The notes under the pieces: generated by a model
Databases searched by the model: none
The model's input: only the letters and a program-made list of their open reading frames with translations
What the model was told of the DNA's origin: nothing
Shown here: one piece after another, positions 1 through 64,000 of the stretch
How the letters are laid out: each line of letters opens with the position of its first letter
Position numbering within the stretch: the first letter of the stretch is position 1
Translations under genes and position numbers: made by a program
From: Sphingopyxis sp. QXT-31
GTDB taxonomy: Bacteria > Pseudomonadota > Alphaproteobacteria > Sphingomonadales > Sphingomonadaceae
Length of the DNA stretch: 64,000 bases
Reading direction: 5' to 3'
Assembly (NCBI RefSeq): GCF_001984035.1
Contig: NZ_CP019449.1
Location: forward strand, 2,604,001 to 2,668,000

Positions 1-2
1 TC

Positions 3-821
3 GCCCCCGGCGGCGAGGTCGCCGGGCTGGTCGCCGAAGTCGGCGAGGGCGTGACCGACTTCAAGGTCGGCGACCGCGTGATCGCGGGCTGCGGCAACGG
101 CGGCATGTCGGAAGCCATCGCCGTGTCGGTGCACAATGTCTATCATTTGCCCGAAGCCCATGATTTCGCCGCGGGTGCGTCGCTGCTAATGACCTATGGC
201 ACCAGCATCCATGCGCTCGTCGATCGCGGCCACATCAAGGAGGGCGACACTTTGCTGGTCCTCGGCGCGTCGGGCGGGGTCGGCATCGCCGCGGTCGAGC
301 TGGGCAAGGCGTTCGGCGCACGCGTCGTCGCTGGCGTATCGAGCGAAGAGAAGGCCGGGATCGCGCGCGAGGCCGGAGCCGACGCGGTCGTCGTCTATGG
401 CCGCGAGCCGTTCGACAAGGACCAGTCGAAGGAACTGGCGAACAAGTTCAAGGAAGCCGTCGGCCCGGGCGGCGCGAACGTCATCTACGACGCGGTCGGC
501 GGCGATTATGCCGAGCCCGCGCTGCGCTCGATCGCATGGGAAGGCCGCTATCTGGTCGTCGGTTTCCCCGCGGGTATCCCGCGGCTGCCGCTGAACCTGA
601 CTTTGCTCAAGAGCTGCGACGTCGCCGGCGTCTTCTGGGGCGCCTTCGTCGCGCGCGAGCCCAAGCGCAACCGCGCCAATATCGCGCGGCTGTTCCAGCT
701 GTGGGAGCAGGGCAAGATCAGCCCGCGTGTTACCGAAAGCTTCGCGCTCGCCGACGGCGGCAAGGCGATCGCCAAGCTGGGCGACCGCAGCGCGGTGGGC
801 AAGCTGGTGGTCACCATCTGA
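3..821 (+). CDS. NADPH:quinone oxidoreductase family protein (5' partial)
   Basis: Zinc-free medium-chain dehydrogenase/reductase of the quinone oxidoreductase (Qor) type. It probably transfers hydride from NADPH to quinones or enones in the cytoplasm. The open frame runs to the left edge of the window: codons upstream of the GTG at 51 read PGGEVAGLVAEVGEGV, which is the conserved N-terminal GroES-like segment of this family. That GTG is therefore internal and the true start lies outside the window. The dinucleotide-binding loop GASGGVG follows the LLMTYGTSIHAL segment, and the C-terminal GKLVVTI ending is typical. Substrate is unknown. It reads toward the small gene at 935. Confidence 0.9.
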   Translation, partial: APGGEVAGLVAEVGEGVTDFKVGDRVIAGCGNGGMSEAIAVSVHNVYHLPEAHDFAAGASLLMTYGTSIHALVDRGHIKEGDTLLVLGASGGVGIAAVELGKAFGARVVAGVSSEEKAGIAREAGADAVVVYGREPFDKDQSKELANKFKEAVGPGGANVIYDAVGGDYAEPALRSIAWEGRYLVVGFPAGIPRLPLNLTLLKSCDVAGVFWGAFVAREPKRNRANIARLFQLWEQGKISPRVTESFALADGGKAIAKLGDRSAVGKLVVTI

Positions 822-934
822 CACGGCGTTTTGCGATGAACCGAGTGCGGCCCCGGCACGCGGGTTAACCCTTTGTCAGGGGCTCGTCCCTATCGTGAAA
901 GGCCTGACATTAGCGTTTTGCGCAGGGTAGGGAC

Positions 935-1225
935 ATGGCAACTCGCCGACCGACGGGTGACGAACAAAGCGCGAGCCTCGCGAATATTTCGCGCACCCGC
1001 CGCGCGCAGCTGGTGGCCGAATTCGAAGGCGACCTCGGCATAGACTATAAGGCGCGCGCGCGCGCAGCCTATGAGGCGAAGCGCTGGCAGGTGATCAAGA
1101 CGATCATCGTCTGGACGATTGCGCTGCTCTTCTTCACCATCGCGTGCCAGAAATTGTGGATCCTCGGCCAAAGTGTCGACGAGCCCTTCTCGGACCTCAA
1201 TCCGATCAGCGGGTGGTTCGAGTAA
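935..1225 (+). CDS. small single-pass membrane protein of unknown function
   Basis: A 96-residue protein with a charged, Arg/Ala-rich cytoplasmic N-terminal half and one hydrophobic segment (about residues 53-70, IIVWTIALLFFTIA), followed by a short acidic tail ending in SGWFE. I do not recognise a named family. It is preceded by purine-rich AGGGTAGGGAC, which gives a good ribosome binding site 5-10 bases before ATG 935. It converges with the minus-strand membrane gene that follows; only six bases separate the two stop codons. Coding potential is supported by codon use like its neighbours; function is unknown. Confidence 0.7.
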   Translation: MATRRPTGDEQSASLANISRTRRAQLVAEFEGDLGIDYKARARAAYEAKRWQVIKTIIVWTIALLFFTIACQKLWILGQSVDEPFSDLNPISGWFE

Positions 1226-1231
1226 GCCCGC

Positions 1232-1582
1232 TCAGCCGTACATCGGCGGATCGGCGCGCGAGCGCAGATATTTCCCGAACAGATAGCCGGCAAAGAAGGC
1301 GGCGGTGTAAACGGCCGCCGTCATCGCCGCGAGCAGCAGGATCTCGGGCCAGCTGGTGGGCAGGAATAAGGGAATCTGCGTCAGCATCGCCCAGCCGACG
1401 AGCCAACCTCCGACACGCAGCCCGGTAAGCAGCTGAATCGGCCCGATCTGCACCCCCAGCGCGATCACCGCCATTGCCAAAAACGCGCGGACGTCGATCC
1501 GTTCGCTCATTCGGCCCACCGCAAAAAATGCGATGATCGGGGCGACCATCAGGATCGACGCCGTCGCGTCAACCGGCTGCAT
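1232..1582 (-). CDS. small three-helix membrane protein coupled to sdhA
   Basis: A 116-residue protein with about three hydrophobic helices (residues 8-24, 33-52, and a long stretch from 57 to 100) and a basic C-terminus. Its ATG (1580-1582) overlaps the sdhA stop by one base in a TGATG junction, so it should be translated from the sdh transcript. I do not recognise a family. It occupies the place where sdhB is often found. It does not contain the cysteine clusters of an iron-sulfur subunit and so cannot replace SdhB. Longer open frames reaching to 2206 are antisense or out-of-frame readings through sdhA. Confidence 0.7.
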   Translation of the reverse strand: MQPVDATASILMVAPIIAFFAVGRMSERIDVRAFLAMAVIALGVQIGPIQLLTGLRVGGWLVGWAMLTQIPLFLPTSWPEILLLAAMTAAVYTAAFFAGYLFGKYLRSRADPPMYG

Positions 1583-3384
1583 CAGTAAACGCGCGCCTTC
1601 GGCTTGATATATTCGGCGTCGTCCGACAGCGTATATTCGTGGACCGGGCGGTAATCGAGGCGGACGCCGCCGCCCTTGCCGCCCCAGCCGTCGAACCAGC
1701 TGATCGAGTGCTTCATCCAGTTCGCGTCGTCGCGATTGGGGAAATCCTCGTGCGCGTGGGCGCCGCGGCTTTCCTTGCGGTTGAAGGCCGAATGCATCGT
1801 CACCGTCGCTTGGCTGATCAGATTGTCGAGCTCGAGCGTTTCGATAAGGTCGGTGTTCCAGATCAGGCTGCGGTCGGTGACGCCGATGTCGTTCATCCGC
1901 TGATAGGTCTTGGTCAGCTTTTCCTTGCCCTCGGCCATCAGCTCGTCGGTGCGGAACACCGCGGCGTGCGCCGACATGGCGCGCTGCATCTCGAGGCGGA
2001 TTTCGGCGGTCGGCGACGCGCCATTGGCATGGCGGAAATGGTCGAGACGGCCCAGCGCGAGGTCGGCGCTGTCGGCCGGCAACGCCGCCTGCGCCGCCCC
2101 TGGCTTGATGATGTCGCGGAGGCGATGTCCCGTCGCGCGGCCAAAGACCACAAGGTCGATCAGGCTGTTCGAGCCGAGGCGGTTCGCGCCATGGACCGAC
2201 ACGCACGCCGCTTCGCCGACCGCGAACAAGCCGGGGACGACGGTGTCGGGATTGCCGTCCTTCAGCGTCACGACCTCGCCATGATAGTTACAGGGGATGC
2301 CGCCCATATTATAATGGACCGTCGGCACGACCGGCAGCGGCTGGCGCGTCAGGTCTACCCCTGCGAACACCTTGCCGCTCTCGGTGATGCCGGGCAGCCG
2401 TTCGTGCAGCACCGCGGGATCGATATGGTCGAGGTGCAGGTAGATGTGGTCCTTGTGCGGGCCGACGCCGCGGCCTTCGCGGATTTCGAGCGCCATCGAG
2501 CGCGACACGACGTCGCGCGACGCCAGATCCTTTGCCGAGGGGGCATAGCGTTCCATGAAACGCTCGCCTTCGCTGTTGGTGAGGTAGCCGCCCTCGCCGC
2601 GCGCACCTTCGGTGATCAGCACGCCCGCACCATAGATGCCGGTCGGGTGGAACTGGACGAATTCCATGTCCTGCAGCGGCAGGCCCGCGCGCAGCACCAT
2701 GCCACCGCCGTCGCCGGTGCAGGTGTGCGCCGAGGTCGCGGTGAAATAGGCGCGGCCGTAGCCGCCGGTCGCAAGCACGACGGCCTGCGAGCGGAAGCGG
2801 TGGATGCTGCCATCCTCCATGCAGAGCGCGATCACGCCGCGGCACGCGCCATTTTCCATGATCAGGTCGAGCGCGAAATATTCGATGAAGAAGTCCGCGT
2901 CATATTTCAGCGACTGCTGGTAGAGCGCGTGGAGCATCGCGTGGCCAGTGCGGTCGGCCGCGGCGCAGGTGCGCTGCACCGGCGGGCCCTCGCCCATATT
3001 CTGCATATGGCCGCCAAAGGGGCGCTGGTAGATGGTGCCGTCCTGGTTGCGCGAAAAGGGCACGCCGGCGTGCTCGAGCTCGTAGACCGCGGCGGGCGCC
3101 TCGCGCACCATATATTCGATCGCGTCCTGGTCGCCGAGCCAGTCGGAGCCCTTGACGGTGTCGTACATGTGCCACTGCCAATGGTCGGGAGAATTGTTGC
3201 CGAGGCTGGCGGCGATGCCGCCCTGCGCCGCGACGGTATGGCTGCGCGTCGGGAACACCTTGGTGATGCAGGCGGTCTTGAGCCCCGCCTCGGCGCTGCC
3301 CATCGTGGCGCGCAGGCCCGATCCGCCGGCGCCGACGACGACGGTGTCATAGACATGGTCGATGATCTTATACGCGTCGGTCAT
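1582..3384 (-). CDS. sdhA: succinate dehydrogenase flavoprotein subunit
   Basis: The flavin-carrying subunit of succinate:quinone oxidoreductase (complex II). It oxidises succinate to fumarate in the TCA cycle on the cytoplasmic face of the inner membrane. The 600-residue length is normal. The N-terminus has the FAD-binding GAGGSGLRA motif, followed by the SHTVAAQGG segment that carries the His used for covalent FAD attachment. Active-site HPTGIYGAG and the RxxxR-containing catalytic region (GARGEGGYL) are present, as is the C-terminal [16 protein letters not shown] block. It follows sdhD by one base and is coupled to a small membrane protein downstream. No sdhB gene lies in the window. Confidence 0.97.
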
Positions 3385-3385
3385 C

Positions 3386-3790
3386 TCACATCCCCCCCGG
3401 AGCGGCCACCACGGGTGCCAATGCGATGCGGGCGATCGTGAAGATGCCGAAGGCGCCGCCCCCGATCGCGTAGAAATTCAACAAGACGAGCGCGAGCAGG
3501 CGCGTCGCCTCGCCATGGACATAGTCCTCGATCAGCACCTGGAGCCCGAGGCGCAGGTGCCAGAAGACGCTGACGACGAGCAGGATCAGCGCGAAGGCGA
3601 CCATCGGGTTCGCGGCCCAGCGCGACACCGCGCCATGGTCTCCGAGCGGCAGGCGAAGCAGCGAAGCGATAAGGAAGCCGACGAGCAGCAGATTGCCGAG
3701 CGCCGAGAGCCGCTGTTGCAGCCAGTGGTGCGAACCATGCTGCGCCGAGCCGAGCCCGCGGACCTTGCCGAGGTGGGTGCCATTACCCAT
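3386..3790 (-). CDS. sdhD: succinate dehydrogenase membrane anchor subunit
   Basis: A 134-residue integral membrane protein with three hydrophobic helices (roughly residues 30-47, 62-82, 97-125). It contains a conserved [15 protein letters not shown] segment; the His-Leu-Arg-Leu-Gly pattern corresponds to the haem b ligand region of SdhD. It anchors the flavoprotein and iron-sulfur subunits and forms part of the ubiquinone site. It overlaps the end of sdhC by eight bases and is one base from sdhA, which is typical of a sdhCDA transcript. Confidence 0.92.
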
Positions 3791-4232
3791 TGAGGTTCCC
3801 CCACAGGATGAAGAGCCAGGTCGCGGCGGTCGCGAACAGCCCCGCGGCGATCACCACGGCCGACCAGAGCTTGTTGGCCTTGAGCTCATAGCCCGCGCCG
3901 GTGTCGAGCACGAAATGGCGGAGGCCCGAGAAGAGATGCTGGAAAAAGGCCCAGGTCAACCCGACCAGCACGACCTTGCCGAGGATATTGGTGATCTGGT
4001 GGAAGAGCGTGATTTCGGGGCTGGGATCCTTCCACACGATCGCCACGAACGCCGCATAGGCCTCGGGGCCCGCGGCGATGGCATAGAGCCACCAGAGGAA
4101 CAGGCTGGCGCCGACGATCGCAAGACCGTCGCCGCTGACGCGGTGAAGGATCGAGACCGTCATCGCCGGTCCCCATTTATACACCTGTAAATGCGGCGAG
4201 CGCGGTCGCCCGCTCGTTTCCTTGCCAGCCAT
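3783..4232 (-). CDS. sdhC: succinate dehydrogenase cytochrome b556 subunit
   Basis: First gene of the sdh operon, 149 residues. The N-terminal RPRSPHLQVYKWG and SILHRVSGDGL segments are the SdhC signature; the Ser-x-x-x-Arg pair contacts ubiquinone. A second conserved HLFSGLRHFVLD segment supplies a haem b ligand His. Three hydrophobic helices are visible. SdhC and SdhD together bind haem and quinone in the inner membrane. The upstream region holds a palindromic repeat of a kind also found at 35109. Confidence 0.95.
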   Translation of the reverse strand: MAGKETSGRPRSPHLQVYKWGPAMTVSILHRVSGDGLAIVGASLFLWWLYAIAAGPEAYAAFVAIVWKDPSPEITLFHQITNILGKVVLVGLTWAFFQHLFSGLRHFVLDTGAGYELKANKLWSAVVIAAGLFATAATWLFILWGNLNG

Positions 4233-4354
4233 ATCAGCCCCGCTTTTCTGACTCTAATGGTCGATGGGGCCGGTTAAGCCTTCCGCGCGGGATATGCAAA
4301 TGCTTAGGACGGTCAGGGAGTAATTTTGGGGGAGCCGGCAAGCCACCCGGTAAA

Positions 4355-4439
4355 TTCCGTTTGTGTCGAGCGAAGTCGAGACACGCTAGGGGCGCGCTCG
4401 CCTTCGGGGTGTCTCGACTTCGCTCGACACGAACGGAAA
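4355..4439. repeat. dispersed palindromic repeat, family A (copy 1)
   Basis: Two long complementary arms, GTGTCGAGCGAAGTCGAGAC and GTCTCGACTTCGCTCGACAC, flanked by TTCCGT and ACGGAAA, enclose a short G+C-rich loop. The RNA from either strand would form a strong hairpin. The same arms occur at 35109-35190. The copy lies between the sdhC 5' side and a small gene at 4485, so it may end or separate transcripts. Confidence 0.9.
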
Positions 4440-4484
4440 TAGTGGGCGCTCTGCAAATCAGCGCAGGAGCGCCGCCAGAAGCGT

Positions 4485-4730
4485 CTACTTGATCTTCCCG
4501 CGGTTCGCGTAAAGCAGCGCCGCCAGCACCGCGGCCGAGCCGATGCCGATGCCCGCGGCCGCCGCGGCGGTTTTCCAGCCGATCTTCTTGCCGCCCTCCG
4601 CGCCCTTGTCGGCGGCTTCGGTCGCTTCGGCAGCTTCCTTCTGCGCTTGGAGTTCGCGCGCGGCGCGCAGCACTTCGTTTTCGGTCTCTTCGCCGGTGCC
4701 GGTGTCGGGGAGGTCTTCCTGGGGGGTCAT
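4485..4730 (-). CDS. small acidic protein with C-terminal membrane anchor
   Basis: An 81-residue protein: an acidic, Glu/Ala-rich N-terminal half likely to form a helix or coiled coil, then GWKTAAAAAGIGIGSAAVLAALLYANRGKIK, which has one membrane-spanning helix and a basic tail. No family is recognised. It lies 20 bases downstream of ald on the same strand and may share that transcript. The acidic-helix-plus-tail-anchor design is often seen in small sphingomonad proteins, but its role cannot be told from the sequence. Confidence 0.65.
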   Translation of the reverse strand: MTPQEDLPDTGTGEETENEVLRAARELQAQKEAAEATEAADKGAEGGKKIGWKTAAAAAGIGIGSAAVLAALLYANRGKIK

Positions 4731-4751
4731 GTCCGTGTCAAATCCTTGTTT

Positions 4752-5867
4752 TTACAGCAGCGCCTGCTCGACAGGCACATAGTCCGTCCCGACCGCTTCG
4801 GCGACGGCCTCGAACGTCACCTTACCATTCCAGACGTTAAGTCCCTGCGCAAGATGCGCATCGCGTTTCAGCGCTTCCTTCCACCCCAGGTCGGCGATGC
4901 GCAGCGCGTGCGGTAGCGTGACGTTGTTGAGCGCATAGGTGCTGGTGCGCGCCACGCCGCCGGGCATGTTCGCCACCGCATAATGGACGATGCCGTCGAC
5001 CACGTAGGTCGGCTCGGCATGGGTGGTCGCGTGGCTGGTCTCGAAGCAGCCGCCCTGATCGATCGCGACATCTACGAGCACCGAGCCCGGCTGCATCGTC
5101 TTCAGCATGTCGCGGCTGACGAGCTTCGGCGCCTCGGCGCCGGGGATCAGCACCGCGCCGATGACGAGGTCGGCCTCGGCGACGCATTGGGCGAGGTTGG
5201 CGCGGTTCGAGAAGCGCGTCTTGGCGCGCGCTTCGAAGAAGGTGCCGACGCGTTCGAGCACTTCGGGGTCGCGGTCGAGGATGGTGACGTCGGCGCCGAG
5301 GCCGGCCGCCATCTGCGCCGCGTTGAATCCGACGACGCCGCCGCCGATCACGCAGACCTTGCCCGGCGCAACGCCGGGGACGCCGCCGAGCAGCACGCCG
5401 CGGCCGCCATGCGCCTTTTCGAGCGCGGTCGCGCCGGCCTGGATCGACATGCGGCCCGCGACCTGGCTCATGGGTTTCAGGAGCGGCAGGCCGCCATGGG
5501 GGGAGGTCACGGTTTCATAGGCGATGCACACCGCGCCCGACGCCATCAGGTCGCGCGTCTGGTCGGGATCGGGCGCGAGGTGGAGATAGGTGTAGAGGAT
5601 CTGGCCCTCGCGCAGCATCGCGCGCTCGCCGGGCTGGGGTTCCTTGACCTTCACCACCATCTCGCAGGTTGCGAAGATTTCTTCGGCGGTCGCGACGATC
5701 TCGGCGCCGGCTTCCTCGTAGAAGCGGTCGTGCGCGCCGATGCCCGCGCCCGCGCCGGTCTGTACGAGCACGCGGTGGCCGTGCGCATGCAGTTCGCGCG
5801 CGCTTTCGGGGGTCAGGCCGACGCGATATTCGTGATTCTTGATTTCCTTGGGGGTGCCGATGATCAT
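4752..5867 (-). CDS. ald: alanine dehydrogenase
   Basis: NAD-dependent enzyme that interconverts L-alanine and pyruvate plus ammonia in the cytoplasm. The chosen start gives 371 residues, the family norm, and begins [20 protein letters not shown]; upstream in-frame codons up to 6020 would run through the promoter region and are not used. The catalytic His96-type region is in [10 protein letters not shown], and the NAD-binding [16 protein letters not shown]ossmann loop is in the middle. The ending [12 protein letters not shown] is characteristic. It is divergent from an Lrp/AsnC regulator across 161 bases that carry an inverted repeat, so alanine- or leucine-responsive control is likely. Confidence 0.96.
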
Positions 5868-5935
5868 GGTCGCTCTCCATCCGCGGGGGCCGCGGACCCG
5901 GTCCATCGGCGCCTCTTTGTGATGACGCGCTAATA

Positions 5936-6002
5936 GCAAAATTGTTGCGCGAGGTGCTTGCATATCATGGGCGGATTTCGGAGAAGGGCGCACAATTTTT
6001 GC
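5936..6002. promoter_or_regulatory. inverted-repeat operator between ald and the Lrp-type regulator
   Basis: Two AT-rich arms, GCAAAATTGTTGCGC (5936-5950) and GCGCACAATTTTTGC (5988-6002), are near-exact inverted copies 37 bases apart. They sit in the 161-base gap between two divergent starts. Lrp/AsnC proteins bind such paired sites as dimers and higher oligomers. That this one binds here is inferred from position. Confidence 0.7.
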
Positions 6003-6028
6003 GTCATTCCCGGGAAACACGCATAATC

Positions 6029-6493
6029 ATGGACCGGATCGACATAAGGCTGCTCGACTTGCTGCAACGCGAGGGGCCGCGCCCCGCGGCCGAGCTGGGC
6101 GAAAAGGTCGGGCTGTCGGCCTCGGCATGTCACCGCCGCATCCGCGCGCTCGAGGCGGAGGGAATCATCACCGGCTATGCCGCGCGCCTCGCTCCCGAGC
6201 GGATCGGGCTGGGGCTCGATGTCTTCGTCGACATCAGCCTGCATTCGCAAAGCGAGGAGGCGCTCACCGCATTCGAGGCGGCGGTGAAGAGTTTCGACGA
6301 AATCCTCGAATGCCAGCTCTTGTCGGGCGCGTCGGATTATCGCCTACGCGTCGCAGCGCGCAACGTCGCCGACTTCGACCGGCTGCACCGCCACTGCCTG
6401 TCGCGCCTGCCCGGGGTCGCGGCGATGCACAGCGCCTTTGCGCTGCGCACAATCAAGGCGTTCGAGGGCTATCCGGTGCGCGGCGAGGCTTGA
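6029..6493 (+). CDS. Lrp/AsnC family transcriptional regulator (probable ald regulator)
   Basis: A 154-residue regulator. The N-terminal winged helix-turn-helix (about residues 1-50: MDRIDIRLLDLLQREGP, then AELGEKVGLSASACHRRIRALEAEGII) is followed by the RAM effector-binding domain (about 65-140, with ALTAFEAAVKSFDEILECQ and the glycine-poor SGASDYRLRV loop). I chose ATG 6029 because the family motif begins exactly there; the longer frame from 5942 crosses the operator. It is transcribed away from ald, the usual arrangement for AldR-like activators. Effector is likely an amino acid (alanine or similar); this is inference. Confidence 0.9.
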   Translation: MDRIDIRLLDLLQREGPRPAAELGEKVGLSASACHRRIRALEAEGIITGYAARLAPERIGLGLDVFVDISLHSQSEEALTAFEAAVKSFDEILECQLLSGASDYRLRVAARNVADFDRLHRHCLSRLPGVAAMHSAFALRTIKAFEGYPVRGEA

Positions 6494-6618
6494 GGCAAAA
6501 TTCGCAGAGCTAGTTAACGCCGAATTTACCCCTTCCCCACATAGATCGGTCATGATTTTCGCCGGTGACAGCGGACGGCAGCGCCGCGCGCCACGAACAT
6601 GGTGAGGGAAGCAGGATC

Positions 6619-7971
6619 ATGGTGAAGGAAAATCCGATTCATAAGCAGCAGATCGATCCGATTTCGATGTCGGAGCGCTTTCCCTTCTATGACCTCGACG
6701 GCCGGCTCGCCGCCGACGGCGCCGAAATCTATCAGATCATCGCGGGGCGCGAGGAAGCGATCGCGCGCGCCTATTGGGACGTGTTCAACGAATTGCCCTC
6801 GGTCGATCGCCGCGTCGAGGGCGACCTCTACGACAGCTATGTCCGCGGCAGCGCGCACCACAGCGCGGTCAAATATCGCGACGCCGCCGGCCAGGAGGTC
6901 GCCACCATCGCGTGCCAGAACACACATATGGCGCGGCGCGTGAACCTGCCGCTCGCGTCGGTGCTGTCGTGCATGGCCGAAAGCCAGCGGCTGACCTTCG
7001 AATATATCGCCGAGGCGTGCCGCGGCGACGAGGCGCGGCTGGTCCGGCTGCAAAGTGCGCTGAACCGGCTCGGTTTGCTCGAATATGACATCATGCAGCG
7101 TTATGCCGAAAAGCTCGACCGTGCAGTCGTCTCTTCCGAGCGCCAGGCGCTCGCGGGCGATTTCGACCAATCGATCGCCTCGCTCGTGCAAGACACCGAC
7201 GGCGTGCGCCGCGAGCTCGCCAAGCAGGCCGCCTCGGCCGACCAGGCCGCAAAGGGCATGATCGCCAAGACGAGCGAGGTCGCCGCGGCGTCCGAACAGT
7301 CGGCGATCGCGATGCGCGAAGCCGCCTCGACCGCCGCCGGGCTGATCCGCGCGATCGAGGATGCGCGGAGCGAAGTCGAGGCCTCGGCCAGCGTCGCGAC
7401 GCGCGCTTCCGAACAGGCGGGCGAGGCGGTTGCCATGTCCGAAGCGCTGTCGCACCACGCCGAATCGATCGAGTCCATTTTGGGCCTGATCCGCGAGATC
7501 GCGGGGCAGACCAACCTGCTCGCGCTCAACGCGACGATCGAGGCCGCCCGCGCGGGCGAATCGGGCCGCGGCTTTGCCGTCGTCGCGCAGGAGGTGAAGA
7601 GCCTCGCCAACGAGACCGCGCGCGCGACCGACGACATCGCGGGCAAGATCACCGCGATCCAGCAGGCGACGCGCGGATCGGTCAGCGCCAACCAGTCGAT
7701 CCAGGCGACGATCGTCGAGGTCCAGCATTCGGCGCAGCGCATCCGCGACGCGATGGACGCGCAGGCGCAGACGGTCACCTCGATCACCGCGGCGGTCGAC
7801 GAAACCGCGCTCGCCGCCGACTCGATGTCGTCCACGATCGCCAGCATCCGAAACGATTCGGGCATGGTCGCGGGCGAGATCAGCGTGCTGAGCGAAGAAT
7901 TCTCGCGCATGGGCGAGCGGCTGCAGTCGCTCGAAAAGGCCGCGAGCGAGTTCAGCCGCCGGGTCGCCTGA
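6619..7971 (+). CDS. soluble globin-coupled methyl-accepting chemotaxis protein
   Basis: A 450-residue chemoreceptor with no membrane helix. The first ~165 residues are helical and match the globin-coupled sensor fold. His103, in [11 protein letters not shown], sits where HemAT-type proteins place the proximal haem ligand (pattern HxRxxLP). Residues ~200-440 form the long antiparallel coiled coil; the conserved signalling tip is at about 292-322 ([19 protein letters not shown] and [12 protein letters not shown]). The probable role is cytoplasmic gas (O2) or redox sensing that drives CheA. The start at 6619 follows AGGGAAGCAGGATC. No che genes are nearby, so it is an orphan receptor. Haem binding is inferred. 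Confidence 0.88.
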
Positions 7972-7998
7972 GCGCGTCGTCCACAGCTTTCCACCGGA

Positions 7999-8016
7999 CC
8001 CCGGCCTCTGCCGGGG
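7999..8016 (+). terminator. hairpin after the chemoreceptor gene
   Basis: CCCCGGC and GCCGGGG form a 7-bp stem with a 4-base loop 28 bases after the stop codon, followed by TTGC. There is no real T run, so termination strength is uncertain. Confidence 0.45.
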
Positions 8017-8059
8017 TTGCGCTCTAGCGCGGCATCGCCGAGGCCTCTAAGGCGAGGCC

Positions 8060-8767
8060 ATGCAGACCCATATCCTGATCAGCGGCGCGAGCCGCGGCAT
8101 CGGCGCGGCGATCGCCGAGGCGCTGGTTTCCGACACGACCAAGGTCGTCGCGCTGTCGAGCGTCGACGGCGACCTCGCCGATCCCGCGGTCCCCGACCGC
8201 ATCTGGAACCGCGCGCTCGCGCATCTCGACGGGCGCATCGACGTGCTGGTGAACAACGCCGGGGTGTTCGAGGCGAACCCGGTCGATGCCGACGACGCCG
8301 AGTGGCTCGCGAACTGGAACCGCACGCAACAGATCAACCTGACCGCGAGCGCGCTCTTCTGCCGCCGCGCGGTGCTGCACTGGCAGGAGCGCGGCGAGGC
8401 AAAAGAAAAAAGGGGCGGCCGGATCGTCAATATCGCGAGCCGCGCCGCGCATCGCGGCGACAGCCCCGCGCACTGGCATTATGCCGCGTCGAAGGCGGGC
8501 ATGGTGGCGATGACCAAGACGATCGCGCGCGCCTATGCGAAGGAGAATATCCTCGCCTATGCGATCTGCCCCGGCTTCACGATGACGGGCATGGCCGAAG
8601 AATATCTCAGCAGCCGAGGAGGTGACAAATTGCTCGCCGACATTCCGCTGGGGCGCGTCGCAATGCCCGAGGAAGTCGCCGAAATGGCGCGCTGGTGCGC
8701 ACTGGACGCGCCCGCGTCGATGACCGGCGCGGTGCTCGACGTGAACGGGGCGAGCTATGTCCGCTAG
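8060..8767 (+). CDS. short-chain dehydrogenase/reductase (SDR)
   Basis: A 235-residue classical SDR. The NAD(P)-binding loop GASRGIG is at the N-terminus, NNAG in the middle, catalytic Ser in IVNIASRAAH, and the YAASKAG Tyr-x-x-x-Lys pair after it; the C-terminus ends in the family's DVNGASYVR. It probably oxidises or reduces a keto/hydroxy group in the cytoplasm; substrate unknown. A short A-rich stretch near 8400 encodes an unusual GEAKEKRGG insert just before the catalytic Ser strand. Its end overlaps the metallo-beta-lactamase start by 11 bases, so the two are co-translated. Confidence 0.92.
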   Translation: MQTHILISGASRGIGAAIAEALVSDTTKVVALSSVDGDLADPAVPDRIWNRALAHLDGRIDVLVNNAGVFEANPVDADDAEWLANWNRTQQINLTASALFCRRAVLHWQERGEAKEKRGGRIVNIASRAAHRGDSPAHWHYAASKAGMVAMTKTIARAYAKENILAYAICPGFTMTGMAEEYLSSRGGDKLLADIPLGRVAMPEEVAEMARWCALDAPASMTGAVLDVNGASYVR

Positions 8768-9653
8768 GCTGGCGATCCTCGCCGCGCTGGCGCTCACGGG
8801 CTGCGCGCCGCAATCGGCGCCCATTGCCGCGGCGCCCGGCCCCACGGGCAAGGCGCTCGCGGCTGCCTGCGAGGGCAGCGACGGGTGGAGCGACCCCGCG
8901 CCGCCGGCGAAGATCCACGGCAACACTTATTATGTCGGCACCTGCGGCATCACCGCGCTGCTGATCGCGAGCCCCGACGGGCTGGTGCTGATCGACGGCG
9001 CGACCGAAGAGGCCGCGCTGGCCATTCTCGCCAATATCCGCGCGCTCGGTTTCGACCCCGCGAACGTCCGTTACCTGCTCGCCAGCCACGAGCATCTCGA
9101 CCATGTCGGCGGGCTGAAGGCGCTGCAGGATGCGACCGGCGCTGCGGTGCTCGCCCGGAAGGAAGCCGTCGCGACGCTGACCAGCGGCGAGCCCGAGGCG
9201 ATCGATCCGCAGCGCGGTGCGATCCCGCCCTTCCGCGGCGTCAAGGTCGCGCGCGAAGTGAAGGACGGCGAGGCCTTGCCGATCCGCGATATCCGCCTGA
9301 CCCTTCACGCGACCCCCGGCCATACGCCGGGGAGCACGAGCTGGACCTGGCGGTCGTGCGAGGGCGGCGATTGCCGCACCATCGCCTATGTCGACAGCCT
9401 ATCGGCAGTGTCCGCCGACGATTACCGGTTCAGCGACCATCCCGACTATGTCGCGATGATGCGCGCGACCTTCGCCAAAGTGCCAACGCTGCCCTGCGAC
9501 TTGCTGATCACCCCGCACCCGTCGGCGAGCAATCTCTTCGCGCGGCTTTCCGGCGACGCCCCGCTTATCGATGCGAACGGCTGCAAGACCTATGCCGCCG
9601 CCGCGGCGAAACGCCTCGACGAGCGACTGGCGAAGGAAGCCGCCGCAAAATGA
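8757..9653 (+). CDS. subclass B3-like metallo-beta-lactamase, probable lipoprotein
   Basis: A 298-residue secreted zinc hydrolase. The N-terminus ends in LAALALTGC, a lipobox that predicts lipid anchoring at Cys. The zinc ligands are in place: His111-x-His113-x-Asp115-His116 (HEHLDH), His189 in ATPGHTPGSTSW, and His254 in LLITPHPSASN. The HTPGSTSW context and TYAAAAAKRLDERL C-terminus match B3 enzymes of environmental sphingomonads. It could hydrolyse penicillins, cephalosporins and carbapenems, or act on another ester/lactone; activity cannot be read from sequence. It lies between an SDR gene and prmA and overlaps both. Confidence 0.88.
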   Translation: MSARLAILAALALTGCAPQSAPIAAAPGPTGKALAAACEGSDGWSDPAPPAKIHGNTYYVGTCGITALLIASPDGLVLIDGATEEAALAILANIRALGFDPANVRYLLASHEHLDHVGGLKALQDATGAAVLARKEAVATLTSGEPEAIDPQRGAIPPFRGVKVAREVKDGEALPIRDIRLTLHATPGHTPGSTSWTWRSCEGGDCRTIAYVDSLSAVSADDYRFSDHPDYVAMMRATFAKVPTLPCDLLITPHPSASNLFARLSGDAPLIDANGCKTYAAAAAKRLDERLAKEAAAK

Positions 9654-10621
9654 GCTGGATCGTCTCGCTCCCCTGCACGCGCGCCGAGGCCGAGGCGCTA
9701 TCGGGGGAAATTCCCGCGCTCGACGCCGCGCCCGAGGCGCCCGTCGTGGTGACGCGCGAGATCGACGAGGAGGCCGGGCAATGGCAGCTCGACGCCTATA
9801 TGGACGACCAGCCCGGCGCCGCGCTGTTGAAGCTGCTCCAGTCGCTTGTCCCGAGCGCGAAGGGCGCCAAACCCGTCGTCGCCGAACTGCCCGAGGAGGA
9901 TTGGGTCACGCTGTCGCAGCAGGGGCTGGAGCCGGTGCAGGCGGGGCGCTTCTTCGTCCACACCAGCAGTCACGCCGACCGCGTACCCGCGGGCGCGACG
10001 CCCTTCCTGATCGACGCGAGCCAGGCCTTCGGCACCGGCGGGCACGACACCACCGCGGGCTGCCTGGCGATGCTCGACCGGCTGGCGCGGCAGGGCGTAA
10101 GCCCGCGCAACATCGCCGATATCGGCACCGGCACCGGGCTGCTCGCCTTTGCGGCGATGGCGCTGTGGCCGCGCGCGCGAACGATCGCGTCGGACATCGA
10201 CCCCGCAAGCATCTTCGTGACCAGGGACAATGCCGCGATCAACGGCGTGCCGCTGGGGCGCGGCGGCGGGCGGCTGGCGGTCGCGGTCGCGCCGGGGACC
10301 GACCATGCGTCGATCCGCCACCGCGCGCCCTATGATCTCGTCATCGCGAACATCCTCGCCGGGCCGCTGATCACCCTTGCCCCCGATATCGCGAGCGTCA
10401 CCGCGCGCGGCGGCCGCGCGATCCTCGCAGGGCTGATCGCGCGCCAGATGGAGCCGGTGCTGGCGGCCTATCGCGCGCAGGGCTTCCGCCTCGTCGCGCG
10501 CGGCGGCAGCGCCGACTGGCCGTGCCTGTTGCTGGAGAAGCGGCGGCGCCATGGATACCGCCGCAAGGAACGCGCCTTCCACCGCACCGACCCGGCCGAC
10601 GCGAGCTTCGGTAGCTGGTGA
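9650..10621 (+). CDS. prmA: ribosomal protein L11 methyltransferase
   Basis: SAM-dependent enzyme that trimethylates ribosomal protein L11. The start (ATG 9650) overlaps the stop of the lactamase gene in ATGA; 323 residues follow, near the family norm. The N-terminal ~95 residues are the weakly conserved substrate-recognition domain. The catalytic domain shows FGTGGHDTT (from residue 127), the SAM loop IGTGTGLLA and the N-I-L-A-G motif (Asn234) typical of PrmA. A basic tail of about 25 residues after the last domain strand (LLLEKRRRHGYRRKERAF) also occurs in other alphaproteobacterial PrmA proteins. It ends at a strong hairpin shared with the converging phhA. Confidence 0.93.
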   Translation: MSWIVSLPCTRAEAEALSGEIPALDAAPEAPVVVTREIDEEAGQWQLDAYMDDQPGAALLKLLQSLVPSAKGAKPVVAELPEEDWVTLSQQGLEPVQAGRFFVHTSSHADRVPAGATPFLIDASQAFGTGGHDTTAGCLAMLDRLARQGVSPRNIADIGTGTGLLAFAAMALWPRARTIASDIDPASIFVTRDNAAINGVPLGRGGGRLAVAVAPGTDHASIRHRAPYDLVIANILAGPLITLAPDIASVTARGGRAILAGLIARQMEPVLAAYRAQGFRLVARGGSADWPCLLLEKRRRHGYRRKERAFHRTDPADASFGSW

Positions 10622-10629
10622 GGCCAGTT

Positions 10630-10651
10630 CCCCTCCCGCAGGTGGGAGGGG
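10630..10651. terminator. bidirectional terminator between prmA and phhA
   Basis: CCCCTCCC and GGGAGGGG form a perfect 8-bp stem around a 6-base loop, followed by TTTATTAA on the + side. It sits between two convergent stop codons (10621 and 10656). Confidence 0.75.
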
Positions 10652-10655
10652 TTTA

Positions 10656-11531
10656 TTAAGCGGTGAGCTTCGCCAGCGCATAATCCTGCGTGCCGCGCGT
10701 AATCACTTCGTCGCCGGGCAATATGTCGGCGATGGCGATCGGCGGCAGTGCGTCATTCGCGGCATAGAGCGGCGCGAAGTCGGTATTCACCGTGGTGCCC
10801 AGCAGCTGATCGAGGCTCTCGATCACGAAATAATTCTGCTGGAAATCGTCGATCCGGTAGTCGGTGCGCATCACCCGCGCGAGATCGAAGCCGATGCGGT
10901 TCGGGCTGTCGCTGTCGAGCGCGAAAACGCTCTCGGCGTAGCTCGACACGATGCCCGCGCCGTAGATGCGCAGGCCGCCCGCCTCGCGGATCAGCCCGAA
11001 TTCGACCGTGTACCAGTACAGCCGCGCGAGCTGTTTCAGCGCGTCGAATTTCAGGCTGCGCAGCCCGCCCTCGCCATACGCCACCATATAGTCGGCGAAC
11101 ACCGGGTCGGCGAGCATCGGGACATGGCCGAAGACGTCGTGGAAGACGTCGGGCTCTTTCAGATAGTCCAGCTGTTCGGGGGTGCGGATGAAATTGCCCG
11201 CGGGAAAGCGGCGGTTCGCGAGATGGTCGAAAAACACCGCGTCGGGGACGAGCCCCGGCACCGCGACGACCCGCCACCCCGTCGCCGCCGTCAACCGCGC
11301 GTTGAGCTCGCGATAGTCCGGAATGCCCGGTTTTTCGAGCCGCAGCACGTCGATGCCGCGGAGGAAGGCTTCGGCAGCGCGGCCCGGCAGCATCGCCGAC
11401 TGGCGCGCGAACAGCCGGTCCCACATCTTATGCTCGTCGGCGGTGAAGGCGTCCCAATCCTGCGAAATCGTCCAGTCGGCCGCGGCGCCGGGCGGCGGGC
11501 TTTCGTGGACGTGGGTAAAGCCGTCTTTCAT
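10656..11531 (-). CDS. phhA: phenylalanine 4-monooxygenase
   Basis: Non-haem iron, pterin-dependent enzyme that hydroxylates phenylalanine to tyrosine. The iron ligands are visible: His131 and His136 in VFHDVFGHVP and Glu177 in WYTVEFGLI. The 291-residue length fits bacterial single-domain enzymes without the regulatory ACT domain. I place the start at the ATG of MKDGFTHVHESPPP; a TTG ten codons upstream is also in frame but has no ribosome binding site. No pterin dehydratase (phhB) gene is adjacent. It lies tail-to-tail with prmA. Confidence 0.95.
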   Translation of the reverse strand: MKDGFTHVHESPPPGAAADWTISQDWDAFTADEHKMWDRLFARQSAMLPGRAAEAFLRGIDVLRLEKPGIPDYRELNARLTAATGWRVVAVPGLVPDAVFFDHLANRRFPAGNFIRTPEQLDYLKEPDVFHDVFGHVPMLADPVFADYMVAYGEGGLRSLKFDALKQLARLYWYTVEFGLIREAGGLRIYGAGIVSSYAESVFALDSDSPNRIGFDLARVMRTDYRIDDFQQNYFVIESLDQLLGTTVNTDFAPLYAANDALPPIAIADILPGDEVITRGTQDYALAKLTA

Positions 11532-11570
11532 GGGCGAGGGCCTAGCATGAAATAGTTGCAAATGAAACCT

Positions 11571-12914
11571 TTACGCGCGCGCGACTCCGAGCCAGCGCCC
11601 CGCGCGCGGGAGATGCGGCAGGATGAGCCTTTCGGCGATCCACAGCAAGAGCAGCGATGCCGCGAGCAAGGGCAGCAGGGCGGCGAGGAGCAGCAGGATC
11701 GCCGCGGCGCCCTTCAGCCGCGCCGGGTCGCGCAGGGTTGGCGGCGCACCGAGCGCATCCCCAGGCTTGCGGCGGCGCCACATCAGGAAACCCGAGATCG
11801 CGAGGGTGAAGAGCGCGAGCGCGGTCGCCACGCCGATGACTTGATTGACCCAGCCGAACAGCTGCCCCTCGTGCCAGGCGATGCCGTAACCGACCGCGCG
11901 GTCGATGGCGTGCTTGTCGGCGAAACCGCTGCGCGACACTTCGGCGCCGGTCACGGGGTCGTAGCCGACCTTGCGCACCAGCGGGCGGTTCTGCGTCTGC
12001 GTCGTCAGCGTCCAGACATTGCCGTTGGGCGGCCCGAACAGGTTGGGCGCGCCGGGCGGCTGGACGATCGCGGGGGCGGGCATCTGCTCGGCTTTGGCCA
12101 GCGCGACGATGCGGGCGAGCGGGACAGCGGGCGCCGCATGCCCGCCATGATCGGCCATCGCCATCGCATCATGGTCGTGCGCGGCGTGGTGGTCGGCGCC
12201 GCCGCTCTTCCAGTCCTGCGCGCCCGATACCCAACCCATCTCGGCGCGCAGCGCGCGGAAGCTGCTGGCCCAGACGTCGGTCCAGGGCAGCGCGGTGAGC
12301 AGCAGCACGAGCGCGAGGCCCGATACCCAGAAGCCGGTCACCGCGTGCAGGTCGCGCAGCGCCGCCCTGCCGCCGAGCGACAGCCGCGGCCAGACCACCC
12401 CCGCCGGCCCGCGCCCGCGCGGCCACCATAGATAGAGGCCGGTCAGGATCATCACGATCGCCCAGCTGGCGGCGAGTTCGACGATCAGGCCGCCCGTACG
12501 CCCGATCAACAGGCTGCCGTGGATTTTCGCGAGCCACGCCGAGAGGCGCCGCTCGGAATCGGCCGAGCCGATTACTTGCCCCTGCGGCGACACCGCAACG
12601 TCGCGCATCGTGCCGTTGGAGAGACCGAGATGGACGACCGCGGCGTCGCCGGGCGCCTCGGGAATCCGATAATAATGAAAACTGGCGCCCGGAAAATCGC
12701 CGAGCGCGGCGGCGACCTGCGCATCGGCATCGACCGCGCTCGCGGTCGGCAGGCCGCGCCAGCCGCGCTCCTCCCACCGGTCGAGCTGCGGCTTGAACAG
12801 ATAGGCCGCGCCCGTCACCGACAAGATGAGGATGAAGGGGATGACGAACAGCCCGGCATAGAAATGCCAGCGCCAGATCGTGCGATAGAGCGGAATGCGG
12901 TTGCTGTCGGTCAT
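11571..12914 (-). CDS. PepSY-associated transmembrane (PiuB-like) protein with His-rich loop
   Basis: A 447-residue inner-membrane protein. Helices are near residues 10-35 (WRWHFYAGLFVIPFILIL), 140-165, 190-215, 355-375 and 410-440; the long periplasmic loops correspond to PepSY repeats. The second loop holds a His/Met-rich stretch (DHHAAHDHDAMAMADHGGH) suited to binding copper, zinc or similar. Proteins of this type partner TonB receptors in iron or siderophore uptake and are thought to act as inner-membrane reductases. It follows the TonB receptor gene by 12 bases, so the two are co-transcribed. The metal is not known; the His-rich loop makes copper a reasonable guess. Confidence 0.85.
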   Translation of the reverse strand: MTDSNRIPLYRTIWRWHFYAGLFVIPFILILSVTGAAYLFKPQLDRWEERGWRGLPTASAVDADAQVAAALGDFPGASFHYYRIPEAPGDAAVVHLGLSNGTMRDVAVSPQGQVIGSADSERRLSAWLAKIHGSLLIGRTGGLIVELAASWAIVMILTGLYLWWPRGRGPAGVVWPRLSLGGRAALRDLHAVTGFWVSGLALVLLLTALPWTDVWASSFRALRAEMGWVSGAQDWKSGGADHHAAHDHDAMAMADHGGHAAPAVPLARIVALAKAEQMPAPAIVQPPGAPNLFGPPNGNVWTLTTQTQNRPLVRKVGYDPVTGAEVSRSGFADKHAIDRAVGYGIAWHEGQLFGWVNQVIGVATALALFTLAISGFLMWRRRKPGDALGAPPTLRDPARLKGAAAILLLLAALLPLLAASLLLLWIAERLILPHLPRAGRWLGVARA

Positions 12915-12926
12915 CCCCCGTCCCCT

Positions 12927-14924
12927 TTAGAAGCGCGCGCGGAGGCCGGCGGAGATCGCGCGGCCCTCGACGGGGTAATAGATCGCCGAGGTCGGCGTTA
13001 CTGTTATAGCCGCGCTGATATCGCCGATCGCTTTCTTGCCGGTGATATTGCGGATATCGACGAAGGCATCGATGCCCTCAGCGATCCGCGCGCCGCCGGT
13101 GACACCGATCAGCGCGTAGCCGGGGGTGGAGACGAGATTGCGATAGTCGGCGAAAGGACCGTCGGGCACCCATTCGAGGTTCGGCGCGACGTGAAGCGCG
13201 TCGGTGCCGATGCGCAATTCGGCGCGGTAGACATGCCTCGGCACCACCGGCAGGCGATTGTCGCCATAGTCGGCGTCGCCCCGGAAGCGGAAGTTGCTCC
13301 AGTTATAGACCTGCCGCAGCCGCAGCCAGTCCGTCAGGTCGAGCTGCACCGCAGCCTCGACGCCTTCATGGCGCGTGCGCCCGGCGTTGAAGGTCGAGGC
13401 CGGGATCGCCGGGCCGACATTGAATTGCAGAAGCTCACCCTTGATATCGCTGCGATAATAGGTGAGGTCCCAGCCGAGCGGTCCGGTTTTCCCGCGCGTA
13501 CCGACCTCGGCGGTCCAGGCCCGCTGCGGGTCGAGCGCGACGAAGCTCGCGATCTGCGCCAGTTCGTTGAAGCCTGGGAATTCGACCGAGCGGCTGTAAT
13601 TGGCGTAAAGCTGGACGTCCGCGGCGGGTTCGAACAGCAAGCCGAACTTGGGCGAGAAAGCAACGAAGTCGGCGCGCCCGACCGTGCCGTTCTGCGCCGG
13701 CGCGGCAGCGTTGAAATTGATCACCTGCTTGCGCTCGCCGTCGGCGTAAATGCCGCCCGCAATCAGCGACAGCCTCTCCACCGGCTTCACGCGCAGTTCG
13801 CCATAAAGCGTCGCGGCGCGCGCGTCCTGATCCGCGTTGAAGCGCACCGCGCCGCGCTTGCCCGCGAGATTGACGAAGCGTTTCGACCCGATGTCCCCGA
13901 CGCGCAGTTCGCCGCCGATGGTCGCCTCGACGATATCGCCCGCATAGTCGAAGCGGAAGTAGCCGCCGCGGTCGAGGCTTTCCTGGTCGATCACTTCGAA
14001 GATCGGATGGTAGAGCGACTTGGCGTTGATGAACGCGCCGACGTCGAGCGTCAGCGCACCCCAGTCGAAGCGCGTGCGGTTCTGGAAGCGCAGCGAATCG
14101 ATGTCGCGAGCCTGATCGAGCGCGACCGCACCGGCGTTCGCCATACGCGGCGTCGTCAACGCCTGCGCGCGCGTCAGTGCGCCCGGAATCTCCTGATCGA
14201 TGTTGTTGAAACTGACATAGAGCCGGTTCGATACGACATCGCTGAATTGCATCCCGACATTGCCGTGAAAGCGGAAGCTGCGACGCTTCACATGAGCGCG
14301 GTCGCCGTCCGAGGTGTCGGCGCTGATCGCGCCCCAGGCATCGACGCGGTCGCCGGCGATGCCCGCCGAGACGAGACCGCGGTAGCTGTCGAAACTGCCG
14401 ACGTCGCCGCGCAGGTAAAAGCCCTCGGCGGTACGCCCGGTCGGGGTCACGCCGTTGACCGCCCCGCCCAAGGTGCCCGAGCCGAAGCGCAGCGCATTGG
14501 CGCCGCGCCAGACCTCAAGATGGTCGAAGAAGATCGGTTCCAGCTCCTGGAAATCGCCATTGTCGTCGGCGAGGTTGATCGGCACCCCGTCCTGCAGCAG
14601 CGTCAGCCCGCGCATATGGAAACCGCGCGACAGACCCGACCCGCGGATCGAGATCCGCACCTCCTGCCCGTAGCGCGGCTGGAGATAGACGCCGGGCGAG
14701 AAGGCGAGCGTGTCGCGCAGGGACATGATCGACTTGTCGGCATAATCCTCATGACCGACGACGTCGGCGCCGCCGGGGGTCTTCGCGATCTGGGCCTCGG
14801 CGGCGTCGGTGAGCTGCGGTGCGGTGACGATGATGGTGGCGTCGGTGGCCTCTTCGGCATGGGCGGCGAACGGAACGAAGGCGAGCGCGAGCAAGGGCGC
14901 CGCGCGGGTAGCGTGATTCTTCAT
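12927..14924 (-). CDS. TonB-dependent outer-membrane receptor
   Basis: A 665-residue receptor with a signal peptide (MKNHATRAAPLLALAFVPFAAHA), an N-terminal IIVTAPQL region, a plug domain including ISIRGSGLSRGFHMRGL and GSGTLGGAVNGVTPTG, and a 22-strand barrel ending in ISAGLRARF with the terminal Phe required for assembly. The start was set at the Met after AGGGAAGA; upstream in-frame codons lack a signal. It imports a metal-chelate or similar small solute using TonB energy. The PepSY protein downstream and the small exported protein upstream form the same three-gene group. Confidence 0.93.
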   Translation of the reverse strand: MKNHATRAAPLLALAFVPFAAHAEEATDATIIVTAPQLTDAAEAQIAKTPGGADVVGHEDYADKSIMSLRDTLAFSPGVYLQPRYGQEVRISIRGSGLSRGFHMRGLTLLQDGVPINLADDNGDFQELEPIFFDHLEVWRGANALRFGSGTLGGAVNGVTPTGRTAEGFYLRGDVGSFDSYRGLVSAGIAGDRVDAWGAISADTSDGDRAHVKRRSFRFHGNVGMQFSDVVSNRLYVSFNNIDQEIPGALTRAQALTTPRMANAGAVALDQARDIDSLRFQNRTRFDWGALTLDVGAFINAKSLYHPIFEVIDQESLDRGGYFRFDYAGDIVEATIGGELRVGDIGSKRFVNLAGKRGAVRFNADQDARAATLYGELRVKPVERLSLIAGGIYADGERKQVINFNAAAPAQNGTVGRADFVAFSPKFGLLFEPAADVQLYANYSRSVEFPGFNELAQIASFVALDPQRAWTAEVGTRGKTGPLGWDLTYYRSDIKGELLQFNVGPAIPASTFNAGRTRHEGVEAAVQLDLTDWLRLRQVYNWSNFRFRGDADYGDNRLPVVPRHVYRAELRIGTDALHVAPNLEWVPDGPFADYRNLVSTPGYALIGVTGGARIAEGIDAFVDIRNITGKKAIGDISAAITVTPTSAIYYPVEGRAISAGLRARF

Positions 14925-14994
14925 AGATAATCTTCCCTGGATACAGGCATGGGGCCGCACCGCGCGAGAGACGCGGACGGCGGTTCAGGCTGGA

Positions 14995-15384
14995 TCAAGC
15001 GAAGAGGGGCGGTCCGGTACTCGGCGGCAGCGGCGAGGCAATGCCGGGGGCAAAACCGAGCGAGGGTATCGCGACCGGTGCGGGTTCGACCGCCAGCGGC
15101 GCGGCGGGCAGCACGGGTTCGGCGGGCACGATCGGCGCGACCGCGAGCGCGCCCCACGGGCAATGCTGCTGCGCCTCGCCATCGTGGCCCGCGGCCTTTT
15201 CGATCGGGATCGTCATCGTGCCGCCAGGATTGCTCGGGTCCGAGCAGATACGCACGGTGATCGACCCCGACGCGTCGGTCTCGATCATCCAGCCCGGCGC
15301 GACGAGGATGCGCGCGGCGAGCGCGAGCAGCAACGGCAGCAACAGGAGGATGCCCGGACGGCGAAAGGCGGCGAGGAGGCCCAC
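14995..15384 (-). CDS. DUF2946-like small exported protein
   Basis: A 129-residue protein with a leading hydrophobic helix (GILLLLPLLLALAARILVA) and a periplasmic part containing RICSDPSNPGG and a late QQHCPWGALAV motif. The Cys and His-Cys-Pro spacing resembles DUF2946 proteins, which are often found near copper or TonB genes; this match is from memory and is uncertain. The GTG start at 15384 is supported by AGGAG seven bases upstream. It lies 70 bases ahead of the TonB receptor gene on the same strand. The tail is Pro/Ala-rich. Confidence 0.6.
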   Translation of the reverse strand: MGLLAAFRRPGILLLLPLLLALAARILVAPGWMIETDASGSITVRICSDPSNPGGTMTIPIEKAAGHDGEAQQHCPWGALAVAPIVPAEPVLPAAPLAVEPAPVAIPSLGFAPGIASPLPPSTGPPLFA

Positions 15385-15424
15385 GCGGGCGCTCCTATGC
15401 GCCGTCCCCGTCGCCGGCAAGTGG

Positions 15425-16594
15425 CTATTCCGCCGGCGTCTCGTCGGTCTTCTTGCCGGTGCGCGTCCAGGGATAGAGGAGTTGCCCCCAATAGCTCCGC
15501 GGCACATCCTCGGGGATGCCGTAATTTTCGGGCCAGCGGTCCTTGGGCAAATGGAAGGTGCCGAAGAGCTTGTCGATCCACGGGAAGTGGATCGCAAAAT
15601 TGACGTCGAACGCCTCGCGCTCGAGCCCGTGGTGCCAGTGGTGGAAGCGCGGCGTCGCGATCCAGTGGCCGAGGCGATTGAAATTGCCCCCGACATTGGC
15701 GTGGAGCAGTGACGACCAGACATAGACGAAGCCGATATAGGCCTGCATCACCGAGGGGCTGAAACCGAGCGTGAAGAGCGGCAGCGAGGTGATCGCGCGC
15801 AGCAGGATGATCTCGATAAAATGCATCCGCGATCCCGCGAGCCAGTCCATCGACTTGGCGCTGTGGTGCACCGCGTGGAAACCCCACAGGAACGGCCAGC
15901 GGTGGAAGCTGCGGTGGAAGAAATATTGCGCCAAGTCCGACGCGACGAGCACGATGACGAACTGGACCACCCACGGCAGCGAGGCGACGGTCGCGCGGAA
16001 CGCCTCCCAATTGCTCGTATTCTCGTTGATGATCGTCGAGGGCGCGAGCGCGAGGAAGCCCAGCACCTGCACGAACATCGTGCTGACCAGATAATAAAAG
16101 AGATCCTCGCGCCATTCGGTGCGGAACAACCGCTGCGTCCGGCGATGCGGGAAAGCGCGCTCGAGCGGCGCGAACATGAAACCGGTGATCAGCAGGTTCA
16201 CGACGAAGAAGTCGAGCCCGAAGAAAATGCCCCAGTCGCGCGTCTCCGCGGGCTGGACGTTCGCCCCGCCGATCAGGGTCGCGGTGAGCGCTACGATCAG
16301 CGCGGTCGCGCCGAGCACCTTGCGCGGGCGCAGCAGCAGGCTGAGCAATGCGAGGCCGTAACTGGCGAGCAGGATCAGATGGACGACGCCGCGGAAGCCG
16401 CCCCAGTCCTTGACGATGGCGAGTTCGGGGGTTGCGAACCAGTCGGGGAAGCGCAGCGCGATGACCAGGCCGAAACCGACGACCGCAAAGAGCAGCGCGA
16501 AAAAGCCCGACAGCCAGCCGCTGCCGAAGCGCCGCACCTCGGTGTGCGATTCGAGATCGCGCATCAGATTCTGAAGATAATCACGCTGTGCCAT
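15425..16594 (-). CDS. sterol desaturase / fatty-acid hydroxylase superfamily membrane protein
   Basis: A 389-residue integral membrane di-iron oxygenase. About six helices lie in the first 230 residues. The three His boxes are visible: FFHRSFH, FHAVHHS, and later FHHWHHG, matching the HxxxH/HxxHH pattern of the family. It would hydroxylate or desaturate a membrane lipid (fatty acid, carotenoid or hopanoid); substrate unknown. The C-terminus is hydrophilic, ending KTDETPAE. It is 40 bases upstream of the small DUF2946-like gene on the same strand but appears functionally unrelated. A second member of the superfamily runs off the right edge of the window. Confidence 0.88.
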   Translation of the reverse strand: MAQRDYLQNLMRDLESHTEVRRFGSGWLSGFFALLFAVVGFGLVIALRFPDWFATPELAIVKDWGGFRGVVHLILLASYGLALLSLLLRPRKVLGATALIVALTATLIGGANVQPAETRDWGIFFGLDFFVVNLLITGFMFAPLERAFPHRRTQRLFRTEWREDLFYYLVSTMFVQVLGFLALAPSTIINENTSNWEAFRATVASLPWVVQFVIVLVASDLAQYFFHRSFHRWPFLWGFHAVHHSAKSMDWLAGSRMHFIEIILLRAITSLPLFTLGFSPSVMQAYIGFVYVWSSLLHANVGGNFNRLGHWIATPRFHHWHHGLEREAFDVNFAIHFPWIDKLFGTFHLPKDRWPENYGIPEDVPRSYWGQLLYPWTRTGKKTDETPAE

Positions 16595-16656
16595 GTGTCC
16601 CCCTCACGGCATTTCGGCCGCGCCGTCTGTGATGACGCGCACCGGTTGAAATCGCC

Positions 16657-19900
<3,244 letters not shown>

Positions 19901-20209
19901 TCAGGCGATTCCATATTCTTCTTTGAAATCAATCAGGAAGTGACCGAAAATGGTGGCTTGGGCGACATCGACCATCAGTACGAGGTGGCGTTCATCCTGA
20001 CCGGTTTCCAAAAGCACCTGATCAACGCGGCCCAAGGCGTCGCGATAGATTGAGTAAATGTCGCCGACCTGTTGCAGTGATGGCTCGCCAGCAACGACTT
20101 CGTCGATGTAGGGCCCGATGTCCGCAAAATGCATCGCGTCATCAAGTCGTTGCATCGGCGCTTTGAAACAGGCGTCGAACTGTTCGCGTGTGAGGAGCCG
20201 GACCGTCAC
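19901..20209 (-). CDS. hypothetical protein in the recN-ligA string
   Basis: A 102-residue soluble, mostly helical protein (LLTREQFDACFKAPMQRLDD, DIYSIYRDALGRVDQVLLET) with no signal peptide or membrane helix and no family I recognise. G+C is visibly lower than in its neighbours. The start overlaps the recN stop by four bases and the stop abuts the GNAT start, so it is translationally coupled on both sides; that argues it is a real gene. Confidence 0.7.
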   Translation of the reverse strand: MTVRLLTREQFDACFKAPMQRLDDAMHFADIGPYIDEVVAGEPSLQQVGDIYSIYRDALGRVDQVLLETGQDERHLVLMVDVAQATIFGHFLIDFKEEYGIA

Positions 20210-21876
20210 CCGACGGTCTCCAGTAACCTTTCGGCCTGCGCCCGTGCTTCGTCGGTCACTTCCGCGCCTGACAGCATCCGCGCGATTTCTTCGCGGCGTT
20301 CGGCTTCGTCGAGCGCGCGGACGCCGGTGCGGGTCACCGTGCCCTGGCTCGACTTGGCGATCAGGAAATGCGCGGCGCCTTTCGCCGCGACCTGCGGGCT
20401 GTGGGTGACCGCGAGCAATTGCTTGGCGCCGCTCGCCAGCTTGGCCAGCCGCTCGCCGATCGCGCTCGCGACCGCGCCGCCGACGCCGCGATCGATTTCG
20501 TCGAAAATGATCGTGTCGGCGCCGCCCTCCTCGGCGAGCGCCACTTTCAATGCGAGGATGAAGCGCGACAATTCGCCGCCCGATGCGATCTTGATCAGCG
20601 GCGCGAAGGGCGCCCCCGGATTGGTCGAGATAAGGAATTCGACGCGGTCCATGCCCTCGGCGCCCCAGCGCTCGGCGGGCAGGCGCTCGACGAGCGTCTG
20701 GAAGCGCGCGGCGTCGAGCTTGAGCGGGACGAGTTCGCCCGCCACCGCCTTGTCGAGCCGCGCCGCCGCCTTGCGCCGCGCATCGGAGAGCGCGGTCGCG
20801 GAGTGGGTATAGGCGGCGGCCTTCGCCGCGACCTCGGCTTCCAGCTTCGCGAGCCCTTCGCTGCCGCCCTCGATCGCGTCGAGCCGCGCCGCGAGGTCGC
20901 CCGCGAGCGTCGCGAGTTCGTCGGGCTGGACATGATGTTTGCGCGCCATGGCGCGGAGATCGAACAACCGCGTCTCGGTCTCATCGAGCCGCGCGGGATC
21001 ATATTCGAGCGCGCGTGCGGCCTCGTTCAGCTTCGTCTCGGCCTCGTCGGCCTCGATGATCGCGCGGTCGAGCCCCGCCAGCGCCTCGGCGAGCAGCGGG
21101 TGATCGCCCGCGAGCCGGTCGAGCCGCCGCGCCGCGGCGCGCAGCTGCGCGGGGCCGCTGTCGCTGCCCTCGAACGCCGCCATGATCGCGCCCATGTCGG
21201 CGGCGATACGCTCGCCCTTCTGCATCGCGCTGCGCGCTTCGGCGAGCTCGGCTTCCTCGCCCGGCTGGGGGGCGAGCGCGGTGAGTTCGGCGACGCAATG
21301 GGTGAGCCATTCGCGGTCGCGTGTCGCCTCGTCGAGCGCCGCGCGCGCCGCCGCGAGCCGCACCTCCGCGCTGCGCCATTCGCCATGCGCCGCGGCGACC
21401 GCGGCCGTGTCACAGCGGCCAAAAGTATCGAGCAACGCGCGATGCCCCACGGGCGCGAGCAGGCCGCGGTCGTCGTGCTGGCCATGGATCTCGACCAGAT
21501 GCCCGCCGACCTCGCGCAGCAGCGCCGCCGAACAGGGCTGGTCGTTCAGAAACGCGCGGCTGCCGCCGTCGGCCTTCAAGGTACGGCGTATCAGCAAGGG
21601 CTCGCCCGCCTCGATCTCGATGTCGTTCGCGGCGAGCAGCCGGCCGAGCGGCGTCCCCGCGGCGGGCGGCGCGAAGCTCGCGGTCACCTGCGCCTTGTCG
21701 CTGCCCTGGCGCACCAGCGCGCTGTCGGCGCGCGCGCCGAGCGCGAGCCCCAGCGCGTCGAGCAGGATCGACTTGCCCGCCCCCGTCTCGCCGGTGAGCA
21801 CGCCGAGACCGGCCGCGAAATCGAGGTCGAGCCGTTCGATCAGGACGATATTGGCGATGGACAGCGCCGTCAGCAT
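20206..21876 (-). CDS. recN: DNA repair protein RecN
   Basis: SMC-like ATPase that tethers DNA ends in recombinational repair of double-strand breaks. 556 residues. Walker A GETGAGKS lies near residue 30 after the MLTALSIANIVLIERLDLDF head. The middle is a long coiled coil (rich in Ala, Glu and Arg). The C-terminal head has the SGGELSRF signature and the DEIDRGVGG Walker B. ATG 21876 is at the conserved N-terminus. It is 51 bases downstream of bamD on the same strand, and its end overlaps the 102-residue gene. Confidence 0.95.
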   Translation of the reverse strand: MLTALSIANIVLIERLDLDFAAGLGVLTGETGAGKSILLDALGLALGARADSALVRQGSDKAQVTASFAPPAAGTPLGRLLAANDIEIEAGEPLLIRRTLKADGGSRAFLNDQPCSAALLREVGGHLVEIHGQHDDRGLLAPVGHRALLDTFGRCDTAAVAAAHGEWRSAEVRLAAARAALDEATRDREWLTHCVAELTALAPQPGEEAELAEARSAMQKGERIAADMGAIMAAFEGSDSGPAQLRAAARRLDRLAGDHPLLAEALAGLDRAIIEADEAETKLNEAARALEYDPARLDETETRLFDLRAMARKHHVQPDELATLAGDLAARLDAIEGGSEGLAKLEAEVAAKAAAYTHSATALSDARRKAAARLDKAVAGELVPLKLDAARFQTLVERLPAERWGAEGMDRVEFLISTNPGAPFAPLIKIASGGELSRFILALKVALAEEGGADTIIFDEIDRGVGGAVASAIGERLAKLASGAKQLLAVTHSPQVAAKGAAHFLIAKSSQGTVTRTGVRALDEAERREEIARMLSGAEVTDEARAQAERLLETVG

Positions 21877-21927
21877 GGCCTGCCCTTACCCCAGAACAAA
21901 ATGCGAATCTATGCCCCGCGCGTCACG

Positions 21928-22722
21928 TCACGCCGTGGGCGCATTCTTCTGCATCAGCTTGTACGCGCGGTCGTACCATTCGCTGCCCGGATAGTTGGCG
22001 CCGAGCACCGCCGCCGACTTCTTCGCCTCGGCGGGCACACCCAGCGCCAGATAGCATTCGGTCAGGCGATACAGCGCCTCGGGCGTGTGGCTGGTCGTCT
22101 GGAACTTCTCGGTCACTTCGCGGAAGCGGATCGACGCGGCGAGCCAGTTCGAGCTGCGCTGATAGAAACGCCCGATCTCCATCTCCTTGCCCGCGAGATG
22201 GTCCTGCACCAGGTCGACCTTGAGGCGAGCGTCGGCGGCATAGCGGCTGTCGGGATAGCGGCGGATCACCTCGCCCAGCGCGGCGAGCGCCTGCTGGGTG
22301 ATCTTCTGGTCGCGGGTGACGTCGCTGATCTGCTCATAATAGCTGAGCCCGATCAGATAATAGGCATAGGGCGCGTCCTTGTTGCCCGGATGGATCGCCA
22401 GGAAGCGCTGCGCCGCCTCGATCGCCGGGGTATATTCGCGGTCCATATAGTAGCTGAAGCTGCTCATCAGCTGCGCGCGGCGCGCCCAGGGCGAATAGGG
22501 GTGCTGGCGCTCGACCTCGTCGAACAGCGCAGCGGCTAGGCCATATTGCTGGCGGTCGAGCCGGTCCTGCGCCGCGCGGTACAGCGTGCTCACGTCGCGC
22601 GCGACATAACGCGTGTCCTTTTTGACGCCGCTGCCCCCGCCGCAGGCGGCGAGCAGGGGGGTGATCACAAGGGCGGCGGCGAGCAGGCGCATCGAGGCGC
22701 GCAGGGTGGGACGCTGAGTCAT
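21928..22722 (-). CDS. bamD: outer membrane assembly lipoprotein BamD
   Basis: Essential component of the BAM complex that folds beta-barrels into the outer membrane. A 264-residue lipoprotein: the signal ends in ITPLLAAC with the lipidated Cys at residue 27. Five tetratricopeptide-like repeats follow, including DEVERQHPYSPWARRAQLM and FLAIHPGNKDAPYAYYLIG, typical of BamD/YfiO. The start is the Met of MTQRPTLRAS; the frame extending to 22800 would add a non-signal segment. recN follows downstream. Confidence 0.95.
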   Translation of the reverse strand: MTQRPTLRASMRLLAAALVITPLLAACGGGSGVKKDTRYVARDVSTLYRAAQDRLDRQQYGLAAALFDEVERQHPYSPWARRAQLMSSFSYYMDREYTPAIEAAQRFLAIHPGNKDAPYAYYLIGLSYYEQISDVTRDQKITQQALAALGEVIRRYPDSRYAADARLKVDLVQDHLAGKEMEIGRFYQRSSNWLAASIRFREVTEKFQTTSHTPEALYRLTECYLALGVPAEAKKSAAVLGANYPGSEWYDRAYKLMQKNAPTA

Positions 22723-22805
22723 GCGCGCGGTATAGCCACAGCGCGCATGAACGCAAAATAAATGATCGGGACTTTTCATGGGCGGCACGATCCGCCCCAA
22801 CCTCG

Positions 22806-23789
22806 CTAGCTGTGGCGCCCTGTCCCGTTTATGTCAGGGTATACGAACATCTCCTTAGCCATACCGTCCCAAGGCTGCTTAATCCCCCTGGCTTTGCATA
22901 GCTCCTCATGCTTTGTGGGATCTTTGACTGGTATGACTTCGATAGAGCCCGCCGTCTCCCACCGATCGCCGAAGATGTCGCGATAGGCGATCCAGACGTT
23001 CAGTATCAGCCGCTTTTGCCTGTTTCCTACGAGATCCATTCCCGACCGCGAGAGGAACTGAGGATCGAGAAACGTTTGACTCCCTGGCCCAAGATGACGG
23101 TTGAGAATTGTGATTTCGGGCCAATCGGTTCTGATGGGAGGGATGGGATCATCCGGTCCGATCAGATGGGCATCAACCATGGGATACTCGATTATCGCAG
23201 GGCTTTGCCCTCTGTTTTGAATCAGAACAGCTAACTTGACGTGTTCTAAGGTGTAATCATCGTGCGTGTAGACTGTAGCCCAAACCTGCTCCTTGCAGAT
23301 ATAAGCTCGCAACTGCCTCTTCGACATTTCTTCGGCAAGCTGGTTTGCTTGTCGCATCGCTACTGTAGCCGCGCCCGTTTCTGCCACCGCCTTGGCAGTC
23401 TCGTCCAATGTCCCTTTAATGTAATATAGGCCGATAATCGAAGCGAGGAGTTGTATGCCCGCTACGATTCCTCCCAGCATTACCCAATCAGCCGCCTTCC
23501 ACTGGGCCGCTAGGTCGCTCTCGCCGCGCTCATTTTCGCGCTGGGCGTCCACAATCTGCGCGACACATTCTCTGGCGGCTTTGCCCGTGAACCCTGCGCA
23601 TTCCCGTTCAATTCGATTAGGGGCATCGCTTGCATAATGCGTGGCTTCTATTTGAGCCTTTCTATCATTCCACCCCGACTGATAGCCTGCACTGTAGGAC
23701 ATCCCCGAGTAAAGAATGACTGTTATGATCGCGATCGAGATGGCGCCGATTAGTGTCGGATTGAGCCTGTGCTTATCGCTTCCTGACAT
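22806..23789 (-). CDS. low-G+C membrane protein of unknown function
   Basis: A 327-residue protein with two hydrophobic helices (about residues 11-32, ending SAGYQSGW, and 104-125, ADWVMLGGIVAGIQLLASI) and a C-terminal soluble domain of about 190 residues. That domain has a RAYICKEQVWATV strand, QNRGQSPAIIEYP and WIAYRDIFGDRWETAG. Similar two-helix proteins of unknown role are frequent in alphaproteobacteria. Base composition is much lower in G+C than bamD next door, which suggests acquisition. The protein at 25748 shares parts of the design. Confidence 0.7.
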   Translation of the reverse strand: MSGSDKHRLNPTLIGAISIAIITVILYSGMSYSAGYQSGWNDRKAQIEATHYASDAPNRIERECAGFTGKAARECVAQIVDAQRENERGESDLAAQWKAADWVMLGGIVAGIQLLASIIGLYYIKGTLDETAKAVAETGAATVAMRQANQLAEEMSKRQLRAYICKEQVWATVYTHDDYTLEHVKLAVLIQNRGQSPAIIEYPMVDAHLIGPDDPIPPIRTDWPEITILNRHLGPGSQTFLDPQFLSRSGMDLVGNRQKRLILNVWIAYRDIFGDRWETAGSIEVIPVKDPTKHEELCKARGIKQPWDGMAKEMFVYPDINGTGRHS

Positions 23790-23882
23790 TGAGTTATAAA
23801 CACCGCCTCGATTTTAACAGAATTCGGTCTATTCCCTTAAATTGACGTCAAAGTCTACGCTGATTGCGGCATCGGCTCGCGA

Positions 23883-24581
23883 CTACGATCCTTTCTTGAC
23901 GACGCAGCCTTTCGGCGCATCCGTCGGCGCCGCGACGCGGCGCGCCGACTTGATCGTCACCATCGGGTCGAGGATCTGCCCGACCATCACCCCCTCGCCT
24001 TTCGTCGGCGAGATCGGCGCGTTGAAGATCTTCTCGGCCACGTCGGCGCCGCCGACCAGTTCGCCGAATACCGCAAAGCCCGCATTGTCGCCGCTCTGGC
24101 TCGGATCGGCGTCGAAACCGGGGATGTCCGATAGGAGCAGGAAGAAATCGGTCGTCGCGTCGCCCGGCGAAAGCCGCGCCATCACCAGCGCGCCCTTGCA
24201 GTTGGACAGGCCGGTCACGTTGGTCGGCTCGTGCGCGATCTGCGGATAATTTTTGCGCGCATCGCCGCGGTTGCCCGCCTGGATCAGCTGGCTCGCCGGG
24301 CCCCAGCTCTTCGTCGTCCGATAGAAGCTGAACCCGTCCATCCGCTTCGAATCGACATAGCGCAGGAAATTCTTGGTGCTGACCGGCGCGCGCTTGTCCT
24401 CCAGCCGCACGGTGATCGTGCCGAGGTCGGTGACCAGCGCCACATAAGGGCGCGTGTCGACCTCGACCACTGGGGTGATCGGCGCCGGGATGGGGGCGGG
24501 CGACGGCGGCAGCTGCGTCGCCTGCGGCGGGACGGTCGGGGACTGGGCGGCGGCGGCGAGCGCGAACAGAAGGCTGATCAT
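23883..24581 (-). CDS. exported cyclophilin-type peptidyl-prolyl cis-trans isomerase
   Basis: A 232-residue protein with an N-terminal signal (MISLLFALAAAAQ), a proline-rich linker (residues ~15-40) and a cyclophilin domain. Family motifs: LGTITVRLEDKRAPVSTKNFL, DGFSFYRTT, GALVMARLSP and FAVFGELVGG. Active-site Arg is in the FSFYRTT strand; the usual QGGD is changed to LIQAGNRGD. It folds proteins in the periplasm. The start at 24581 was chosen because it begins the signal peptide; frames extending to 24968 are antisense to the ArsR gene. Confidence 0.88.
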   Translation of the reverse strand: MISLLFALAAAAQSPTVPPQATQLPPSPAPIPAPITPVVEVDTRPYVALVTDLGTITVRLEDKRAPVSTKNFLRYVDSKRMDGFSFYRTTKSWGPASQLIQAGNRGDARKNYPQIAHEPTNVTGLSNCKGALVMARLSPGDATTDFFLLLSDIPGFDADPSQSGDNAGFAVFGELVGGADVAEKIFNAPISPTKGEGVMVGQILDPMVTIKSARRVAAPTDAPKGCVVKKGS

Positions 24582-24656
24582 GCCGCCTTTATGCCGCGGC
24601 CGCGGCGCGCCCGAAAGCCCTTTGTCGCGCCCGTCTTTCTGCAGCGCGCCCATATT

Positions 24657-24708
24657 CAACCCATCGGTTGACAATAGCCGCGAATCGCTCATATTAAACC
24701 ACATGGTT
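24657..24708 (+). promoter_or_regulatory. promoter with paired AACC-N4-GGTT operators ahead of the ArsR-type gene
   Basis: Two palindromes of the form AACC-N4-GGTT lie at 24658-24669 and 24697-24708. A TTGACA -35 box (24668-24673) overlaps the first, and a CATATT -10-like box (24690-24695) follows 16 bases later. The second palindrome covers the ATG at 24703. Transcription would start within a few bases of the ATG, suggesting a leaderless message. Autorepression by the regulator itself is inferred. Confidence 0.65.
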
Positions 24709-25080
24709 GAACATGATTCGCACACCCTCGATACGATTTTCCACGCGCTCGGCGACGCGACGCGGCGCGCGATGCTCGGCGAACTCGCCACCGGGCAGCG
24801 CAGCGTCGGCGAGCTCGCCGAGCCCTTCGCCATGTCGCTCGCGGCGGCGTCGAAGCATATCAATGTGCTCGAACGCGCGGGGCTGGTGCGCCGCGAGGTG
24901 CGCGGGCGCACGCATGTCTGCAGCCTCGACCCCGCGCCCCTGATGAGCGCCGACCAGTGGCTCGGCATCTATCGTCGCTTCTGGACCAGCCAGCTCGATA
25001 ACCTGGAGGCGCTGCTGCGCGCCGCCGATGCCGCGCCGCCCCCGCCGAAAAAACCCCTCCCCGGGAAAGAAGGAGAATGA
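24703..25080 (+). CDS. ArsR-family winged-helix transcriptional regulator
   Basis: A 125-residue repressor. The winged helix is FHALGDATRRAMLGELATG, then VGELAEPFAMSLAAASKHI as the recognition helix region and RAGLVRREVRGR as the wing. It has no cysteine metal site. Regulators of this kind are commonly paired with an AHSA1/SRPBCC protein that follows, as here, and often respond to small organic compounds. The start lies inside an operator-like palindrome. The end overlaps or abuts the next gene (TGATG cluster at 25077). Confidence 0.9.
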   Translation: MVEHDSHTLDTIFHALGDATRRAMLGELATGQRSVGELAEPFAMSLAAASKHINVLERAGLVRREVRGRTHVCSLDPAPLMSADQWLGIYRRFWTSQLDNLEALLRAADAAPPPPKKPLPGKEGE

Positions 25081-25082
25081 TG

Positions 25083-25616
25083 ATGACTGCCATGATTGCC
25101 GAAGACCATTATGGCCTGCTCACCGAGCCGGCGACCCTGACGATCGTGCGCGTGCTGCCCGGCCCGATCGAGCGCGTCTGGTCCTATCTGACCGACGGCG
25201 ACCTGCGCCGGAAATGGCTCGCGGCGGGCGCGATGGAGGAAAAGGTCGGCGCGCCGGTTACCCTGACCTGGCGCAACGACGAGCTGACCGACCCGCCCGG
25301 CAAGCGCCCCGAGGGCATGGGGGCGGAGCACAGCATGACGTGCGAAATCGTCGAGATCGACGCCCCGCGCAAGCTGGTCATCAGCTGGGGCAGCACCGGC
25401 GGCGTGACCTTCACCCTGTCCGAAAAGGGCGAGGAAGTCCTGCTGACCCTCGTCCACAAGCGCGTCGAGGATCCGGCGGTGCTGCTGAACGTCAGCGCGG
25501 GCTGGCACGCGCATATCGATGTGCTCGAAGCGAAGCTGCGCGGCATGACCCCGAAGCCGCATTGGGACAATTGGGCGCAGCTCCGCGCCGAATATGCCGA
25601 ACGCTTCGCGCGTTGA
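25083..25616 (+). CDS. SRPBCC (AHSA1-type) START-like domain protein
   Basis: A 177-179-residue START-fold protein. Family motifs are TIVRVLPGPIERVWSYLTD, LRRKWLAAGAMEEKVG, and the C-terminal WHAHIDVLEAKLRG helix. The pocket binds a hydrophobic ligand; which one is unknown. Three consecutive ATGs (25077, 25080, 25083) are possible; AGGAG at 25071-25075 is best spaced for 25083, and the first would overlap the upstream stop. It is the second gene of the ArsR operon, so it is likely induced by the same signal. Confidence 0.87.
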   Translation: MTAMIAEDHYGLLTEPATLTIVRVLPGPIERVWSYLTDGDLRRKWLAAGAMEEKVGAPVTLTWRNDELTDPPGKRPEGMGAEHSMTCEIVEIDAPRKLVISWGSTGGVTFTLSEKGEEVLLTLVHKRVEDPAVLLNVSAGWHAHIDVLEAKLRGMTPKPHWDNWAQLRAEYAERFAR

Positions 25617-25639
25617 TCCAGAGATCGTCGATTGCCGGA

Positions 25640-25660
25640 AGGGGCCGCCCCGCGCGGCCC
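25640..25660 (+). terminator. hairpin after the AHSA1 gene
   Basis: GGGGCCG and CGGCCCC form a 7-bp stem with a 7-base loop 24 bases after the stop codon. No T run follows, so it may only be an RNA end-protecting hairpin. Confidence 0.45.
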
Positions 25661-25747
25661 CTGAAGGCCAAGCTGGCACCGGCAGCCGAACCTACCGCGC
25701 AGCGACAGGTCATTGGATTGGCCGGACTGCGGCGCTAGCATGGCGCG

Positions 25748-26395
25748 ATGACTGAAACGCCCCCGCCCGCTCCGCCGCCATCGCCGGAGTTTCCGCTCCG
25801 CCTGCTGCGCTATCTCCCCTTCATCACCGTCGCGCATTTCCTGATCGGCTTGCCCGCGCTGATCGCCTCGCTCGCGCTCGCCTATTTCGCCTTCGTCCAG
25901 GCCGATGCGACGCAGAAGATGCAGACTGGCGGGGTAATGCCCTTCGTCACGCTGGGGACCAGCAATGTCGACGACGAGGGCAAGGCCGATATCTCGCTGT
26001 CGATGACCAACAACGGCGTCGGCCCGGCGATCATGGGGCCGGTCGAGATCCGCTATCGCGGCAAGGCGATCGCGAGCCCCAGCGAATTGCTGCAGAGCTG
26101 CTGCAGCGGCGACGCCAAGCGTCTGTCCTTCGCGACCTCGCCCGCGACCGGCGTCGCGATACGACCGGGCGAGCAATTACGCTTCATCGGCCTGCCGCGC
26201 ACCACCGAGAATGAGGCGGCCTGGGCCGCGTTCAACCGCGAGCGCTGGAAGCTGAAGATACGCGCCTGTTATTGCTCGATCTACGGCGACTGCTGGGTGA
26301 CCGAGGGCATGCAGGCGGTGCCCAGGACGGTGAAGGCGTGTCCGACCGACTGGACGCCGTATCGCGAGGATGCGGCGCGGCGGCTGGGTGGGTAG
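25748..26395 (+). CDS. single-pass membrane protein of unknown function
   Basis: A 215-residue protein: proline-rich N-terminus, one hydrophobic segment (about residues 25-60, including AHFLIGLPALIASLALAYF), then a soluble domain with MPFVTLGTSNV, SMTNNGVGPAIMGPVEI and YCSIYGDCWVTEG. Two Cys pairs (CCSGD and CYCSIYGDC) could form disulfides if the domain is outside. The domain resembles the C-terminal half of the 22806 protein (strand, NNGxGPAI loop, late Y-x-D-x-x-G-D-x-W element). Function unknown. Confidence 0.72.
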   Translation: MTETPPPAPPPSPEFPLRLLRYLPFITVAHFLIGLPALIASLALAYFAFVQADATQKMQTGGVMPFVTLGTSNVDDEGKADISLSMTNNGVGPAIMGPVEIRYRGKAIASPSELLQSCCSGDAKRLSFATSPATGVAIRPGEQLRFIGLPRTTENEAAWAAFNRERWKLKIRACYCSIYGDCWVTEGMQAVPRTVKACPTDWTPYREDAARRLGG

Positions 26396-26413
26396 GCGCC
26401 GGGCCGGACCTCG

Positions 26414-26479
26414 TAATCCTCCCTGTCGCGCAGCGATGGGGAGGGGGACCTCCCCACGGCTTCGCCGCAGGAAGGATTA
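26414..26479. repeat. palindromic repeat, family B (short copy)
   Basis: TAATCCT...AGGATTA ends bracket CGATGGGGAGGGGGACCTCCCCACG, which is a shorter relative of the repeats at 29784 and 30884. It is in the gap between the 25748 gene and pnp. Confidence 0.7.
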
Positions 26480-26513
26480 AGAACGGCGGCTCACCAACCC
26501 CCATGCCGACGCC

Positions 26514-26543
26514 AAAAAGGGGCCGCCTCTCGGCAGCCCCTTT
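26514..26543 (-). terminator. rho-independent terminator of pnp
   Basis: On the minus strand GGGGCTGCC and GGCGGCCCC form a strong stem with a small loop, followed by TTTTTGG. It lies 23 bases after the pnp stop. Confidence 0.8.
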
Positions 26544-26565
26544 CCTGTTCCGATAGCGGAAGCGC

Positions 26566-28884
26566 TTAGTCCTTCAGGAAGTCGGGCACATGGCCCTGGT
26601 CTTCCGGACCGTCGTTGCGTTCGCGGCGCGGGCCGCGGTCGCTACGGCCTTCGCCGCCACCGTCGCGGCGGGGGCCACGATCGCCGCGGCCGCCGTCGCG
26701 GCGGGGGCCGCGGTCGCGGTCGCCGTCACGGCGCGGGCCGCGGTCGCCACGATCACCGCGGGGTTCGCGCGGCGGGCGGGTGTCTTCCAGCTCGGCGCCG
26801 GTTTCCTGGTCGACGACGCGCATCGACAGGCGAACCTTGCCGCGCTGGTCGATCTCGAGGACCTTGACCTTGACTTCCTGGCCTTCGCTGAGGACGTCCG
26901 AGACCTTCTCGACGCGCTCGTTGGCGATTTCGCTGACGTGGACGAGACCGTCCTTGCCGCCCATGAAATTCACGAACGCACCGAAATCGACGAGGTTAAC
27001 GACCTTGCCGTCATAGATCTTTCCGACTTCGGCTTCCTCGACGATGCCGCTGATCCACTTGCGTGCGGCTTCGATCTGCGACGGATCGCTCGACGAAATC
27101 TTGATCAGGCCTTCGTCGTCGATGTCGACCTTGGCGCCGGTGGTCGCGACGATCTCGCGGATCACCTTGCCGCCGGTGCCGATGATGTCGCGGATCTTCG
27201 ACTTGTCGATCTGCATCGTTTCGATGCGCGGCGCATAATCGGACAGCTCGGTGCGGGCTTCGCCCAGCGCCTTGGCCATTTCGCCCAGGATATGCGCACG
27301 GCCTTCCTTGGCCTGGTTCAATGCGGCTTCGAAAATCTCGCGCGTGATGCCCGCGATCTTGATGTCCATCTGCATCGTGGTGATGCCTTCGGACGTGCCC
27401 GCGACCTTGAAATCCATGTCGCCGAGGTGATCCTCGTCGCCCAGGATGTCCGACAGGATCGCATAATCCTTGCCTTCGAGGATCAGGCCCATCGCGATGC
27501 CCGAGACGGGGCGCTTGATCGGCACGCCGGCGTCCATCATGGCCAGCGAACCGCCGCAGACCGACGCCATCGACGACGAGCCGTTCGACTCGGTGATGTC
27601 GCTGGTGATGCGGATCGTATAGGGGAACTCGTCCTTCGTCGGCAGCACCGCGTGCAGCGCACGCCATGCCAGCTTGCCATGGCCGATGTCGCGGCGGCTG
27701 GGCGCCCCGAAGCGGCCGACTTCGCCGACCGAATAGGGCGGGAAGTTGTAGTGCAGCATGAAATTCGAGTACGACAGGCCATTCAGGCCGTCGATCATCT
27801 GCTCGCTGTCCTTGGTGCCCAGGGTGCAGGTCGCGATCGTCTGCGTCTCGCCGCGGGTGAACAGCGCCGACCCGTGCGCGCGGGGCAGGAAGTGCGTTTC
27901 GGCAACGATCGGACGAATCTGGGTCGTCGTGCGGCCGTCGATGCGCTTGCCGTCCTTCAGGATGGCGCCGCGCACGATCTCGGCTTCGAGCTTCTTCATC
28001 AGCTTGCCCGCGGCCATCTGGTCCTGCGGCGCAGCGTCGGCGAACGCGGCCTTGGCGGCGGCGCGGGCTTCGTTCAGCGCGTTCGAGCGGGCCGACTTGT
28101 CGGTTAACTTGTACGCGGCGGCGATGTCCTTGCCGATCAGCTTCTTGAGCTTGTCCTTGGCGGCGGTCAGGTCGGCCTGTTCGGCCATGTCCCAGGGATC
28201 CTTGGCAGCCTGTTCAGCCAGCTTGACGATCGCCTTGACGACTTCCTTGCACGCGTCGTGCGCGAACAGCACGGCGCCGAGCATGATCTCTTCCGACAGC
28301 TCATTGGCTTCCGATTCGACCATCATCACCGCGTCGTAAGTCGCGGCGACGACAAGGTCGAGGTCGCCTTCGGCAACCTGCGCGTCGGTCGGGTTCAGGA
28401 TATATTCGCCGTCGACATAACCGACGCGCGCGGCGCCGATCGGGCCCATGAAGGGCACGCCCGAGATGGTGAGCGCAGCCGAAGCGGCGACCATCGCCAA
28501 AATGTCGGGCTCGTTATGGCCGTCATAGCTCAGAACTTGGGCAATGACGTTGATTTCGTTGTAGAAACCCTCGGGGAACAGCGGACGGATCGGGCGATCG
28601 GTCAAACGACTGACCAGCGTTTCCTTTTCGGTCGCGCCGCGCTCGCGCTTGAAGAAGCCGCCGGGAATGCGGCCTGCGCCAGAATATTTTTCCTGATAAT
28701 GGACGGTGAGCGGGAAGAAATCCTGCCCTTCCTTAACCGTCTTGGCGGCGGTGACCGCGGCCAGGACCATCGTTTCGCCGAGCGTCGCGACAACCGCGCC
28801 ATCGGCCTGGCGGGCAACCTTGCCCGTTTCGAGGGTCAGCGTTTCACCGCCCCACTCGATCGATACTTTTTTCACGTCAAACAT
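26566..28884 (-). CDS. pnp: polyribonucleotide nucleotidyltransferase (PNPase)
   Basis: Trimeric 3'-5' phosphorolytic exoribonuclease of RNA turnover. 772 residues: two RNase PH domains (first ending near 210, second 310-540 with the catalytic SDI and [18 protein letters not shown] region), an all-helical linker, then KH ([13 protein letters not shown]) and S1 domains ([22 protein letters not shown]). After S1 there is an unusual basic tail with several repeats of the type DRGPRRDG. It is the last gene of the nusA-infB type cluster after rpsO, 194 bases downstream. Confidence 0.97.
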
Positions 28885-29044
28885 GTGGTTTCCTTCGCCC
28901 GCCGGGCCCTATGCCGGGCGGGGCCTCTGTGTCCGGGCAATCCGGCCCGGGGCGGTACGGGGCGCTTTGATGCCCCTGTGGCGGTCCCGCCGGATGCGGG
29001 AGCGGCCCTGCGGTCGCGCACATATGCGAGCGACCAATATGAAA

Positions 29045-29068
29045 GCGGCCCCGGTGATCCGGAGCCGC
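29045..29068 (-). terminator. hairpin between rpsO and pnp
   Basis: GCGGC and GCCGC with inner CCGG pairs form an 8-10-bp stem, followed on the minus strand by TTTC. Positioned 11 bases after the rpsO stop, it may attenuate read-through into pnp or act as a processing site. Confidence 0.55.
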
Positions 29069-29078
29069 CCTCTCATTC

Positions 29079-29348
29079 TTATTTGCGAAGACCCAGCTTC
29101 GCGATCAGGTCGGCGTAGCGGCCCTCATCCTTCTTCTTCAGATAGGCGAGGAGGGTACGGCGCTTGTTGACCATCATCAGCAGCCCGCGGCGGCTGTGAT
29201 TGTCCTTGTGGTTCGCCTTGAAGTGGCCGGTCAGGTTGTTGATGCGGTCGGTCAGGATCGCGACCTGGACCTCGGGCGAACCCGTGTCACCGGCTTCGCG
29301 GGCATGTTCCTTGATGACTTCGGCCTTGCGTTCGGCGGTAATCGACAT
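29079..29348 (-). CDS. rpsO: 30S ribosomal protein S15
   Basis: Binds 16S rRNA and helps assemble the small subunit platform. The 89-residue length is exactly the family norm with the start at 29348 ([18 protein letters not shown]), preceded by AAGGA. Diagnostic segments are [37 protein letters not shown] and LAYLKKKD. Placed between truB and pnp as in many bacteria. Confidence 0.98.
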
Positions 29349-29375
29349 TGTATTTTTTCCTTCGAACATCGTGCT

Positions 29376-30377
29376 TTAGAGGTTGAAGCCGCGCACGACC
29401 TTCAGCGTTCCCGCCAAAGCCTCGATCAGGGCAACGGGACGCATTTCGCTGTCCCTTCCCCAATAGAGCCCGTCGTCCGTGCACCCCCCGGTCCAGACGC
29501 GACCCTGACGGATCGCCCCTGCCGCTTCCGGGGAAAGGTTCAGAGCCGGGATGTCGACCAGCCCTGCCTCGAGCGGCAGAATGATTTCTGATTGGGCGGC
29601 CCCTTGACCGAAAGCATTCAATTTGTCCAGTGAAATCGCCTGATCTGCGGTGAACGGCCCCGCGCGCGTGCGGCGCAGCATGGTGACATGGCCGACGGTG
29701 CCGAGCGCCAGCGCGATGTCGCGCGCGAGGCTGCGGATATAGGTGCCTTTGGAGACGTGGGCGGTGAGGGTGATTTCCTGCAAATCCTCCCCGGCACGGG
29801 GAGGGGGGCCGCCCGAAGGGTGGTGGAGTGGGCCTTCCATTTCAGCCGAGGTTTCAGGCCGCGAACCTCCTCCGTCAGCGCTCCGCGCTGCCACCTCCCC
29901 ACAAGTGGGGAGGATCGAGAGAGCATAGACCGTCACCGCGCGCGGCTTCATCTCGAACGCCTCCCCCTTGCGCGCCAAGTCATAGGCGCGTTCGCCGTCG
30001 ATCTTGATCGCCGAGTAAGCGGGGGGCACCTGCTCGATCGGCCCGGTGAAGCGCGGCAGCACCGCCTCCACCTCGGCCAAGGTCGGCCGCACATCGCTCG
30101 TCGCGACCACCGCGCCCTCGGCATCGAGCCCGTCGGTCTGCACCCCGAAGCGGATCGTGAAGTCGTAGACCTTGCTCGCGTCGAGCATCCGGCCGCAGAG
30201 CTTGGTCGCTTCGCCGAGTGCGATCGGCAGCACGCCGGTCGCGAGCGGGTCGAGCGTGCCGCCATGGCCGACCTTGACCTTGCCCAGCCCCGCCTCGCGG
30301 CACACGCGCTTGACCGCGCCGACCGCCTGCGTCGAGCCGAGCCCCAGGGGCTTGTCGAGGATGATCCAGCCGTTCAT
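29376..30377 (-). CDS. truB: tRNA pseudouridine(55) synthase with an in-frame repeat insertion
   Basis: Converts U55 of tRNA to pseudouridine. Catalytic Asp43 is in GHGGTLDPLATG; MNGWIILDKPLGLGSTQAV starts the protein, and the C-terminal PUA-like segment is present. 333 residues, longer than usual. The excess is a block of about 44 residues at roughly 155-198, between AVTVYALSI and LQEITLTAHVSKGTYIRSLA, which are adjacent strands in other TruB proteins. The block is encoded by a 132-bp palindromic repeat (29784-29915) and is Gly/Pro-rich. The reading frame continues unbroken, so the enzyme may still work. Confidence 0.93.
   Translation of the reverse strand: MNGWIILDKPLGLGSTQAVGAVKRVCREAGLGKVKVGHGGTLDPLATGVLPIALGEATKLCGRMLDASKVYDFTIRFGVQTDGLDAEGAVVATSDVRPTLAEVEAVLPRFTGPIEQVPPAYSAIKIDGERAYDLARKGEAFEMKPRAVTVYALSILPTCGEVAARSADGGGSRPETSAEMEGPLHHPSGGPPPRAGEDLQEITLTAHVSKGTYIRSLARDIALALGTVGHVTMLRRTRAGPFTADQAISLDKLNAFGQGAAQSEIILPLEAGLVDIPALNLSPEAAGAIRQGRVWTGGCTDDGLYWGRDSEMRPVALIEALAGTLKVVRGFNL
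29784..29915. repeat. palindromic repeat, family B, inserted inside truB
   Basis: The ends are inverted copies: ATCCTCCCCGGCACGGGGAGG at one end and a CCTCCCCACAAGTGGGGAGGAT-like end at the other, each a hairpin by itself. Interior matches to the 30884 copy include CTCCGTCAGC and GGTGGTGGAG. Length 132 bp is a multiple of three, and no stop occurs in the truB frame. Confidence 0.88.
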
Positions 30378-30408
30378 CGCCGCGCCCTATGGCGCCGCAG
30401 CCGACGCG

Positions 30409-30831
30409 TCAATTTGACTCCGCGGCTTTCGCGGCGTCCTTGGCCGCCCTCTCTGCCGCCAACCGCTCCTTGCGCGGCAGCGGCTTTTCGGCGGTGACGA
30501 AGGAGGTGAAGGCACAGCGCTGGCCGTTCACAATAATGGCGCCGAACTTGTCGAGCCGCGAGGTGCCGCGCGTGTCGATGCCGATCGCCTGGACGAAGTC
30601 GAGGTCGGGGCAATAGCCGGTGAGCGTGGCATAATACCAGTCGCGGCGCTGGTCCTCGATCCAGATGCCGTCGTCGCCGTCGGCCTCGAAATTGCGGACG
30701 GTGCCGTAAGCGGGAAAGGCAATGCTCGCCTCGACGCCGATCTGACGCGCGGGTTTGTCGGGCTCGTCGGCCGCCGCTGCAGAAAGGGGAAGCAGCAAGG
30801 CGGCCAGGGAGAGTGCGAGTTTCTGTTTCAT
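30409..30831 (-). CDS. DUF6491-like periplasmic protein
   Basis: A 140-residue exported protein (MKQKLALSLAALLLPLSAAAA signal). The mature part has WYYATLTGYCPDLDFVQAIG and GAIIVNGQRCAFTSF, with two cysteines likely to form a disulfide; this pattern resembles DUF6491. The tail is Ala/Lys/Glu-rich and probably helical. Function unknown. It lies 31 bases upstream of truB on the same strand. Confidence 0.75.
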   Translation of the reverse strand: MKQKLALSLAALLLPLSAAAADEPDKPARQIGVEASIAFPAYGTVRNFEADGDDGIWIEDQRRDWYYATLTGYCPDLDFVQAIGIDTRGTSRLDKFGAIIVNGQRCAFTSFVTAEKPLPRKERLAAERAAKDAAKAAESN

Positions 30832-30883
30832 GATGGCGCGCTCCTAGCGGGTCGAGTCTGAACTAGGGCTGACCTTGCTTACG

Positions 30884-31018
30884 ATCCTCCCCATCGACTT
30901 GCGATGGGGAGGTGGCAGCCCGAAGGGCTGACGGAGGAGCAGTAGCGCTACGTCGTCGCCCCTCCACCACTCGCTTCGCGAGCGGTCCCCCTCCCCATCG
31001 CAAGTCGATGGGGAGGAT
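30884..31018. repeat. palindromic repeat, family B (long intergenic copy)
   Basis: Ends ATCCTCCCCATCGACTTGCG and its exact inverted copy (30990-31018) each fold into their own hairpin; the interior reads GGCAGCCCGAAGGGCTGACG and CCACTCGCTTCGCGAGCGG. The same architecture appears inside truB. Confidence 0.9.
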
Positions 31019-31019
31019 T

Positions 31020-31568
31020 CTATTTGCAGTGCTCCGCCCACTCCCCCGCCAGCAGCGACCAGAGCGCGGTGTCGCGAACATGGCCGGTCCAGGTGATGCG
31101 TTCGGAGCGCAAGGTCGCTTCCTTTGTACAGCCGAGCTTGGCGACCGCGGCCTGGCTGCGCCTGTTGCGCTCGTCGATGCGGAATTCGATGCGGCGGATG
31201 CCGACCGCGAAAGCATGATCGATCATCAGCTTCTTGAGCCGCCCGTTGAAGCCCGTGCCGCGCGCGTCGGGGTGGATATAGCTGTTGCCGATCTCGACCG
31301 TCTGCGCCGAGAAGTCGGGACGCAGCCAGGCGGTCATGCCGATCAGCCGCTCGCCGTCGAACACCGCATAGGGCATGCGCCCGGCGCCCGAGACCAAGAT
31401 ATCGAAGCTCTTTTCGAAATGGCCGGGGCCGAAGCTCGACGAATAGATCGGCCAGATATCGGCGTCGGCAGCACAGACGGCGCGGAGCGCCTCGCGGTGT
31501 TCATCGGCAAGCTTGACGAGGCGAAGGTCGCCGTCGGCCAGTTCGACATAGAGCGCGTCCTGCATCAT
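31020..31568 (-). CDS. GNAT family N-acetyltransferase (RimJ/RimL-like)
   Basis: A 182-residue acetyltransferase. Motif A is in EIGNSYIHPDARGTGFNGRL and motif B in IRRIEFRIDERNRRSQAAVAKLG; the ending (ITWTGHVRDTALWSLLAGEW) matches RimJ/RimL-type N-terminal acetylases that often act on proteins or antibiotics. The start overlaps the stop of the peptidase gene (ATGATG cluster at 31563-31568). Substrate unknown. Confidence 0.88.
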   Translation of the reverse strand: MMQDALYVELADGDLRLVKLADEHREALRAVCAADADIWPIYSSSFGPGHFEKSFDILVSGAGRMPYAVFDGERLIGMTAWLRPDFSAQTVEIGNSYIHPDARGTGFNGRLKKLMIDHAFAVGIRRIEFRIDERNRRSQAAVAKLGCTKEATLRSERITWTGHVRDTALWSLLAGEWAEHCK

Positions 31569-32842
31569 TGCACCCCGGCGGTCGCGAGCAGGATGCCGAG
31601 GCCGACCTTGGCGCCGCTCAGGCTTTTGGTCTTTTCGACATCGATCCATTCATCGAGCGCGTGCGCGCGCCCACCATCGCCGCCCGATCCGATCGTCACC
31701 GCCGGGATACCGAGGCTCATCGGCAGGTTGGAGTCGGTCGAGGAGAAGGAGGATTTCGGATCGAGCCCGTTCGCGCGGATGATCGCCTCGGATATGCGAA
31801 CGATCGGCTGGGTAGCAGCGGTCTCGCCCGCGGGCCGGTCGCCGATCATCTTGATGTCGGCGGCGATCGGCCCTTCCTTGACCGAGCGCGCGGCATTTTC
31901 GCCCTCGACGCTCTTCCGGACCACGCCGAGAAACGCCTGTTCGAGCTTGGCGAGTTCGGCCGGGCTTTCGGAGCGCGTGTCGAATTCGACGAACACCTCG
32001 TTCGGGATCGAATTGACCGAGGTGCCGCCGCCGGTGACGCTGGCGGAGTAAGTCGTCTTGGGCCGCGCGGGGACCGCGATCTTGTAGAAATCGACGACCG
32101 CCTGGCTCATCGCCGCCATCGGATTGACCAGCCCGAAGGCGCTGAAGCTGTGGCCGCCCGGCCCCTTCCAGGTGATGCGATAGCGTTTCGACCCGACCCC
32201 GCCGTTGACGATGCGCGACGCATCGGTCCCGTCCATCGAGAAAAAGGCCTTCACCCGGTCCTTATATTTGCCCTTGGTGAGCAGGTAGCGGACGCCGCGG
32301 AGGTCGCCGGGGCCTTCCTCGCCGACATTGCCGACGAAGACGATGTCCTGCTTCACCTTGACGCCGCTTTCCTTCATCGCGCGGGCATAGGCGAGCAGCA
32401 CCGCGAGCCCGCGCGTGTCGTCGCCGATGCCCGGGGCGTGGAGCCGCGTGCCTTCGCGGCGGACCTTGACCGGCGTGCCTTCGGGAAAGACGGTGTCGAG
32501 ATGCGCCGCGATCATCACCGCGGGGCCGCCGGCGGGGCCGGTGCCGCGATAGACGCCCATCGCATTGCCCTCTTCGTCGATCTCGACATCCGCGAGCCCC
32601 GCGTCTGTCAGCATGTCGCGATAGGCGGCGGCGCGCGCCGCTTCCTTGAACGGCGGCGCGGGGATTTCGGTCAGCTTGACGATTTCCTCGACCATCCGGT
32701 CGTGATCGCGGTCGAGGATCTTGACCGCGGCCTGATAACCCTTGCTCTTGAGCACCGCCTCGGGCTTCGGCGCCGGCTTCGCCGCCACGGGCGAGACGGC
32801 GAGCAGCGCGGCAACAACGCCAAGCGACACGATTTTACGCAT
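31565..32842 (-). CDS. exported M20/M28-type metallopeptidase
   Basis: A 425-residue zinc exopeptidase with a signal sequence (MRKIVSLGVVAALLAVSPVAA). Zinc/active-site motifs: MIAAHLDTVFPEG (metal His and Asp), GIGDDTRGLAVLL (bridging Asp), VGNVGEEGPGDLRG (catalytic Glu-Glu), and the distal AHALDEWID. Between them a dimerisation/lid domain (~residues 220-330) is present. It likely removes N-terminal residues or cleaves dipeptides in the periplasm. The start was set at the Met six bases after AAAGG. Confidence 0.9.
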   Translation of the reverse strand: MRKIVSLGVVAALLAVSPVAAKPAPKPEAVLKSKGYQAAVKILDRDHDRMVEEIVKLTEIPAPPFKEAARAAAYRDMLTDAGLADVEIDEEGNAMGVYRGTGPAGGPAVMIAAHLDTVFPEGTPVKVRREGTRLHAPGIGDDTRGLAVLLAYARAMKESGVKVKQDIVFVGNVGEEGPGDLRGVRYLLTKGKYKDRVKAFFSMDGTDASRIVNGGVGSKRYRITWKGPGGHSFSAFGLVNPMAAMSQAVVDFYKIAVPARPKTTYSASVTGGGTSVNSIPNEVFVEFDTRSESPAELAKLEQAFLGVVRKSVEGENAARSVKEGPIAADIKMIGDRPAGETAATQPIVRISEAIIRANGLDPKSSFSSTDSNLPMSLGIPAVTIGSGGDGGRAHALDEWIDVEKTKSLSGAKVGLGILLATAGVQ

Positions 32843-32866
32843 GATCATCCTTTCGCGAAATCAGGA

Positions 32867-33469
32867 TCAGGCCGGCACCGGCGCCGCCGCGGCCTCGCGC
32901 CGCTTCTGCATGAAATGGCGGCGGCACATCGCGACATAGCGGTCGTTGCCGCCGATCTCGGTCTGCGCACCCTCGACCACCGCGCGGCCCGCCTCGTCGA
33001 CGCGCAGGTTCATCGTCGCCTTGCGCCCGCATTCGCATACCGCCTTCAGCTCGACGAGCGCGTCGGCGATGCCGAGCAACGCCGCCGACCCGGGGAACAG
33101 CTCGGCCGAAAAATCGGTGCGCAGGCCGTAGCAGAGCACCGGGATATTCGCTTCGTCGGCGAGCGCCGCAAGCTGGAACACTTGGGCCTTCGACAGGAAT
33201 TGCGCCTCATCGACGAGAACGCAGGCGAGCGGGCGCTGGCGGTTCTCGGCGAGCACCGCGGCGGCGATGTCGCTGTCGGGATCGAACTTGTGCGCCTCGG
33301 CCATCAGCCCGATGCGGCTCGTCACCTGCCCCGCGCCGTAACGGTCATCGAGCGCCGCGGTCCACAGCATCGTTTCCATGCCGCGCTCGCGATAGTTGAA
33401 ATCCGCCTGCAGCAGTGTCGTCGATTTGCCCGCGTTCATGCTGGCATAATAGAAATAGAGCTTGGCCAT
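32867..33469 (-). CDS. tdk: thymidine kinase (type II, TK1-like)
   Basis: Salvages thymidine by phosphorylation with ATP. 200 residues. P-loop in [15 protein letters not shown]; Walker B-type [15 protein letters not shown]; lasso/substrate segment with [16 protein letters not shown] includes zinc cysteines. It follows the peptidase gene in the block between rbfA and truB. Confidence 0.95.
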
Positions 33470-33517
33470 CCAGTGCTGCTAGCTCCTCCCCATCCGCGAC
33501 GCAACGATCCCAGATCC

Positions 33518-33593
33518 GTCATCCCGGCGAAGGCCGGGATCTCGCCGGTGCGTCAGGCTTTCAGGTTGAGATCCCGGCCTTCGCCGGGATGAC
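33518..33593. repeat. perfect palindromic repeat, family C
   Basis: Two exact 26-bp complementary arms (33518-33543 and 33568-33593) contain GTCATCCCGGCGAAGGCCGG and its complement. They lie in the gap between divergent tdk and the wax-synthase-like gene. The ATCCCGGC core is common in alphaproteobacterial repeats. Confidence 0.92.
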
Positions 33594-33676
33594 GATTGGG
33601 GGGCGCTTGACTCCCCCCGCCCCCCTGTCATGCTGCGCACAATAAACGCAGCACAATCAGTGGGGGAGAGCTGCCG

Positions 33677-35107
33677 ATGCGCCTGATGCCGATCAGCGAT
33701 GCGATGTTCCTGGTGGGCGAAAGCCGCGAGATGCCGATGCATATCGGCGGCATCAACCTCTACACGCTGCCCGACGATGTCGACGAGACCGACTGGCTGA
33801 ACGAACAGCTCGCGCTGCTCCGCCAGTCCGAGGGGCTGCGGCGGCCGTTCAGCGAGGTGCTGAAGCTCACCGCGCTCGGCCAATATGGCCCGATCCGGCT
33901 CGAGCCTGACCGCGACATCGACATGCATTACCATGTCCGCGCCTCGGCGCTGCCCAAGCCCGGACGCTACCGCGAGATGTTCGAGCTCGCCTCGCGGCTC
34001 CATTCGGGGCTGCTCGACCGCACCCGGCCCTTGTGGGAGATCACGCTGATCTCGGGGCTGCCCAACCGGCAGATCGCGACCTTCAAGAAGATCCACCACG
34101 CGCTGATGGACGGCGCGGCGAGCATTCATTTCTACAATTCGATGCTGTCGCCCGACCCCAAGGAGCGGCGCACCGCCTCGCCGCTCTCGGTCGAGGCCTA
34201 TGAAGCCTATAAGCGCAAATTCCCGCCGCCCAAGAAAGCGCCACGCCCTAGCCTGACCGACATCGCCGCGATCGGCGATTTCCTGAAGGAGCAATGGGGC
34301 AACAGCGTCGGGGTGACCAAGGCATTGAACCAATATGTCGCGGCGATGGTCGGGCTCGGCGGCGACGGACTCGTCACGCCCTTTGCCGGGGTGCCGCGCA
34401 CCAGCTTCAACCGCAACATCACCGGCGCGCGCCGCTTCGTCGCGCAAAGCTGGTCGCTCGAACGCGTCCGCCGCGTCGGCAAGGCCTATGACGGCACGAT
34501 CAACGACGCGGTGCTCGGCATGTGCGCGGGGGCGATGCGCAAATATCTGCAGTCGCTGAACGAGCTGCCCGACAAGCCGCTGAAAGCGATGGCGCCGGTA
34601 TCGATCCGGCCCAAGGACGACATCGATTCGGGCAATTCGGTCGCCTCGGTGACCGCGAACCTCGCGACGCATATCGACGATCCCGCGACGCGCATGGCGG
34701 CGATCCAGGAATCGATGAATTCGGCGAAGGCGCAGCTCCGCGCGATGACCGCGTCGCAGATCCAGCTCTACACCGCGATCACCAGCTTCCCGATGATGCT
34801 CACCGCGCTGACGCGCACCGCCGACAAATTCCCCGCTTACTCGGTGACGATCTCGAACGTCCCCGGGCCGCGCGAGCAGATGTACTGGAACGGCGCGCGC
34901 CTCGACGGCATGTACCCCGCGAGCATCCCCGTCGACGGCATGGCGATGAACATCACCCAGGTGTCGAATTTCGAGAATATCGATTTCGGCATTACCGCGT
35001 GCAGGCGGAGCGTCCCGCATGCGCAAAGGATGATCGACTATCTGGAGGAAGCGCTGGTCGAGTTGGAAGCGGCGGCAGGGATCAAGACGCCCAAAGCCAA
35101 AACCTAG
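33677..35107 (+). CDS. wax ester synthase / diacylglycerol acyltransferase (WS/DGAT) family protein
   Basis: A 476-residue acyltransferase of the bacterial storage lipid family. The active-site HHALMDG motif is at residues 140-146; the N-terminal LMPISDAMFLVGESREMPMHIGG and late ITISNVPGPREQMYWNGARL (PLW/ND type) segments match. It would make wax esters or triacylglycerols from acyl-CoA on the membrane surface. RBS GGGGGAGAG is good. It is the only plus-strand gene in the 27-41 kb cluster and interrupts it. Confidence 0.9.
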   Translation: MRLMPISDAMFLVGESREMPMHIGGINLYTLPDDVDETDWLNEQLALLRQSEGLRRPFSEVLKLTALGQYGPIRLEPDRDIDMHYHVRASALPKPGRYREMFELASRLHSGLLDRTRPLWEITLISGLPNRQIATFKKIHHALMDGAASIHFYNSMLSPDPKERRTASPLSVEAYEAYKRKFPPPKKAPRPSLTDIAAIGDFLKEQWGNSVGVTKALNQYVAAMVGLGGDGLVTPFAGVPRTSFNRNITGARRFVAQSWSLERVRRVGKAYDGTINDAVLGMCAGAMRKYLQSLNELPDKPLKAMAPVSIRPKDDIDSGNSVASVTANLATHIDDPATRMAAIQESMNSAKAQLRAMTASQIQLYTAITSFPMMLTALTRTADKFPAYSVTISNVPGPREQMYWNGARLDGMYPASIPVDGMAMNITQVSNFENIDFGITACRRSVPHAQRMIDYLEEALVELEAAAGIKTPKAKT

Positions 35108-35108
35108 A

Positions 35109-35190
35109 CCGTTCGCATCGAGCGAAGTCGAGATGCCCCTCGGCTTGGCGCCGTCCTTCGGCGTGTCTCGACTTCGCTCGACACGAACGG
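35109..35190. repeat. dispersed palindromic repeat, family A (copy 2)
   Basis: Arms ATCGAGCGAAGTCGAGAT and GTCTCGACTTCGCTCGACAC with flanking CCGTTCG and CGAACGG match the copy at 4355. It lies between the convergent ends of the wax synthase gene and rbfA. Confidence 0.9.
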
Positions 35191-35193
35191 AGA

Positions 35194-35604
35194 TTAGGCG
35201 TCGCTTTGATCCTCGGGCGCGGCCAGATCGCGCGCCACCTTCGGATCGCGCAGCAATTTTTCGATATGGCTCGCCTCGTCGAAGCTTTCGTCGGCGAGGA
35301 ACTTGAGCTTTGCGGCATATTTCATCCGCACCTTCGACGCGACGGTCTTCTGGAGATAGGCGGTGTTGGTGCGCAGCGCCTTGAGCACCGCTTCCTCGTC
35401 CTTGCCGAGCAAGGGCTTCACGAACACCGTCGCGTGGCGCAGGTCGGGGGACATGCGCACTTCGGTGATGCTGACGGGTTGCTTTGCGAGCACATCGTCG
35501 TGCACGTCGCCGCGCGCGAGGATTTCGGACAAGAGGTGACGCACCTGCTCGCCGACGCGCAGCACGCGGACCGAGGGTCCCTTGTCCTTTTCGGGCTTCT
35601 TCAC
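35194..35604 (-). CDS. rbfA: ribosome-binding factor A
   Basis: Helps mature the 16S rRNA 5' end in the cold and in assembly. 136 residues of the KH-like fold: [39 protein letters not shown], and the end [17 protein letters not shown]. An acidic tail follows. It overlaps the DUF1697 gene by four bases and stands in the nusA-infB-rbfA series; truB, the usual next gene, is 4.7 kb away. Confidence 0.95.
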
Positions 35605-36155
35605 TTGGCCTTCTTCTCTTCGTCCAGTTTCGCCACGATGCGCGCGACCGACCGCATGTTACGCGCGGTGCCCTTGCAGCCCAAGCGCCTTTCGATGAAG
35701 GGACCGGTCAGCTTGCTGTCGGCGACGCCGTCGCCATAGTCGAGGAACAGCATGCGCTTGCCGAGCGCCAGCTTCTCGCCACCGCGCCCCAGATGGTCGC
35801 CCACCAATTGATCGAACTGCGCCTTGGTCGGCTGGTCGGTTAGGAACATGGTGTGGACGAACCTGTCCTCGTTCGTCCCCGCGAAGGGGTTGTCCGAGAC
35901 GCCTGCCGCGAGTTCGTCGCGGTCGCGCACCACCACCGCGCTCGTCATGTCGAAACGTTCGTCGACCATCAACGACAGCTTTTCCTCGAGCCCGCGCGTC
36001 GGCCGCGCGTCATGGTCGAACAGCACATTGCCGCTCGCCACGACGGTTTCGACGTTGCTGAACCCCTCCGCCTCGAACGCCGAACGCAGATCGACCATCT
36101 TCAGCCGGTTGCCGCCGACGTTGATGCTGCCGAACAGGGCGACGTAGCGCGCCAT
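35601..36155 (-). CDS. DUF1697 family protein
   Basis: A 184-residue protein that begins [30 protein letters not shown], the DUF1697 hallmark, and includes [16 protein letters not shown] and [13 protein letters not shown]. Function is not established. GGGGAGG upstream is a clear RBS. It is placed between infB and rbfA, an unusual site; its stop overlaps the rbfA start by four bases. Confidence 0.88.
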
Positions 36156-36190
36156 CTTGCCGCCTCCCCGTTATGCGGAGCGGACGCCCG

Positions 36191-38746
36191 TCAGAGCGTC
36201 CGGTCGCGCAGTTCGACTTCAAAGACTTCGAGGTTGTCGCCCGCCTTGATGTCGTTGGTATCCGACAAAACGACACCACATTCCAGACCGGCGCGCACTT
36301 CGGCGACGTCGTCCTTGAAGCGGCGCAGCGACGCGATGGTCGTCGCCGAGACGATGACGTCGTCGCGCGTGAGGCGCGCGTGGAGCCCCTTGCGGATGAC
36401 GCCCTCGAGCACGAGCAGGCCCGCGGCCTTGTCGCGCTTGCCGGCCGGGAAGACTTCCTTGACCTCGGCGCGTCCGACGACGGTTTCGATCCGCTCGGGA
36501 CCCAGCTCGCCCGCCATCTCCTTCCGGACCTCGTCGGTCAGGTGATAGATGACGTCGTGATACATGAAGCGCACTTTTTCGCGCTTCGCGATATCGCGCG
36601 CCTTGGCGTTCGGGCGGACGTTGAAGCCGATGATCGGTGCACCAGTTGCCGCCGCCAGCGTCACATCGCTCTCGGTGATCGCGCCGGCGCCCGAATGGAG
36701 CACGCGGACCTTGATCTCGTCGGTCGATATCTTGTTCAGCGCGTTGACGATCGCCTCGACGCTGCCCTGCACATCGCCTTTGATGACCACGGGGAACTGG
36801 ATGACATTGGCCTTGTCGGCCAGCGCCTCGAACATGCCCTCCAGGCTGACGGGCGCCTGCACGGTGCGCTTGCGCGTCGCCTGTTCCTGGCGATAGCTGG
36901 CGACTTCGCGGGCGCGCGCCTCATTCTCGACGACGGTCAGCGTGTCGCCGGCCATCGGCACGCCGCCGAGACCGAGGACCTCGACCGGCATCGACGGCGT
37001 CGCCGCCTTGATCTGCTGGCCCTTGTCGTCGATCAGCGCGCGGACGCGGCCGCTTTCGGCACCGCAGACGAAGATGTCGCCGACCTTCAGCGTGCCGCGG
37101 CGGACCAGGATCGTCGCCACGGGGCCGCGGCCCTTGTCGAGCTTCGCCTCGATCACCGTGCCTTCGGCGGCGCGGTCGGGGTTGGCCTTCAGCTCCATGA
37201 TCTCGGCCTGCACCGCGATCGCGTCGAGCAATGCGTCGAGCCCGGTCTTCTTGAGCGCCGACACTTCGACATTCTGGACGTCGCCGCCCATTTCCTCGAC
37301 CACCAGCTCGTGTTCGAGCAGGCGTTCGCGGACGCGCTGCGGATTGGCGCCTTCCTTGTCGACCTTGTTGATCGCGACGATGATCGGCACGCCCGCGGCC
37401 TTTGCGTGGGCAATGGCCTCGATCGACTGCGGCTTCAGCCCGTCGTCGGCGGCGACCACCAGGATCACGATGTCGGTGACGTTCGCGCCGCGCTGACGCA
37501 TCTCGGTAAAGGCCTCATGGCCCGGCGTATCGAGGAAGGTGATGACGCTGCCGTCCTTCGCCTTCACCTGATAGGCCCCGATATGCTGGGTGATGCCGCC
37601 GGCCTCGCCCGCGACGACATTGGCGCCGCGCAGCGCATCGAGCAGGCTAGTCTTGCCGTGATCGACATGGCCCATGATCGTGACGACCGGCGCGCGCGGC
37701 TTCAGATGCTCGGCATCGTCCACATCCTCGTCGTGACGGATGTCGATATCGCCTTCGCTGACGCGCGTGATCTCGTGCCCGAATTCGGTGACGAGCAGTT
37801 CGGCGGTATCCTGGTCGATCGTGTCGCCGGCGGCCGACGGGCTGCCCATCTTGAACAGTGCCTTGATCAGGTCGTTGGTCTTTTCGGCCATGCGGTTCGC
37901 GAGTTCGGCGACCGTGATGCTTTCGGGCACGACGACTTCGCGGACCTGCTTCTCGCGCGGACCCGAGAAGCTGGTGTGCGAACGCTTTTCCTTTTCGCGG
38001 GCGCGCTTCAGCGCGGCGAGGCTGCGCGCACGCGCGCCTTCATCCTCGTTGAGCGCGCGGGTTACGGTCAGCTTGCCCGACTGGCGGCGGTTGTCGGCAC
38101 CGCGGGTCGCCTTGGGTTCGGGGCGCTTGGGTTCGGGGCGCTTCGGCGCCTCGACCGGGGTGAAGCGGCGCGGCGCGGGGGCTGCGCTGGCCGTGCTGCG
38201 CGGTGCAGCGGCTTCGGCTTCGCCGGTCTTGGCAGCCGGTGCCTCGGCGGCGGCGGCGGGCCCCACTTCGGCGGTCGGCGCGGGCGTAGCAGCGGGCGTG
38301 GGCTCGGGCGCCGGCGCGGCCGGCTGCTCCTGACGCGCCTCGGCACGGGCCTTTTCTTCCTCGGCGGCGCGGGCGCGCGCGGCTTCCTCGCGGCGGCGCG
38401 TTTCCTCCTGCGCGTTCATGCGCGCTTCTTCGGCCTCGCGCAGCAACTGCGCCTGGCGTTCCTGACGCGACATCAGGCTGTCGTTTTCGCTGGCGCGCGG
38501 CGCAGGCCTGGGCGCAGGGGCGGGCGCCGGGGCGGGTGCAGGCGCCGGAGCGGCCTCGACCTCTTCGACCACGGGCTCGGGTGCGGCCTCGCCGGGACGG
38601 CCGAGCACGCGGCGGCGCTTTACCTCGACCACCACCGTGTTGCGGCGGCCGTGGCTGAATTGCTGCTGCACCTGTCCGGCCTCGACCGTCCGCTTCAGCC
38701 CGAGGGGCTTGCGGGTAAGGGTCGGCTTGTCCTGTTCGTCACTCAT
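36191..38746 (-). CDS. infB: translation initiation factor IF-2
   Basis: GTPase that places initiator tRNA on the ribosome. 851 residues. The N-terminal ~260 are Ala/Glu/Arg/Pro-rich and of low complexity, as in other IF-2. The G domain begins with GHVDHGKT at residue 359; DTPGHEAF and NKVD follow. IF-2 domains II-IV end with LEVFEVELRDRTL. Very long open frames on the opposite strand here are artefacts of the codon bias. Confidence 0.97.
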   Translation of the reverse strand: MSDEQDKPTLTRKPLGLKRTVEAGQVQQQFSHGRRNTVVVEVKRRRVLGRPGEAAPEPVVEEVEAAPAPAPAPAPAPAPRPAPRASENDSLMSRQERQAQLLREAEEARMNAQEETRRREEAARARAAEEEKARAEARQEQPAAPAPEPTPAATPAPTAEVGPAAAAEAPAAKTGEAEAAAPRSTASAAPAPRRFTPVEAPKRPEPKRPEPKATRGADNRRQSGKLTVTRALNEDEGARARSLAALKRAREKEKRSHTSFSGPREKQVREVVVPESITVAELANRMAEKTNDLIKALFKMGSPSAAGDTIDQDTAELLVTEFGHEITRVSEGDIDIRHDEDVDDAEHLKPRAPVVTIMGHVDHGKTSLLDALRGANVVAGEAGGITQHIGAYQVKAKDGSVITFLDTPGHEAFTEMRQRGANVTDIVILVVAADDGLKPQSIEAIAHAKAAGVPIIVAINKVDKEGANPQRVRERLLEHELVVEEMGGDVQNVEVSALKKTGLDALLDAIAVQAEIMELKANPDRAAEGTVIEAKLDKGRGPVATILVRRGTLKVGDIFVCGAESGRVRALIDDKGQQIKAATPSMPVEVLGLGGVPMAGDTLTVVENEARAREVASYRQEQATRKRTVQAPVSLEGMFEALADKANVIQFPVVIKGDVQGSVEAIVNALNKISTDEIKVRVLHSGAGAITESDVTLAAATGAPIIGFNVRPNAKARDIAKREKVRFMYHDVIYHLTDEVRKEMAGELGPERIETVVGRAEVKEVFPAGKRDKAAGLLVLEGVIRKGLHARLTRDDVIVSATTIASLRRFKDDVAEVRAGLECGVVLSDTNDIKAGDNLEVFEVELRDRTL

Positions 38747-38763
38747 CGAAAACCATCATTCCT

Positions 38764-39534
38764 TCAAAACGCGTCCGAAGCGGCGGTGCCATCAGGCTCC
38801 GCCCCAATTTCTGCTCCATCGCCAGGCGACGGGTTTTGCGGATCGGAATCGCGATTGGCCGCGTCCCTACTCCATCCTGTGAAAAACTGCCAGCGGCTCA
38901 AATGCGCGAGCACCCGGGCGGCAGCGCGGGCGTCGGTCAAGGCCAGATGCACCGCATTCTCGCGACCCAATGCCATAGATAAGGTCGCGCGGTCCACCGG
39001 CAAGACCCGGCCTTCGCGGCCCGAGCCTTCGTCGTCCTCGCCGACGCGCCACGCCTGCGCCAGTTTCTTGCGCCCGTCCTCGCCCGCGTCGCTCGCATGC
39101 AGCAGCAGGCGGACCTGGCCCTTGCGCGCCGCGGTTTCGATCTTTTCATTGCCGCTGATCAGCGTGCCCGAGCGCGATTCGAGCCCGAGCCGGTCGAGCG
39201 TCGCGCGCTGGAGCTGCGCCTCGATCCGCGCGCCGAGGTCGTCGGGAATGACGAACTGGCCCTCGTGCAAGGCACGCGCGAGCCCGCCCTTCAGCTTGCC
39301 CTTCGCCTGCGCGGTTTCGAGATCGGCGCGGTTGACACCGATCCACGCGCCGCGCCCCGGCGCCTTGCCGAGCACGTCGGGCGCGATGCCGCCGTCGGGG
39401 CCGAGCGCCAGGCGGACGAGCCGCTCCGCCGGCGAAACCTCGCCGGTGATGACGCAGCGCCTTTCGGGCACATGCTGGCCGCGCCGTCCAGCGCGGTCTG
39501 GTTCGCTCAGCTGATCATTGTGCGGGGTCCGCAT
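38764..39534 (-). CDS. YlxR-type RNA-binding protein fused to an L7Ae-like domain
   Basis: A 256-residue protein: YlxR/DUF448 at the N-terminus (RRCVITGEVSPAERLVRLALG and GKAPGRGAWIGVNR) joined to a C-terminal half with ALSMALGRENAVHLALTDARAAARV that resembles an L7Ae-type RNA-binding domain. Such fusions are common in alphaproteobacteria. It lies between nusA and infB and overlaps nusA by 20 bases. Role is probably in transcription/translation coupling or rRNA handling. Confidence 0.87.
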   Translation of the reverse strand: MRTPHNDQLSEPDRAGRRGQHVPERRCVITGEVSPAERLVRLALGPDGGIAPDVLGKAPGRGAWIGVNRADLETAQAKGKLKGGLARALHEGQFVIPDDLGARIEAQLQRATLDRLGLESRSGTLISGNEKIETAARKGQVRLLLHASDAGEDGRKKLAQAWRVGEDDEGSGREGRVLPVDRATLSMALGRENAVHLALTDARAAARVLAHLSRWQFFTGWSRDAANRDSDPQNPSPGDGAEIGAEPDGTAASDAF

Positions 39535-41161
39535 CGGCGGCCTCCCCGTTTTGCGGCTCCGCCGCGGGCCCGCCTTGCGGCGCGTCTGCGGCCGGTTCGT
39601 CGTCGAACCAGTGCGCGCGCGCCGCCATGATGATCTCGTTGCCCTGCTCTTCGCTCAGGCCATATTCGCCGAGCACGCCGCCCTTGTCCTCGGTGCGTTC
39701 GCGCGACGGACCGCGGCGATTATCCTGGCGCTTCTTGGCGATCAATTCGTCGGTCGCGAGGTCGGCGAGGTCGTCGAGCGTTTTGATCCCGGCCTTGCCG
39801 AGCACGACGAGCATCGCCTCGGTCAGGTGCGGCATCGTCGCCAGATCGTCCTCGACGCCCAGCGCACGGCGTTCCTGCCGGGCGGCTTCTTCGCGGCGCT
39901 CGAGCGCTTCGGTCGCGCGGCTCTGCAGTTCCTCGGCGAGTTCCTCGTCGAAGCCTTCGATGCCGGCCAGCTCCTCGGCGGGCACATAGGCGACTTCCTC
40001 GAGCTCGCTGAAGCCCTCGGCGACGAGCAGCTGCGCGAGCGTTTCGTCCACGTCGAGTTCTTCCTGGAACATCGTCGAGCGTTCGACGAATTCGCGCTGG
40101 CGCTTTTCGCTGGCGTCGGCCTCGGTCATGATGTCGATCTGGCTGCCGGTCAGCTGGCTGGCGAGACGGACGTTCTGGCCGCGGCGGCCGATGGCGAGGC
40201 TCAGCTGGTCGTCGGGAACGACGACTTCGATGCGGCCGTCATCCTCGTCGATCACGACGCGCTGCACCGTCGCGGGCTGGAGCGCGTTGACGACGAAGGT
40301 CGCGGTGTCATCGGACCAGGGGATGATGTCGATCTTTTCGCCCTGCATTTCCTGGACCACCGCCTGGACGCGGCTGCCCTTCATGCCGACGCAGGCGCCG
40401 ACGGGGTCGATCGAGCCGTCGTAGCTGATCACGCCGATCTTGGCGCGCGAACCCGGGTCGCGCGCGGCGGCCTTGATCTCGATGACGCCGTCGTAGATTT
40501 CGGGCACTTCCTGCGCGAACAGCTTCTTCATGAAGTCGGGGTGTGCGCGGCTGAGGAAAATCTGCGGGCCGCGGTTCTCGCGGCGCACCGACAGGATGAT
40601 CGCGCGGACGCGGTCGCCGACGCGCATCAGTTCGCGCGGTATCTGCTGGTCGCGGCGGATAACACCCTCGGCGCGGCCCAGGTTGACGACGATATGGCCG
40701 AATTCGACCGACTTGACGACGCCGGTGATGATCTCGCCGCCGCGGTCCTTGAATTCCTCGAACTGGCGCTCGCGGTCGGCTTCGCGGACCTTCTGGAAGA
40801 TCACCTGCTTCGCCGACTGCGCGTCGATGCGGCCAAGGTCGACCGCGGGCAGCGGGTCGACGATGAAGTCGCCGATCTTGGCGTCCTTCTGCAGCTTCTG
40901 GCCGGCCGCCAGGTCGACCTGCTTGAAATAATCCTCGACCTGTTCGACGACCTCGACGACGCGCCACAGGCGAAGATCGCCAGTCTGGACGTCGAGCTTG
41001 GCGCGAATGTCGTTTTCTGCGCCGTAGCGGGCGCGCGCGGCGCGCTGGATCGCTTCCTCGATCGCCTCGATGACGATACCCTTGTCGATCATCTTTTCGC
41101 TGGCGACGCTGTTGGCAATCGCCAGCAGCTCGGCACGGTTGGCGGAAATGGCAGTGGCCAT
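39515..41161 (-). CDS. nusA: transcription termination/antitermination factor NusA
   Basis: RNA polymerase-binding factor for pausing and antitermination. 548 residues: N-terminal domain, S1 (about residues 135-200), KH1/KH2 (ISYDGSIDPVGACVGMKGSR and AIGRRGQNVRLASQL), then two acidic AR1/AR2-like repeats toward the C-terminus that contact RNA polymerase. The tail is Asp/Ala/Pro-rich. It shares one base with rimP. Confidence 0.96.
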   Translation of the reverse strand: MATAISANRAELLAIANSVASEKMIDKGIVIEAIEEAIQRAARARYGAENDIRAKLDVQTGDLRLWRVVEVVEQVEDYFKQVDLAAGQKLQKDAKIGDFIVDPLPAVDLGRIDAQSAKQVIFQKVREADRERQFEEFKDRGGEIITGVVKSVEFGHIVVNLGRAEGVIRRDQQIPRELMRVGDRVRAIILSVRRENRGPQIFLSRAHPDFMKKLFAQEVPEIYDGVIEIKAAARDPGSRAKIGVISYDGSIDPVGACVGMKGSRVQAVVQEMQGEKIDIIPWSDDTATFVVNALQPATVQRVVIDEDDGRIEVVVPDDQLSLAIGRRGQNVRLASQLTGSQIDIMTEADASEKRQREFVERSTMFQEELDVDETLAQLLVAEGFSELEEVAYVPAEELAGIEGFDEELAEELQSRATEALERREEAARQERRALGVEDDLATMPHLTEAMLVVLGKAGIKTLDDLADLATDELIAKKRQDNRRGPSRERTEDKGGVLGEYGLSEEQGNEIIMAARAHWFDDEPAADAPQGGPAAEPQNGEAADADPAQ

Positions 41162-41715
41162 CAGTCCTGTCCTTCTTCTTCCATTTCGTCGGCGCCCTCG
41201 ATCGAGAGCGGGACGGTTGCGGCAATCAATTTGTCGGTGAGAACCAGCTTCGCCGTGTCGATCGCATCGAACGGCAGCTTGTGCTCGACTTCTTCCTTGT
41301 CGACGACGGTCACGACACCGTCGGCATCGATGCCGACCAGGGTGCCGTTGAAACGCTGGCGCCCGTTCAATTTCTCTTTCAGCGCGATCTTCGCCTCATG
41401 CCCCGCCCAGTCGGCGAAATCGGCGCGGCGCGTCAGCGGCCGGTCGATGCCGGGCGACGAGACTTCGAGACGGTAGGCGGCGTCGATCGGGTCCTTGCCC
41501 GCCTCTTCCAAGGCATCGAGCTGGGCCGAGATGCGGCGCGACAGGTCGGCGCAATCCTCGATCGTCAGCTGGCGCGTCTCGGGCCGCTCGGCCATCACCT
41601 GCAGCGTCGGGTCGCTGTCGCCGCCGAAAAAGGCGACGCGCACGAGCGCAAGGCCCATCGCCTCGGCTTCGCGCGCGATGATCGCGTTCAGGGTGTCGAA
41701 ATCGACCAAATCCAT
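41161..41715 (-). CDS. rimP: ribosome maturation factor RimP
   Basis: Assembles 30S subunits. The start at 41715 (MDLVDFDTLNAIIAREAEAMG) gives 184 residues, the usual size. Diagnostic parts are TIEDCADLSRRISAQLD, YRLEVSSPGIDRPLT and the Sm-like C-terminal domain FNGTLVGIDADGVVTV. First gene of the nusA cluster. Longer upstream in-frame codons to 41868 have no RBS and are not used. Confidence 0.94.
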   Translation of the reverse strand: MDLVDFDTLNAIIAREAEAMGLALVRVAFFGGDSDPTLQVMAERPETRQLTIEDCADLSRRISAQLDALEEAGKDPIDAAYRLEVSSPGIDRPLTRRADFADWAGHEAKIALKEKLNGRQRFNGTLVGIDADGVVTVVDKEEVEHKLPFDAIDTAKLVLTDKLIAATVPLSIEGADEMEEEGQD

Positions 41716-41900
41716 ATCCCAATCGGATGACCGGAAAGCATGTGGGTATAGCCGCCGCGGCCCGCGGCCCCGACGTCCCAACTGGCTAACCATGTCAAGA
41801 AGTAGGGCGCATATAGGCTGGCCGCACCGAGTCGGCAAGGGGAAAGGAAAGCCGCGCGCCGCCCGCAACCTCTGCCGCCGCGGGCTGTTATTCCCTCGAT

Positions 41901-42791
41901 ATGCACAGCGATATTCTGACCAAGCCCGAAGCGAGGCCCTTTGCCGACATCGTCGAAGCGCACGATTTCGGCCCCGTTCCGCCGCGGCCCGACCGGATGG
42001 CGGGGGTCTATATGGGCGGCGACGTGGTGATGACGCGGCTGTGGTCCGACCACAGCTTCCTCGCCTCGACGCGCGACATGATCGTGACGCCCAATCTGAT
42101 CAACATCGGCATGGTCGAACCGCACAACAGCCGATTGGTGGCCTCGCTCGTCGCGCCGGGCGATGTCGTCGTCGATGTCGGCGCGAACACCGGCTATTAT
42201 TCGGTGCTCGGCGCATGGCGCGCCTTTCCGGGGGGGCAGATCTGGTCGTTCGAACCGAACCCCGCTGCCTATGCGCTGATGTCGGACAATCTGCACAACA
42301 ATGGCTTCGGCGGCATCGCGCGCCGCCACCCGATCGCGCTGTCGGACCGCCGCGGCGAGGCGATGCTGCGCGTGTTCCCCGGCTATGAGGCGACCTCGAC
42401 GATCCGCGACGTGTCCGACGCCTTCGTGACGCATACCGAGCGCGAGACCGGGCGCGCATCGCACGAGGTGCCGGTGCCCACCGACACACTCGACGCGGTG
42501 ATGCACGACTGCCCGGCGATCGACTTCATCAAGATCGACGCCGAGGGCCACGAGCCCGAGATTATCGCCGGCGCGCGCGAGATATTGGCCCGCTCGCCGC
42601 GGCTGAAGATGCTGATGGAATTCGTGCCGCCTATCCTCGACCCCGGCAAGGCGCGGACGATGCTGGGCGCGCTGCGGTCGATGGGGCTGCTCATCTATCG
42701 TTACGATCCCGACGCGCAGGCGACGCGCTACGACGATGACGACGCGTTGATGGGCTTCGATTTTTCGGACCTGCTGATCGTCAGGCCCTGA
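41901..42791 (+). CDS. FkbM family methyltransferase
   Basis: A 296-residue SAM-dependent methyltransferase. VVVDVGANTGYYSVLGAWRAFP is the SAM-binding loop and VIMHDCPAIDFIKIDAEGHEPEII is the FkbM signature. These proteins O-methylate sugars in exopolysaccharides, lipids or antibiotics. There are no glycan genes beside it, so the acceptor is unknown. It is divergent from rimP. Confidence 0.88.
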   Translation: MHSDILTKPEARPFADIVEAHDFGPVPPRPDRMAGVYMGGDVVMTRLWSDHSFLASTRDMIVTPNLINIGMVEPHNSRLVASLVAPGDVVVDVGANTGYYSVLGAWRAFPGGQIWSFEPNPAAYALMSDNLHNNGFGGIARRHPIALSDRRGEAMLRVFPGYEATSTIRDVSDAFVTHTERETGRASHEVPVPTDTLDAVMHDCPAIDFIKIDAEGHEPEIIAGAREILARSPRLKMLMEFVPPILDPGKARTMLGALRSMGLLIYRYDPDAQATRYDDDDALMGFDFSDLLIVRP

Positions 42792-42795
42792 AGGC

Positions 42796-43302
42796 TTATT
42801 CCTCGATCTCGACCGCGATATGTGGCCATTCCGCTGCGAGCTTGTCGGCCCAGCGGTCGTAGGGCCAGGGGATCACCTCTTCGTTGAACCAGGCGAGGCG
42901 CTCGCCGTGAAGGTCATAGAGCGATACGCTGTCGTCGCTCTCGTCCTGCCGGATGATCCGCACCTTGCCGATGCGCGAGGGGTGGATGCGGCCCTCGTCG
43001 CCGCCGCCCGCGCCGACGCGCCCCTGCCACCAGATAAGGTCGCCCGTCGCAGGATCGATCAGGCTGCCGCGGTTCGGATTGGCGAACATGTTGAGCGCGG
43101 CGCCGAGCCCGACCAGCGCGCCCAGGCCCTGCGCCAGCGGCACGAGCCAGGGCGCGCATCCGCGCCCGTCCTCGCTGCAATTGTCGCGCGGGTCGATTGC
43201 CGATCCCGCCCAGAAGAAGAAGATGCCGAAGCCCAGCAACAGCCACATCCGGAAATCGGTGCGCGCGCTGCGGCTATAGGCGGGGATGGCGGGCGCGGTC
43301 AT
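42796..43302 (-). CDS. two-helix membrane protein of unknown function
   Basis: A 168-residue protein with hydrophobic helices near residues 18-35 (MWLLLGFGIFFFWAGSAI) and 51-70, and a soluble C-terminal part (WWQGRVGAGGG..., WFNEEVIPWPYDRW). The Cys-containing segment DNCSEDGRGC lies between the helices, probably outside. Not recognised. It converges with the FkbM gene by four bases. Confidence 0.68.
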   Translation of the reverse strand: MTAPAIPAYSRSARTDFRMWLLLGFGIFFFWAGSAIDPRDNCSEDGRGCAPWLVPLAQGLGALVGLGAALNMFANPNRGSLIDPATGDLIWWQGRVGAGGGDEGRIHPSRIGKVRIIRQDESDDSVSLYDLHGERLAWFNEEVIPWPYDRWADKLAAEWPHIAVEIEE

Positions 43303-43372
43303 GGAACGACCTTAGGCTGCCGCTCCCAATATTTGCCTAACAAGAACGTTCCGGCACAGCCTCCGCCGCGCT

Positions 43373-43960
43373 ATGCTGCGCGGCATGACCCACGCCGTCC
43401 TGCCCTGCCGCGACCATCTAGGCGCCTCGCTGCGGCGCTGGCGCGCGCTCAATCGCGTCAAGCAGGCCGCGCTCGCCGAGGAACTCGGCGTGTCGCAGAC
43501 GACGGTATCGCGCTGGGAGGCGGGGACACTGCCGCTCGGCCCGCGCGAGGAGGACCGGGTGACGCAGCTGCTCGCGGCGCGGCCGGGCTCGGCCGCCGAT
43601 CGCGCGCTGCTCGACCTCGTCCGCCAGTCGCCGCGCCCGGTGCACCTGATCTGCGACCTGACGCACCGGCTGTTCGCGGCGTCGCCGGCGCGGATCGCCG
43701 GGTGGCGGGTCGGGATCGACGACCTCGTCGGCCGCTCGCTATGGCGCTTTGCCTCGCCGGGCATCGCCGCGGGCGAAGCGGCGCTCGATACGCTCGGCTG
43801 GTACGCGCCGGTCGCGCCCGCGGTCACGATCGACACCGAGGAGGCCGATTTCGGCGAACTCAGCATCGCCGCGGGCCGCCTGCGATACACGCGCATGCCG
43901 CTGTCGGACGGCAGCTTCGCGCGCCTCGTCGAGGATGGCGCGCGCCGGGCCCGCGCATAA
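43373..43960 (+). CDS. XRE-family helix-turn-helix regulator with PAS-like C-terminus
   Basis: A 195-residue regulator: residues ~18-65 form an XRE helix-turn-helix (AALAEELGVSQTTVSRWEAG). The C-terminal half (LTHRLFAASPARIAGWRVGIDDLVGRS) looks like a PAS-type sensing domain by length and pattern, but no cofactor residues can be assigned. The start could be 43373 or ATG 43385. It is divergent from the 42796 gene and could regulate either side. Confidence 0.75.
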   Translation: MLRGMTHAVLPCRDHLGASLRRWRALNRVKQAALAEELGVSQTTVSRWEAGTLPLGPREEDRVTQLLAARPGSAADRALLDLVRQSPRPVHLICDLTHRLFAASPARIAGWRVGIDDLVGRSLWRFASPGIAAGEAALDTLGWYAPVAPAVTIDTEEADFGELSIAAGRLRYTRMPLSDGSFARLVEDGARRARA

Positions 43961-44007
43961 AATATTCCCGATGTTGAGCGGGCGCCGCCGCCCGCTACCC
44001 TCGCCGC

Positions 44008-44598
44008 ATGACGAACGATCAGCCCATCGACCCGTCGCGGCTCGCCGCGATTCTCGCCTTCGTGCAGGCCGCGGAGAAGCTCAAAGACACGCTGCGCAGC
44101 GGCATCACGGCGAGCGGCCGCGCCGAAAGCACCGCCGAGCATAGCTGGCGGCTTTGCCTGATGGCGATGCTCTTCGACCGCGAACTCGCCGGATACGACC
44201 GGCTGAAATTGCTCAGGCTGTGCATCGTCCACGATCTGGGCGAAGCGATTTCGGGCGACGTCCCCGCGACGTGCCAGCGGCCGGGCGACGACCGCGCCGC
44301 GCGCGAACGCGCCGACCTTCAATCCCTGTGCGCCCCGCTGCCCGGCGATCTCGCACGCGAAATCCTGGATTTGTGGGACGAATATGGCGCCGCCGCGACG
44401 CCCGAGGCGCAGATGGTCAAGGGCTTGGACAAGCTTGAGACGATGCTCCAGCACCTGATCGGCCGCAACGCGCCCGGCTTCGATTACCGGTTCAATCTGA
44501 GCTACGGCGCTCAGCATACGGGCAGGCATCCGCTGCTCGCGCAGATGCGCGGGCTGGTCGATGCCGCGACGCGCGAGCGCATCGCCGAGCTGGAGTGA
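44008..44598 (+). CDS. HD-domain phosphohydrolase (YfbR/HDDC2-like)
   Basis: A 196-residue HD-superfamily enzyme. The metal-binding His is in STAEHSWRLCLMAML and HD is in CIVHDLGEAISGDVP; PEAQMVKGLDKLETMLQHL is the next conserved helix. The family dephosphorylates deoxynucleoside monophosphates or similar. It follows the XRE gene by 47 bases. Confidence 0.85.
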   Translation: MTNDQPIDPSRLAAILAFVQAAEKLKDTLRSGITASGRAESTAEHSWRLCLMAMLFDRELAGYDRLKLLRLCIVHDLGEAISGDVPATCQRPGDDRAARERADLQSLCAPLPGDLAREILDLWDEYGAAATPEAQMVKGLDKLETMLQHLIGRNAPGFDYRFNLSYGAQHTGRHPLLAQMRGLVDAATRERIAELE

Positions 44599-44768
44599 TC
44601 GGCCGCCTGACCGCGGCCGCCACCCTTAACCCCTGCCTTCGGCAACGTCCCTTCGCGGGACACCCCGACCGCGGCGCAACATTTTATTCGCACCTCGCGG
44701 CATAAGACAGGCTGCCTGTCCCCGCGCGAATCACTCGCGCGGGCGCCGCACGAGACGCCGAACACCGC

Positions 44769-45911
44769 ATGAAGCCCGAACTCAACCTCAGCGCGCAATC
44801 GCCCTGGCTCGACCCGGCGGCCGAATATGCGCCCGTCGGTCCCGACCGGCGCTGGTGGATGGGGCTCGCGCTCGCCAGCCTGTTCGCGTGCCTCGCGCTC
44901 GTCGCGACCACCGGGCAGCTCCGCGCCTTCACACCCGGGCCTTATGCCGTCAGCGTGCCCGTCGACTTCAAGCCCTATGACCCGACGCGCTGGGCGATCA
45001 TGAACGCCGAGGATTATGAGGACGCGCTGAAGCTCGACCCGACGCTGCCCGATCCCGACAGCGTCGGCTTCGGCGATGCCGCGGCGCTGCCGCCGGTCGA
45101 TCCGTCGAAGCTGCAGCAGGAGGCCTTCGTCGGCCCGCCCGCCAAATCCTATGTGTTTCGCGGCGTCACCGCGCTCGACCGCGAGCGCGCGCATTATTGC
45201 CTGACCGCCGCCATCTATTACGAGGCGGCGTCGGAAAGCGACGACGGCATGCGCGGGGTCGCGCAGGTGATCGTCAACCGCGCCCGCCACCCGAGCTTTC
45301 CCAACACCATCTGCGGCGTCGTCTTCCAGGGATCGCAGCGCGTCGGCGTGTGCCAGTTCACCTTCAGCTGCGACGGCGCGATGGCGCGGAGCCCAAGCAA
45401 GCCGAACTGGCTGCGCGCGAGCCGCGTCGCCTCGGCGGCACTGAACGGCTACGTCTTTCCGGGGGTCGGCCTCGCCACCCATTATCATACGCAGGCGATC
45501 TGGCCGCGCTGGGGCAAGAGCCTGGTGATGACCAACATCGTCGGCGCGCATATCTTCCACCGCTGGCGCGGCCGCTGGGGCATGCCCGACGCCTTCCGCG
45601 CGCCCTATATGGGCCGCGAGCCGGTGCCGGGGCCTTACACGCCGGTGGCGCAGCAGCTGGCGGTGCTATCGGGCAAGGGCGGCGCGGTGACGGCCGCGAC
45701 CGGGCTGCTCCCCGAAGGCAGCGGTTCGCTCGCCCCGCTCCCTGCCAGCGCGCCCGCGCCGACGCCGCAGGCGATGGCCCAAGCCGAACGCCCGATCGGG
45801 ACGCCCGCCCCCGCGGCAGCCGCGCCCGCGCCGACCTACGCCGACCCGCGGCTCAACCGCTCGGGCCAGATCCGCGAGGAGTTCAACAAGAGCGGCGAAT
45901 GGCGGAAATAG
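44769..45911 (+). CDS. SleB-type cell wall hydrolase
   Basis: A 380-residue envelope protein: N-terminal membrane helix (residues ~30-47, GLALASLFACLALVATT), then a catalytic hydrolase_2 domain with AIYYEAASESDDGMRGVAQV (catalytic Glu), VIVNRARHPSFPNTICGVVF, CQFTFSCDG and GLATHYHTQ. It probably cleaves muramic-acid bonds in peptidoglycan. The last ~90 residues are Pro/Ala-rich and unstructured. Upstream 170 bases include a hairpin (GTCCC-GGGAC) but no evident gene. Confidence 0.9.
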   Translation: MKPELNLSAQSPWLDPAAEYAPVGPDRRWWMGLALASLFACLALVATTGQLRAFTPGPYAVSVPVDFKPYDPTRWAIMNAEDYEDALKLDPTLPDPDSVGFGDAAALPPVDPSKLQQEAFVGPPAKSYVFRGVTALDRERAHYCLTAAIYYEAASESDDGMRGVAQVIVNRARHPSFPNTICGVVFQGSQRVGVCQFTFSCDGAMARSPSKPNWLRASRVASAALNGYVFPGVGLATHYHTQAIWPRWGKSLVMTNIVGAHIFHRWRGRWGMPDAFRAPYMGREPVPGPYTPVAQQLAVLSGKGGAVTAATGLLPEGSGSLAPLPASAPAPTPQAMAQAERPIGTPAPAAAAPAPTYADPRLNRSGQIREEFNKSGEWRK

Positions 45912-45934
45912 GGACGCGCCCTTAATGGCTCCGG

Positions 45935-46004
45935 CATTGCGAGCGTAGCGAAGCAATCCAGAGCGGCCCACCCGACCCTGGATTGCTTCGCTACGCTCGC
46001 AATG
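45935..46004. repeat. perfect palindromic repeat, family D
   Basis: Exact 27-bp complementary arms (45935-45961 and 45978-46004), including CATTGCGAGCGTAGCGAAGC, flank a 16-base loop in the gap between convergent SleB and HerA-like genes. The RNA hairpin could act as a bidirectional terminator. Confidence 0.92.
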
Positions 46005-46024
46005 ACGAAAGATATGACGAGGCG

Positions 46025-47740
46025 TTACCGCCCCTGGCTACGCCAGCGCTTGACCACGCGGTCGAGGATCTCGGCCTCGCCGCCGGTTTCGCGCCACAGT
46101 TTCGAGAAGAGCGGGTCGCTCGATGCCGGGCGTTTTTCCTCGGCCAGCGTGTCGAGATAGACGCGGATCGGGATCGACACGCCCTCGCCGCAGATGATGC
46201 ATTCGCGGTTGCGCAGCGCCGGAATCGAATCGATGAAGCCACGGGCGCCTTCGGGCATCGCCGCCTTCACGAACTGCTGGTCGCGCTCGTTGTTGAGGCG
46301 CATCGAGATGATCGTGCCGCACTGCGACAGCACCCCTTCGGCGAGGTCCGACGGACGCTGGGTGATCAGGCCCAGCGACACACCATATTTACGGCCTTCC
46401 TTGGCGATCCGCTCGAGGATCTTGCGCACCGCCTGGCCCTGCCCCGTGTCCTTCGACGGGATGTAGCGATGCGCTTCCTCGCACACGAGCAGAACCGGGC
46501 GCTGCGGTTCGCCGCGCGACCAGATCGCATAGTCGAAGGTCAGGCGGGACAGCACCGCGACGACCACGCCGGTGATGTCCGACGGGACACCCGACACGTC
46601 GATGATCGAAATCGGCCGTCCGTCCGACGGCAGGCGGAAGATCTTGCCGAGGAAGCCCGCCATCGTGTCGGCGACGAGCATGCCCGAGAACATAAAATTA
46701 TAGCGCGGGTCGGCGCGCATTTCCTCGATCTTGCCCTTGATCCGCATGAAGGGCGCGCTTGACGTGGCCTTGTCGAGCTTGCCCATCTCGTTCTGCAGGA
46801 TGTTGAGCAAGTCGGAGAGCAGATAGGGGATCGGCGAGTCGACAGTGAGCTTGGTCATACCCTCCGCGAGCCGGTTCTTCTGCCGCGCCTGGAGCAGGCA
46901 TTTGGCAAGCACGTCGCAGTCGCCCTGGCGGTCGCGTCCCTCGCTGGTCACGAAGACCTCGCAATGCTCCTCGAAGTTCATCAGCCAATAGGGCATTGCG
47001 AGATTGTCGACGTCGAACAGCGCGCCGGTGCCCTTGAACGCCGCCGAATATTCGCCGTGCGGATCGACCATCACGATATGGCCCTGCGGCGCGAGCTCGC
47101 AGATCTTGTGCAGGATCAGCGCGGCGCTGGTCGACTTACCCGTACCGGTCGAGCCGAGCAGCGCAAAATGCTTGCCGAGCATCGCGTCGACGTAGAGCGA
47201 GCCGCGGATATCCTTGGTCGGATAGATGGTCCCGATTTCGACATGCGCGCGGTCGTCGGCGGCGTAAATCTGCTTCAAATCGGCGCTGGTCGCGGCATAG
47301 GCCGGGCTGCCGGGCACCGGGTAGCGCGTCACGCCGCGGCGGAAATTGTGGATGCGGCCGGTGATCTTTTCCTCGTCGCCTTCGCCGAGGAAGTCGATCG
47401 TGGCAACGATCAGCCCCTCGCCGCGCTCGTGCAATTGCTGGTCGCGGATGCTGGCGAGCAGCCAGACATTGCCGACGCGGACCTTGATCTGCGCGCCGAC
47501 CTGCCCCGCCATCGCGACCGCGGGGTCGCCCGAGTCGGACAGGCGCCGCAGCGCCGCGGCGTCGAGCAGGATGCGCGACGAGGAACCCGAAATGTCGATG
47601 ACTTCGCCGACGAGCAAATCGTCGCGGTGGTGCACCGCCGCCGGGTTGAGGGGCGCCGCGGTCCCGCCGCCGCCGGCCAGCCGGACGTGCTGCACCGGCG
47701 CAGCCTCCCCGGGCTTGTACCCACCGCCTTGCATATCCAT
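46025..47740 (-). CDS. HerA-like ATPase (DUF87)
   Basis: A 571-residue FtsK/HerA-clade ATPase. Walker A GSTGTGKSTS lies about residue 190; Walker B LLVCEEAHRYIPS later, then SLGLITQRPSDL as sensor. The N-terminal HAS-like barrel (residues 1-140) and C-terminal arginine finger region match HerA. HerA proteins translocate DNA, often with NurA nuclease in archaea; in bacteria some accompany defence systems. No NurA or defence partner lies next to it, so it is likely a house version in sphingomonads. Start was set at MDMQGGGYKPGE. Confidence 0.88.
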   Translation of the reverse strand: MDMQGGGYKPGEAAPVQHVRLAGGGGTAAPLNPAAVHHRDDLLVGEVIDISGSSSRILLDAAALRRLSDSGDPAVAMAGQVGAQIKVRVGNVWLLASIRDQQLHERGEGLIVATIDFLGEGDEEKITGRIHNFRRGVTRYPVPGSPAYAATSADLKQIYAADDRAHVEIGTIYPTKDIRGSLYVDAMLGKHFALLGSTGTGKSTSAALILHKICELAPQGHIVMVDPHGEYSAAFKGTGALFDVDNLAMPYWLMNFEEHCEVFVTSEGRDRQGDCDVLAKCLLQARQKNRLAEGMTKLTVDSPIPYLLSDLLNILQNEMGKLDKATSSAPFMRIKGKIEEMRADPRYNFMFSGMLVADTMAGFLGKIFRLPSDGRPISIIDVSGVPSDITGVVVAVLSRLTFDYAIWSRGEPQRPVLLVCEEAHRYIPSKDTGQGQAVRKILERIAKEGRKYGVSLGLITQRPSDLAEGVLSQCGTIISMRLNNERDQQFVKAAMPEGARGFIDSIPALRNRECIICGEGVSIPIRVYLDTLAEEKRPASSDPLFSKLWRETGGEAEILDRVVKRWRSQGR

Positions 47741-47810
47741 TACCGGCCCCGCCTGTTGATTGTCCCGAACGTCCCGGACACCGGTATCGCATGCGATGGT
47801 AAAGTTAGCG

Positions 47811-48587
47811 TTATCGGCGCTTGAACGCCGCCGATGCCGCATAGCCGAGCAGCAGCGACATCGCGACCGCCGCAAGTCCATACAGAAAGCCATGCCGCTG
47901 CGCCGCCAGCGCCACAAAACGCTCGAAACCCGCCTTGCGGATCTCGACGTTGCGCGAGGCGACCGCGAGCACGCGGCCCTTGCTGATCAGGAAGGTTTCG
48001 GCGCGGTAGGTGCCGACAGGCACGCGCGCGGGCACGGGAATGCGCGCGCGATAGAGCACGCCTTCGGTAATCTCGACCGCTGCGGGATTTTCGTAGAACA
48101 GCCCCATGCGGCGATAGAGGTCGACGAGCCCCTTTTCGAAGCGTTCGAGCGTGCTGCTTTCCGAAAACCCCGCCGGCGACATCGAGAGATTGTCGAGCCC
48201 GAGCTCGAAGATCGCGGCGGTGCGCTCGTCGACCAGCTTGTCGATCGGCTGCGACGATCCGATCGCATAGAAGCCCGGCGAACTGCGCAGGCGGATGCTG
48301 TTCGCATTGACCCAGATGCCCGCGACGCGGCGCTTTTCGCGCAGGATGATGGGGCGCACCGGCCCCTTCAGCACCACGACGATGTCGGCGCGGTCGTCGG
48401 GCAGCCGCTGGCCGGGATAGAGGATCGCGCCGAACAGCAGCAATTCCTCGCCGGTGAAACTATACTGGATGTCGATCGCGCGGCTCGACACGTCGGGCAC
48501 CAGCCGCGGGTCGGCGGCGCGCGCGGGAGAAGCGACGGCGAGCGAGCCGAGCAGCAGCGCGAGCAGCAAGGCGCCGAGCCACCTCAT
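47811..48587 (-). CDS. TIGR02186 family membrane protein
   Basis: A 258-residue protein with a signal sequence (MRWLGALLLALLLGSLAVASPARA), a periplasmic domain beginning LVPDVSSRAIDIQYSFTGEEL and a C-terminal membrane helix (residues ~232-252). This is the TIGR02186 pattern; such proteins stand beside TauE/SafE exporters in many alphaproteobacteria. Exact role unknown, perhaps solute capture for the exporter. Its start overlaps the TauE stop by four bases. Confidence 0.9.
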   Translation of the reverse strand: MRWLGALLLALLLGSLAVASPARAADPRLVPDVSSRAIDIQYSFTGEELLLFGAILYPGQRLPDDRADIVVVLKGPVRPIILREKRRVAGIWVNANSIRLRSSPGFYAIGSSQPIDKLVDERTAAIFELGLDNLSMSPAGFSESSTLERFEKGLVDLYRRMGLFYENPAAVEITEGVLYRARIPVPARVPVGTYRAETFLISKGRVLAVASRNVEIRKAGFERFVALAAQRHGFLYGLAAVAMSLLLGYAASAAFKRR

Positions 48588-49492
48588 TGCACGGTGTAGA
48601 TTTCTTCGGGACGGATGAAGAGGTCGACCGCCATGCGCAGCGCGACGAGCAGCACGATCGCGGCGAGCGCCATGCGCAGATATTCGGGCTTCACCTTCTG
48701 CGCGAAGCGCGCCCCGATCTGCGCCCCAGTGACGCTCCCCAAGAGCAGCAGTCCCGCGAGCACGATGTCGACCGCCCCGGTGGTCAGCGCATGGACCATC
48801 GTCGTCGCGATCGTCACGAAGAGGATCTGGAACAGCGAGGTGCCGACGACGACCTGCGTCCCCATGCCGAGCAGGTAGAGCATCGCGGGGACCATGATGA
48901 AGCCGCCGCCGACCCCGAGCAGCATCGTCAGCACGCCGACCGCCATGCCGAGCAGCAGCGGCGCGAGCGGCGAGATATAGAGGCCCGAGCGATAGAAGCG
49001 CCAGCGCAGCGGCAGGTTGGCGACCATCGGGTGGTGGCGCCGCTTGCGCGCGGGCGCGGGCAGCCCGGCGCGGGCGGCCTGCAACGTCCCCCATGCCTCG
49101 CGCGCCATGAAGCTGCCGACCGTGCCGAGCAGCGCCACATAGAGAATGTTGATCGTCGTATCGATCTGGCCCCAGGCGGTGAGCAGTTCGAACAAACCGG
49201 CGCCGATCAGCGAGCCGACGAGCCCGCCCGCGACGAGCACCGCGCCCATGCGCAAATCGACCCCGTCGCGCTCGAGATGCGCGAGCGCGCCCGACACGCT
49301 GGCCCCCGTCACCTGCGTCGCCGCCGAAGCGGCCGCGACCGTCGGCGGAATGCCGTAGAAGATCAGCAAGGGCGTGGTCAGGAAGCCGCCGCCGACGCCG
49401 AACATGCCCGACAGGAAACCCACCCCGCCACCGAGCAGGATGATCACCAGCGCATTGACCGATAGATTGGCGACGGGAAGGTAAAGATCCAT
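48584..49492 (-). CDS. TauE/SafE family membrane transporter
   Basis: A 302-residue protein with eight or so membrane helices (for example LVIILLGGGVGFLSGMFGVGGG and AVGVLTMLLGVGGGFIMVPA). The GGxxSG-like GVGGGFLTTPLLI repeat in each half is the family hallmark. It probably exports sulfite or a sulfonate/organic acid. It is coupled to TIGR02186. Confidence 0.92.
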   Translation of the reverse strand: MDLYLPVANLSVNALVIILLGGGVGFLSGMFGVGGGFLTTPLLIFYGIPPTVAAASAATQVTGASVSGALAHLERDGVDLRMGAVLVAGGLVGSLIGAGLFELLTAWGQIDTTINILYVALLGTVGSFMAREAWGTLQAARAGLPAPARKRRHHPMVANLPLRWRFYRSGLYISPLAPLLLGMAVGVLTMLLGVGGGFIMVPAMLYLLGMGTQVVVGTSLFQILFVTIATTMVHALTTGAVDIVLAGLLLLGSVTGAQIGARFAQKVKPEYLRMALAAIVLLVALRMAVDLFIRPEEIYTVQ

Positions 49493-49595
49493 GGGCCCCG
49501 GAACGTGATGCTTGCCCCCATATGGAGCGCTGCCGCCGACCCTAGACCAGTTCGCGTCCGCGGGGAATCGCCGAGGAGCCGAAAATCGGCAAAAA

Positions 49596-50732
49596 TCAGA
49601 AGTCGGCGGCGAGGGTCAACGCAACGCCGCTGTCGGGCCTGGCATCGCCCGCGACGCGCTGCCGCCAGTCGAGCGCGACGCGGCTCCCCTCGCCCACTTT
49701 GGGCAGGCGCAAGGTGACGCGCGGGCCGACGTCGACGCGCGCGGCGCCGGGCTGGACCGACCCCACGGCGAGTCCGCCAAGGTGCAGGCTGCTCCCCGGC
49801 GTCCGCGCGACTTCGCGGTCGATCACCACCGCGGCATCGGCAAAGCCGTCGCGGCGCCGCGCACCGACGATGCCCGCCTGCCCATAGGCATCGAGCCGGA
49901 AACGCGCGGGCAGCGCGACATCGCCGACCCCGCCAACGACCATCGCCGCGAGCGCGGTGCGCCCCTCGCTGCCCGCCGCCACGCGCTGCTCGACCGCGAT
50001 ATCGACGGGGACGTGCGCGAGCGGGGCGAAGGCGAGCCCCAAGGCCAGTTCGCGCTGCGGAACCTCGGCGAGTGCGAGCGTCACCCGGCCATATGCGCGC
50101 AGCCGCCCGCTCTCGCCGAAGCCATAGGCCAGCCGCGCGCTCGCCTGACTGCCGCCGAGCTGGCTTGCGGCCGCGATGCCGCCATCCGGCACGCGGCCCG
50201 ACCCCGAGCGCAGATAGGCCCAGCTGCCGAGCGACCAGCCCGCGAGCTGGCGCTTCATCCAATAGGGCCGCCCGGCGCCCGGCGGACCGGGATAGGGCAA
50301 TGTCTCGGTCTTCACCCACGCCGGGCCGGCGACCGCCGCGCGACTTGTGCCGCCCGGCAGCGGCGGCAGCAGCCGCACGAGCATCGCCGAGCGCATGGCG
50401 TTGAGGCCGTCGCCCCAAGACGCAGCATCGGCTTGGCTGGGTGCCGCCGGTTGCACGAGCCGCACGATCCCGGCCTGACGCCGCCGACGCTCGGTCGGTC
50501 CGGCCGACAAAAACTCGGGCATGGCCCGATCATCGATCCGGGCAATGGGTGCCCAGCGCGGTTCGCCGGGCTCTGACGCAAAGCCCACCGCCGCAGGATG
50601 CGGGGGCAGGGGAACTGCGGGGTTCCAGTGCGCCGCCACGCGCGCAATCGTCCAGCAGCCGAACAGCAGCAGCAGGAAGCGCAGCGCGCGCGCGTCATGG
50701 CGCGACGCCGGACCGGCCGCCACGCCCGTCAT
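49596..50732 (-). CDS. NfrA-like C-terminal barrel protein
   Basis: A 378-residue protein. One hydrophobic segment (LRFLLLLFGCWTIARVA) near residue 20 may be a signal or anchor. The C-terminal 230 residues form repeating strands (AGWSLGSWAYLRSG, LGGSQASARLAYGF, RFRLDAYGQAGIVG, ending VALTLAADF) similar to the C-terminal domain of NfrA (phage N4 receptor/exopolysaccharide export). Its start overlaps the glycosyltransferase stop by four bases, so the two work together. Confidence 0.72.
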   Translation of the reverse strand: MTGVAAGPASRHDARALRFLLLLFGCWTIARVAAHWNPAVPLPPHPAAVGFASEPGEPRWAPIARIDDRAMPEFLSAGPTERRRRQAGIVRLVQPAAPSQADAASWGDGLNAMRSAMLVRLLPPLPGGTSRAAVAGPAWVKTETLPYPGPPGAGRPYWMKRQLAGWSLGSWAYLRSGSGRVPDGGIAAASQLGGSQASARLAYGFGESGRLRAYGRVTLALAEVPQRELALGLAFAPLAHVPVDIAVEQRVAAGSEGRTALAAMVVGGVGDVALPARFRLDAYGQAGIVGARRRDGFADAAVVIDREVARTPGSSLHLGGLAVGSVQPGAARVDVGPRVTLRLPKVGEGSRVALDWRQRVAGDARPDSGVALTLAADF

Positions 50733-52144
50733 CGCGTGCGCACCGGCGGTGGGGCCGCGATGAGCAACGCGTCGCCTTCGTCGTGGCGCGTCTTGTCCCA
50801 CACAACGCGGCCCGAACGCAGCATCTTCCAATAATCGGCGACCGCCTTGCGCGCCGCGAACATCGCCACGAGATTGGCGATGAAGGCGCGCGGGATCGAA
50901 AGCAGCCCCTGGCGCAGGCCATAGGCGCGCGTCGCAAAATGCCCGCGCATGCCGAGCCGCCACAGTAGCAGCGCTCCCGACAGGCCCATCAGCAGCTGCA
51001 GCAGCGGCGAGGGCGGCCGCGCTTGCCAGCCGAGCAGCGCATGACCGGCAAGGCTGAGCGTCCCCGCAACCAGCGCGGCATAGGCGGCGAGGATTACCGC
51101 TGCCGCGAGCGGCGCGCGGCGGTCGCGCCACAGCATCCAGCGCGCGACCCAACCGCCTTCCTTTGGCCCGTCCCAGCCGAGATGGTCCCATCCCGCGAGC
51201 GCGATCCCCGCGATCCAGCGCGATTTTTGGCGCACCGCCCCCCACAAGGTCGCGGGAAAGGGGCCGCGCGAGACGATCCACTCGCCCTCCTCGTCGATCG
51301 CGGCGACGAAGGCCGTGCGCATCCCGTGGGTGCCGATAAGGATCCCCATCTCATAATCCTCGGTCAGGCTGTCGGGACGGAAAGGCGCGCCGCCGCGCCG
51401 CAGCGACAGAAAGGTCAGAGCGTTGCGGGTCAGCGCGCAACCGACCCCCGCCGAGGGCAAAGGCGCCCCCAGCCGCCCACGCAGCACCATGTCCTTGCCA
51501 TGCGCCTCGGCGAATTCGTCGGCATAATGGCCCGCGACCCATTGCCGGTCGATCCCGAGCAGCGGCAGCACCGGGATCTGGACCATCGCGTAATGCACGA
51601 GCCCCGCGCGGTAGAGCGCGAGTTCGGCGCGGTGTACGACATCCTCGCAATCGTGGAGCACGACCCCCGCGAAGCGGATGCCCTCGGCGCGTTCGTCTAC
51701 ACCCATCGCGGCCCATAGCCGGTTGAGATTGTCGCCCTTGGTCGTCGGTCCGTCACCGTGACCGATGACCAGGCGCAGCCGCGGGTCGGCGGCGACGAGC
51801 GGCGACACCGCGAACAAAGTCAACGCGTCGTTGGGATAACAACCCAGATAGACGCGAAAATCCTCGCCCTGCCACGCCGACAGGGTGCGGGCGATCATCG
51901 TCGGCAGGACGTCCGACTCGTCCCAGGCGGGAACGAAGACCGCGAGCGGCCCCTCGACCTGTTCGTCCATGCGCATATCGTGCAGATAGGCCGGCCCGGC
52001 GCGGCCCTTGCGCGTCGCGATCCAGAGAATATCGAACAGAAGATCGTCGAAGCCGATCAATAATATGCCGACCGATGCAAAAAGCATCAGCTCGTGACTG
52101 GCCAAATCGACCAGAATTTCCAGTCCCGCGCTCGACATTGCCAT
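50729..52144 (-). CDS. NfrB-like membrane glycosyltransferase (GT2)
   Basis: A 471-residue inner-membrane glycosyltransferase. Helices flank the catalytic domain: ELMLFASVGILLIGFDDLLF near the start and three more after residue 310. Conserved GT2 motifs are AVFVPAWDESDV, HDCEDVVH, TEDYEMGILI and QKSRWIAGI (QxxRW). It resembles NfrB, the inner-membrane part of an NfrA/NfrB exopolysaccharide system. I chose ATG 52144 after GGGGGCAGAG; ATG 52171 is also possible. The NfrB EPS role is inference. Confidence 0.82.
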   Translation of the reverse strand: MAMSSAGLEILVDLASHELMLFASVGILLIGFDDLLFDILWIATRKGRAGPAYLHDMRMDEQVEGPLAVFVPAWDESDVLPTMIARTLSAWQGEDFRVYLGCYPNDALTLFAVSPLVAADPRLRLVIGHGDGPTTKGDNLNRLWAAMGVDERAEGIRFAGVVLHDCEDVVHRAELALYRAGLVHYAMVQIPVLPLLGIDRQWVAGHYADEFAEAHGKDMVLRGRLGAPLPSAGVGCALTRNALTFLSLRRGGAPFRPDSLTEDYEMGILIGTHGMRTAFVAAIDEEGEWIVSRGPFPATLWGAVRQKSRWIAGIALAGWDHLGWDGPKEGGWVARWMLWRDRRAPLAAAVILAAYAALVAGTLSLAGHALLGWQARPPSPLLQLLMGLSGALLLWRLGMRGHFATRAYGLRQGLLSIPRAFIANLVAMFAARKAVADYWKMLRSGRVVWDKTRHDEGDALLIAAPPPVRTR

Positions 52145-52293
52145 GTAGCGCTCTGCCCCCGCCGCCGTCATGTCGTCACATGGGTCCAGAATTAGTCCAA
52201 AACACTCTGGAAGCAAAGAGAAACTGCACCAATATGGCAGTGACGACGGCCAAAGGGTGACGCACGCGGATTGCCGGGCTAGGAGGCTTAGCT

Positions 52294-53571
52294 ATGGCCC
52301 GACGTAACACCGCTCCATCCGCGCTACGCAATTTTCTCGAAAGCGAGAGTGCCGGCGGCATGCTGCTGATCGCAGCGGCCGCGCTCGCAATGATCATCGC
52401 CAATTCTGCGCTCGGCGAAAGCTATGCCCACGCCATCCACGCGGTGACCGGGCCGGTGCTCAGCGACAAGCTGGGGCCGATGACCGTGCATCTGTGGATC
52501 AACGACGGGCTGATGGCGATTTTCTTCCTGCTCGTGGGGCTCGAGATCAAGCGCGAGTTCGTCGACGGACGGCTCGCGAGCTGGGACCGGCGGCGCCTGC
52601 CCTTCATCGCCGCGGCGGCGGGCATGGCGGTGCCGGCAGCGCTTTACATGGTCTTCGCGGGAAGCACGCCTGGGCTTGCCCAAGGCTGGGCGATCCCCGC
52701 CGCGACCGACATCGCCTTTGCAATCGGCGTGCTCGCGCTGCTCGGCAAGCGTGCCCCGACCTCGCTGAAGCTCTTCCTCGTCACCGTCGCGATCGTCGAC
52801 GACATGGGCGCCGTCGCGATCATCGCGCTTTTCTACACCGCCAAGATAAACCTCTTCGCGCTCGCCGCGGCGGGGGCCGTGCTCGGCCTGATGTTCGCCT
52901 GCAATCGCTTCGGAGTGAAGCGCCTCGCTGTCTATCTGCTGCTGTTCGCGATCCTCTGGTACGCGATGCTGCTGTCGGGGGTGCACGCGACGATCGCCGG
53001 GGTGCTCGCGGCGATGGCGATTCCGTTCGAGGCGACGCCTGGCACGCCCGACAGCGCGACCTCGCCGCTCCATCGGCTCGAACATGGGCTGCATCCCTGG
53101 GTCGCCTTCGGCATCGTGCCGCTGTTCGGCTTCGCCAACGCGGGGGTCGATATCTCGGGCCTCACCGCCGAGCAGCTGTTCGCGCCCTTACCGCTCGGCA
53201 TCGCGGCGGGGCTGTTCCTCGGCAAGCAGATCGGCATTTTCGGCAGCGTGTGGCTGGCCGTGAAGCTGGGCATCGCGGGCCGGCTGCGCGGCGCGACCTG
53301 GCTGCAGGTCTATGGCGTGTCCCTGCTCTGCGGCATCGGCTTCACGATGAGCTTGTTCATCGGCGGCCTCGCCTTCCCTGGCGATCCCCTGCTCATCGAA
53401 GAAGCGAAGATCGGGATATTGATGGGATCGCTGGTTGCCGCGCTCGCGGGTTATGCGGTACTGCGCCTCGCGCCGCTGCACCCGCAGCATGGCGAGGTCG
53501 AAGCCCGGTCCGACGAGGAGATCGTCGGCGACGGCGATGTCCGCGACACTTCGGAGCCGCTTCCCGCATGA
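52294..53571 (+). CDS. nhaA: Na+/H+ antiporter NhaA
   Basis: Electrogenic sodium-proton exchanger of the inner membrane. 425 residues with about 11 helices. The key DD pair lies in TVAIVDDMGAVAIIALFY (ion-binding Asp), with PAATDIAFAIGVLALLG before it. The start has a strong AGGAGG RBS. The C-terminus carries a hydrophilic extension (residues ~385-425, HGEVEARSDEEIVGDGD). It is divergent from the NfrB-like gene. Confidence 0.95.
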   Translation: MARRNTAPSALRNFLESESAGGMLLIAAAALAMIIANSALGESYAHAIHAVTGPVLSDKLGPMTVHLWINDGLMAIFFLLVGLEIKREFVDGRLASWDRRRLPFIAAAAGMAVPAALYMVFAGSTPGLAQGWAIPAATDIAFAIGVLALLGKRAPTSLKLFLVTVAIVDDMGAVAIIALFYTAKINLFALAAAGAVLGLMFACNRFGVKRLAVYLLLFAILWYAMLLSGVHATIAGVLAAMAIPFEATPGTPDSATSPLHRLEHGLHPWVAFGIVPLFGFANAGVDISGLTAEQLFAPLPLGIAAGLFLGKQIGIFGSVWLAVKLGIAGRLRGATWLQVYGVSLLCGIGFTMSLFIGGLAFPGDPLLIEEAKIGILMGSLVAALAGYAVLRLAPLHPQHGEVEARSDEEIVGDGDVRDTSEPLPA

Positions 53572-55217
53572 TGCACCGCCTGCGCTTTTCTCTCATAACC
53601 CTGCTCGCCGCGGCGACGCTGTCGGGCTGCTATGCGCTCGATCCCGAAATGAAGCGGCAGGTCGAAGCGCGCAAGGCGCAGACCGGCGGCGCACCCGCAC
53701 CGGCATCCCCCACCCCGGAGAAAACTGCCGCGGCGGACCCGGCGCTGACCGAAGTCGATGTGCGCCGCATCGAGGTGGTGAAGGGCATGACCGCGCTGCC
53801 GCCGCCCTCGGGCGCGCCCGCAACGCCGCCTTCGGCGCCCGGCGCGCCGCGCGCGACGATCGTCCCCGGCCTCACCGCCCTGCCGCCGCCGTCGGGCGCC
53901 CCTTCCGACCTGCTGCCGCCGCCCGCGCCCGCCGCGACCGACTGGCCGGTGCGCGCCGCGGCGCCGGCCGATCCCGCCGCCGCGACGCTCGCGGGGCAGA
54001 CGGTCGATGCCGTCGCGACCGCCTATGTCTCGCTGAGCCTCGAGATCGGCACGCACGAAAAGGGTTATATCGACGCCTATTACGGCCCCCAAGGCCTGCT
54101 CGACGCGTCGATCGCCGCGCCGCGCGACCAGAAGGCGCTGCTGGTGTCGGCGCGCCAGCTGATGGCGAAGCTCGACGAGGTCTCCGCCGACCTCACCGAC
54201 CCGATCGAACGCCAGCGCGGCGCCTTCCTATCGGCGCAGCTCCGCGCCGCTGAGACGCGGCTGATGATGATGGGCGGCGCGCGCTTCTCCTTCGCCGAGG
54301 AGGCCGAGCGGTTGTTCGGCGTGCGCCCGGTGCTGCGCCCGCTCAAAAGCTACGACGCCGCGCTCGCCACCATCGACGCGCTGGTCCCCGGCGAAGGCCC
54401 GCTCGCGACGCGCGTCGAGGCCTATCTCGACCGCTTCACCATCCCCAAGGACAAGCTCCAGGGCGTGTTCGAGGCCGCGATCTCGCGCTGCCGCGGGCGC
54501 ACCGTCGCGCATGTCGCGCTCGCGCCCGGCGACAGTTTCGAGCTGCAATTCGTTACCGGCAAGAGCTGGAGCGGCTATAATTATTACCAGGGCGGCTATC
54601 ACAGCATCATCCAGGTCAACACCGACCTGCCGATCCGCCTGTCGCGCGCGCTCGACCTCGGCTGCCACGAAGGTTATCCCGGCCACCACCTCCTCAACAT
54701 GAAGCTCGAGGAGCAGATGGTGAAGGGCCGCGGCTGGATCGAGTATAGCGTCTATCCGCTCTACAGCCCGCAGAGCCTGATCGCCGAGGGCACCGCCAAT
54801 TACGGCATCGACCTCGCATTCCCCGGCCAGACGCGCCCCGACACCGAGCGCGACATATTGATGCCGCTCGCCGGGATCGATCCGCCCGCCGACGACAAAT
54901 ATTGGCAGCTGCTGGATGCAATGAAGGCGCTGACCGGCGCGCGGCTGACGATCGCGCAGCAATATCTCGACGGCGCGATCGACCGCGCCACCGCGGTCGC
55001 GCTGACCGAAAAATACCAGCTCGTCTCGCCCGCGCGCGCCGAGCAGTCGGTGAGCTTCACCGACCAGTATCGCAGCTATGTGATCAACTACGGTCTCGGC
55101 GAGGAAATCGTGCGCGCCTATATCGAGCGCGGCGACCCCGAGCGCGACGAGATCTGGCGCCGCTTCGCGCTGATCATCGGCGAGCCGACCCTGCCGTCGG
55201 ACCTGCTCGCGCGGTGA
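53568..55217 (+). CDS. DUF885-type lipoprotein (putative metallopeptidase)
   Basis: A 549-residue protein with a lipobox (LLAAATLSGC). A Pro/Ala-rich linker (about residues 25-140) holds two near-identical blocks, GMTALPPPSGAP and GLTALPPPSGAP. The main domain (150-549) is helical with CHEGYPGHH (HExxxH/H-like) as a metal site, plus EGTANYGIDLAFP (second-shell Glu). Related DUF885 proteins are candidate peptidases. The ATG overlaps the NhaA stop in ATGATG. Activity is inferred. Confidence 0.8.
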   Translation: MMHRLRFSLITLLAAATLSGCYALDPEMKRQVEARKAQTGGAPAPASPTPEKTAAADPALTEVDVRRIEVVKGMTALPPPSGAPATPPSAPGAPRATIVPGLTALPPPSGAPSDLLPPPAPAATDWPVRAAAPADPAAATLAGQTVDAVATAYVSLSLEIGTHEKGYIDAYYGPQGLLDASIAAPRDQKALLVSARQLMAKLDEVSADLTDPIERQRGAFLSAQLRAAETRLMMMGGARFSFAEEAERLFGVRPVLRPLKSYDAALATIDALVPGEGPLATRVEAYLDRFTIPKDKLQGVFEAAISRCRGRTVAHVALAPGDSFELQFVTGKSWSGYNYYQGGYHSIIQVNTDLPIRLSRALDLGCHEGYPGHHLLNMKLEEQMVKGRGWIEYSVYPLYSPQSLIAEGTANYGIDLAFPGQTRPDTERDILMPLAGIDPPADDKYWQLLDAMKALTGARLTIAQQYLDGAIDRATAVALTEKYQLVSPARAEQSVSFTDQYRSYVINYGLGEEIVRAYIERGDPERDEIWRRFALIIGEPTLPSDLLAR

Positions 55218-55360
55218 GCCGGGCGGCGCCCCTGCTGTGGCTCGGCCAGTCGGGCTCGCCGCGGCGCCCGCCGGCGGGGGTCGCGCCGCGCGGTTGAACG
55301 ACCCGGCGTGCCCACGCGCGCCGTCCGTTCCTCCGTGCCATTTTGCAAGGGACTCAGCCC

Positions 55361-56131
55361 ATGCTCGACAAGACCGAAACCCATCGCCGCATCGAAACCC
55401 CCGACATGAAGGATTATGGGGTCTATCTCGCGGTCGACCGCCTGCTCCTCTGCCAGAAACCGCTCGCCGAACTCTGCACCCCCGACGAACTCCAGTTCCA
55501 GATCGTCCACCAGGTCGAGGAACTGTGGATGAAGCTGATCGCCTTCACCCTTACCGAAATCGACGGCCATATGGCCGCGGGCCAGACGATGCGCGTCATC
55601 ACCCTGTTCGACCGCGTCAACCGCATCATGCGGCTGATGACCGACCAATTGTCGCTGCTCGAGACGATGAGCCCCTTCGACTATCAGTCGATCCGCCTCC
55701 AGCTCGGCAATGGGTCGGGGCAGGAAAGCCCGGGTTTTCAGCTGCTGCTGACGCTGCCGCAGCCGCTCTGGGCGCGCTATAAGGCGTGTTATCTGGAGCC
55801 CGCGGGCCGCAGCGTCGCCGACGTCTACGACACCGGCTACAGCCACGACGACGCCTATATGGTCGCCGAGGCGCTGGTCGAGTTCGACGAACTGTTCCAG
55901 ATTTTCCGCGCGCACCATATCTACCTCATCCACCGCTCGATCGGCATGGGGTCGAAGTCGCTCAAGGGGCGCCCGGTCGAGCTGCTCAACGCGGGCACGC
56001 GGCACCGCTTCTTCCCCGAACTCTGGGATATCCGCGCCGAGATGACCGACCGCTGGGGCGCCGAATATGGCGTCAAGCGCGACAGCATCAGCGACGTCCA
56101 TTCCGCTCCCGGACACGGCAGCGGGCTGTGA
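55361..56131 (+). CDS. kynA: tryptophan 2,3-dioxygenase family protein
   Basis: Haem enzyme that opens the indole ring of tryptophan to N-formylkynurenine. The 256-residue protein has FQIVHQVEELWMKL, with His50 at the distal-His site, and AHHIYLIHRSIGMGSK, which holds the proximal His. Two usual features differ: the GTGGSxG substrate loop reads GSKSLKGRPVELL, and the FRxxSGFQS region reads RLQLGNGSGQESPGF. It is shorter than typical enzymes. It is followed at once by kynureninase, which supports a kynurenine-pathway role. Confidence 0.82.
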   Translation: MLDKTETHRRIETPDMKDYGVYLAVDRLLLCQKPLAELCTPDELQFQIVHQVEELWMKLIAFTLTEIDGHMAAGQTMRVITLFDRVNRIMRLMTDQLSLLETMSPFDYQSIRLQLGNGSGQESPGFQLLLTLPQPLWARYKACYLEPAGRSVADVYDTGYSHDDAYMVAEALVEFDELFQIFRAHHIYLIHRSIGMGSKSLKGRPVELLNAGTRHRFFPELWDIRAEMTDRWGAEYGVKRDSISDVHSAPGHGSGL

Positions 56132-57255
56132 GCCGCGCGCTGCTGCCGGAGGCGATCGCCGAGCGTTTCCACCTGCCGCCGGGCGCGACCTATCTCAAGA
56201 GCCACAGCGTCGGCTGTCAGCCGCGCGCCGCCGAAACCTTGCTCCGCGACCGGCTGCTGACGCCCTGGCGCGAGACCGGCGAAGCCTGGCCGCACTGGCT
56301 GGAGGCCATCGACCAATGGCGCGCCGCACTCGCGGGGCTGATCGGGGCCGAGGCGCAGGACCTCTGCCCGGCGACCAACGTCAGCGCGGGCCTGTCGCGC
56401 TATATCTCGGCGCTCGGCACGGCGACGACGCGCCGCACGATCCTGCTCGCGCCGAGCGCCTTTCCGACCATCGGCTATGTCGCGAGCGGGCTCGCGGCGG
56501 CAGGATGGAAGACGGGCTACCTGCCCGCCGACGCCGACGTCCGCGACCCCGCCAGCTGGGCCGCGGCGCTCGATGACGATGTCGCGCTGGTCGTCGCGAT
56601 GCACGTCAGCTCGGTCAGCGGCGCGCTCACCGACGTCGCGGCGGTCGCGGCGGCGGCGAAGACGGCGGGCGCGCGCTGCATCGCCGACTGCGCGCAGTCG
56701 GTCGGCGTGGTGCCGGTCACCCCCGCCCTATGGGGCGTCGACGCGGTGCTCGGCACCAGCGTCAAATGGCTCTGCGGCGGCCCCGGCGCGGCGTGGCTCT
56801 GGGTCGCGCCGCACGACCGCAGCACCCTCGATCCGATGGAGCGCGGCTGGTGGAGCCACGAAAACCCGTTCGAGATGGACATCGCCGACTTCCGCTACGC
56901 CCCCGACGCCCGCCGCTGGTGGGGCGGCACCCCCGACGTCGCACCGTTCATCCTGTCGACCGCGGGGATCGGCGAGATCGCAGCGATCGGCGTGCCCGCG
57001 ATCCGCGGGCACAATGCGGCGTTACAAGCGATGCTGCGCGATGCTCTGGAGGCAAGGACGCCGCAATGGCGCTGGCCGAGCGGGGCCATCGGCGGGACGC
57101 TGTGCATCGACACCGGCACCGACCAGCCGCGGGTCGCGGCTGCCCTCGAACGCCATAATCTCCGCGCCGATTTTCGCGGGTCGATCCTGCGCGTCTCGTT
57201 TCATGCCTATAACGATGCGGCGGACGCGCATGCGGCGGCCGAGGCGCTGTCCTGA
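56128..57255 (+). CDS. kynU: kynureninase (class V aminotransferase fold)
   Basis: PLP enzyme that turns kynurenine into anthranilate and alanine. 375 residues from a GTG start that overlaps the kynA stop (GTGA). The PLP Lys is in GTSVKWLCGGPGAAW; LVVAMHVSSVSG and DCAQSVGVVPV bear further PLP contacts. There is no formamidase gene (kynB) in the window. Together with kynA it would form anthranilate from tryptophan. Confidence 0.9.
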   Translation: MSRALLPEAIAERFHLPPGATYLKSHSVGCQPRAAETLLRDRLLTPWRETGEAWPHWLEAIDQWRAALAGLIGAEAQDLCPATNVSAGLSRYISALGTATTRRTILLAPSAFPTIGYVASGLAAAGWKTGYLPADADVRDPASWAAALDDDVALVVAMHVSSVSGALTDVAAVAAAAKTAGARCIADCAQSVGVVPVTPALWGVDAVLGTSVKWLCGGPGAAWLWVAPHDRSTLDPMERGWWSHENPFEMDIADFRYAPDARRWWGGTPDVAPFILSTAGIGEIAAIGVPAIRGHNAALQAMLRDALEARTPQWRWPSGAIGGTLCIDTGTDQPRVAAALERHNLRADFRGSILRVSFHAYNDAADAHAAAEALS

Positions 57256-57270
57256 ATGCGCCGGCATTCC

Positions 57271-57289
57271 AAAGTTCAGTAAAGTTCAG
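57271..57289. repeat. short tandem direct repeat
   Basis: AAAGTTCAGT followed by AAAGTTCAG, 15 bases after the kynU stop. Too short to assign a role. Confidence 0.55.
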
Positions 57290-57394
57290 CCCAATGGCGA
57301 TCCCATGTCGAACCGACTTTCCGGGTAGCACGGCGGGTGCGTCGCGAGTCGAAACGGGAAGGATGTCGCTCATCGACAAGCTTGAAGCATAGCG

Positions 57395-57402
57395 ATGTTT
57401 TT
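57395..57402. repeat. target-site duplication, left copy
   Basis: ATGTTTTT, repeated exactly at 59733-59740 on the other side of the element. Confidence 0.88.
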
Positions 57403-57455
57403 GGGGCCTATATACCTGCTTGACCCAACCCGGAATCGAACCATGATGCCCGATC

Positions 57456-58238
57456 ATGAGCGGGGACGAATCGGACAAGGATAATGAGCCAGAAAAGGTG
57501 CATCCTATCTTTGCGCCGCGAGCGCCCCTGTCGCCGTTAGAGGAAGCGTTTCTCTCCACTTATCCGTCACCGGGAGTGCCGGAAGAGACGCATCGAGCTA
57601 TCCCTGAAAACCCGTTCGATGCCACAACGGAAGAGAACTTCCGGGCTTGCATCACGCCTCGCGAAGCGCTCGCTCGATACGGACTGTCACAGACGACCGC
57701 GATATTGCAGCTAAACAGGGAGCTTTCGCATGGGCGCGTTGAAGCTGTCGCGGAAGAAGTCCGCTGGGGTCCGATCAATGGGAAGTTGCTGGCGTACCCT
57801 CTTATCCCGACGTGGGTGTGGCTGCGTCACGATCTGAAGCCCGAAGATGATTTTTGGGACACGGGGTATCTCTATTCTCACTTTCCGAGCCAAGGTTATT
57901 CCGTCGTTCGCGATGGGGGTATCTCATTTTTCTATGTCCGTTTTTGGCCACACGGGCTTCCCAACGCGATTGAACCGCCGTCGGAAGCGGCTCCGGCATC
58001 AATGCCCACCGCAGCCGGAAAAGGCGGGCGGCCTCGCAAGGGATGGTGGGACGATCTTTGGATAGAGATGATACGGCGGATCGAAGCGGGCAATCTCCAC
58101 CCGACCTCAGCCGCGCAACTTCAAAAGAAGATGGAAGACTGGCTTGGGGAAAACCAGATTTACCCCGGCGATTCCACTTTGAAGCCGATGGCAAATAAGT
58201 TGTTCAAATACCTGCAAGAAAGGCAGGGGGAAACCTGA
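57456..58238 (+). CDS. transposon passenger protein of unknown function
   Basis: A 260-residue protein. N-terminal ~50 residues are acidic and proline-rich. Residues ~60-110 (ITPREALARYGLSQTTAIL and LSHGRVEAVAEEVRWG) look like a helix-turn-helix-like helical domain with a basic GGRPRKGWWDDLWIEM patch near 190 that resembles an AT-hook (GRP core). The C-terminal TSAAQLQKKMEDWLG and LKPMANKLFKYLQ is helical. It is not a known transposition or resistance gene. The combination suggests a DNA-binding or regulatory role; this is inference. No clear ribosome binding site precedes ATG 57456. Confidence 0.7.
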   Translation: MSGDESDKDNEPEKVHPIFAPRAPLSPLEEAFLSTYPSPGVPEETHRAIPENPFDATTEENFRACITPREALARYGLSQTTAILQLNRELSHGRVEAVAEEVRWGPINGKLLAYPLIPTWVWLRHDLKPEDDFWDTGYLYSHFPSQGYSVVRDGGISFFYVRFWPHGLPNAIEPPSEAAPASMPTAAGKGGRPRKGWWDDLWIEMIRRIEAGNLHPTSAAQLQKKMEDWLGENQIYPGDSTLKPMANKLFKYLQERQGET

Positions 58239-58570
58239 GTTTTCCCCCATTTCTCCCCGCTATTTTGAATATGTGTCAGACGGTCGATTACAGCGTCTCC
58301 ATAATCGCCCTATCAACCCGGAAAGCCGGGCAACCGATGGAGCATGAAGATGGGACCGTGAGATACCAGAAACGAAAAAGGCCACCCTCGCGGGTGACCT
58401 TTCGTGCCGGTGCCGAAGCGACCGATCTAAGCAATCAAACAGTCGCACAAATCGGACCCGGATGCAACCCACATCATGCGATGGAGGGACCGATGGTCTA
58501 TATCCAAGCATATTTCCGTATCAGGTTCGGGCGTGTTGAATACGTCCGCGCCCACTTCCGCACCCAGTAG
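58239..58570. other. transposon interior between passenger and small gene, no supported gene
   Basis: This stretch holds the hairpin at 58377-58402 and no credible coding sequence. A plus-strand open frame of 101 codons (58265-58570) begins with TTG, lacks an RBS and runs through that hairpin. It may serve as 3' untranslated RNA for both convergent transcripts. Confidence 0.6.
58377..58402 (-). terminator. terminator for the transposase transcript
   Basis: A 10-bp stem with one mismatch (AAAGGCCACCC and GGGTGACCTTT, loop TCGC). On the minus strand it is followed by TTC with a T run (TTTTTCG), so it stops transcripts coming from the transposase and small gene. Confidence 0.75.
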
Positions 58571-58741
58571 CTAAGGCTGCTCGGCTTCGGTTTCGTCACC
58601 TGGCCCCCGCTTCGGCGGGGGCTTTTTTCGTGTCAGCTTCACCTTGTCGGGCAGTTCCTTAGGGTCAGTCCCAATGAACCGCTCCAGCGCCTCACCAAAT
58701 GGCATATCCAGCCCGAGGGGCCGCTCGCGCTGCCCGGTCAT
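58571..58741 (-). CDS. small protein translationally coupled to the transposase
   Basis: A 56-residue basic protein. The ATG (58739-58741) overlaps the transposase stop in ATGA, so it is read from the same transcript. The middle has GEALERFIGTDPKELPDKVK, then TRKKPPPKRGPGDETEAEQP. The short helix with T-x-P-K-E-L and a Lys/Pro-rich basic tail recalls small proteins I remember beside similar transposases; I cannot name a family. The tail codons overlap a plus-strand terminator. Confidence 0.65.
   Translation of the reverse strand: MTGQRERPLGLDMPFGEALERFIGTDPKELPDKVKLTRKKPPPKRGPGDETEAEQP
58603..58628 (+). terminator. UUCG-loop terminator for the passenger transcript
   Basis: GCCCCCGC-TTCG-GCGGGGGC forms a perfect 8-bp stem with a stable tetraloop followed by TTTTTT on the plus strand. 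It would end transcripts from the passenger gene, 365 bases after its stop. It lies inside the coding sequence of the small minus-strand gene. Confidence 0.88.
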
Positions 58742-59652
58742 GCGATCAGCGCTTTGTAGGTCAAGCGGCCATGTGTCTGCGACAGGAGCGCGTTCACACG
58801 GTCGCCCTCGTCCATTGAGCGGAGATTGAAGCGCCACGTCATTTCGCCAAGGTACGCGCTAATGTGCTTCGGTGAAAGCCAATGGTGGGTGCCAATGATC
58901 TGACGCTTGAACAGCGCCCACACGCTTTCGATACCGTTGGTATGGAGGCAGTAGTTGCGGACATATTCGCCCGCCGAATGATTGACGCGGTGATGGCTGT
59001 AGTCGCGACCGAGGCCGACGAACGAACCATGCTCGTCGGTCATCAGTGCCGATCCCGGCTCTACATGATCGCGGATGGCGCTCTGGACGTTGCGGGCCGA
59101 CAGCGACGGCGTGATGCCGGTGCGAAGTTCGCCTTCGCGCTCTAGGATGCCCAGCACCGCAATCTTGCCCTTGCCGCCCTGCTTGCCCCCGGTGCGCTGC
59201 CAAGCGTGCTTGTTCTTTTCCTTGCCGCCGATGAATGTCTCGTCGGCCTCGACCTCGCCAGACAGCGGGCGATTGAACGACTGGGTACGGACGGCATGGC
59301 GAAGGCGATGGGTGACGAACCACGCGCTCTTTTGCGTGATGCCCAAATCCTTTGCCAACTGCGTGCTGGCGATGCCCTTCTTGTGCGACGTGATAAGCCA
59401 GATCGCCAGCATCCATGTGCGGAGCGGCAATTTGCTGTCTTCAAAGATGGTGCCGACACGGATCGAGAACCGCTTGCGGCAATCGCCGCACTTGTGGGTT
59501 TTACCATCCGAGAAGTGATAGACCTTGGTCGACTGGCAATGGGGGCAGAACGCGCCGTTCTTCCACCGGATAGCCCTGAAATGGTCGATTGCGGCTTGCT
59601 CGTCGGGGATGGCTTGCATCATCTGGAGCAGGCTATTGAAAGTCGTGGACAC
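58738..59652 (-). CDS. IS1595-family transposase
   Basis: A 304-residue DDE-type transposase. Zinc ribbon CPHC (36-39) and CGDC (55-58), helix-turn-helix (residues ~95-115, GIASTQLAKDLGITQKSAWF), then the catalytic core: Asp137 in EADETFIGG, Asp206 in MTDEHGSF, and an Asn239/Glu242 in HTNGIESVWALFKRQIIG, as in the ISXO2-like subgroup. GTG start at 59652 follows GGAGAACC. It overlaps the small coupled gene at its end. The frame is intact, so the element may be active. Confidence 0.93.
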   Translation of the reverse strand: MSTTFNSLLQMMQAIPDEQAAIDHFRAIRWKNGAFCPHCQSTKVYHFSDGKTHKCGDCRKRFSIRVGTIFEDSKLPLRTWMLAIWLITSHKKGIASTQLAKDLGITQKSAWFVTHRLRHAVRTQSFNRPLSGEVEADETFIGGKEKNKHAWQRTGGKQGGKGKIAVLGILEREGELRTGITPSLSARNVQSAIRDHVEPGSALMTDEHGSFVGLGRDYSHHRVNHSAGEYVRNYCLHTNGIESVWALFKRQIIGTHHWLSPKHISAYLGEMTWRFNLRSMDEGDRVNALLSQTHGRLTYKALIA

Positions 59653-59963
59653 CGCGGTTCTCCGTGTTGGTGGAACCGCTTATAGGTGTTTATGTGACCC
59701 GCGTCAATGGGTCACACAAGTATATAGGCTCAATGTTTTTTAGGAAAGAAGTTTTTCGGGGACAGCGAAATTAGGGGTGGTTGCACGCGTGACCGTAAGG
59801 GCGCGCCGTAACGGCGTCGATCAACATGATATTATTGCTTCAACTTTAGCTCTATCAAGACCTCATTATGCTCGGCATAATACTATATATATCAACAATT
59901 TAACTTAAAATTTGATAATTCCTCCGCATGTGATAATCAGAATATCTGCATGGGGGGGCAATC
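59653..59963. other. transposon right end and AT-rich intergenic stretch
   Basis: Starts with the transposase 5' leader, where GTGACCC and GGGTCAC form a hairpin at 59694-59715. The right terminal repeat ends at 59732, followed by the duplicated target site at 59733-59740. Then the DNA becomes strongly AT-rich (for example ATACTATATATATCAACAAT), with no open frame of note. It probably holds the promoter of the 59964 gene pair; no boxes are clear. Confidence 0.6.
59733..59740. repeat. target-site duplication, right copy
   Basis: ATGTTTTT, exact copy of 57395-57402. Confidence 0.88.
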
Positions 59964-60344
59964 ATGCTGTGGGATTTCATTCACTTATCTGCTAACAATG
60001 TGCCGGGGCCGTTGGTTACCGCTTCGGGAGTTGCGTCCTCGGCCGGTCGCGTGACCTTAATGAGCGACCGAGAGCTTTGGCTCACAATCGCCGTACTAAC
60101 TTTCGGAATTTTCGTAGTTCTTACGCAAGCCTATTTGATTAAGGGAGTTATACACCGGCAAACAGACTCTGTTCTCCGAATATCTCTGGTAACTTTGATA
60201 ATAGTCGGAACCCTGGCTCTAATTACGGCAGGGTTTAGCAATGATCAGATTGCACCGGCTCTTGGATTGTTTGGCACAATCGCTGGATATCTTATTGGCC
60301 GGCAAGAGAGAGGGATCTCGACTGACCAGGAAGTCGAAAAATGA
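59964..60344 (+). CDS. AT-rich two-helix membrane protein of unknown function
   Basis: A 126-residue protein with hydrophobic helices near residues 38-60 (LWLTIAVLTFGIFVVLTQAYL) and 70-112, and a short charged tail. GGGGGGG precedes the ATG as ribosome binding site. Base composition is clearly lower in G+C than the surrounding genome. Not recognised. It overlaps the next gene by four bases, so the two are co-expressed. Confidence 0.65.
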   Translation: MLWDFIHLSANNVPGPLVTASGVASSAGRVTLMSDRELWLTIAVLTFGIFVVLTQAYLIKGVIHRQTDSVLRISLVTLIIVGTLALITAGFSNDQIAPALGLFGTIAGYLIGRQERGISTDQEVEK

Positions 60345-60694
60345 GTTACGCAAGATGGCTAGCCTTGCCCCTTTCCGCACTCTCGGCGATCGCCGCAGCG
60401 CAAAGCGGCATGTGGGAAGAGCCTTCTGTTGCTCCATCACATGTTGTCATTGCAAATCTCGTGCGACAGGATTTGAATTTTTCGCTTCGTCCAAGAGACG
60501 GGGAATGGTCAAACTACACTATTCCAGCACTTGAAACATATAACTACAGCTGCAACAACTGCAGGACAGATGCATTCGAATTCATCATAACTACTAATAA
60601 TAATACAAAGAGATATTTCTTGCTTGAGAAGCACAGGTACGCAATCGACTTTAATAGGGTAGAAAATGCGTTTGATATCTACAAGGCTAGCTAG
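60341..60694 (+). CDS. AT-rich exported protein of unknown function
   Basis: A 117-residue protein with a signal sequence (MSYARWLALPLSALSAIAAAQ). The mature part is rich in Asn, Tyr and Thr, with SCNNCRTDAFEFII giving a Cys-x-x-Cys pair and repeated Asn-Thr stretches; it may be a beta-structured surface protein. Its start overlaps the previous stop in ATGA. Lowest G+C in the window. No family recognised. Confidence 0.65.
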   Translation: MSYARWLALPLSALSAIAAAQSGMWEEPSVAPSHVVIANLVRQDLNFSLRPRDGEWSNYTIPALETYNYSCNNCRTDAFEFIITTNNNTKRYFLLEKHRYAIDFNRVENAFDIYKAS

Positions 60695-60786
60695 AATATA
60701 TATTCATATCATAGGCGAAAAATTCATAAACACCTAACGCCCGATCTGCAACCTTCGTTAGCCCCAATCGCAACCACCCTCAAATT

Positions 60787-61797
60787 CTAAATATCCACCA
60801 CAATTTTCCCGAAATGCGCGTTCGCGATCTGGTGCCGGAAGGCGTCGCCCAGCTTTTCCAGCGGGAAATGATCGCTGATCACCGGCCGGATGCCGTTTGC
60901 CTCGACCCCGGCAATCATCGCGAGCTGCTGCGCGCGGCTGCCCACCGTCAGGCCCTGCACGCGCAGATTCTTGCTCATCAGCATCGCGGTCTGGACCGGG
61001 CCGGCGATGCCCGTCAGCACGCCGATCAGCGACACATGGCCGCCGACGCGCGTCGCGACCATCGACTGGTCGAGCGTGCCGGCGCCGCCGATCTCGACCA
61101 CCGTGTCGACCCCGCGCCCGCCCGTCAGTTCGAGCGCCTTGGCGCCCCAATTGGGCTCTTCCTTGTAGTTGATCAGGTCGTCGGCGCCGAGCGCCTTCAG
61201 CTTTTCGAGCTTCGCGTCGGACGAGCTGGTCGCGATCACGCGCGCGCCCGCCGCCTTGGCGAATTGCAGCGCGAACACCGACACGCCGCCGCTGCCCTGG
61301 ATCAGCACGGTCGATCCGGGCTGGGTCGTGCCATCGACGAACAAGGCGCGCCAGGCGGTGAGGCCCGCGCAGGTCAGCGTCGCCGCCTCGGCCACCGACC
61401 AGCCCGCGGGCGCGCGGGTGAACCAATGCTGGGGTGCCACCACCGCCTCGCGGGCGTAACCGTCGATGCCGTCGCCCGGCACGCCCTTCGCCGCCGCGGC
61501 GCTCGGCGCGGGGCCGTCGTCCCAGTCGGTGAAAAAGGTCGATACCACCAGGTCGCCGACCTTGAACTGGACCACCCCCTCACCCACCGCCTCGACCAGG
61601 CCGGCGCCGTCGGACATCGGGATCCGGCCGTCGACAGTCGGGATCATGCCCGCGACGACCGCGAAGTCATGGAAGTTCAGCGACGACGCGCCGAGCCGCA
61701 CCCGAATCTCGCCCGGCCCCGGATCGCCGGGGTCGGGCAGCTCGGTAAGCGTGAGATTGTCGAGGGAGGCCGGTGCGGCAAGGCGAATGGCTTTCAT
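60787..61797 (-). CDS. zinc-independent alcohol dehydrogenase-like (MDR) oxidoreductase
   Basis: A 336-residue NAD(P)-dependent medium-chain oxidoreductase. The N-terminal GroES-like domain carries NFHDFAVVAGMIP and GAGLVEAVGEGV; the cofactor loop is SGGVSVFALQFAKAAGA. The zinc-ligand cysteines of classical alcohol dehydrogenases are absent. The C-terminus ends HFGKIVVDI. Substrate probably a small aldehyde, quinone or enone. Confidence 0.9.
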   Translation of the reverse strand: MKAIRLAAPASLDNLTLTELPDPGDPGPGEIRVRLGASSLNFHDFAVVAGMIPTVDGRIPMSDGAGLVEAVGEGVVQFKVGDLVVSTFFTDWDDGPAPSAAAAKGVPGDGIDGYAREAVVAPQHWFTRAPAGWSVAEAATLTCAGLTAWRALFVDGTTQPGSTVLIQGSGGVSVFALQFAKAAGARVIATSSSDAKLEKLKALGADDLINYKEEPNWGAKALELTGGRGVDTVVEIGGAGTLDQSMVATRVGGHVSLIGVLTGIAGPVQTAMLMSKNLRVQGLTVGSRAQQLAMIAGVEANGIRPVISDHFPLEKLGDAFRHQIANAHFGKIVVDI

Positions 61798-61847
61798 GGC
61801 ATTTTCCTTTGAGTGGATGGCGCGCGCCGGATGCCCCGCACAAATCT

Positions 61848-61950
61848 CGTCACCCTGAACTAGTTTCAGGGTCCATGGCCTGCCCTCGAATCAGGCGCAG
61901 CGATGGCTGAGAGCCCCGGCCATGGATGCTGAAACAAGTTCAGCATGACG
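61848..61950. repeat. compensated palindromic repeat, family E
   Basis: Arms at 61848-61880 and 61918-61950 are complementary except at paired positions. Each arm is a hairpin on its own (CCCTGAACTAGTTTCAGGG and GCTGAAACAAGTTCAGC). It lies upstream of the 60787 gene and downstream of the amidohydrolase gene. Confidence 0.85.
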
Positions 61951-61981
61951 AAGTGGCAATGTAGGTTCGGGTGCGACCCGC

Positions 61982-63721
<1,740 letters not shown>

Positions 63722-63785
63722 CTCCGCTCTCCCGATTATTTGGTTTCAGGGAGAAACCTATCACGGATATCGGATATGCCAAGAC

Positions 63786-64000
63786 CTATGGGTCGCGCAT
63801 GAAGGGCGACAGCAGCTGCCGATGCCAGCGGTCGGCGTCGCGGTCGTGGGCGTCGCCCAGCCCGATCCGTTCGACCGGCTCGGTCGCGGGGTCGCGCCAG
63901 GTTCCGAACAGCCGGTCCCAGACGCTGAACAGCGATCCGTAATTGCTGTCGGTCTGCGCCTGCCGGCTGCTGTGATGGACCAAGTGCACCGCCGGGGTTG
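63786..64000 (-). CDS. sterol desaturase/fatty-acid hydroxylase family protein (cut by window edge)
   Basis: The C-terminal 71 or so residues of a gene that continues beyond the right edge. HLVHHSSRQAQTDSNYG and SLFSVWDRLFGTWRDP match the last His box and the adjacent motif of membrane-bound fatty-acid hydroxylases. The frame has no ATG before the edge (the codon at 63989 is GTG). The tail (PVERIGLGDAHDRDADRWHR) is typical for the family. Confidence 0.8.
   Translation of the reverse strand, partial: TPAVHLVHHSSRQAQTDSNYGSLFSVWDRLFGTWRDPATEPVERIGLGDAHDRDADRWHRQLLSPFMRDP

Follow-up and report, generated by a model that had tools for sequence, protein, structure and literature searches.

Within the 64,000 nucleotides of Sphingopyxis sp. 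QXT-31 analysed here (contig NZ_CP019449.1, positions 2,604,001 to 2,668,000 of the forward strand; hereafter the window), positions 57403-59732 are occupied by an intact IS1595-family transposon, whose genes and other features are the following:

57395..57402, no strand: left 8-bp target duplication ATGTTTTT, exact; two congeners with the empty site have it only once
57403..57427, plus strand: left terminal inverted repeat, agreeing with the right end at 20 of 25 positions; each of the other 16 delimited elements has a comparable end
57433..58312, no strand: cargo segment that differs between sister elements, from DNA comparison with three sisters of the same passenger type
57456..58238, plus strand: passenger, an open frame of 260 aa without a Pfam, NCBIfam or PADLOC match
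58374..58402 (approximate), minus strand: hairpin resembling a terminator, with T's following it, located downstream of the transposase and tag genes
58493..58570, plus strand: tiny frame of 25 codons, MVYIQAYFRIRFGRVEYVRAHFRTQ, directly adjoining the tag gene in tail-to-tail orientation
58571..58741, minus strand: tag gene, 56 aa, its start codon overlapping the transposase stop (ATGA)
58738..59652, minus strand: IS1595 transposase, 304 aa, GTG start, an open frame with IS1595 domains
59708..59732, minus strand: right terminal inverted repeat, sharing 20 of 25 positions with the left end
59733..59740, no strand: right 8-bp target duplication ATGTTTTT, exact

An earlier sequence-only reading of this DNA had described an intact IS1595 transposon with a passenger, terminal repeats matching at 20 of 26 positions and an exact 8-bp flanking duplication, a description that agrees with the features above apart from the length over which the ends were compared; the tag gene and the tiny conserved frame did not figure in it. 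Target duplications in the IS1595 family are 8 bp long. The empty site that this reading had proposed to look for in close strains is present in two of the 80 genus genomes searched (the source genome included), each with one ATGTTTTT across the junction and with 90-91% identity to the joined flanks of the element. From this state of the site in the two congeners it follows that the transposon inserted at its present location, insertion being a simpler reading than precise loss in both of them. The element is thus an IS1595-family transposon that inserted into an intergenic site, duplicating ATGTTTTT. As to whether it moved recently or still moves, the past insertion is borne out; the source genome has a single copy (search at E<=0.001), which gives no support to continuing movement.

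Pieces of the flanks (57260-57420 and 59741-59800, corresponding to approximately 256-305 and 361-421 of the joined flanks) recur widely in the source genome and its congeners, and because they recur at so many places the insertion site looks like a dispersed intergenic repeat. The right flank from 59800 to 60700, with two small genes of unknown function (59964-60344 and 60341-60694), has no match in the two empty-site congeners, in which similarity to this flank stops approximately 57 bases past the junction.

The family assignment rests on an ISXO2-like DDE domain (DDE_Tnp_IS1595, PF12762, E 3.6e-41) combined with an N-terminal zinc ribbon (Zn_ribbon_IS1595, PF12760, E 2.3e-12), on a score of 203.7 bits against the NCBIfam IS1595 transposase model NF033547 (cut-off 75), on the 8-bp duplication and on the recurrence of the ends. 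Searching with the transposase gives matches in 38 of the 397 genomes of the bacterial family at E<=1e-60 and in 2 of the 385 class genomes at E<=1e-80; both counts include the source genome. Among the 23 related loci examined (own included), both ends were found in 17, delimiting elements of 2.0-3.0 kb, so that the ends do recur in related genomes as the sequence-only reading had asked; the other six comprise a short contig (L089), three truncated transposases (L050, L102, L103) and two distant relatives (L051, L052). An exact 8-bp duplication flanks 11 of the 17 delimited elements, own included, and was not found at the remaining six (L047, L093, L098, L099, L100, L101), of which L101 is flanked immediately at both ends by an exact 9-base repeat. 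Given these 11 elements, the ends and the duplication of the window element are not a matter of chance. We count as one lineage the 19 intact elements, own included, whose transposases are at least 60% identical, L023 and L045 being the same element and counted once. As judged by comparing their sequences, this lineage is modular: the transposase is followed by a tag frame at its stop and then by cargo which differs between relatives and extends to the left end.

A second frame with the conserved tag lies at or just after the transposase stop in 19/19 intact close elements (a count that leaves out three truncated relatives), and in 18 of them its start codon overlaps this stop. It opens with a DMPFDEALERF-like stretch, such as LDMPFDEALERF..TDPKE, and constitutes either a free small protein of 55-63 aa (9/19) or the N-terminus of a protein of 181-443 aa (10/19). 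Between standalone tags (n=8, 28 pairs) mean pN is 0.26 and mean pS 0.72, and since pN is below pS in all 28 pairs the tag is kept as a protein. Eight tag-fused proteins were run against Pfam, the runs covering cargo proteins other than those of L096, L099, L073 and L077: Bro-N was found in six (L093, L094, L095, L098, L100, L135) and P63C in L092, while the protein of L101 had no Pfam match. The tag-fused Bro-N proteins of L094 (7058-8047) and L095 (7055-8386) also match the PADLOC phage-defence candidate PDC-S13, with E 4.4e-118 and 2.3e-110, respectively.

Beside more distant transposases (35-45% identical, n=18) a second, IEPIDASFDEVAKAM-like tag type, whose frame starts 5 bases before the transposase stop, was found in nine cases and a tag was absent in the other nine. 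Eight proteins with this second stretch, one of them from a sample of the phylum, were compared with Pfam, and four contain P63C; from their pattern we would guess that the two tag stretches may be related. In the phylum sample of 30 loci a script found a frame for 20, the own element and L146 having the first tag type, L137 the second and L156 a doubtful one, and it found no frame at the other 10. Its absence from many distant and phylum-sample loci means that the tag is no general feature of IS1595 elements. Both as a free protein and as a fusion to Bro-N, P63C or other cargo, it probably acts as a short stretch for docking or regulation that is synthesised in step with the transposase, although this role is more weakly grounded than the rest.

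The extent of the cargo segment is apparent from comparison with the three sisters carrying the same passenger type. They are 77-79% identical to the window element in DNA from near the right end (from element position 105 in the case of L045) to approximately position 1420, where the similarity stops, resuming only in the last 25-72 bases. The passengers of L045 and L087 resemble that of the window element over residues 49-169, the passenger of L090 over residues 169-255, and because the two parts match different sisters the halves of the passenger seem to have been exchanged too. Cargo of other sisters includes a SocA/Panacea antitoxin-like gene and a DNA methyltransferase, and the cargo proteins of L047, L088, L091 and L097 have no Pfam match. 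The tiny frame recurs as a pattern in 5/17 delimited elements, namely all four of the window's passenger type and L088; a 101-aa frame containing it matches phrog_21154 (E 4.8e-7) over the tiny-frame residues. For the hairpin, 61 surrounding bases of the minus strand fold with -29.3 kcal/mol, and, by eye, sister elements have a comparable hairpin-like stretch in which bases differ. A genome from a different family within the class has five IS1595 matches in its contig 1 (L139 is one of them), and at the one locus read a KilA-N gene starts 10 bases past the position of the transposase stop.

For the passenger itself, searches of Pfam and NCBIfam (up to E 1) and of PADLOC (up to E 0.01) found nothing, and PHROGs gave a sole match, at E 0.3. 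Its AlphaFold2 model (mean pLDDT 83.7, pTM 0.55) contains two confidently predicted stretches, at residues ~55-165 and 195-258. A search with the single sequence returned 15 other proteins, and a profile recognised at least 35 among the 7996 scored candidates sharing most words.

The passenger profile matches in 23 of 396 genomes of the order, including the source genome and that of the sister element L045; the remaining 21 genomes hold 22 passenger-family loci outside IS1595 elements. At 15 of these 22 a tyrosine integrase on the same strand stands immediately upstream of the frame or overlaps it, as assigned by similarity to a panel and confirmed by Pfam in all five of the proteins submitted; the start of the stop-to-stop frame is no more than 90 bases from the integrase match, or the two overlap, in 14 of the 15. 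An Arm-DNA-bind_3 domain stands at the integrase place in 14/15, the contig ending inside the integrase at the fifteenth (L166). The expected adjacency to this domain is approximately 0.16% per gene (118 matches in 22 genomes, ~74 Mb), a rate which rests on an estimated gene number (1 gene per kb, rounded genome sizes) and on genomes chosen for holding a passenger relative. The binomial probability of 15/22 is then 1.8e-37, a figure that treats the loci as independent, which related genomes are not. Of the other loci, two (L056, L173) have the passenger relative following an MmeI-like gene, upstream of which, no further than ~2.1 kb away and on the same strand, lies an Arm-DNA-bind_3 match; in two (L167, L174) the relative and a neighbouring small Phage_integrase gene are transcribed divergently; at L179 an integrase-like gene lies 0.8 kb downstream; and at L053 and L175 no integrase is found directly beside it.

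Two further loci extend the picture, L002, where the relative follows a serine resolvase by a few bases, and L003, where it follows an integrase and two passenger-family genes stand in tandem. In the class, four of 289 genomes match the passenger family, own included, adding three loci: L253, from the same bacterial family as the window, where the relative overlaps an integrase; L254, with no recombinase by it; and L252. In the islands of L046, L054, L167 and L179 the passenger relatives are accompanied by an HTH_17-like protein (Pfam in L046 and L179) and by an integrase-like protein of 362-366 aa (Pfam in L167 and L179), and in L046 and L179 a type I restriction-like gene, read from the start of its translation, comes next.

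At L252, in another family of the class, the passenger relative resides in a different IS1595 element, the transposase of which is 35% identical to that of the window. The ends of this element (3494-3518 and 6611-6635) pair at 22 of 25 positions, and an exact 8-bp duplication, GGCTGAAT, read by eye, lies directly outside both. Only 23 bases separate the passenger start codon from one element end, and the transposase converges on the passenger as it does in the window element. That the same arrangement occurs in two distant IS1595 lineages argues against chance hitchhiking.

Genome context thus shows that the passenger family, which is small, adjoins recombinases of three chemistries, these being many tyrosine integrases, one serine resolvase and two distant IS1595 DDE lineages. 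The passenger is most likely a DNA-binding accessory factor of the mobile element, which could control how the recombinase is expressed, in which direction recombination runs or how the recombinase assembles at the ends. The statement of the sequence-only reading that the passenger is not a known transposition gene holds, yet most of its relatives outside IS1595 elements adjoin recombinase genes, and the favoured reading has become that it takes part in DNA mobility. Since sisters with other cargo have exact duplications too, the passenger is not strictly needed for transposition in this lineage. For the joint reading, in which an IS1595 transposon of a modular, tagged lineage carries a DNA-binding accessory factor and the tag is a docking or regulatory stretch, we would give a probability of roughly 0.55.

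A possible, if less probable, alternative is that the passenger is cargo of an ordinary kind, such as a gene for defence or counter-defence, and that adjacency to integrases simply reflects where cargo enters islands. The sister elements with their PDC-S13-matching Bro-N proteins, SocA/Panacea antitoxin-like gene and DNA methyltransferase, as well as the two relatives that follow MmeI-like restriction genes, would fit such a view; however, the passenger has no match in PADLOC at the threshold given above, and the tight spacing at 14 of the 15 integrase-linked loci and behind the resolvase of L002 looks like a recombinase operon. That the element should be a plain IS1595 transporter IS, with a hitchhiking passenger devoid of a present role and decaying by drift, we consider improbable. 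The sister passengers are indeed very divergent (pN 0.46-0.52 and pS near 0.8 in three pairs, from alignments that include non-matching C-terminal parts), but pN is below pS in 3/3 pairs, neither the window copy nor any of its three sisters of this type has an interrupted frame, and members of the family can be recognised both in two distant IS1595 lineages and beside integrases. Hardly credible, finally, is a toxin-antitoxin or addiction pair formed by the passenger and the tiny frame and stabilising the element: although all four delimited elements with the window's passenger type have the tiny frame, it also accompanies another cargo (L088), a pattern search did not find it at 24 other passenger-family loci, and no toxin family was matched in Pfam, NCBIfam or PADLOC. 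To the accessory-factor reading we would add a broader and rather doubtful proposal, namely that the passenger family is a portable partner of tyrosine, serine and DDE recombinases alike, while the translation-coupled tag tethers or regulates whatever cargo follows the transposase; such a partner might, for example, organise DNA ends through an N-terminal DNA-binding domain combined with an exchangeable C-terminal domain.

Excisionases and other recombination directionality factors are encoded next to integrases; of the passenger relatives outside IS1595 elements, 15 of 22 stand directly behind an integrase, and the window copy resides in a DDE transposon. The passenger shows no sequence match to excisionases, and it appears to differ from them in an extra C-terminal part of at least two types and in its occurrence in DDE transposons. 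Proteins with Bro-N, P63C or KilA-N, which we take to be phage antirepressor-like, are carried by sister or more distant IS1595 elements, whereas the window passenger matches none of these domains in Pfam. An accessory protein usually serves a single recombinase chemistry. Passenger-carrying IS1595 elements are themselves known under the name of 'transporter IS', credited to Siguier et al. 2009 in PMC3129680 and PMC8496243, and the argument that a passenger is of interest because most elements of the family are single-gene is accordingly weak. Such elements resemble those described here in transposase family, in 8-bp duplications and in the presence of passengers; as far as those two texts describe them, the present lineage stands apart by its tag frame, which is either free or fused to cargo, and by a passenger family that also occurs with integrases. 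Neither the tag nor the passenger family was found described in the literature searched on IS1595 elements, ISNwi1, P63C, KilA-N, PDC-S13 and excisionases, and these two components appear to be new.

The occurrence of the tag as a free protein or as a fusion suggests a route by which small transposons could capture and control cargo. Likewise, if the passenger family is common to tyrosine integrases, a serine resolvase and DDE transposons, it would represent a shared handle on the control of mobile-element movement.
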